IMG/VR virus record: IMGVR_UViG_3300023179_000543
Span: 1-22,795 of that record
Length of the DNA stretch: 22,795 nt
From: a virus
Direction: 5' to 3' (one strand)
Part shown: one piece after another, positions 1-22,795 of the stretch
How the letters are laid out: each line of letters begins with the position of its first letter
How positions within the stretch are numbered: position 1 is the first letter of the stretch
The notes under the pieces: model-generated
What the model saw: the letters and a program-made list of their open reading frames with translations, nothing else
The model's database searches: none
What the model was told of the DNA's origin: nothing
Made by a program: the position numbers and the translations under genes

Positions 1-29
1 CCGGTGCCGGGCTTGAGTCGGTCAGGCGA

Positions 30-284
30 TTAGGACATCAACACATCACGGTTTGCCGCGGCGTTGGTGCGAATCCAGATATTGACGGCCTCGATGCAGG
101 CAGCGCGGAAGCAGGTCTGGTCGAGCACCTTGCCGCTGCGGCTGAAGAGGCGATCCACGCGGTGGATGACGACGGTGCCGCCGTAGCACCGGGAGATGCG
201 ATCGGCCATGGCCCGTGTGTTGACCTTGGCCTTGATGACACCGGCGGCCACGACGATGTGGGTGTACTTCTTGGCGTTCTTCAT
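30..284 (-). CDS. Small basic protein, unknown function
   Basis: An 84-residue protein. The ATG at 284 has AGGAG 8 nt upstream and shares a 17-nt start region (one mismatch) with the gene starting at 619, which decides against the longer reading from 449. It is basic and mixed alpha/beta (YTHIVVAAGVIKAKVNTRAMADRISRCYGGTVVIHRVDRLFSRSGKVLDQTCFRAACIEAVNIW). Two cysteines near the C-terminus may be structural. No family is recognised. Bases 1-29 to its left hold no visible feature. Confidence 0.7.
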   Translation of the reverse strand: MKNAKKYTHIVVAAGVIKAKVNTRAMADRISRCYGGTVVIHRVDRLFSRSGKVLDQTCFRAACIEAVNIWIRTNAAANRDVLMS

Positions 285-296
285 CTTTGGGCTCCT
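280..296 (-). repeat. Start-associated repeat, left end, copy 1
   Basis: AGGAGCCCAAAGATGAA, spanning ribosome site and first codons of the gene starting at 284. Matches copy 2 in 16 of 17 bases. Confidence 0.6.
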
Positions 297-324
297 GAAC
301 CGCAGCACAATCGCTGCGGGGAAT

Positions 325-355
325 GCCAGCCCATCGGCTCTCGCCGGTGGGTGGC
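325..355 (-). other. Imperfect hairpin between the two left-end genes
   Basis: Arms 325-337 and 344-355 pair over 11 bp plus one G-U and a single bulged base. A second perfect 6-bp stem (arms 300-305 and 314-319, CCGCAG/CTGCGG) lies directly downstream. Neither is followed by a T-run. Together they fill most of the 89-nt gap and may attenuate or stabilise the transcript of the last gene. Confidence 0.4.
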
Positions 356-373
356 GTGGTCGGTCATCATCAA

Positions 374-619
374 TCAGCATTCGTCGATGGTCACGCCGTG
401 CTCGGCGGCGTATGCCTTGCCCGCGGCGGTGAATACCACGAACGTGCAACCATCATCGGTATGCGTCGTGATGAGTCCTGCCTTCTTGAGATCGGTCAGG
501 TTGCCGTTGCGAGCCTTGCTGCCAGCCACGTTGCCGCCGACCATCGGCATGCCGCACCAGTTGCAGGCATCGTCGGCGTATTCCATGAAGAGGTCGTGCG
601 ACTGTTGGGTGAGGTTCAT
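374..619 (-). CDS. Small winged-helix-like regulator candidate
   Basis: An 81-residue protein with AAGGAG 9 nt before its ATG at 619. Residues 9-24 carry a CNWCG pair that could bind metal. Residues 38-76 (GNLTDLKKAGLITTHTDDGCTFVVFTAAGKAYAAEHG) have the form of the second half of a winged helix: a recognition helix, LKKAGLI, a wing with TFVVFT, and a C-terminal helix (GKAYAAEHG). This is the pattern of MarR-like and other small wHTH proteins, though the first helices are not clear. An intergenic palindrome lies upstream and could be its own target; that is inference. The next gene lies 89 nt further on. Confidence 0.65.
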   Translation of the reverse strand: MNLTQQSHDLFMEYADDACNWCGMPMVGGNVAGSKARNGNLTDLKKAGLITTHTDDGCTFVVFTAAGKAYAAEHGVTIDEC

Positions 620-631
620 CTTCGGGCTCCT
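615..631 (-). repeat. Start-associated repeat, left end, copy 2
   Basis: AGGAGCCCGAAGATGAA at the start of the winged-helix-like gene, differing from copy 1 at one base, although the encoded proteins are unrelated after the first residues. Confidence 0.6.
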
Positions 632-777
632 TCGGGTCGTGCTTCGCGGGGCTCGTTGCCCCACTGGTATACCAGTATATCGGCACGATGCCCCGTTCGG
701 TACACTTTCCTATCACGATTTCGGGCAGAATTTCACAAACCTATACCACAGCGGGCTTTAGTCGCAGGTTCTGGACG
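620..777 (-). promoter_or_regulatory. Intergenic promoter region of the left-end genes
   Basis: A 158-nt non-coding stretch between the Cys-rich gene and the winged-helix-like gene, notably more A+T-rich than its surroundings. The best -10 match is TATACT (679-674 on the minus strand); its -35 region (TACCGA) is poor. A second weak pair is TTGTGA (738-733), 17 nt, TGATAG (715-710). The palindrome at 663-676 overlaps the TATACT box. I infer a regulated promoter for the two left-end genes. Confidence 0.4.
663..676. promoter_or_regulatory. Perfect 14-bp palindrome, operator candidate
   Basis: ACTGGTATACCAGT is a perfect inverted repeat that overlaps the possible TATACT -10 box by 3 bases, 44 nt before the winged-helix-like gene. 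The form suits a dimeric repressor or activator site. I found no second copy in the window. Confidence 0.5.
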
Positions 778-1206
778 TTATCGGGCGGACCTGACCTCGG
801 CCCAGTCGGCCAAGAACGCCGCGAGACGAGCCCGGATGAGCCCGACGCCCTCGAGCCACGGCTCGAGCACGGGCCCGAGCCAAGAGGCCTTGATCGCCGC
901 GATACAGCCGCAGCCGTCAAGGTGCCTCGGCTCGCGGCCGAGGTCCCAGACCAGCCGCCACCGCAAGGGCTCGGGAACGCCGAGCCACCGCAGGCCCCAC
1001 CACACCACGATGCCGTCGGCGTCAGGGTGACGTCCAAGCGGGCACACCGCATCGCTCGCGGTCGCCTGCAAGATGTCCTTGCCGCTGATGGTGCAGGCCA
1101 CGACGCCGACGCCGTCGCGTTCTCCGTGCGGGCACAGATGGCACATGGCCGCCTTGCTGGCGAGCGATGGTGACGGCTTGGACTTGGCGTTGCATCCGCA
1201 AGGCAT
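778..1206 (-). CDS. Cysteine-rich protein with metal-binding-like motifs
   Basis: A 142-residue protein starting in the TGATG overlap with the large Cys-rich gene, so both are probably made together. Cys positions are 3, 5, 22, 25, 38, 55, 99 and 101. The C-x-C and C-x-x-C spacing (PCGC, CHLC, then VACTI and VCPLG) suggests one or two zinc or iron sites. The middle (GIVVWWGLRWLGVPEPLRWRLVWDL) is aromatic-rich, and the C-terminus (EGVGLIRARLAAFLADWAEV) is an amphipathic helix. I believe similar small proteins occur in planctomycete genomes, but could not check. Function is unknown; coupling to the upstream gene suggests a common structure. Confidence 0.7.
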   Translation of the reverse strand: MPCGCNAKSKPSPSLASKAAMCHLCPHGERDGVGVVACTISGKDILQATASDAVCPLGRHPDADGIVVWWGLRWLGVPEPLRWRLVWDLGREPRHLDGCGCIAAIKASWLGPVLEPWLEGVGLIRARLAAFLADWAEVRSAR

Positions 1207-2588
1207 CAGAGAATGTCCGTTGAGCGTGTTCGATTGCGGCCGCCTGGCGGTGCCACCACCACGCGAGTCGGAGGCTGTGCCCGGCAGTCGCCGTAGTACG
1301 CGGTGCGGTCGAGCACCGTCACGTTGACGCGATCGGTGTATGAGTACTGCTCTCGCCGTATCAACTTGCCGACGGCTTCCGGGCACGACTGATCCACGCC
1401 AAATCCACCGTATGGAGGCCAGCACAACCTAGCAAGGTCATTGGGATCCGCAGCGGCGTGTCGGTATTCGGTTCGGCTCGTCCAAGTTTTCTCTGCTCCT
1501 CCGCATGACCACGAATACTGAACGGTGCGCCACGTTTCTCTGATGACGCAGCCATCGTGAACGCGTTCGTATGCCGGTTCATTTGGGCACTCTTCAAGTC
1601 TTGGTCCACGAGATGGACCTGCGAAGATGCAAGGTTGCGTGTCACTGTCATATCCGCTCTCGTCGTTGATTGGCCTCTCCGTGTATTGCAAACATGCATT
1701 AGGCCAATCGGTGCCGCAGCCGCGTCCATCAGGCAAAATCTCCTCTGGATATTTGCAGTATTGACGTGAGAAGCCGAATCGTTGAAATGAGTACTGGGCT
1801 CGTGCGGTTCCGCGCGTCGCCGGTTGATCTGGATCGCCTTCCTCGCGGTAGCACTTGCGGCACGTGCCGTCATAGATGTACGACTCGTTGGTGCGTTCAA
1901 ACAGAATCAATCGTTCCGGAAGGCACGCCGGAATAATGCACCATTGCAACTGCGGCGGCCAATCGGGAGGATAAGTGCCCGGTCGCGTTCCGTGCTCGAC
2001 TTCAAAGATCTCGAGCGTTGATGAACTGCTGTAGGTTCGATAGATTCTGGCATGAGTGCCGTAGTTGCACAGCGTGTATGTGTCGCTTGGGCCCGGGTAT
2101 CTTGAGCCGGTCCATTCGTCGCATCGTCCACCGTGGTACAACTTGATGCAGCAATCGACGGGCTCGCATTCCGGACACTCTCCGGGCAGCGAATCGCAAG
2201 CGTTGAGCAGGCCTCCCTCTTCTCGATCGACGTACGGCAAGCATCTCGCAGTGCGTGCCTGCTCTTCAGTCAACAGGACGATTTCGGATGGATCGTCGTA
2301 CCGGCTTTCGCATGGTGGATCGCCCAAGCACCGATAGAAGCATTCGTTGAAGCCGTCGAACTTGAACTTCGCCTCTTGATCTGGCGGATGGTCGCCGCAG
2401 TCGATGCCACGGATGTGCGCGTCATAGTGTGCACGCGTCATCTTGACGACTGGGTATCCGTCGCAGCAGTCGGCAAAGTAGACGAACTCTTCGCCGGGCC
2501 CACAGCAGCACGGCGCACCGTTGGCATCGGTGACTAACTTGCGATCGTTGGCGCTCAGTCGCCGGTCTTGTGCGATCAGTTTCGCCAA
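1206..2588 (-). CDS. Very cysteine-rich 460-residue virion protein candidate
   Basis: Starts at TTG 2588, 15 nt after the previous stop; no ATG occurs before residue 50 and the ribosome site is weak, so the exact start is uncertain. It has 31 Cys (6.7 percent), including APCCCG at 26-30, DCCDG at 40-44, CPECEPVDCC at 138-147 and CRKC at 243-246. Tyr and Arg are also abundant. Three similar strand modules end in Q-Y-S-aromatic near 265, 357 and 414. There is no signal peptide or membrane segment. Proteins with PCCCG starts appear in planctomycete-type phages in my recollection; this was not checked. Gene order next to fibres suggests a host-contact structure with many disulphides or metal sites. 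It overlaps the next gene by one base (TGATG). Confidence 0.72.
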   Translation of the reverse strand: MAKLIAQDRRLSANDRKLVTDANGAPCCCGPGEEFVYFADCCDGYPVVKMTRAHYDAHIRGIDCGDHPPDQEAKFKFDGFNECFYRCLGDPPCESRYDDPSEIVLLTEEQARTARCLPYVDREEGGLLNACDSLPGECPECEPVDCCIKLYHGGRCDEWTGSRYPGPSDTYTLCNYGTHARIYRTYSSSSTLEIFEVEHGTRPGTYPPDWPPQLQWCIIPACLPERLILFERTNESYIYDGTCRKCYREEGDPDQPATRGTARAQYSFQRFGFSRQYCKYPEEILPDGRGCGTDWPNACLQYTERPINDESGYDSDTQPCIFAGPSRGPRLEECPNEPAYERVHDGCVIRETWRTVQYSWSCGGAEKTWTSRTEYRHAAADPNDLARLCWPPYGGFGVDQSCPEAVGKLIRREQYSYTDRVNVTVLDRTAYYGDCRAQPPTRVVVAPPGGRNRTRSTDIL

Positions 2589-2603
2589 GGTTGTGTCTCT
2601 AGG

Positions 2604-3524
2604 TCAGTTCAGGCCATCGGCACCGGGCCCGATCGGATTGCGAGTCGTGATCGTCAGGTACTTCGACGGAATGATGGTGCATGACGGCGCATCCTCCACC
2701 AGCGTGATGATCATCGGGCGAGCGAGCCGCGAGAAGTCGATGGTGCCGCCGAGTGCGAGCAGGTTCGTGATGCCTGCCGTCGGGGTATCGGGGTTGCCCG
2801 CGTTGAGCACCGTCGTCGTGCCGCCGGTCACGGTCATGGCCGAGATGTTGCGGCTGCCGGCGTCGATGGTCACGGCTCCGCCCGCGACGTGCAGGCCTTC
2901 GGTCCGGCTGCCAGCGGTGATCGTCGTGCCTTGGATACCACGCTTGAGCAGGTGCTGTCCGCCGGTGATCGTCAGTGCGTGAATGTCGTTCGTGCCGCCG
3001 CTGTTCACGATGTCGATCGTGCTCGTGCCGCCAGTGAACACCCAGCGGTAGTTTGCGACGCTGCCGACATTCTGGTTGATGATGACTCGGCCCGCGGTCA
3101 ACTCGAGCCGACGCACCGAGCACGTGCCGGTCACGTAGAGAGAGCCCGCCCCGTTGACTTGTAGGTAGTGGACCTCGTCGTTGGCCGACGCGTTCTCGGC
3201 GGTGTAGTACAGGGTGCCGCCGCTGGCCTCGTACCGGACTCGCGGCAACTGCGTGATCTGCGAGAAGAGCGAGTTGCGAGTCTGGAAGGCGAGGCTGCCG
3301 CTGGTGCCGCCCGCGATGTTGCCCGCGAAGCCCGGCGAGATGTCCAGATACTTGATGCCGTTGGTCAGGCTCGTCCACGTGATGTCGCTGGTGATGGCCT
3401 GCGTGCCGGTCTGAATGAGCAGTTCGGCGTCGTCAACGATGCCTGAGCCCGCGGCACCTCCGAGGGTTTTCCAGTTGCCCGAGGCGAGTGACGTGGCGCC
3501 GGTGTTGAGAAGTTCGATTGCCAT
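2604..3524 (-). CDS. Repetitive beta-rich virion protein, possible beta-helix
   Basis: A 306-residue protein with AAGGAA 9 nt before its ATG. It is rich in Thr, Gly, Ile and Ser and consists of short repeated strands with turns (for example LYVTGTCSVRRLELTAGRVIINQNVGS, ALTITGGQHLLKRGIQGTTITAGSRTEGLHVAGGAVTIDAGSRNISAMTVTGG). The repeated T-I-T-G-G and V-T-G-G-T turns look like a right-handed beta-helix, as in many tail-spike or fibre proteins. No catalytic pair is evident, so a depolymerase activity is not supported. The position after the collagen fibre module supports a second fibre or spike, but the exact role is inference. Its stop is 15 nt before the next start. Confidence 0.7.
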   Translation of the reverse strand: MAIELLNTGATSLASGNWKTLGGAAGSGIVDDAELLIQTGTQAITSDITWTSLTNGIKYLDISPGFAGNIAGGTSGSLAFQTRNSLFSQITQLPRVRYEASGGTLYYTAENASANDEVHYLQVNGAGSLYVTGTCSVRRLELTAGRVIINQNVGSVANYRWVFTGGTSTIDIVNSGGTNDIHALTITGGQHLLKRGIQGTTITAGSRTEGLHVAGGAVTIDAGSRNISAMTVTGGTTTVLNAGNPDTPTAGITNLLALGGTIDFSRLARPMIITLVEDAPSCTIIPSKYLTITTRNPIGPGADGLN

Positions 3525-3544
3525 TGGTGATTCCTTGGTGCTGT

Positions 3545-3557
3545 GTCAGTGTACCCG
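3545..3557 (-). promoter_or_regulatory. 13-bp element CGGGTACACTGAC, copy 4
   Basis: Exact copy on the minus strand, beginning directly after the TAA of the small fibre-associated gene and 20 nt before the next ATG. It occupies most of the short gap between the two genes. Confidence 0.65.
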
Positions 3558-3908
3558 TTAGATGGTGTCGGCTACGCGGAACACCTCGTCAACCTGTGCC
3601 GGTGTCAGGGCGAGGACTTGGCCGACCGCGGCCACGAGCGGGTGATCGCGTCGGATGCTGACGCTGTAGAGCCACATGGTTTCGGCGTCGTCCTGCTCGT
3701 CGCTTGGCAGCGAACCGATGACGGCGGCCACGGTGGCGTCGAGGGCCGCGTTGGTGACGCCGTGGAGCCGACGCAATGCCACGCGGATCGTCGCAGGCGA
3801 TGCGGCCTCGGGCACAGGCTCGAGGATGCCGTCATCATAATCGGCGATGATGTTGTTGTTGGGCTTTGTCGGGTCGTACCCGCCGATGCCGTAGATGATG
3901 TTTCGCAT
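3558..3908 (-). CDS. Small fibre-associated protein
   Basis: A 116-residue acidic helical protein starting 2 nt after the fibre gene stop. The C-terminal half (QDDAETMWLYSVSIRRDHPLVAAVGQVLALTPAQVDEVFRVADTI) matches the general style of small proteins encoded after phage tail fibres: a W-L-Y-S-V-S-I-R-R-HPLV stretch, then LALT-AQVDEVFRVA. Such genes often code for fibre chaperones or tail tip proteins. The N-terminal 30 residues (GYDPTKPNNNIIADYDDG) are polar and loose. The exact role is inferred from position. Its TAA stop is followed directly by a copy of the 13-bp element. Confidence 0.7.
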   Translation of the reverse strand: MRNIIYGIGGYDPTKPNNNIIADYDDGILEPVPEAASPATIRVALRRLHGVTNAALDATVAAVIGSLPSDEQDDAETMWLYSVSIRRDHPLVAAVGQVLALTPAQVDEVFRVADTI

Positions 3909-3910
3909 GG

Positions 3911-5902
3911 TCAGACTCGAATCCAGATTGCCTGCGCGACATACCCATACTGCTGTGCAGCATCGGCAGGATCGGGAAGCCCCGCGGATCTGTCGGTCAG
4001 GCTGTGATATGCCATGACGATCGAATCGCTGGCGGGATCTCCGATCTGAGTTGGCATCCAGTAGTTGTTTCCGTATGCGGTGTAGCCTCGCCAGGTCGCC
4101 GCTGTGGTGCTGACGCTGCAGCAGAGCCAATACCAACCGGCATCGAGCGATTGCGAGATGGTGATGCTGTGCGTTGCCGTTCCTGTCGCACTGGTAAAGG
4201 TAAATCCGCCGGCATCCAACTTCCGCGTCCCGGGCTTGCCGTTGCTGTCGTTGTAGATTCCAAGCCTGCCATTGGCCGTTCCAACGACCGAGGTTGTGGC
4301 GATGGTTCTCACGGCGATGCGATCGACGGTGACGGTTCTGCCGATCCAGATCGGTTGGTAGGTCGTGCCGACGGAGAGCGTTCTTGTGCCCATGTCGCCG
4401 GGCATTCGCATCCATGATGATCCGCCGATAGGAGATGTGCATGCTCCACCGCTCACTCCTGCAGGTCCAGTCGGACCAGTCGGACCAGTCGGACCTCCGC
4501 TTGGACCAGTCGCGCCGGTCGGTCCGGTTGGTCCTGTCGCTCCGGTATCGCCCTTTTGGGCGATCAGCGTCCAGTACGTTGGAGATGACGGCGGAATGTT
4601 GTTTGTAGATGTAGCGATGCAGACATACGAGGACCCCTGATACGTCACGACGTCATTTGGATCGTATGTTGCGGCACTCAGCCATGATGCCGACCAAGTC
4701 AACGATGTTCCTGCGGGACCTGTCGGACCTGTCGCACCCGTTGGACCAGTAGCACCAACAGGACCAGTTGCGCCGGTCGGCCCAGTTGCACCGGTTGGTC
4801 CGGTTGCTCCTGTTGCACCATTGGCACCCGTTGGTCCAGTTGGTCCTGTCGCACCGGTCGGTCCCGTCGCACCAGCCGGGCCGGTCGCACCCGTGGGTCC
4901 GGTCGCCCCCGTCGGTCCTGTCGCTCCTGTGAGGCCCGTAGCCCCGGCAGGACCTGTTGCGCCGGTTGGTCCGGTCGCACCTGTTGCGCCAGTTGGTCCG
5001 GTCGCACCTGCTGGTCCTGTTGCGCCAGTTGGTCCAGTAGGACCAGTTGGGCCACCGATTGAATTTGCAACCTGCGTTACGGTCAAGATGATGCTCGGCG
5101 TAGCCGGTCGCGTCGGGCCGGTTGCCGCTGCCATGGCGTCGATCTTGACGTCCGAGTCCGTGGCCGACATGACGATCTCGAAGTAGTCGCCGCTCGCCAC
5201 CGTCGCCACGTAGTTCCAAGCCGCGACATACCCAGCGTTGTTGCCAGCAATCTCGTAGTCGGTATTGCTCCTCGGCACGTCAACGCCATTGAGGCGGAAC
5301 CAGATACTCACGGTTTCGTCGCCGCCAGCGGTGTGCCGCAACTGGGCCGAGAACTGGAAGTTGTACGTGCCCGCATTGCCGATCACCACGCGGCTTGTCG
5401 GCGTGCCGATGCTGACGCCGCTGGCCTCCTCGGTCGTGTTGTACGTGATCGCCGTTGCCGTCGCGTTGCCGATAGTCTGATCGCTGCTGTCGCTGAACAC
5501 GCCGTACCAGCCGCGACCGCCCAAGGCCGTCGGCACCTCCACCACGTCGCCGGTCATGCCGAGCACCGTCAACTTGTACTCGGCAGTGCCGCTCGTAGTC
5601 GTCACCTGAAATCGCACGTACCTGATGCCGGCCACGTAGATCGGTTCCTTCAGTCCGATCGTGGTGTACTCCACCGCACCCTGCGGCATCGGGCTCCAGG
5701 TCTCGTTGTCGTTGCTGCCCTGGACGCTGATGATGCCCGCAGCCGCGGCGTCGAGCGGCGTCGAGATCTGTGCCCGGATCGCGGCGTACTGGCTCACGTC
5801 ATAGACGAGGCCGCTGCTGATGTTCGACACCATCTGGGCGGCGTCGAACTGCGACACGCCGTTGGTGTTGATCGGCACGAGAATGTCGGTGCGGTACGGC
5901 AT
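3911..5902 (-). CDS. Collagen-like tail fibre / receptor-binding protein
   Basis: A 663-residue fibre. Residues 1 to about 125 are a beta-rich base domain; 130-258 look like a jelly-roll domain ([28 protein letters not shown]... [18 protein letters not shown]). Residues 284-399 are a collagen-like GPTGATG repeat. Residues 400-449 hold a carbohydrate-binding-like insert ([41 protein letters not shown], in the style of small chitin-binding modules). Residues 451-486 are a second collagen block. Residues 490-663 form a beta-rich head ([27 protein letters not shown]) that probably binds the host. The next gene starts 2 nt later. Fibres of this plan attach to the tail and recognise the cell surface. 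Confidence 0.88.
4445..4552 (-). repeat. Collagen-like coding repeat, block 2
   Basis: A shorter Gly-X-Y stretch (fibre residues 451-486), separated from block 1 by the carbohydrate-binding-like insert. A single extra Gly after GPSG (residue 470) interrupts the register. Confidence 0.8.
4706..5053 (-). repeat. Collagen-like coding repeat, block 1
   Basis: 116 residues of Gly-X-Y triplets, almost all GPT and GAT (fibre residues 284-399). The DNA is a degenerate nine-base repeat. The triplets would fold as a collagen triple helix and therefore trimerise the fibre. Confidence 0.9.
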
Positions 5903-5905
5903 GGC

Positions 5906-6295
5906 TTATTGCTCTGGCGTTGCTGGAGTCGATTCTTGCCCGCTTCCCGGCTGAACGGCGATCGCCGTGGTGATGCGGCGAATCCGCAGGATTTCTTCCG
6001 GCACGTCAAGGCCAGTGCTCGGCACGCCACCGCAGTTTGCAAACGCTGGGTATTCTATGAAGTGCCACTGAATGCGGTTCGATGACACGGTGCCGATCAC
6101 GATGTCGCCGGGCGCCAGCGGAATAATGTCAAGCGTGGGCGGCCATCGGCGAATCGGTACCTGCCTCTCGAGCCGATACACGCCTTCCACTTGCGGATCA
6201 TGCACGGCGATGGTGTACCAGATGTTGACGGCTCTATCAGGATTGTTGCCCTGAACCGAATGAATCCTGCCGAGGATGAGTCGAGGGTCTGCCAT
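5906..6295 (-). CDS. Small tail protein, unknown
   Basis: A 129-residue protein. The ATG at 6295 follows the previous stop by one base. It has a beta-rich start (RLILGRIHSVQGN), an IWYTIAVHD strand, and LDIIPLAPGDIVIGTVSSNRIQWHFIEYPAFANCG, followed by a Pro/Thr/Gln-rich tail. The middle reads like a small OB- or SH3-like barrel, as in baseplate hub or tip proteins, but this is a weak resemblance. It sits between the distal tail gene and the collagen-like fibre, so a role at the tail tip or fibre base is plausible. I see no other clue to function. Confidence 0.6.
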   Translation of the reverse strand: MADPRLILGRIHSVQGNNPDRAVNIWYTIAVHDPQVEGVYRLERQVPIRRWPPTLDIIPLAPGDIVIGTVSSNRIQWHFIEYPAFANCGGVPSTGLDVPEEILRIRRITTAIAVQPGSGQESTPATPEQ

Positions 6296-6296
6296 G

Positions 6297-7118
6297 TCAC
6301 AGGATCCGACTTGCACCGGGCAGGCTTCGCCAACCGTTGGCGACTGTCTCGTACACGTCTTGAATGAACGACTTGGGCAGATCGGTTTCTGGATCACCGT
6401 CCTGCACCACGGCGAAGATCGTATACGGAGGACGCACAGCAGGACCTTGGCAATACGAGATGAGCGGCGTTCCAGTTGGCGGCAGGTAGTCTGTCCCGTT
6501 GTCCACCACCCACGTGTAGTTGATGTCGTACGTGCCAGCGTCGTCAACCTGCGTGACAGTGCCGCCCTCAAAGTGATACAGGCGGTTGGCGATCTGGTGT
6601 AGTTTGTCGGTCTGCTCGGCGATGACGTCGAACTCGCGAACATTCGTCGTGGTCACGCGGACCTGCAATGGCCGCACAATGCGAGTCTCGGTCAGTTGCT
6701 TCTTAGCGACCTTCCATACAAGTTTCTCGAGGTCATTGCCGTTTACGTCGGTGTTGAGCACCTTTGATCTAACGCAGATTGGAATCTCCACCTGCACCTT
6801 GCGGCTTGCCCATCCCCAGTGGTACCAGGCCGGGGCGTCCTTGTTCGGAGCCCTCAACTCGATGAATCGGCCATCGGTAGAGTACTGGCAATCGATGACG
6901 CAAACGCCGTCGGTCTGTGACGTGATGTTGTAGCGGTCGAGCCGCAACTTCGGATCGTCCGGGTGCGTCGAGTTGAGCCGCGGAATGTCCGGCGACTGAA
7001 GAGCCGCGAACGGCTGCGCGGTTGCAACGACGAAACGACGGCTAGCGGTTCGCTTGCCGGTGCGATCCTCGCCAAACTGCTGAGCGAGTGCAAGGTCATA
7101 TCCGGGAAGTTGGCTCAT
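6297..7118 (-). CDS. Distal tail protein candidate, unknown family
   Basis: A 273-residue protein starting in an ATGA overlap after the tape measure candidate. The central part is beta-rich (GVCVIDCQYSTDGRFIELRAPN, KVQVEIPICVRSKVLN, RPLQVRVTTTNVREFDVIAEQTDKLHQIANRLYHFEGG). A C-terminal segment (YTIFAVVQDGDPETDLPKSFIQDVYETVANGW) looks helical. No catalytic motif or signal peptide is visible. Position after the tape measure suggests a baseplate or distal-tail role, but I do not recognise the family. It is followed by the next ATG one base after its own stop. Confidence 0.62.
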   Translation of the reverse strand: MSQLPGYDLALAQQFGEDRTGKRTASRRFVVATAQPFAALQSPDIPRLNSTHPDDPKLRLDRYNITSQTDGVCVIDCQYSTDGRFIELRAPNKDAPAWYHWGWASRKVQVEIPICVRSKVLNTDVNGNDLEKLVWKVAKKQLTETRIVRPLQVRVTTTNVREFDVIAEQTDKLHQIANRLYHFEGGTVTQVDDAGTYDINYTWVVDNGTDYLPPTGTPLISYCQGPAVRPPYTIFAVVQDGDPETDLPKSFIQDVYETVANGWRSLPGASRIL

Positions 7119-8320
7119 CCGACGCCCTCCACGACGATGCGGTTCATGGATGCGGAAGCGGCCATGCCCTCGATTCGAAGTTGCTGTGCAAACTGCACGA
7201 GCGACGCGGCCTGATCGCTGGCGAAGGCCTTGTTGGATTCCTCGCGGATGGCCTTGTACGCGTTGCTCCACGCGTCACGCGTTTGCTTTGCCTTCTGCTC
7301 CTGCTCCTCTTGGTGTTTGCGCAGTTTTTCCCACCACTCCTCTTCCTTCTGGCGTTCCTCTTCTTTCTTGCGTGCAGCCTCAGCCTCTGCATCCTTTCGC
7401 TTTTTATCTACATCCTCTTCGGCCTTTCCCCTAATCGCGGCGATGGCGTCGATGGTGGCCTGTTCGCTGGCGATCCTCGCCTCATTGGTCTGTGCGTTGA
7501 ACGCCTTGATAAGTTCGGCGATCCTCGCTTCTGCCTCGGCAACGATCCTCTCTTCTTCGGTCATGGAATCGAGGCGAGCGGCAGCGATGGCATCGGCGAC
7601 CGCTTTGGCGGCGTTCTCCTGCACACGAACCGCTTCTTCTGCGGCTCGTCGTTGATCCTCGATAGCCTTATCGGCTTCTGCTTTTTGCGCCTTGGCGGCT
7701 TCGGCTGCGGCGTCCTGTTGTTCCTTGAGGGACTTCTTTAGGTTGGCCCGGTTGAACGTTGTCTGTGCGTCGATCGATAGTTGCTTCAACTGATCTTGGA
7801 GGTCTTTGACATTGTCGCCCAACGACGCACCAAACGTCTCGATGAGGAACGAGTCTTTCAACTGCGCCCACACCGTGCCTGTTTCGTAAATCCTTTGATT
7901 GATCTCGTCGAACTTGTCGGCGATCTGCATCCGTGCCGCGGCTTCGTCCGTCTTGCTGATCGTCTTGCGGAACTCCTCCGCACGCTCGTTTGCCGTCTTG
8001 AGCCGGTCGATCACGTACAGACTGATCGCCTCGCCGATCTTGTAGAACGTCGTGGCGATGGCACCGACGGCGAACACCTTGCCCATGAGGCCTTGAATGG
8101 TCTCGACCTGCTCGCCGTAGGTTTTCTTGACGGCCTTGAGCCGTTCTCCGAGTGCTGATGTTGCGGCCGCCTGCTTGTTGGTCGCTTCGGTCGCCTTATC
8201 CACTGCACCAGCCGCGGCTTCTCCTGCGGCGTTGACCTGACCGGCGGCAGCCGACAACTGCGGGCCGAGTTTGGACGTATCGGCTTCAACGACGATACCG
8301 AGATTCATCGGCTCGGCCAA
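7115..8320 (-). CDS. Tail tape measure protein candidate (short)
   Basis: A 401-residue, mostly alpha-helical protein. It starts at TTG 8320: TAAGGAGT lies 7 nt upstream, whereas the ATG four codons in (8308) has no ribosome site, so TTG is chosen. The N-terminus (MNLGIVVEADTSKLGPQLSAAAGQV) is the usual tape-measure opening. A hydrophobic segment lies at about 79-105. Residues 195-345 form a long charged coiled coil (AAEAAKAQKAEADKAIEDQRRAAEE, KKRKDAEAEAARKKEEERQKEEEWW). Tape measure proteins set tail length and span the tube; most siphophages have much longer ones, so a short tail is implied if it is complete. It ends in an ATGA overlap. Confidence 0.72.
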   Translation of the reverse strand: MAEPMNLGIVVEADTSKLGPQLSAAAGQVNAAGEAAAGAVDKATEATNKQAAATSALGERLKAVKKTYGEQVETIQGLMGKVFAVGAIATTFYKIGEAISLYVIDRLKTANERAEEFRKTISKTDEAAARMQIADKFDEINQRIYETGTVWAQLKDSFLIETFGASLGDNVKDLQDQLKQLSIDAQTTFNRANLKKSLKEQQDAAAEAAKAQKAEADKAIEDQRRAAEEAVRVQENAAKAVADAIAAARLDSMTEEERIVAEAEARIAELIKAFNAQTNEARIASEQATIDAIAAIRGKAEEDVDKKRKDAEAEAARKKEEERQKEEEWWEKLRKHQEEQEQKAKQTRDAWSNAYKAIREESNKAFASDQAASLVQFAQQLRIEGMAASASMNRIVVEGVG

Positions 8321-8331
8321 GGCGATACTCC

Positions 8332-9183
8332 TTACGCCACGCTTGCGGTGTCAGCGATCCGAAGCGTGCCGCTCACCCGCACCACGTCATCGACCTTCCA
8401 CTGAAGATTGAGTTTGGTCCAGAAGGCCGGAAACGTCCATTCCCGGCTGCCGGCCACCTTGAGCACGCAGGTCACGTCGGGCACGCCGTTGCCGCCCACC
8501 ACATCCCATGACGGCTTTGAGATGGCGCCCGTGGTCGCTCGCGTCAGGCCCGGGTAGTCAGCCGACACCGTTTGCGTGAGGTCGCCAGAGCCTCGGAAGT
8601 TGTACGACAACTCGCTGTAGTCGCCGAGCCGCACACGCTGCGACAGGCGAGGGGCCGTGATGTTGCCCGCCAGCGACGGCGTGCCCGAGGCCGCAAACTG
8701 GAAGGTGGCCGACGATGCCGCACCGCTCGGGGGGATCACCGGCGGCGTGGTGTCGTCCGCCTTGCAGGTGTACGAGCCGGACCACATGCCGATGCCGCCG
8801 GGCATCCATCTACGCCACGTCGGCACGCTCGAGGAACTGATGGTCGTGATGTCGATCTCCGGCCACGAAATCTCGAGGTTCCACGAGTTGACGTACTGCA
8901 CGTAACCGCTCGAGTACGTGATGCTCGAGGATGCCGCCAGCGGCGTCGTCGTCCTTGGGTAGATGCCAGAGAACTCGACGGTGCCGGTTCGCAGGCCGCC
9001 GATCATCGTGCCGATATTGATCGCCGAGCCGGTCGCCTGTGTGACTTCGATCTCCGTCGCCTCGATGTTGATCGTGGCAAGGTCGCCGGTCATGCGGATG
9101 GCGTTCGTGAACAACTGATTCAGGTCCGTGGTGGCCACGGCGCAGGTCAGGTTTCCGGTTTCGCTGGTGAGTGGGTATGCCAT
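8332..9183 (-). CDS. Major tail (tube) protein candidate
   Basis: A 283-residue beta-rich protein starting at ATG 9183. It reads as a tube protein: short N-terminal segment (YPLTSETGNLTCAVATTDLNQLFTNAIRMTGD), then a beta-rich core with repeated strand-turn units (SYTCKADDTTPPVIPPSGAASSATFQFAASG, DVTCVLKVAGSREWTFPAFWTKLNLQWKVDDVVRVSGTLRIADT). The order tail terminator, tube, tape measure supports the call. The ribosome site is weak (GAGAGACC). Its TAA stop overlaps a good ribosome site for the next gene. A decoration or fibre role cannot be ruled out from sequence alone. Confidence 0.72.
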   Translation of the reverse strand: MAYPLTSETGNLTCAVATTDLNQLFTNAIRMTGDLATINIEATEIEVTQATGSAINIGTMIGGLRTGTVEFSGIYPRTTTPLAASSSITYSSGYVQYVNSWNLEISWPEIDITTISSSSVPTWRRWMPGGIGMWSGSYTCKADDTTPPVIPPSGAASSATFQFAASGTPSLAGNITAPRLSQRVRLGDYSELSYNFRGSGDLTQTVSADYPGLTRATTGAISKPSWDVVGGNGVPDVTCVLKVAGSREWTFPAFWTKLNLQWKVDDVVRVSGTLRIADTASVA

Positions 9184-9192
9184 GGTGGTCTC

Positions 9193-9693
9193 TCAGGGAT
9201 TCGCCGCGAGTGCCGATACGCGGAAGGTCATCGTCATTGTGCCCGTCAGGTTGTGTTCGTCAGCCATCGTCGCGTCGTATGTCCGCACGAAACAGTTGCT
9301 TGCCTTGGCAGTGTACCCGTTCGTTGGCAGCACGAGCAGGTGCCGATGAAAGCCGTACGTCGGCACGCGTCCGGCCTGTAGCACCGCGTTGCCGTGCAGG
9401 CGGTCCATGACGGTCGTGATGCGATTGGTGAACGTCGCACCGGTGGCGTAGTCCTGCACTTGGTCAAACACGCTGAAGGTTGCCGTGGCGTTCCATTCGT
9501 CGGCCGTCAGCGAATGGTCCTGATCGAGCCGGACCGACACGAGCACGTACGGAAACACGATCGTCGCGGGCGTGCCCATGACCGAGTACGCACCGCTGAT
9601 GATGTTCCACGCGTTGCCGAAGTAGAGGCCGCCGGCCCCGGTGTCGGCCTTGATGCGGTCAATGATCGACTGATAGATGCTGCTCAGGATCAT
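9193..9693 (-). CDS. Tail terminator / completion protein candidate
   Basis: A 166-residue protein. An N-terminal helix (SIYQSIIDRIKADTG) is followed by a central PYVLVSVRLDQDHSLTADEWNATATFSVFDQVQDYATGATFTNRITTVMDRLHG with alternating strands and a helix, then TMTMTFRV at the end. This is the layout of DUF3168-like tail terminators, which cap the tail tube at the head end. The position between the gp10-like gene and the tail-tube candidate is the expected one. It starts in an ATGA overlap. Within its coding sequence (9307-9319) lies a one-mismatch copy of the 13-bp element, encoding NGYTA. Confidence 0.78.
   Translation of the reverse strand: MILSSIYQSIIDRIKADTGAGGLYFGNAWNIISGAYSVMGTPATIVFPYVLVSVRLDQDHSLTADEWNATATFSVFDQVQDYATGATFTNRITTVMDRLHGNAVLQAGRVPTYGFHRHLLVLPTNGYTAKASNCFVRTYDATMADEHNLTGTMTMTFRVSALAANP
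9307..9319 (-). promoter_or_regulatory. 13-bp element, one-mismatch copy
   Basis: CGGGTACACTGCC on the minus strand, matching 12 of 13 bases of the element and in the same orientation as the exact copies. Unlike them it lies inside a coding region, near the 3' end of the tail-terminator candidate gene, so it may be chance or a weak site. Confidence 0.3.
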
Positions 9694-10334
9694 GCCGTTG
9701 GTACCCCTGCCGCGGCCGCGGCCCTGAAGTGCCTGCGAACCACGGACACGAAGCCGGCCCGGAACTGGGCGAGGCCGTCCTGCCGCCACTGCTTGTTCGC
9801 CGCCGCGGTCCGCATGAACGGGCGAGGCGGCAGGGTGACCGATCGACGCAAGAGGAACATGGGCCTGCCGTGACTCTTGCCTCGGCCGCTCTTGGTAGTC
9901 GTGACGAGCAATCCGATGTTCTGACCGAACATCTTTCGGAACGACAGATTCGGAATCGACTTGAGGCTGTTGACGTTCGATCGCATCTTTGCGGCAATCG
10001 GGTTGAGCGGAATGGTCAACGCCTTCGCACGCTTGGCCGTGATCGTTCCACCGTACTCTTGGATCCTCGCATACTTGACATTCGTGCCAACCATCGCACG
10101 GCCGTAGTACGGCTGCGTCGCCGTGATCGACCGCCGAAGATTGCCGGTGCCGGTGCCCGGCGGTCCGCCTGCTGGCGATGCAATGAACCGACCAGTCGGA
10201 ATGAACGACTCCTTGATGCGTCGCACGTACAGCCGCGACATGCGACCGACGCCGACGTTGGACGCCTCGCCGACAATCGCCGCCATGCGTGCTTGATCGA
10301 TCGTCATCGTCACTTTGCCGACGCGAATGGCCAT
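9690..10334 (-). CDS. HK97 gp10-like / virion morphogenesis protein
   Basis: A 214-residue basic protein. TGNLRRSI (63-70), GTNVKYARIQEYGG (83-96), KALTIPLNP and PPRPFMR (169-175) are the signature of the HK97-gp10/phage virion morphogenesis family, which acts at the neck during joining of head and tail. It is longer than typical gp10, with a 50-residue insert between the two motifs that contains an Arg/Lys-rich stretch (RSGRGKSHGRPMFLLRR-like in order S-G-R-G-K-S-H-G-R). It starts in a TAATG overlap and ends in an ATGA overlap with the tail-terminator candidate. Confidence 0.87.
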   Translation of the reverse strand: MAIRVGKVTMTIDQARMAAIVGEASNVGVGRMSRLYVRRIKESFIPTGRFIASPAGGPPGTGTGNLRRSITATQPYYGRAMVGTNVKYARIQEYGGTITAKRAKALTIPLNPIAAKMRSNVNSLKSIPNLSFRKMFGQNIGLLVTTTKSGRGKSHGRPMFLLRRSVTLPPRPFMRTAAANKQWRQDGLAQFRAGFVSVVRRHFRAAAAAGVPTA

Positions 10335-10687
10335 TAGTCAACGTCCCTTTCGATGCCGAGCACGAGCACCGTGCCCATGCTGATGAGGTCACGCGGTTGG
10401 CCAGTCGCCCGGTATCGAACGCCGCCGATGAGGATCTTGTCCTTCGGCGTGCAGGTCCATGCGGCACCAGCGGTATTCACCGGTGCGCAGAACACGTCGT
10501 AGACCTTGGTCGTGGTGTCGCGTCCGTAGGCCAAGGCGTCGCCTGCGGACAGCGGCTGAATCTGACACCTGACGCTGACGGCGGTTGCAGAGAACGACGA
10601 TTGCGGCACGCCGTCCGTGCCTGCCGTCCACGTGCCGGCGTAGATCTCCATGGTCTGCGTCAGAAGGTGCCACGGTGTGGTTGCCAT
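10334..10687 (-). CDS. Head closure (head-tail adaptor) protein candidate
   Basis: A 117-residue beta-rich protein, next after the connector gene. It reads WHLLTQTMEIYAGTWTAGTDGVPQSSFSATAVSVRCQIQPLSAGDALAYGRDTTTKVYDVFCAP and then KDKILIGGVRYRATGQPRDLISMGTVLVLGIERDVD. The pattern of V-CQIQPLS, then a Y-VFC strand, then K-KIL-GGVRY and a final V-GIER strand is that of phage head-tail joining (head closure) proteins. It sits at the position of HK97 gp7-type genes. It would close the connector after DNA filling. Its stop forms a TAATG overlap with the next gene. Confidence 0.82.
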   Translation of the reverse strand: MATTPWHLLTQTMEIYAGTWTAGTDGVPQSSFSATAVSVRCQIQPLSAGDALAYGRDTTTKVYDVFCAPVNTAGAAWTCTPKDKILIGGVRYRATGQPRDLISMGTVLVLGIERDVD

Positions 10688-10689
10688 GG

Positions 10690-11334
10690 TCAGGCCCTCA
10701 TGCTGTTGTAAGCGGCCATGAGCGACGCCTTGATTTCGGTCGTCTTGGACGGGTCGAGATTGCTGTACGAGTACTGGCCGAGGCTCTCGCTGGCAAGGCC
10801 GAAGTTGCGGCCGCGTGCCGAGTAGGCAAGGTCCGTCAGGCGGTAGCACGCCATCTTCAGGTCGGCCGGAAGCAGGTCTGTTGGGGTCCGTGCATACCCA
10901 GCGGTGTACACCACTTCGATGTTCTGCCAGCCCTCGTCGAACCACGGCTGCACGCTGAATGTCGCGTTGACGGTGCCGAAGGCTGTGACTGGGAATCGCC
11001 CCTTCTTCGGGTCGATGCGAGACAGCACGCCCGAGTCGGCATCGACGCGGTACGTGGTCGAGTCGTATGCCTGCGAGGTTCCGTCGGCCTGATAGAGCGT
11101 CACGCTGGCGACGCTGGTGACAGGCCATTCCTTCAGTTGGATGGTCTGCTCGTTGTTGCCGTCGTATCGCTCGGTGCGGCTCACCGACTCGAATCCGTCG
11201 GTAAGGTTCCGATCGCACCAGCGTCGGACCTCCATCGACACGGCATCCACCAGCACCGTCAGCAGTGCGTCCTGTGCGGTTCCGCTGATGCCTGCCCAGA
11301 CCTTGTACTCGGCGATGGAGATGAGGCTTGCCAT
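10690..11334 (-). CDS. Head-tail connector protein, gp6-like
   Basis: A 214-residue protein with the gp6-like connector pattern: N-terminal helices (SIAEYKVWAGISGTAQDALLTVLVDAVSMEVRRWCDRNL), then a beta-rich insert typical of these proteins (QTIQLKEWPVTSVASVTLYQADG, VVYTAGY), and C-terminal helices (LLPADLKMACYRLTDLAYSARGRNFGLASESLG-YSYS). The sequence LPADLKMAC and the SESLG-YS tail are familiar in this family. It would form the ring under the portal. Its start overlaps the previous stop (TAATG) and the next ATG is 2 nt after its own stop, so translation is coupled. Length is somewhat above the smallest members because of the beta insert. Confidence 0.87.
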   Translation of the reverse strand: MASLISIAEYKVWAGISGTAQDALLTVLVDAVSMEVRRWCDRNLTDGFESVSRTERYDGNNEQTIQLKEWPVTSVASVTLYQADGTSQAYDSTTYRVDADSGVLSRIDPKKGRFPVTAFGTVNATFSVQPWFDEGWQNIEVVYTAGYARTPTDLLPADLKMACYRLTDLAYSARGRNFGLASESLGQYSYSNLDPSKTTEIKASLMAAYNSMRA

Positions 11335-11906
11335 TAGAGCACCTGTGCGACGATGGGGAACTCGGCAGCGGCGGGGTTCAGCGTGACGAACGAAGAGTCT
11401 GTTTGCACCAGCACGAGCACTGCCTTGGCGCCACGCAACTCGTAGCCGTCGTTGCTGGTTGGCGTGGTGATGCTTAGGCCTGTGCTCTGGATCGCCTGCG
11501 GTGAACCTGCGAGGCTCGAGACCGTCGTGCCTGCTGCGTTGAACGTCGCGGCATCAAGCCGCCAGAAGATCGTGCCAGTCGGGAATACGCCAGAAGCGTT
11601 CGGCACTTTGTCAGCACCAAACACTCGCACGGCCGCTTCCGTGGCATCAGTCCACGTGGTTGCCGACGCATACCTCAACGCGAGCCTGATCTTGGTGCCG
11701 ACGCCGCCGACGATGATCGGAATGTGCGACGAAGCCTTGGCGTCGCTCGAGTACGTGCCGGGATTGAGCAGCACGCCAGCGGCGACTGCCGCAGCCTTGG
11801 AATCGGTGACCACCATCTGCCACGTGCCGGCCTCGATTCCAGACGGCAACGACACATCCGATCCGCCATTCGTGAACGTCGCCGCACTGGTGACAGGTGC
11901 CGCCAT
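11334..11906 (-). CDS. Virion surface or decoration protein candidate, paralogue 2
   Basis: A 190-residue paralogue of the gene starting at 12460, with the same opening MAAPVTSAATF and the conserved core GVFPTGTIFWRLDAATFN and SNDGYELRGAKAVLVL. Divergent segments carry most of the variation (for example residues 12-40). The ATG at 11906 has GAGGAG 6 nt upstream, inside the 3' end of its paralogue's leader; the two genes are separated by 8 nt. It ends in TAATG, overlapping the connector gene. Its predicted fold is mainly beta. Having two diverged copies suggests either a heteromeric surface layer or that one copy is specialised. Confidence 0.7.
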   Translation of the reverse strand: MAAPVTSAATFTNGGSDVSLPSGIEAGTWQMVVTDSKAAAVAAGVLLNPGTYSSDAKASSHIPIIVGGVGTKIRLALRYASATTWTDATEAAVRVFGADKVPNASGVFPTGTIFWRLDAATFNAAGTTVSSLAGSPQAIQSTGLSITTPTSNDGYELRGAKAVLVLVQTDSSFVTLNPAAAEFPIVAQVL

Positions 11907-11914
11907 GTCGCTCC

Positions 11915-12460
11915 TCAGTTGATGACCTGTGCGAGAACGCGGCACACGGTGTCAGCACCGCCGCTGATGCTGGCCGCGGTCGAGTGCAGGACGATCACGC
12001 TCTTGGCTCCGAGCAGGGCGTAGCCGTCGTTGCTATATGGCGTCGAATAGGCAAAGGTGCCGTCCTGCTGACTAGACGACGCCGCGGCCATCGTCATCGT
12101 CAGGCCCGTGCCCGTGAACGTGTTCGCGTCCAGCCGCCAGAAGATCGTGCCCGTCGGATACACGCCGCTGGTGTCGGGAATCTGATTAGCACCAAGCACG
12201 CGAACGACAGGGCTCGTGGTGATCGTCGTGACAGCATCATCAAACTTGGTGATGAGTCGGATCTTGGTGCCGACGTTGATGATGAGCGGGTGAATGTCAA
12301 CGCTCGAGTATGAGCCCGGGTTGAGCAGCACGCTCGCACCGATGGCGGTGTTGCTGACGTTGTCATGCACCTGCACCCACTCGCCGAAGATGTTGCTGGC
12401 ATACGTGATGCCGCCGCCGCCTGCACTGAATGTCGCCGCCGATGTGACTGGTGCTGCCAT
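11915..12460 (-). CDS. Virion surface or decoration protein candidate, paralogue 1
   Basis: A 181-residue beta-rich protein with GGAG 8 nt before its ATG. It is a clear paralogue of the next gene (starting at 11906): both begin MAAPVTSAATF and share VLLNPG-YSS, VGTKIRL, YPTGTIFWRLDA (FPTGTIFWRLDA in the other) and SNDGY-L-GAK. The shared blocks are in the same order and spacing, so it is a tandem duplication with strong divergence between blocks. No signal peptide or membrane segment is seen. Placement between capsid and connector genes suggests a capsid-surface or minor structural role. Position supports a virion role, while the exact location on the particle is inference. Confidence 0.7.
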   Translation of the reverse strand: MAAPVTSAATFSAGGGGITYASNIFGEWVQVHDNVSNTAIGASVLLNPGSYSSVDIHPLIINVGTKIRLITKFDDAVTTITTSPVVRVLGANQIPDTSGVYPTGTIFWRLDANTFTGTGLTMTMAAASSSQQDGTFAYSTPYSNDGYALLGAKSVIVLHSTAASISGGADTVCRVLAQVIN

Positions 12461-12483
12461 GGGATTCTCCGTTTGGAATCCGC

Positions 12484-12505
12484 CCGACCGGCGGTAGCCG
12501 ATCGG
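12484..12505 (-). other. Hairpin between two structural genes
   Basis: An 8-bp stem with one G-U pair (CCGATCGG, loop CTACCG, CCGGTCGG on the minus strand) fills the 68-nt gap before the gene starting at 12460. There is no T-run. It may tune expression of the following genes relative to the capsid genes. Confidence 0.35.
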
Positions 12506-12528
12506 AGCGGGTTGTGTGAGCAGGTCGA

Positions 12529-13014
12529 TCAGATCGCGACCGTCGAACGGTCGAGCAGGCCAGCCTGCACCGCACGGGCGATTTCCGTCGCACCGTTGAT
12601 GCCAGTGCCCGGACCCTCGCCGATCCACAGCACGCACGAGAGCGTGGCCGACGCGCTGTAGTCCAACTCGAGGCGGAGGTACCGCTTCAGCGTTCCGCCG
12701 GTGCGGACGTTGATGGTGCGGATCGTGCTGGCGTTGGTCGCCGCTACAAGCGATCCCGTGAGAGCGGTGCTTCCGGTAGTCACGTCCGACCACGAGGAGT
12801 TGTCGTCCGAGTGCTGCAACTTCGGCTGAGCGCCGAGGTCGCCGCCGACCGCACCGAAGATCAGCACCGCCGTCCACGACGTGCAGTTGCCGCGTCCGGT
12901 GTTCAGCGTGCTCTGGAGGTCCAGAGCGGTGGTGCCGAACGCCGCCGTGTCGGAGCGAGACTGGGGAGCGTAACCGAGGAAGAACACTGCGTTCTGGAGG
13001 GAAGATTCACTCAT
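12529..13014 (-). CDS. Small head or decoration protein candidate
   Basis: A 161-residue protein directly after the capsid gene. It is beta-rich and polar, with the pattern WTAVLIFGAVGG, KLQHSDDNSSWSDVT and RYLRLELDYSASATLSCVLWIG. Proteins of this type after the capsid gene are often capsid-surface or decoration proteins in phages. The pattern of a deviation strand followed by an S-DD-SS-W turn and a final RYLRL strand is common among them. No enzyme motif is seen. The C-terminus (GATEIARAVQAGLLDRSTVAI) is helical. The ribosome site is weak (AGAAAGACGAA). The call rests on position and beta content. Confidence 0.65.
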   Translation of the reverse strand: MSESSLQNAVFFLGYAPQSRSDTAAFGTTALDLQSTLNTGRGNCTSWTAVLIFGAVGGDLGAQPKLQHSDDNSSWSDVTTGSTALTGSLVAATNASTIRTINVRTGGTLKRYLRLELDYSASATLSCVLWIGEGPGTGINGATEIARAVQAGLLDRSTVAI

Positions 13015-13029
13015 TGGTTTCGTCTTTCT

Positions 13030-13044
13030 CGGGCTTGTGGCCCG
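13030..13044 (-). other. Small hairpin after the capsid gene
   Basis: Perfect 5-bp G+C stem (CGGGC, loop CACAA, GCCCG on the minus strand), 15 nt after the capsid stop. No T-run follows, so at most it is a weak or partial terminator or an RNA processing or stability element between the capsid and the next structural gene. Confidence 0.35.
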
Positions 13045-13059
13045 TGTTGTCAGGTATCA

Positions 13060-14394
13060 TCAGGCTCCGAGCAGAGCACCGATCGGGCCGAGCGGACCAG
13101 CCGCGGGCGTGTTGCGGCCGTCGAGATGGATGTTGACGACGAAGCGGGCCGTGCCACGGACCGCCAACGCGTCCTGATTGAAGTAGAACTGATCACTGGT
13201 TGCGATCTCCAACTGGCGACGGTCGCCGATCATCGAGCCGCCCATGAAGTCGCCGAAGTAGCACGGACGCGTGGCGCCCGAGGTGATCGGCAGCACCTGC
13301 GAGAAGAACACGGGGTAGCCGAGGAACATCGCGTTGGAACCGGGCAGGCCCTCGGCGAGCGTCTTGAACTGGCTCTGGGCCTTGTCCAGACGCAGCATGA
13401 CTTGGTAGTAGAACTGACGCGAGCAGACGAATGCCAGCCGCGACTCGTTGACGAACTGAAGAGTCGCCATGACTCGGGTGAAGTTGTCAGTGGTCATGCT
13501 GTTCCACGCGGTGCCGCTGCCAACGTTGCCGCTGGGAAGAGCCTGCGCGAGACCGATCTGGTTGGCGTAGGTCGCGGTGCCGTCACCGAGGAAGTAGGCC
13601 TGATCCTCGGCGATGGCCTGAGCCTCGGCGATGGAGCGGGCCACCTCGTCGGCGACGTTGATGGCCGAGTCGGCAAGCAGTTCGCGGCTGACGCGGGTCA
13701 GCACGGCGTACTTCTTGCTGGTCAGCGTCACGTTGCCGAAGGTGTTGTCGGCCGCACTGATGGTCGCGTCCTCGGCCGCGGGCGCCATCGCCGCGATGCC
13801 GGTCTTGCGTGGCACCGTCATCACGTCGCGGCTCATCGGCACCACGTTCGCCAACTTGCGGGCGACGCCGTACTGCTCGGTCAGCCACACGAGGTTCGGC
13901 ATGAACTCGATCGGCACCAGAGCACCGCCGAGTTGGTTGTTGAACTCGACCTGTGCCTTGCGGACGATGTCCAGATCGGCCTTCTTCTGACCGTACTCGC
14001 CGCTACCGGCGAGCGTGGCCCGGGCCCACGCACCGAACGCTTCGGCCTGATCCGCGTCGTTGAACGCGGCCTTGCCCTCGGCGACCTTGCGGGCGTACGC
14101 CTTGCGGTTGGCGTTGCCGATGTTGAAACGCTGCGGGCCGACGCTGTCGGTCGCCTCGTCGGCGATCGCCGCGTGCGGAGCCTTGGTGCCCTTGGCGGAC
14201 ATGTCGGCGGGAACGGTGATGGCCGACTTGGCCGACCATACGGCATCGACGTCAACGGGCTTGCCGTTCTCGTCGGCGAACGTGACGCCCTCGGCGTCGA
14301 GGCGAGCGATGTGGGCCTTGGCGGATTCCAGCGTGACTTCGCCGGTCAGGCCGTTGGCCCTGAGAGAATCAATCAGAGTCTTGCGGGTGAGCAT
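13060..14394 (-). CDS. Major capsid protein, HK97 fold
   Basis: A 444-residue protein starting at ATG 14394 with AGGAAG 6 nt upstream; an in-frame extension to 14526 reads as non-protein-like leader and is rejected. Residues 1 to about 125 are charged and helical and probably act as the scaffolding (delta) domain removed by the protease encoded upstream. The HK97 shell part starts near 140, with LGGALVPIEFMPNLVWL (155-171), VTLTSKKYAVLTRVSRELLADS (spine helix region), AYFLGDGTATYANQIGLAQAL, GSNAMFLGYPVFFSQVLP and FGDFMGGSMIGDRRQLEIATSDQFYFNQDALAVRGTARF, the usual C-terminal signature. It forms the icosahedral shell. The coding end is a double stop (TGATGA) followed by a small hairpin. Confidence 0.95.
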   Translation of the reverse strand: MLTRKTLIDSLRANGLTGEVTLESAKAHIARLDAEGVTFADENGKPVDVDAVWSAKSAITVPADMSAKGTKAPHAAIADEATDSVGPQRFNIGNANRKAYARKVAEGKAAFNDADQAEAFGAWARATLAGSGEYGQKKADLDIVRKAQVEFNNQLGGALVPIEFMPNLVWLTEQYGVARKLANVVPMSRDVMTVPRKTGIAAMAPAAEDATISAADNTFGNVTLTSKKYAVLTRVSRELLADSAINVADEVARSIAEAQAIAEDQAYFLGDGTATYANQIGLAQALPSGNVGSGTAWNSMTTDNFTRVMATLQFVNESRLAFVCSRQFYYQVMLRLDKAQSQFKTLAEGLPGSNAMFLGYPVFFSQVLPITSGATRPCYFGDFMGGSMIGDRRQLEIATSDQFYFNQDALAVRGTARFVVNIHLDGRNTPAAGPLGPIGALLGA

Positions 14395-14585
14395 GTGAAC
14401 TTCCTGCGGCCACTGCCGCGGTTGTGGGTTCACTGCTCGGACCCGGCACGGAATCTGGCGACCAACACGGAGGCCTCGACTCGATGCCTGCCGTATGCAG
14501 GCGGTATTCGGTTGAAGAGGCTGCACGGGTTCGTACGCCGCGTGCAGCCCGAAGGAGGAGAATGAACGCCGTCAGTGTACCCGCA
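14395..14585 (-). promoter_or_regulatory. Structured leader of the major capsid gene
   Basis: This 191-nt gap is the longest non-coding stretch in the window. In transcription order it holds the 13-bp element, a perfect 9-bp hairpin (arms 14519-14527 and 14541-14549, loop 13 nt), a perfect 6-bp hairpin (arms 14486-14491 and 14497-14502, loop 5 nt), and an AGGAAG ribosome site 6 nt before the capsid ATG. Neither hairpin has a following T-run, so they are not standard terminators. I infer a leader that controls RNA stability or marks a transcription start for high capsid expression. No clear -35/-10 pair is visible. Confidence 0.5.
14571..14583 (-). promoter_or_regulatory. 13-bp element CGGGTACACTGAC, copy 3
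   Basis: Exact copy on the minus strand, starting 2 nt after the stop codon of the prohead protease gene. It stands at the head of the 191-nt leader of the capsid gene. Confidence 0.65.
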
Positions 14586-15284
14586 TCACCGCAGCACGAT
14601 CGTCCGCTTCGGGCGGCACCCGAAGTCGGCCATAACGCGATCGGGTACTCTCGCATCGACCAAGGCCTTGCGGCTCTTCTCGGCATTGGTCGCGGCGTCG
14701 GCGATGTTGGCGCCCACCTGACGGCAGGTCACGTTCATCGGCAGGGCCGTGTACGACACCTCGAGCACCTTGGCCTTGCGGACGATCGACTCGATTCCGG
14801 GATACGCGGCCCGCTCGGCCTCGTTGGGCGGGCCCCACTCAAGAGCCTCGAAGCCGATGGACATGGCCAGCGTGCCCGCCTTGGCCAACGCCACGCAGGC
14901 ACGCACGTACGGGTTGGTCATGTCGTCATGAAACACGCCGCGGCACAGCCAGCCTGACGGGCTCAGCGTCATCGACCGAGCGACCGCCACCGCCGAGCAC
15001 ACGTCGTAGTTGTGGTCAACGAACAGGTTGCGGTTGACGGTCAGATACGACTGAACGTCGAGTCCGGTCGGCAGGACCACTTCCCGCTCAAGGTCCACGG
15101 CCGCGGTGTTGGCGTAGCAGACGACTTCCAGAGGGCCGTCCGTGGCCTGCTTGACGCCAGCCTTGGCGTGATAGGCCGACTTGCCCGCGATCACGCCGAT
15201 GGGCGCGTCGGGTTTGGTCAGCATCTTGCGGTTCAGTGCCATGCGGCGAATCGCCGCGATGATGTCAGAGGGTCGGTCATTCAT
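14586..15284 (-). CDS. HK97-type prohead protease
   Basis: A 232-residue protein. The start at 15284 (ATGAATGA overlap with the portal gene) is chosen over a frame extending to 15554, which would lie deep inside the MuF domain. The S78 protease pattern is visible: His91 in FVDHNYD and Ser142 in TLAMSIGFEALEW, the catalytic His and Ser positions, with beta strands between them (VARSMTLSPSGWLCRGVFHDD). Proteases of this family trim the scaffolding part of the capsid protein and then themselves. The gene order portal, protease, capsid is the classic HK97 arrangement. The C-terminal 40 residues are basic and probably removed on maturation. The stop codon is directly followed by a copy of the 13-bp element. 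Confidence 0.92.
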   Translation of the reverse strand: MNDRPSDIIAAIRRMALNRKMLTKPDAPIGVIAGKSAYHAKAGVKQATDGPLEVVCYANTAAVDLEREVVLPTGLDVQSYLTVNRNLFVDHNYDVCSAVAVARSMTLSPSGWLCRGVFHDDMTNPYVRACVALAKAGTLAMSIGFEALEWGPPNEAERAAYPGIESIVRKAKVLEVSYTALPMNVTCRQVGANIADAATNAEKSRKALVDARVPDRVMADFGCRPKRTIVLR

Positions 15285-17985
15285 CGGTGTATTCCACGCC
15301 GGGCACAAGGTCGCACCGGCAGTTTGGGTGTGCGGTTGGGGCTTGGCCTGAGAAGCCGCCGGCCTCGAACGCTTGGCCGATCGGAATCTCGCCGGGGTAC
15401 GCATCCGCGATCGCCTCGCAGATCGGGCACGGGCCGCCGGCGACGATCCACTGCTTCGTCTCGACGCCCTCCTGCTGCCATGCGAGTCGGTTGCCCTCGC
15501 AGTACGCGTTCGCCGTTTCGGTGCGTGCGATGCGGACCGCCTGCCACTCGGCAAGGTCAGGGGCCATCTCCTTGATCGCGTCTCGCAGGCCCGCGATGCT
15601 GGTGCCCTTGGCGAGTTCCTTCTCGATCACCGCCTGCACGTGCGGCTTCAGCGTGTCGGGCACGGTCGATGCCAAGAAGAGGCCGCGGTTGCGAACATAC
15701 GACATGGCCGACTCGTTCGCCACGTTGAAGGCGTCGGGCTCCATGCCGATCTTGACCATGCCCTCCTTGCCGCCGGTCAGGATCGCCGCCGTCACGAACC
15801 GCTCGGCGATCTTCGACAGGTCGGCCATCGCCTCGTCGCTCGGGAACACCGCCATGCCTGCATCATTGACCATCGACGGCACGGCCATCTTGTACCAGCC
15901 GAGCATGTCACGCTCGAAGGCCCGGTACGCACTGACGCTGGCGACCGGCGTGCCCGTCTCGTCGTCCCACTGCGTCGCGGCCTTGTACCGCTTGGGCACC
16001 TTGATCCGCGGCCGCGTGTCGCATGGCTTCTGGTCGCAGGGCTTGACCTCGGGCTCGATCATCGCCTTTGAGCAGTTGCAGGCCGTGCAGCCGCCGACGG
16101 CCTTCTCGCCGTCCTCGTCGGCCTCGACCTTGCCGATGATCTTGTCAGCCCACGTCCGGCCCGGGTCGCCGCCCCACAGGGCCCACGCGATGCGACCGGC
16201 CGACGGATAGCCCTCCTCGTCTCGGTTCCATCCTTGGCCCTGCTTATCGACCTCGTGCCGCGCGAAGTACGACGCCATGCGATACACCGTGTCGAGCGAT
16301 AGGTTTTTGCCGTTGGCAATGTCACGGGCACGAGCGACGCCGACGGCCGTGCCGCCGCGACCATACTCGGCCCGCCACGCGAGACCACGCTCGGCTTCGG
16401 CTTGCATCGCCTCGTTCGGCGGGTAACTGTCGGCCTTGGTCGTCATCGCCTTGGCTTCGACTTCGGGGGCGACTTCGGGTGTGACTTCGGTGGTGGCGTC
16501 CTCGTCGATGCTCGGGGCCTCGGTGTCCACCGAAGCGTCCATCGTCGCCGGCTCGGCCTCGACGTCCACGCTGCCCACGTCCTCGCTCGGCATCTCCTCG
16601 GCCTTCGCCGGGGCAGGCAGGCCGCCGCCGAAGATGCCGAGTCCAGCCGGAGCCGGTGCCTCGGTCTGCCGGTACCGCATCACGTTCGACTCGTCCGGCA
16701 ACGCCTCGAGGTCCAGCACCTTGCGGTACTCGTTGGGCGACACAATGCCCTGCATCTCGCCCGCTCGCAGTTCAGCCGCCAGTTGCAACTGATCCTCTTG
16801 CGTCGGATCGTCGAAGCAGAACCACATCTCGCCGGGCTCGACGCCGAAGTGCGGCAGCAGCAGTTCCGTCAACTCGGACGCCAGCACCGCCAGCCGCGGG
16901 GCGATGGTGTACCGCATGTACTGGGCGTTCGCCACTGTCGCAGAGGCAAGGTTCGCCGAGTTCAGCCGGTAGATCGGCTCGGGCACGCCGGCGGCGTCGT
17001 ATATCCGCTTCTCGGTCGTGGTCAGGCCCTCGACGTACTGCATCTCGTGCGGCTTGGCCCCGTACTGCTCGAGCGTGGTGTCACGCAGCAGCAGCACGCT
17101 TCCGGCCTTGCCGACGCCTCGCATGCTCTGATTTAGGTGCGAGTGGATCTGCTTCATCTGGGCGTCGGTCGTGGTCGGTGCCGCCTTGAACACCATGCCC
17201 GGGTTGCCGCCGTTGAGCCAACGCTGGGCCTCGGCCTGCAACGCTGCCGCCTCCATGTCCGTCTCGGCCATGACGCTGAACAGCCACGACATGCCACCCG
17301 CCGGATGCGTTGGGCTCCCGTGCTGCCGCAGGTACACCACATCGCTCGACGGGATCCGCATCGGGGCCGAGCGGTTCCGCCCGTAGTAGTAACCCTCGAT
17401 GAAGCCCGTGTCCGACAGCATCGGCCATGCGAACTGCGACGGCAGGATGTACGCCGATTCAGGCACGCCGCCGGGCCCACGCTCGCCAACGTACAGGTAC
17501 GCTCGACCGGCCACTTCCTTGAACCAGAAGATCTGGTGCAGCCACATCGGGCCCGTGTATATCGGGTCCGGGTTGTGGATTAGGTCGAGCACGGGATGGT
17601 CGAGAACTTCCTCGACCTCGTCGCCCGCTCGACTGGCATACGACGCTGCCTTGCCGATGAGCGACTTGATGCCGCCTCGGTTGGTGGCATGCTTCAGCGT
17701 GCGACGGTCAGCCACCTTGCGGCCGGCCTTGGCCATGCCGACGCCGGCGTTGCGGAACAGCCGCAGCGTCTGGCCCGCCAGCACCGTGGCGTTGATCGTC
17801 GCCGCCCGATAGGCCGTGCCCGTGATGCCTCGCGTGACCAACTCGTAGTCGCGGCCCGTGTTCTGGTTGTTGCGGCTCGTCGAGGCCTCGCCTGCCACCA
17901 GCGACGCGCTGATCCACGCACCCGGAATGGTGCGGTCGTCAGGTTCGATGGCCGTGGTTGCTGCCTTGGGTGATCGCTTCGCCAT
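15277..17985 (-). CDS. Portal protein fused to a MuF-type minor head protein
   Basis: A 902-residue fusion. Residues 1 to about 445 are an HK97-type portal (PVLDLIHNPDP, WFKEVAGRAYLYV, VVYLRQHGSP, GVPEPIYRLNSANLASAT, FDDPTQED). An acidic linker (about 460-512) follows. Residues 515-620 form a separate domain (PPNEAM, GVARARDIANGK, RMASYFARHEVDK, GRIAWALWGGDPGR), a module I have seen in other phage head proteins without a known function. A Cys cluster (C633, C636, C638, C650, C655) may bind metal. Residues about 690-897 are MuF-like: RIARTETANAYCEGN, CPIC, and a final HPNCRCDLVPG. Portals form the dodecameric DNA gate and MuF proteins sit inside the head or assist assembly; here both are one chain. 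The stop overlaps the protease start by 8 nt. The ATG follows the terminase stop by 3 nt. Confidence 0.93.
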   Translation of the reverse strand: MAKRSPKAATTAIEPDDRTIPGAWISASLVAGEASTSRNNQNTGRDYELVTRGITGTAYRAATINATVLAGQTLRLFRNAGVGMAKAGRKVADRRTLKHATNRGGIKSLIGKAASYASRAGDEVEEVLDHPVLDLIHNPDPIYTGPMWLHQIFWFKEVAGRAYLYVGERGPGGVPESAYILPSQFAWPMLSDTGFIEGYYYGRNRSAPMRIPSSDVVYLRQHGSPTHPAGGMSWLFSVMAETDMEAAALQAEAQRWLNGGNPGMVFKAAPTTTDAQMKQIHSHLNQSMRGVGKAGSVLLLRDTTLEQYGAKPHEMQYVEGLTTTEKRIYDAAGVPEPIYRLNSANLASATVANAQYMRYTIAPRLAVLASELTELLLPHFGVEPGEMWFCFDDPTQEDQLQLAAELRAGEMQGIVSPNEYRKVLDLEALPDESNVMRYRQTEAPAPAGLGIFGGGLPAPAKAEEMPSEDVGSVDVEAEPATMDASVDTEAPSIDEDATTEVTPEVAPEVEAKAMTTKADSYPPNEAMQAEAERGLAWRAEYGRGGTAVGVARARDIANGKNLSLDTVYRMASYFARHEVDKQGQGWNRDEEGYPSAGRIAWALWGGDPGRTWADKIIGKVEADEDGEKAVGGCTACNCSKAMIEPEVKPCDQKPCDTRPRIKVPKRYKAATQWDDETGTPVASVSAYRAFERDMLGWYKMAVPSMVNDAGMAVFPSDEAMADLSKIAERFVTAAILTGGKEGMVKIGMEPDAFNVANESAMSYVRNRGLFLASTVPDTLKPHVQAVIEKELAKGTSIAGLRDAIKEMAPDLAEWQAVRIARTETANAYCEGNRLAWQQEGVETKQWIVAGGPCPICEAIADAYPGEIPIGQAFEAGGFSGQAPTAHPNCRCDLVPGVEYTDE

Positions 17986-17988
17986 TGG

Positions 17989-19329
17989 TTATGCCCATGC
18001 TCGGTCGGTGTCGGTTGGTGTCAGTGTACCCGCTTGCGTTACCGTGCTGCCCACCCATGCACCTTGCGACGCCCTCGGGCCATCCAGTAGCATCGCCGCG
18101 TATCGCATGGCGTCCATGCCGTCGTCGTTGGCCTTGATCGGCTCTTCCTTCGCCGCCTTGCCGTCCTGACCCGGCGGGTAGCAATAGGCATCAAACTCGG
18201 CCAGCGTGGTCGTCGGCTGTTTGCGATGGTACAGGTCGGCGTCCGTCTCGACGGTGCAACCCTCGAGGATGAACAGACGCGGGCGCCCATCGGCCTGTAC
18301 CTTGAGCCGCTCGTGGACCGCGTCGCGGCCCGTGCGGTGGTCCTTGTTCGCTGGCGTCGTGGCGATGCCGACGGACGCGAGCGTGGCCCGGTCCTCGGCG
18401 TCGTGGTCGCTGACAGTGGCTTCGATCGCCTCGCCGCTGCTGAGCGTCAGGATCTGCCGGGCGTGGTCGGCCACCGTCCGGCGACTGTGGTAGACCTCGC
18501 GGTACAGGTACATCCGGCCGTCGCCGTCGATCGCCCACCACTGGCATACGAACGGGTGAATGTATCCGAAGTCGATTGAGCGGATGCGACGCCACGACTC
18601 CCAGCCCGGAGGCATGGCCTTCAGCACGTGGATCGTCGGATCAAACTCGGGGTAGACCAGACCCTCGGCCGCGGCCCAGCGACCCTCGAGCAAGCGGGCT
18701 CGTCGATGGCCGGTCAGCGTCGAGAGCCGCGTGATGTACGCTCGGCCCTTCTCCGTCCAGTCGCCGGCGGCCTCGTCCCAGAGCATGGGGTTGTCGCGGT
18801 GCCGCGAGTCGAACACGGTCATCTGCCCGCGGTCGGCCCGGCGTCGAAGCCAGTGCGTAGGTGCCGCCGGGTTGCAATCGGCGATCGCTTGGTGGTACGG
18901 GCCCGCGCTGTTGCGGAGTCGGGTCGTCAGCAGTTCCCAGTCGTGCTCGCTCAACTCCGTGGCCTCGAACGCCGCCACGATGTCGTACTCCGTGCTCATG
19001 ATGCGGTCGGGGTTGTCAAGCCCACCAACCACCATGGCACTGCCGTTCTCGTAGTCGTACCCGGTCCTGGTCCGCCGGCTCTGGTTGTTGAGGTTGCAGC
19101 CTGCCCGCACCACCTTGGCCTCGAAGGTCACCAGCACGCTCTCGGTCATCGAGGCGCGGGTCTTCCGGCAGATCAGCGCCCTGGTGCCGGGGTACTTGAG
19201 CAGGTACAGGTGGACCTTCTCGAGGATGCCACGAGTCTTGCCGGTTCCGGCCGGCCCGGGCACCAGTACCTCGGTCGCACGCGATCGCCAGAGTTTGTCG
19301 ATCGCCCCCATGGGCTCGTAGTCGCCCAT
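17989..19329 (-). CDS. terL: Large terminase subunit (packaging ATPase and nuclease)
   Basis: A 446-residue DNA-packaging motor. Walker A is GPAGTGKT at residues 25-32. The Walker B region is YDIVAAFEATEL (115-126), with the acidic pair near the end. A coupling-type segment follows at 151-160 (DCNPAAPTHW). The RNase H-like nuclease has Asp253 in SIDFGY, Asp308/Asp310 in VSDHD and Asp402-Asp406 in NDDGMDAMRY, the expected three acidic positions. The length matches phage terminases of the Terminase_6/Terminase_3 type. The protein joins the portal at the prohead vertex and pumps and cuts DNA. Its C-terminal tail (about 420-446) is Thr-rich, and its coding DNA holds a copy of the 13-bp element. 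Confidence 0.95.
   Translation of the reverse strand: MGDYEPMGAIDKLWRSRATEVLVPGPAGTGKTRGILEKVHLYLLKYPGTRALICRKTRASMTESVLVTFEAKVVRAGCNLNNQSRRTRTGYDYENGSAMVVGGLDNPDRIMSTEYDIVAAFEATELSEHDWELLTTRLRNSAGPYHQAIADCNPAAPTHWLRRRADRGQMTVFDSRHRDNPMLWDEAAGDWTEKGRAYITRLSTLTGHRRARLLEGRWAAAEGLVYPEFDPTIHVLKAMPPGWESWRRIRSIDFGYIHPFVCQWWAIDGDGRMYLYREVYHSRRTVADHARQILTLSSGEAIEATVSDHDAEDRATLASVGIATTPANKDHRTGRDAVHERLKVQADGRPRLFILEGCTVETDADLYHRKQPTTTLAEFDAYCYPPGQDGKAAKEEPIKANDDGMDAMRYAAMLLDGPRASQGAWVGSTVTQAGTLTPTDTDRAWA
18020..18032 (-). promoter_or_regulatory. 13-bp element CGGGTACACTGAC, copy 2
   Basis: Exact copy on the minus strand, followed by AC as in copy 4. It lies inside the last codons of the large terminase gene, about 34 nt before the ATG of the portal gene. 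Confidence 0.6.
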
Positions 19330-19704
19330 TCACACCTCGTCGATTGGTGCCCGCTTGCCGTAGAACTGCACGGCCTGCGTCGCCTTGCCCTCGTCGAGTC
19401 TGGCGTTCTTGGCCTCTTCCAGTTCCATGGTCATGTTGTCTCCATCCATGGTGCGCAGCACGCTTGCCGCCTTGATGGCGTCGCCGTCATCGGGCGAGTC
19501 GGTGGCGATACCGACCAGACGATCGACGATCTTCGGCCGCATGTGCTCGGGGATCGGCCAGCGGTTCCGCAAGGCACGGGCGACCAACTTGGCGTCCTGT
19601 GCCGCGTGGTGAGGGTCCGCCAGGAGGCCAGAGTCCGGCATCGGCTCGGTGACGGCCGCGGGCACGTCTGCCCCTGACCCCTGCGTGATTGTGGGCTTCT
19701 CCAT
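19330..19704 (-). CDS. Possible small terminase subunit
   Basis: A 124-residue acidic protein directly before the large terminase; its TGA is immediately followed by the ATG of that gene. The N-terminal 35 residues are Pro/Ala-rich and probably disordered. Residues 36-90 are helical (DAKLVARALRNRWPIPEHMRPKIVDRLVGIA... DAIKAASVLRTMDGDNM). Position and helical content fit a small terminase subunit, which binds phage DNA and regulates the large subunit. I do not see a clear helix-turn-helix, so this rests mainly on gene order. The ribosome site is weak (GATAGG). Confidence 0.5.
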   Translation of the reverse strand: MEKPTITQGSGADVPAAVTEPMPDSGLLADPHHAAQDAKLVARALRNRWPIPEHMRPKIVDRLVGIATDSPDDGDAIKAASVLRTMDGDNMTMELEEAKNARLDEGKATQAVQFYGKRAPIDEV

Positions 19705-19717
19705 GCCTATCAGCGTA

Positions 19718-19996
19718 TCAGCGGCCTTGCTTCTCGGCCTTGATCGCCTCTAGCAGGCCTTCGATCCGACCGAGCCTAGAGCCCAACTCGATCAGGGCGC
19801 CATCGACCTTGGCCTGCGTCGCCGCCGTGGCGTCCACGGCCTTGTTCGCCAACTCGAGGGCACGGGCCGCCGTAAGCCTCGCGTCCCACATGACCGCCGC
19901 CACCGTCAGCAGCGTGGCGCCACCGGCGATCCACTGGCCCGGGGTGCCCTTGCCCGTGATGGGCCTGTTCGCATCGACCGTGATGGACTCGCTCAT
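19718..19996 (-). CDS. Holin-like small membrane protein
   Basis: A 92-residue protein. One hydrophobic segment near residues 22-37 (WIAGGATLLTVAAVMW) is followed by a long amphipathic helix with heptads (TQAKVDGALIELGSRLGRIEGLLEAIKAEKQGR). This is one membrane span plus one coiled coil, a layout seen in small phage holin-like and haemolysin XhlA-like proteins, although XhlA usually places the membrane span after the coiled coil. It starts in an ATGA overlap with the lipoprotein-like membrane gene, so the two are probably made together. It lies just upstream of the terminase genes, a place where lysis or small membrane genes occur in some phages. The holin call is inference from topology. Confidence 0.55.
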   Translation of the reverse strand: MSESITVDANRPITGKGTPGQWIAGGATLLTVAAVMWDARLTAARALELANKAVDATAATQAKVDGALIELGSRLGRIEGLLEAIKAEKQGR

Positions 19997-20760
19997 GGCT
20001 TGGCCGCCTTCTTGACGCCGATGGCCTTCTGGATCTTGTCCACGATGGCCTTGGTGCTCTGGGACTGGATGGCGTTTGCGATCGTCTTGAACGAGTCGGC
20101 CTCGAACTTGGGCTTGACCGTCTCAACGAGTTTCACGACTTCGGTGGAGGCTTTCCGTTCGCGGATCATGGCCCACGCCGCCCATGCACCGGCTACGCCG
20201 AGCGTGCCGAGACCGATGACGACGCGGTACTCGAGAATCCACTGCCCGGCGACGGCTGCCCCGAACACGGCAAGGCCGGTCAGTAGGCCTTGGCCACTTC
20301 GCAGCCAGACGGCCGACACCACGGCGAGAGCGAGCCCGGCGACCGCCGAGAGCGTCAGCAGGCGGGACAGGAGTCCGTTGCGGGCGTCCTCGAGGTCTGC
20401 GATCCGCTTGCGGGCGTCGGCAAGGTCGGCCTCGGCCTTGGCCAACTGCTCGGCTCCAGCGGCGATGCCGGTGCCGGTGGTCTCGAGCGTGCCAGCCACG
20501 GTGTTGAGTTTGGCGACGCCGGTGGCGATGATCTGGGTTTCGGCAGACAGAGCGGGGGCCGCGGCTTCGATCCTGCGGTTTGCGGTGTCGATCGTTGCCG
20601 CGGCACCCCGGACTTCCACGGCGGCTGCCTTGGTCGCCTGCGTCGCAGCCGGAAGGCCGCCACCCGACGCAGCCGCTGCCGCCTTGCCCTTGCACCCACA
20701 AGCCGACGCCACCGCGAGGGCGATGGCGACGGCGGTCCACAGTGTTGCCCGGTTGGTCAT
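19993..20760 (-). CDS. Membrane protein with lipoprotein-like signal, possible lysis or envelope protein
   Basis: A 255-residue protein. It begins with a typical signal segment (RATLWTAVAIALAVASACGC); Cys21 or Cys23 could be a lipobox cysteine, though the preceding residues are only a fair match. An Ala/Gly-rich region of about 75 residues is followed by a coiled coil (about 97-128). Three hydrophobic segments then follow near 130-152, 158-176 and 179-198, and a Lys-rich cytosolic-type tail. The ATG at 20760 follows the previous stop by 4 nt; longer readings run far into upstream genes. It ends in an ATGA overlap with a holin-like gene, so a lysis or superinfection role is plausible. A spanin role is less likely because of the three internal hydrophobic segments. 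Confidence 0.7.
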   Translation of the reverse strand: MTNRATLWTAVAIALAVASACGCKGKAAAAASGGGLPAATQATKAAAVEVRGAAATIDTANRRIEAAAPALSAETQIIATGVAKLNTVAGTLETTGTGIAAGAEQLAKAEADLADARKRIADLEDARNGLLSRLLTLSAVAGLALAVVSAVWLRSGQGLLTGLAVFGAAVAGQWILEYRVVIGLGTLGVAGAWAAWAMIRERKASTEVVKLVETVKPKFEADSFKTIANAIQSQSTKAIVDKIQKAIGVKKAAKP

Positions 20761-20763
20761 GGC

Positions 20764-20776
20764 GTCAGTGTACCCG
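20764..20776 (-). promoter_or_regulatory. 13-bp element CGGGTACACTGAC, copy 1
   Basis: Exact copy on the minus strand. It includes the stop codon of the gene ending at 20765 and lies 3 nt before the ATG at 20760. See the finding on this element. Confidence 0.6.
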
Positions 20777-21088
20777 CAGGCGTACGAGGCGGGTAGCGTC
20801 GATGCGGGCGATCGTTCCGTCGGGCCACCTGACGACGGCGACCAGCACGGACGGGATAGGAGCCCACGGGACGCACGCGAGGAGGATGCCACTGCGTCGG
20901 ATGGGGGGACCCTCGAGAAGCCGCCAGACGGCCTCCACGGGGCCGCCGATTGGCATGGCCTTGGCCCTGCGTCTGGCCTCGGCCTCGGCCTTGCGTCGGG
21001 CCTTCTCGCGGGCATGGTCATGGGGAAGGACGCGCTCGTACGGCGGCGTCCATGGCGTGTTCTTAGACCCGGCGACGATCCGCGGCAT
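20765..21088 (-). CDS. Small basic protein, unknown function
   Basis: A 107-residue protein whose ATG lies inside the end of the nuclease gene (26-nt overlap). Residues 27-45 form a strongly basic Ala/Arg/Lys helix (AREKARRKAEAEARRRAKA). The second half is a small beta-rich unit (GILLACVPWAPIPSVLVAVVRWPDGTIARIDATRLVRLRV), reminiscent of an SH3-like fold. A basic helix plus a small barrel would suit nucleic-acid binding, but this is inference. Its last codons contain the 13-bp element CGGGTACACTGAC, and the stop codon falls inside that element. Confidence 0.65.
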   Translation of the reverse strand: MPRIVAGSKNTPWTPPYERVLPHDHAREKARRKAEAEARRRAKAMPIGGPVEAVWRLLEGPPIRRSGILLACVPWAPIPSVLVAVVRWPDGTIARIDATRLVRLRVH

Positions 21089-21398
21089 TGGCGATCGCCT
21101 CCAGTGCTTCGGCCGCGGATCGGGCGAGGATGTAGACGCCGCCGGCGTCGGTCCAGCGTTGAGCCCATTCGCGTTGGGTGTCGGTCTGCCTGCCGGTGGT
21201 CGTCTTGACCTCGATGGCGACCGGTATGCCGTCCACGACGCCGATCAGGTCGGCGGTGCCGGGCTTGGCGCCACGGATGAATCGGTCGCCGACGGCGAAG
21301 GATCCGGACTGGACGCGGACGACGAGAGAGCGTGCCCCGTGCATGACGGCCAAGGCCTGCTCGATGCTTCGGGTGATGGCGTTCTCAGCCTTGCCCAT
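21063..21398 (-). CDS. VRR-NUC-type PD-(D/E)XK nuclease
   Basis: A 111-residue protein with the compact VRR-NUC layout: N-terminal helix with an acidic residue (AENAITRSIEQAL), then GTADLIGVVDG with Asp50, then IPVAIEVKT with Glu63 and Lys65, then a Q-rich helix (RQTDTQREW) and GGVYILARS. The D...ExK pair plus the downstream Gln is the PD-(D/E)XK active-site pattern. VRR-NUC proteins are found widely in phages, where Holliday-junction resolution or DNA end processing has been proposed; the substrate here is inferred. An alternative start at 21455 would add 19 residues, but the domain begins normally at 21398. It overlaps both neighbours, consistent with one operon. Confidence 0.85.
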   Translation of the reverse strand: MGKAENAITRSIEQALAVMHGARSLVVRVQSGSFAVGDRFIRGAKPGTADLIGVVDGIPVAIEVKTTTGRQTDTQREWAQRWTDAGGVYILARSAAEALEAIANAADRRRV

Positions 21399-21528
21399 CG
21401 GTGTCGTCCGGCGTGGTGCATTGGTCCAGCCGAAGTATACAGGCCGCGAGTTCATCGCCGAGCCGCTGCACCTCGGCCTCGAGCCAATGGACGCGAGCGA
21501 TCAGGGCCAAGGCTTCGTCGTCGCTCAC
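21385..21528 (-). CDS. Very small coiled-coil protein, 47 residues
   Basis: Starts at GTG with the shared cassette (AAGGGGGC then CAAGTGAGCGACGA). The start at 21528 is preferred over an open reading frame beginning at 21639, which would overlap the previous gene. Residues 4-35 (ALALIARVHWLEAEVQRLGDELAACILRL) form an amphipathic heptad pattern, so a short coiled coil is expected. The tail is acidic (TTPDDTDGQG). Its 3' end overlaps the start of the nuclease gene by 14 nt. Function is unknown; the size and pattern suit a small accessory or regulatory protein. Confidence 0.65.
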   Translation of the reverse strand: MSDDEALALIARVHWLEAEVQRLGDELAACILRLDQCTTPDDTDGQG

Positions 21529-21544
21529 TTGGCCCCCTTCGCCC
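21520..21544 (-). repeat. Start cassette, right end, copy 3
   Basis: GGGCGAAGGGGG-C-CAAGTGAGCGACGA: start of the 47-residue gene. Here the RAKGAK reading is out of frame with the preceding gene, which has already stopped, so the DNA is conserved without the upstream protein. Confidence 0.7.
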
Positions 21545-21547
21545 TCG

Positions 21548-21877
21548 TCAGGGCAACTTGCCAGACCACTTCGATTCAACGCAGTCGATGTAGAGAACCA
21601 CGCTGCCCTTGTGAGCACGCACGGCGCCGCACTGGTCAAGGACCGTGTCCTTGGTCGGACCGTTCAAGGCGATCTCGCCAAGGCCCTTCGTCGTGCCCCA
21701 CACGCGGATCACGCTCGCGTTGCCGATGAACACGTCGTCGCCGCTGATGGCCACCATGCCGACGACCACCCAGCCGCGTTGCAGGACCACGATCTGGAGT
21801 TGCTGCTGCGTGATGTGGTCGCTCTCGACGCCGAGAGCCTTGTTGACCGCCGTTTCGATTGCCTTCTGAATCAACAT
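21548..21877 (-). CDS. Hypothetical phage protein, 109 residues
   Basis: An ATG start at 21877 lies two codons after an in-frame TGA, so no longer start exists. The ribosome site is not classical: GTGAGTGAGG abuts the ATG closely. The N-terminus (MLIQKAIETAVNKALGVESDHITQQQLQIVVLQ) is helical. The rest alternates short hydrophobic strands (VVVGMVAIS, VFIGNASVIRVWG, SVVLYIDCVE), suggesting a small mixed alpha/beta or beta-barrel domain. No catalytic motif or membrane segment is evident. It sits between the glycine-repeat gene and a tiny coiled-coil gene and shares their direction and close packing. I do not recognise its family. Confidence 0.75.
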   Translation of the reverse strand: MLIQKAIETAVNKALGVESDHITQQQLQIVVLQRGWVVVGMVAISGDDVFIGNASVIRVWGTTKGLGEIALNGPTKDTVLDQCGAVRAHKGSVVLYIDCVESKWSGKLP

Positions 21878-21906
21878 TCCTCACTCACTTTCTGCGGCTG
21901 TGCCGC

Positions 21907-22191
21907 TTAGTAACCAATGCCATAGCCGTTGCCATAGCCGTTGCCGTAGCCGTTGCCGTAGCCGTAGCCGTAGCCAAAGCCATCGCCGTAGCCGTAGCCG
22001 TTGCCGTAGCCGTTGCCGTTACCGTAGCCGTTGCCTTCGCCGTCGCCGTAGCCGTAGCCAAAGCCATCGCCGTAGCCGTTGCCGTAGCCGAATCCGTAGC
22101 CGTAGCCGTTACCGTAGCCGTTGCCGTAGCCAAAGCCGTCGCCGTAGCCGTTGCCGAAGTTGATCAGACTGTGTGCATCTTCGTCGCTCAC
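21907..22191 (-). CDS. Alternating-glycine (GYGNGYGD) low-complexity protein
   Basis: A 94-residue protein starting at GTG in a GTGA overlap, with AAGGAGG upstream. After a short acidic head (MSDEDAHSLINF), every second residue from 13 to the end is glycine. The residues between are almost only Tyr, Asn, Phe and Asp, with single Glu and Ile. The coding DNA is a hexamer-like repeat of GGC-TAC and GGC-AAC codons. There is no signal peptide or membrane segment. The stop codon, the strong ribosome site shared with neighbouring genes and the clean reading frame argue that it is expressed. Such alternation favours beta-sheet, silk-like or amyloid-like assemblies, or an adhesive or condensate-forming chain; this is inference from composition. 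The opposite-strand reading (alternating Ala-Val) is a shadow. Confidence 0.7.
   Translation of the reverse strand: MSDEDAHSLINFGNGYGDGFGYGNGYGNGYGYGFGYGNGYGDGFGYGYGDGEGNGYGNGNGYGNGYGYGDGFGYGYGYGNGYGNGYGNGYGIGY
21910..22155 (-). repeat. Six-base GGCTAC/GGCAAC tandem repeat
   Basis: The DNA coding for the alternating-glycine protein is a degenerate tandem repeat of six-base units on the minus strand, mostly GGCTAC and GGCAAC with some GGCGAC and GGCTTC. Because the unit is a multiple of three, gain or loss of copies changes protein length without breaking the frame. Confidence 0.85.
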
Positions 22192-22207
22192 TTGGCCTCC
22201 TTCACCC
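22183..22207 (-). repeat. Start cassette, right end, copy 2
   Basis: GGGTGAAGGAGG-C-CAAGTGAGCGACGA: ribosome site and GTG start of the alternating-glycine gene. It encodes RVKEAK at the end of the upstream gene. Two mismatches to copy 1. Confidence 0.7.
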
Positions 22208-22493
22208 GCTCACGGAGCATGGCATCCGCGATGGCATAGGCATCACCGGCAATCTCGGCCGCACCCTCGCACTCGCCGGTCATGGTGTTGCAGTCCAACA
22301 TCATGAGACGATCTGGCGCTGTCAGGTCGGCATCGGAATCGTGCTGGGCATCTTCCAAGCCTCGCAACGTTTTCCGATACGATCCGACCATGGCTTGCAT
22401 GGCCTTTGCCGCGAAGTAGTCGCGGAGTGAAAGGTTGTAGGTCACGCTTCCGCCGTTTTTTGGCAGACTGTCAATGTTTGGTACGTTGCTCAT
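22188..22493 (-). CDS. Conserved small phage protein of the LRDYFAAKAMQ type, unknown function
   Basis: A 101-residue protein. The ATG at 22493 overlaps the previous stop (ATGA) and has GGAGGAG about 6 nt upstream, which decides against a longer reading from 22547. The segment LRDYFAAKAMQAMVGSY (about residues 24-40) and the tail AGDAYAIADAMLRER resemble a small protein found in many phages and prophages of Gram-negative bacteria, where a DYFAAKAMQ-type N-terminus and a YAIADAML-type C-terminus recur. That family has no established function that I know of. The residues between 45 and 80 are variable and acidic. Its last codons carry the ribosome site and GTGA overlap used by the glycine-repeat gene. 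Confidence 0.8.
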   Translation of the reverse strand: MSNVPNIDSLPKNGGSVTYNLSLRDYFAAKAMQAMVGSYRKTLRGLEDAQHDSDADLTAPDRLMMLDCNTMTGECEGAAEIAGDAYAIADAMLRERVKEAK

Positions 22494-22777
22494 TGCTTCT
22501 CCTCCAATGCCTTCGCCGCGTCGGTGGCTCGGCGTGCATCTGCCCACTGTTGTCTACAAAACTCCAATGCGATTGGCGATGAATCACCAAGCCTTCGTGC
22601 CGCCCTGACCTTCGCCGCGAGAACGTCGCGGTCGCGTTCGAGTTGCTTGATGTATTGCTCGACCTCAAACGCTTGCCATTCGCAATCCACGCTCAAGCAC
22701 CGCAGATGGTGCATGACTCGCTCGCTGCTGATCGGCACGCCGCACTCCGCCGCCATCTGGTGATAGTCGTCGCTCAC
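22490..22777 (-). CDS. Small helical phage protein, unknown function
   Basis: A 95-residue protein starting at GTG. The start is supported by a strong AAGGAGG ribosome site about 6 nt upstream and by near-identity of the start region (CAAGTGAGCGACGA) to those of two other genes in this window. The first half holds two cysteines (C-L-S-V-D-C). Residues 38-95 are charged and mostly helical, with heptad-like spacing (YIKQLERDRDVLAAKVRAAR), so a short coiled coil is likely. It ends in an ATGA overlap with the next gene, suggesting translational coupling. I do not recognise the family; small proteins of this type are common in phage accessory regions. Confidence 0.75.
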   Translation of the reverse strand: MSDDYHQMAAECGVPISSERVMHHLRCLSVDCEWQAFEVEQYIKQLERDRDVLAAKVRAARRLGDSSPIALEFCRQQWADARRATDAAKALEEKQ

Positions 22778-22793
22778 TTGTCCTCCTTCGCCC
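22769..22793 (-). repeat. Start cassette, right end, copy 1
   Basis: GGGCGAAGGAGG-A-CAAGTGAGCGACGA on the minus strand: ribosome site plus GTG start of the 95-residue gene, also encoding the last residues RAKEDK of the upstream gene. Confidence 0.7.
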
Positions 22794-22795
22794 GC
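22774..22795 (-). CDS. C-terminal end of an upstream gene (partial)
   Basis: The last bases of the window read, on the minus strand, as the codons R-A-K-E-D-K followed by TGA. This TGA overlaps the GTG start of the next gene in a GTGA junction. The same arrangement, R-V-K-E-A-K then GTGA, occurs where a complete gene ends at 22188. I therefore read this as the tail of a gene lying beyond the right edge. Nothing can be said about its function, and so short a fragment may be coincidental. Confidence 0.35.

What the first reader, a model, noticed from the sequence alone, without database searches (positions are those of the whole stretch)
778..2588. Two coupled cysteine-rich genes at the end of the virion region
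The 460-residue protein has 31 Cys with clusters PCCCG, DCCDG, CPECEPVDCC and CRKC, and the next gene (142 residues, 8 Cys) starts in its stop codon. So many Cys are rare in phage virion proteins, which assemble in a reducing cytoplasm. The three Q-Y-S-aromatic strand units hint at an internal repeat. The pair may be a disulphide- or metal-stabilised host-binding structure fitted to a host with an unusual cell surface.
Basis: partly seen in the sequence, partly recalled or inferred. Interest (0 to 1): 0.57.

Follow-up and report, generated by a model that had tools for sequence, protein, structure and literature searches.

The report
Phage tail adhesin with triple-cysteine anchor
An uncultured phage carries a cysteine-packed protein, probably part of the tail that grips the host cell, built as a fixed short front end marked by three cysteines in a row plus a body that related phages swap, followed by a small cysteine-rich partner gene.

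Summary
Window 1206-2588 (-) encodes 460 aa with 31 Cys and 778-1206 (-) encodes 142 aa with 8 Cys; they overlap at TGATG. No library, PDB sequence or record among 50,697 cultured phages matches either protein convincingly. IMG/VR gave relatives on 17 further contigs. I aligned 15 proteins, the window's included: CCC stands at residues 27-29 in 15 of 15. Residues 1 to about 29 form a constant head. The body behind it is exchanged between close phages: L251 and L253 share 86-100% DNA across most of a 6.8-kb tail cluster but 61-77% in this body. In group-B pairs, identity breaks within a few bases of the CCC codons. In the window's subgroup, 20 of 31 Cys are invariant although overall identity is only about 27%. 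I read it as a receptor-binding-type tail protein whose CCC head docks on the tail tip, with the small Cys protein as a likely assembly partner. A 129-aa tail protein with one Cys conserved in 9 of 9 sequences is a candidate dock. Virion presence, disulphides or metal, receptor and host are untested; AlphaFold models failed. The Q-Y-S repeat and 'unusual host surface' are not supported.

The parts
1206..2588 (-). CCC protein, 460 aa, 31 Cys, TTG start: putative tail adhesin
2502..2588 (-). constant head, residues 1-29, with M1, T20, G24, A25 and C27-C29 invariant in 11 aligned heads
2502..2510 (-). CCC codons (residues 27-29); DNA identity breaks within a few bases behind them in group-B homologue pairs
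1209..2501 (-). body, residues 30-460, exchangeable between phages; in the window's subgroup 17 further Cys are invariant
778..1206 (-). small partner, 142 aa, 8 Cys, all invariant in subgroup A; start overlaps stop of the CCC gene
2604..3524 (-). 306-aa upstream neighbour, conserved in this slot (27-57% to L058, L010, L002)
5906..6295 (-). 129-aa tail protein with a single Cys (residue 88, window 6032-6034), conserved in 9 of 9 aligned homologues; candidate dock for the CCC head (inference)
3911..5902 (-). 663-aa collagen-like tail fibre protein, marks the tail-fibre region
6297..7118 (-). 273-aa tail protein before the 129-aa one; three of its Cys conserved in 8 of 9 homologues but absent in L058

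Best explanation
The 460-aa protein is most likely the distal receptor-binding component of a short non-contractile tail. SHOWN: a constant head of about 29 residues ending in CCC; a body exchanged among close relatives by recombination whose edge lies at or just behind the CCC codons (group B); strong Cys conservation in the window's subgroup; a fixed position after a conserved ~300-aa tail-region protein and before a small Cys-rich gene. INFERRED: the head docks on the tail tip, using its Cys for inter-subunit disulphides or a metal site. The candidate partner is the lone conserved Cys of the 129-aa tail protein. The Cys-rich body is a cross-linked domain that contacts the host, and exchanging it changes host range. 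The small 8-Cys protein is an assembly or folding factor (thiol or metal type), as fibre chaperones often sit directly downstream of the fibre gene (established knowledge). With no signal sequence, cross-linking would follow assembly or release.
For: CCC at residues 27-29 in 15 of 15 proteins. Profile-profile alignment of subgroups A and B covers only columns 1-47 (E 9e-14). L229/L232: neighbour 89%, head 100%, body 43%, small protein 95% identical; window/L239: neighbour 89%, body 26%. L251/L253: the body is the lowest stretch of a 6.8-kb tail cluster (61-77% against mostly 86-100%), with body dS about 1.04 against 0.30 in the neighbour and dN/dS 0.25. Mismatch runs begin at nt 89 or 94, CCC codons being nt 79-87, in the four pairs compared among L229, L232, L250 and L251. 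In A3, 20 of 62 invariant columns are Cys (Fisher p 5.6e-12). Slot: in 15 of 16 neighbour loci the next gene is visible and starts with the head in all 15. One Cys in 9 of 9 homologues of the 129-aa protein, L058 included. Precedent: N-terminal Cys15 and Cys38 of Milano's tailspike and short fibre are disulphide-bonded to baseplate/sheath proteins (PMC10811340). No strongly hydrophobic N-terminus in any member.
Against: No fold: AlphaFold pLDDT 29 and 43. No virion, receptor or host evidence. Exchange with constant ends is also possible for non-virion accessory proteins. The body is not the only variable stretch: L251/L253 dips to 74% near 3443, and L250/L251 dips to 70-79% in the 353-aa gene. 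The sharp breakpoint is shown in group B only; in L229/L248, L250/L253 and L251/L253 head mismatches are scattered and no sharp edge is seen. In the window's subgroup dS is near saturation, and the window/L239 head is only 52-55% identical. L058 has no small partner in the roughly 640 nt available. Small proteins A and B are not shown to be homologous. Other window tail proteins are not Cys-enriched as a whole, unlike Milano.
Confidence: 0.58

Rival explanations
1. Same virion role, but the Cys bind metal (zinc ribbons or clusters) and form no disulphides; the small protein would be a metallochaperone or a structural zinc protein.
For: CxxC pairs (CPEC, CRKC), CCC next to CC, and CxxC in the small protein, all in a protein without a signal sequence. 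Metal-carrying phage fibres have been proposed (PMC11705849: title and start of abstract seen only).
Against: His is scarce (8 of 460). The CCC triplet with many isolated Cys is not a classical zinc-ribbon spacing. No Pfam or PDB sequence match.
Confidence: 0.22
2. Not a virion protein: a variable accessory protein (superinfection exclusion, anti-defence or host take-over) encoded at the border between tail and early genes.
For: The pair is the last unit before recombination-type genes in relatives. Allelic exchange at constant ends is also seen in accessory loci. In L229 a PD-(D/E)XK-like frame sits between the two genes.
Against: The slot is invariant directly behind a conserved tail-region protein in 15 of 15 visible loci. 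A 29-residue constant head on an exchanged body is typical of docked adhesins. No PADLOC hit.
Confidence: 0.17
3. Ordinary tail-region filler: a neutral, fast-diverging minor tail protein without host contact, its Cys kept only for its own fold.
For: dN/dS below 1 throughout; other tail genes vary too.
Against: The body dS excess over its flanks shows imported alleles rather than slow drift, and the edge at the CCC codons in group B is sharp.
Confidence: 0.12

Closest known systems
Agrobacterium phage Milano tailspike gp124 and short fibre gp31 (PMC10811340)
   Same: Receptor-binding proteins with an N-terminal Cys (Cys15, Cys38) that is disulphide-bonded to baseplate or sheath proteins; Cys-enriched particle.
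   Different: No relative found here in cultured phages; Milano has a contractile tail; one anchoring Cys is named per protein and no CCC; Cys fraction 2.1% in its structural proteins against 6.7% here; no small Cys-rich partner described in the parts I read.
Modular phage receptor-binding proteins with a conserved N-terminal anchor and exchangeable distal domains (e.g. Klebsiella tailspikes, PMC12692247; abstract start seen)
   Same: Constant N-terminal part, exchanged distal part, gene at the end of the tail cluster.
   Different: The anchor here is only about 29 residues and ends in CCC; the body is Cys-rich, and group B also keeps a constant C-terminal end (GCSNCGD..LEPF).
Tail fibre with a dedicated chaperone gene (e.g. 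myocyanophage Pam3, PMC9608196; abstract start seen; downstream position recalled)
   Same: Small gene directly downstream of the presumed fibre gene, often translationally coupled.
   Different: The small protein is an 8-Cys protein without similarity to any chaperone family in the libraries searched.

Membership tests
Modular phage receptor-binding protein | Constant N-terminal anchor on variable distal parts | tested here: met
Modular phage receptor-binding protein | Gene lies in or at the end of the tail cluster | tested here: met
   PHROG calls on neighbours; slot in relatives
Modular phage receptor-binding protein | Fold of a known fibre, spike or receptor-binding domain | tested here: inconclusive
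   AlphaFold pLDDT 29.4; no PDB sequence hit; no fold search run because the model is too poor
Modular phage receptor-binding protein | Present in virion and binds the host | not testable with these tools
   needs virion proteomics and adsorption tests
Milano-type disulphide-linked tail | N-terminal Cys of the receptor-binding protein linked to a baseplate or tail Cys | tested here: inconclusive
   CCC head conserved; single conserved Cys in a tail protein; no bond shown
Milano-type disulphide-linked tail | Cys enrichment across the structural proteins | tested here: not met
   structural window ORFs mostly 0-1.5% Cys
Diversity-generating retroelement target | Template repeat near the variable gene | tested here: not met
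   no such repeat in window, L250 or L253
Diversity-generating retroelement target | Reverse transcriptase gene nearby | tested here: inconclusive
   none among the 20 window ORFs scanned against PHROGs; not searched in every locus
Tail-fibre assembly chaperone (small gene) | Directly downstream of the fibre gene | tested here: met
   14 of 16 records with a complete CCC gene; displaced by one ORF in L229, not found in L058
Tail-fibre assembly chaperone (small gene) | Sequence similarity to a known chaperone family | tested here: not met
   no Pfam, PHROG or NCBIfam hit below E 0.09

The most novel reading that the evidence does not exclude
A covalently docked adhesin platform: three adjacent Cys form a plug that bonds to the lone conserved Cys of a tail-tip protein in each chain of an oligomer, and the same nine bases serve as the junction at which whole Cys-armoured bodies are exchanged between phages, with a dedicated small Cys-rich protein making or guarding the bonds.
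Probability: 0.22. Interest if true: 0.72.

Novelty: new variant of a known kind. Interest (0 to 1): 0.5.

Why it matters
It adds a protein family absent from Pfam, PHROGs, NCBIfam, PADLOC and 50,697 cultured phages. It gives a sequence handle (R-x-L-V-T-D-A-x-G-A-P-CCC) for finding host-binding genes in uncultured phages. If the Cys anchor is covalent, disulphide-docked receptor-binding proteins would be a recurring solution rather than a peculiarity of one phage.

Tried and rejected
Led nowhere: IMG/VR scan with the 460-aa protein alone; Pfam, PHROGs, NCBIfam, PADLOC and PDB sequence searches (best PDB E 0.6, taken as chance); cultured phages (best hits E 0.4 to 9, taken as chance); Rfam and tRNA scans; promoter and terminator scan. 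AlphaFold with 5 and 6 rows gave pLDDT 29 and 43, so no fold search was run. Considered and rejected: internal Q-Y-S repeat; DGR target; secretion signal or membrane anchor. The neighbour profile matched 0 of 9 genomes and 0 of 392 of the phylum of a record titled Planctomycetota. The head profile gave 39 of 392 weak matches of at most 22 bits; I looked at the 15 fetched loci and judged them chance. Terminase matched 29 of 343 genomes of that phylum (two at 48-49%) and 4 of 296 of the phylum of a Streptomyces record (best 39%), while cultured Thermobifida phage P1312 is also 48%; the host stays open. The two best contigs showed no CCC gene. Not in print: my searches found no paper on this family; they cover open PMC text only, and I looked at listings, not at every paper.

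Rows dropped before counts: in the pattern scans I discarded as chance frames all hits that lacked the head or its position near a start. L003 (near-duplicate of L002), L005 (5' end missing) and L017/L066/L244 (3' cut) were left out of the 15-member table; L254 is cut inside the neighbour. L228 is the same record as L058.

Full report
OBSERVATION. The window is a 22,795-base virus record (G000). On its minus strand, terminase, portal, protease, major head protein, connector and collagen-like tail-fibre genes can be recognised. Past the tail-fibre region lie a 306-aa gene (2604-3524), the 460-aa gene (1206-2588) and the 142-aa gene (778-1206). Cys content is 6.7% and 5.6%, against 1.17% in 22 other tabulated ORFs.

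RELATIVES. Searching with the large protein alone found nothing. The small protein found five IMG/VR loci, and its profile found two more contigs. In every one of these with intact upstream sequence, a homologue of the large protein sat directly upstream. Two motif scans added L058, L229 and L232. A scan with the upstream neighbour gave 16 loci: in 15 the next gene is visible, and in all 15 it begins with the same head; L254 is truncated. Nothing matches in 50,697 cultured phage records, Pfam, PHROGs, NCBIfam, PADLOC or PDB sequences beyond chance-level hits.

ANATOMY. CCC occupies residues 27-29 in 15 of 15 proteins tabulated, although lengths run from 289 to 568 aa and Cys counts from 11 to 31. 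Eleven aligned heads keep M1, T20, G24, A25 and C27-C29. Subgroup A (window, L002, L006, L010, L011) keeps 20 of the window's 31 Cys; these make up 20 of the 62 invariant columns (Fisher p 5.6e-12). Subgroup B (L229, L232, L240, L241, L248, L250, L251, L253) and L239 have different bodies: hhalign of the two profiles aligns columns 1-47 only (E 9e-14). Eight of those nine also share a CxxC C-terminal end; L239 does not.

BODY EXCHANGE. Close phages with nearly identical flanks differ in the body. L251/L253: neighbour 100%, body 69%, small 94% aa identity. L229/L232: 89%, 43%, 95%. Window/L239: 89%, 26%, 45% (the L239 small gene is cut by the contig end). Over 6.8 kb of L251/L253 the body is the lowest stretch, 61-77%; outside it the lowest interior window is 74% near 3443, and L250/L251 dips to 70-79% in a 353-aa gene, so other tail genes vary as well. 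Body dS (1.04) exceeds neighbour dS (0.30) while dN/dS stays at 0.25, which points to imported alleles under purifying selection rather than runaway change in place. Among L229, L232, L250 and L251 (four pairs compared), runs of mismatches begin at nt 89 or 94, just behind the CCC codons (nt 79-87). In L229/L248, L250/L253 and L251/L253 mismatches are scattered through the head and no sharp edge is seen.

PARTNERS. The small gene follows directly in 14 of 16 records with a complete CCC gene, one ORF further on in L229, and not within about 640 nt in L058. All 8 Cys are invariant within small type A and within small type B, but the two types are not shown to be homologous. Among tail proteins, the 129-aa product of 5906-6295 has exactly one Cys, conserved in 9 of 9 aligned sequences including the distant L058 (which itself matches the profile with E 2.3e-5, probability 76%); four of the nine carry a second Cys or none beyond it, the three of the L250 type having one extra. 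Three Cys of the preceding 273-aa protein are kept in 8 of 9 but lost in L058.

MECHANISM. A constant short head, an exchangeable Cys-rich body, a fixed place at the end of the tail genes and a coupled small gene together fit a docked receptor-binding protein with an assembly partner. Docking through the CCC, and its pairing with the lone tail Cys, are inference. Phage Milano shows that N-terminal Cys of receptor-binding proteins can be disulphide-bonded to baseplate and sheath proteins (PMC10811340: abstract, section 12 and search passages read). That paper also gives 2.1% Cys in Milano structural proteins, so 6.7% in one protein is unusual. Unlike Milano, the rest of this tail is not Cys-rich. 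A non-contractile tail is inferred from the absence of any sheath hit among the ORFs scanned against PHROGs.

LIMITS. AlphaFold failed (pLDDT 29.4 and 43.0). The host is unknown: terminase relatives are more frequent in sampled genomes of the Planctomycetota record's phylum (29 of 343) than in the Streptomyces record's phylum (4 of 296), but a cultured Thermobifida phage is as close. Evidence for exchange edges is clearest outside the window's own subgroup. Virion presence was not testable.

VERDICT. A real, conserved and unnamed phage gene pair. Best read as a new variant of the known modular receptor-binding protein, with a possibly covalent Cys anchor as its distinctive and untested feature.

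Noticed in passing
window 21885-22191 (-): A 94-aa frame made almost wholly of Gly-Tyr/Phe-Gly-Asn/Asp repeats (12- and 18-base DNA repeats, 16 copies).
   Followed up: no
window 15277-17985 (-): Portal protein fused in one 902-aa frame to a MuF-type head-morphogenesis domain, with a separate conserved insert (phrog_2859) between them.
   Followed up: partly
L229:3762-4307 (+): A 181-aa PD-(D/E)XK-like frame (my reading of the sequence, no family call) inserted between the CCC gene and the small gene, absent at that place in its close relative L232; could be a mobile nuclease.
   Followed up: no
window 11334-11945 and 11915-12877 (-): Two neighbouring frames contain paralogous proteins (MAAPVTSAATF...), perhaps head decoration or fibre proteins; a 57-base direct repeat joins them.
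   Followed up: no
L250/L251:3924-4985 (353-aa gene): A second variable tail-region gene, 70-79% DNA identity where flanks are above 90%.
   Followed up: partly
   Followed up: partly

Follow-up and report, generated by a model that had tools for sequence, protein, structure and literature searches.

Three neighbouring small genes at the edge of a phage genome begin with the same short sequence and encode different proteins, which raises the question of whether this start is a signal for translation, a trace of duplication or a place at which genes are exchanged. The window analysed here is a whole IMG/VR record of 22,795 bases from a tailed phage with its genes on the minus strand; the region in question forms its right edge, upstream of the terminase, portal and capsid genes (Table 1). 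In INPHARED, the best terminase match was Thermobifida phage P1312 (48%), followed by Streptomyces phages, which suggests, although it does not prove, an actinobacterial host, and in 84,980 species genomes the same search returned only two distant relatives (Lentzea, 39%, and a Chloroflexi MAG, 44%). Based on the comparisons described below, we consider it highly probable that the shared start is a 22-bp translation-start linker that marks gene junctions in a single hypervariable small-gene island of this group of uncultured phages and also serves as a homology joint at which modules are shuffled.

Table 1. Positions in the window of the linker copies, the small genes around them and the genes used for orientation.
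Feature	Position	Strand	Remarks
Linker copy 1, GCGGGCGAAGGAGGACAAGTGA	22774..22795, cassette to 22766 (24-mer 22789-22766)	minus	GTG 22777, starts 95-aa gene
Small gene A95	22490..22777	minus	family F00; GTG in linker 1; no Pfam match above cut-off
Small gene B101	22188..22493	minus	family F07, PHROG 2201; 3' end RERVKEAK* within linker 2
Linker copy 2, GCGGGTGAAGGAGGCCAAGTGA	22188..22209, cassette to 22180 (24-mer 22203-22180)	minus	GTG 22191
GYG, glycine/tyrosine/asparagine repeat gene	21907..22191	minus	GTG in linker 2; conserved N-terminal EDAHSLI
AAAGTGAGTGAGGAATG, internal junction of GYG-D109 pair	21875..21891	minus	invariant in relatives having the pair
Small gene D109	21548..21877	minus	family F09; travels with GYG
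Linker copy 3, GAGGGCGAAGGGGGCCAAGTGA	21525..21546, cassette to 21517 (24-mer 21540-21517)	minus	GTG 21528; downstream of D109 stop
Small gene E47	21385..21528	minus	family F00; GTG in linker 3
VRR-NUC / Holliday junction resolvase-like gene	21063..21398	minus	fixed right border of shuffling island
Terminase large subunit	19329-17989	minus	
Portal	17985-15277	minus	
Capsid	about 14526-13060	minus	

The 24-mer GAAGGRGGMCAAGTGAGCGACGAM was found in three minus-strand copies in the window, the same three when up to 3 mismatches were tolerated, and in none of 100 dinucleotide shuffles. As the original prediction stated, these copies hold the GTG starts of three small genes, the products of which are unlike each other beyond M-S-D-D/E; A95 and E47 are joined in one loose family by weak chained BLASTP links. 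It was also correct that two copies encode the tail of the gene before: linker 2 codes for the end of B101 with the GTGA overlap, and the frame at linker 1 reads RAKEDK*, with the upstream gene itself past the contig edge. A gene that ends exactly in RAKEDK* at a linker is present in L035-L037 and L039, and the 30 bp at the contig edge are 100% identical to L037 5223-5252, despite different downstream genes. At copy 3, the tail is out of frame as had been described, with D109 stopping at KLP* ahead of the linker, which is non-coding for that gene. The proposed decayed fourth version at 21891-21875 is present as a sequence, but it has 11/16 mismatches to the core, and we rejected it as a linker copy because all relatives that bear the glycine-rich/109-aa pair have this sequence as the unchanging junction inside the pair.

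Two other repeats were observed elsewhere in the window. GTACACTG, mostly as CGGGTACACTGAC, has five copies on the coding strand (20773, 18029, 14580, 9316 and 3554; minus) and none on the other; some lie shortly before genes, and in most of the relatives that were checked it precedes the ATG of an F02-type gene. As a 14-mer with 3 mismatches allowed it is only mildly enriched (7 compared with 2.9 expected), and three copies are exact; with its -10-like TACACT, it is a candidate phage promoter. The neighbouring genes at 11334-12877 have direct repeats of 16-20 bp in common and encode similar proteins, both with APVTSAATF, which are probably a paralogous pair of virion proteins.

Relatives were collected by a terminase search, which gave 80 loci, approximately half of them at 67-93% identity and all of them assembled metagenomic contigs. 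Many hold several cassette-like sequences, each ahead of a different gene; absence from relatives, which would have refuted the original prediction, was therefore not observed. An alignment of 20 junctions from the window and its relatives, with differing neighbours, delimited a conserved unit of 22 bp with sharp edges, GCGGGCGAAGGAGGCCAAGTGA, which ends one base past the start codon; in its flanks, pairwise identity is ~0.25-0.5 at most positions, a background level on the right and close to one on the left. The predicted shared element is therefore real in this form, while the M-S-D-D/E codons that had been included in it are largely an extension specific to the window. A95-like DNA in L020 starts with GTGAGCGACGACTATCA, GYG outside the window with GTGACAAACGAAGATGC or GTGAATTACGAAGATGC and E47 in L010 with ATGACCGACGACGA. 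Since the GYG and E47 starts differ elsewhere, the GCGACGA that follows linker copies 2 and 3 is particular to the window's lineage among the compared genomes, and its sharing is consistent with exchange or conversion that ran a few bases beyond the linker. A purely local duplication inside the window's phage would agree with three copies within 1.3 kb and with the extension GTGAGCGACGA, which is common to all three only in the window. However, the linker and its shuffled partners are spread over relatives with 67-91% terminase identity, which refutes local duplication as the sole origin and leaves it next to no probability.

Linker-bearing contigs carry 2-4 copies, which on the contigs searched whole are clustered within about 1 kb, and the single small-gene island that houses them extends from a DnaB-like helicase gene to the VRR-NUC/resolvase-like gene. 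A scan of IMG/VR with the 22-mer matched 16 stretches, 14 of which were on contigs already known from the terminase search. The remaining two were G002 (L098), the contig of which ends right after the linkers, short of any terminase position, and G001 (L090), a 42.7-kb phage with no matching terminase. No relative of the window's terminase, portal or capsid was detectable in G001, which carries a linker-F00-linker unit (L103/L104). A collagen-like repeat protein of this phage resembles that at 5902-3911 in the window, with 64% over 200 aa that may stem from low complexity. In the 84,980 species genomes, no match was found to a 22-bp pattern with slight degeneracy.

In the linker, AAGGAGG provides a 7-nt Shine-Dalgarno match, a spacer of 4 nt separates it from the GTG start, and GTGA overlaps a TGA stop. 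The match is 7 nt long at 13 of 15 linker starts, compared with a median of 4 nt for the other 94 starts predicted in these regions. Linker starts have the strongest Shine-Dalgarno matches in the region. Together with the overlap, which suggests translational coupling to the upstream gene, this bears out the earlier idea of a translation signal. One frame codes for the upstream tail R-A-K-E-A-K, and when the upstream gene stops earlier, the linker becomes an untranslated leader; the best reading is that it may work as a strong translation start independent of frame. It could be argued that it is only this, a favoured translational or regulatory start signal such as was proposed for the Start-Associated Sequences (SAS), in which selection keeps or regains the similarity and exchange is incidental. 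Its location at starts, the AAGGAGG and the GTGA overlap all fit, as do near-matches where the junction is stable, for example F10-F05 (GAAGGGGGCCGAGTGA), and the exact 23-mer cassette that occurs once each, with no other linker, in three unrelated phages (L005, L008 and L009). Because of these three phages, resemblance at a start alone is not proof of descent; they show that Shine-Dalgarno, GTG and S-D-(D/E) starts also arise independently, and the case for a shuffling linker is one of combinatorics and breakpoints. Nonetheless, conservation is almost as high in GCGGGC, which takes no part in the Shine-Dalgarno pairing, even at junctions where these bases are non-coding. The breaks in identity blocks and recombinants fall within the linker, a 31-bp form, TGCCCTGACGCGGGCGAAGGAGGCCAAGTGA, is common to genes that read it in different frames, and we regard a start signal alone as improbable.

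The combinatorics are visible in the gene orders, which were derived with a simple ORF caller and BLASTP families and are approximate. The window reads A95-B101-GYG-D109-E47-VRR, L029 reads F00-GYG-D109-B101-F19 and L036 reads F00-F17-B101-GYG-D109; L035 and L037 have the order of L036 with the linker-GYG-D109 unit in tandem duplicate. Shorter arrangements are B101-GYG-D109-F19 in L038, B101-F19 in L039, E47-like ... B101-VRR in L018, E47-like-VRR in L019 and E47-like-A95-like-F22-VRR in L020. Copy 3 of the window joins the GYG-D109 pair to E47; at the same linker in L010, the nearest relative, E47 follows an F00 gene instead. Three upstream ends (a, B101; b, D109; c, F00) were paired with at least seven right partners, and three 2x2 sets are complete with all four combinations: the B101 and D109 ends with GYG and F19, the B101 and F00 ends with F22 and VRR, and the D109 and F00 ends with B101 and E47. 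Unless there was recombination, or separate insertions were each directed to the linker, such full sets would be very hard to obtain. Comparison of the relatives shows, at the level of sequence, that the linker persists whatever its left and right neighbours and that it holds or adjoins the breakpoints at which genes or gene pairs were exchanged, gained or lost, and duplicated in tandem. Recombination at the junctions, as first proposed, is thus upheld by free left/right combination, linker-bounded presence and absence, duplication, transfer and recombinants within the linker. As a separate observation, the F00 proteins (window, L010, L018-L020, L029 and L037) look chimaeric, with exchangeable N- and C-terminal parts, and A95 matches two adjacent L020 genes, each by a different stretch, which suggests recombination within genes too.

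The breakpoints can be placed closely. In L098, the 70 bp on the left are identical to L037 and the 70 bp on the right match L020 with 1 mismatch; L038 is a recombinant of the same kind, with its left from L037 and its right from L029. In both, the breakpoint must be inside the linker because the parents agree only there. L029 2694-2981 and L018 787-1074 are 95.8% identical over exactly linker-B101-linker with nothing adjoining in common, compared with 68.8% for VRR and 80.9% for TerL. L037 and L039 share 2,109 bp at 100% up to 4 bp beyond a linker, followed by different genes, and in L037 and L038, TerL and VRR are 100% identical but different genes follow a linker. Copy 3 of the window is a junction of this kind too: the window is 93.3% identical to L010 rightward from 1241 (reverse coordinates), with D109 and F00, respectively, as the left gene. 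Among internal homology-block ends, 41 of 90 fall at linkers (within 15 bp in both sequences), against a null mean of 6.8 and a maximum of 16 in 5,000 simulations, a count that is descriptive since the pairs are related and non-independent; the other 49 lie in the island away from linkers. L143, whose left genes are L020-like (about 90-96% aa) and right genes L037/L039-like (97-100%) around a B101 that ends in a linker variant, is a probable further recombinant.

The concentration of breakpoints at the linker, and the arrival of one linker-bounded gene in an otherwise unrelated phage, might also point to a specific recombination site (for a recombinase, Chi-like or nuclease-targeted) that directs the insertion of modules. 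We find this very unlikely: by inspection the linker has no apparent dyad symmetry, no integrase or transposase was seen beside it, there is no target duplication beyond the linker itself, and ordinary short homology accounts for the data. No recombinase was found among the proteins scanned from these incomplete genomes. False joins of strains at a short repeat during metagenome assembly are conceivable for relatives that are all assembled contigs, but datasets with separate numbers share several of the arrangements (L018/L022/L024, L020/L021/L023, L029/L030 and L035/L037), and the longest k-mers in normal assembly practice exceed the 22-31 bp in question, which makes such an artefact extremely improbable.

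The modules themselves differ in their histories. D109 is ~91% identical (aa) in relatives with terminases only 70-76% identical, and it ends in KLP* or KLL* ahead of the linker, in WREVLK* ahead of another gene (L036) or in WSGK* (L111/L112). The 31-bp form is common to D109 and F00 junctions: the F00 gene of L020 reads it as ...LTRAKEAK*, and in L029 it contains the D109 stop. Since it is used in different frames, the simplest reading is that D109 gained its linker when it was joined, out of frame, to the end of an F00 gene. With distant relatives in Rheinheimera phages (about 53% over 65%) and relatives of about 40-58% in many other viral contigs, D109 is a widely travelled gene. GYG is built of 6/12-nt repeats that encode Gly-Tyr/Asn/Asp-Gly units and varies from 48 to 94 aa among relatives, keeping its N-terminal EDAHSLI and last residues; the hairpin GCGGC-ACA-GCCGC (21893-21905) between its stop and D109 is, by eye, largely kept in relatives. 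B101 had no match in INPHARED, and its PHROG matches are families of unknown function only; Pfam, PHROGs and PADLOC gave no function for any shuffled gene.

The linker as a translation start that doubles as a homology joint would work as follows. During co-infection, modules may be exchanged by homologous recombination or strand annealing across the short shared sequence, and the linker would be retained since any module joined there is translated at once, and the stop-start overlap would make its translation dependent on that of the upstream gene. The stretches examined yielded no annealing recombinase; it is tempting to see the adjacent resolvase-like gene, which matches phrog_5702, as a putative partner of the exchange. 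The expression of a joined gene in any upstream reading frame would be a simple reason why shuffling is tolerated. A stronger claim, that the linker is a dedicated dual-purpose adaptor and that the small genes are actively shuffled in a manner integron-like in effect without an integrase, is doubtful; were it true, phages with partly unrelated backbones would be swapping ready-to-translate genes. The linker could also be used to locate mobile small genes without known function in phages.

Among known systems, the closest in position are SAS and their extended form (ESAS) of Cluster K mycobacteriophages and Cluster EF Microbacterium phages (PMC3203893, PMC7302621). As these papers describe them, they too are short asymmetric repeats that occupy the ribosome-site position, in one orientation, ahead of non-structural genes from different families, their conservation exceeds what the ribosome site needs, and the upstream stop codon is sometimes inside. 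The linker likewise is an asymmetric repeat at that position before several unrelated genes. However, its GCGGGCGAAGGAGGCCAAGTGA has only the Shine-Dalgarno core in common with the SAS consensus (GGGATAGGAGCCC / GGGAAAGGACCCC), and SAS stand mostly before ATG after gaps >50 bp, unlike the linker with its mostly GTG starts and stop-start overlap; a linker gene either has a 4-bp overlap with the upstream stop or starts within about 20 bp after it. Cluster K phages have 11-19 SAS copies, of which about half bear an inverted-repeat extension, against the 2-4 copies of the linker, and shuffling across the repeat, which is demonstrable for the linker, is not among the properties given for SAS in these accounts (PMC3203893, PMC7302621). 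The PeSL cassettes of T4-type phages (Arbiol 2010 and Comeau 2014, as summarised in PMC4503421) are similarly short repeated expression signals between small genes that are shuffled as modules among related phages. They are described as units of an early promoter and a stem-loop terminator, unlike the linker, which is a ribosome site with a start codon; the 22-bp unit holds the Shine-Dalgarno sequence and the start codon, and its flanks are not conserved. Finally, short conserved boundary sequences were proposed to explain phage mosaicism, although they are not identifiable at most boundaries (PMC3029335). As in these, including the ~50-bp case of Island3 and Brujita, homologous recombination at a short shared sequence would explain the linker junctions, and mosaic breakpoints do lie inside the shared sequence. 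Two adjacent Island3 genes share a C-terminal tail of 18 residues, much as several genes of the linker island share RAKEAK. Unlike in Island3 and Brujita (PMC3029335), one sequence recurs at many junctions of the linker island, and the combinatorics can be read directly. Here, the parents, the shared sequence and the ~22-bp breakpoints are visible together, and the sequence is itself a translation start. SAS, PeSL and boundary sequences were already known; what is new is a ribosome-site linker that very probably acts as a boundary sequence.
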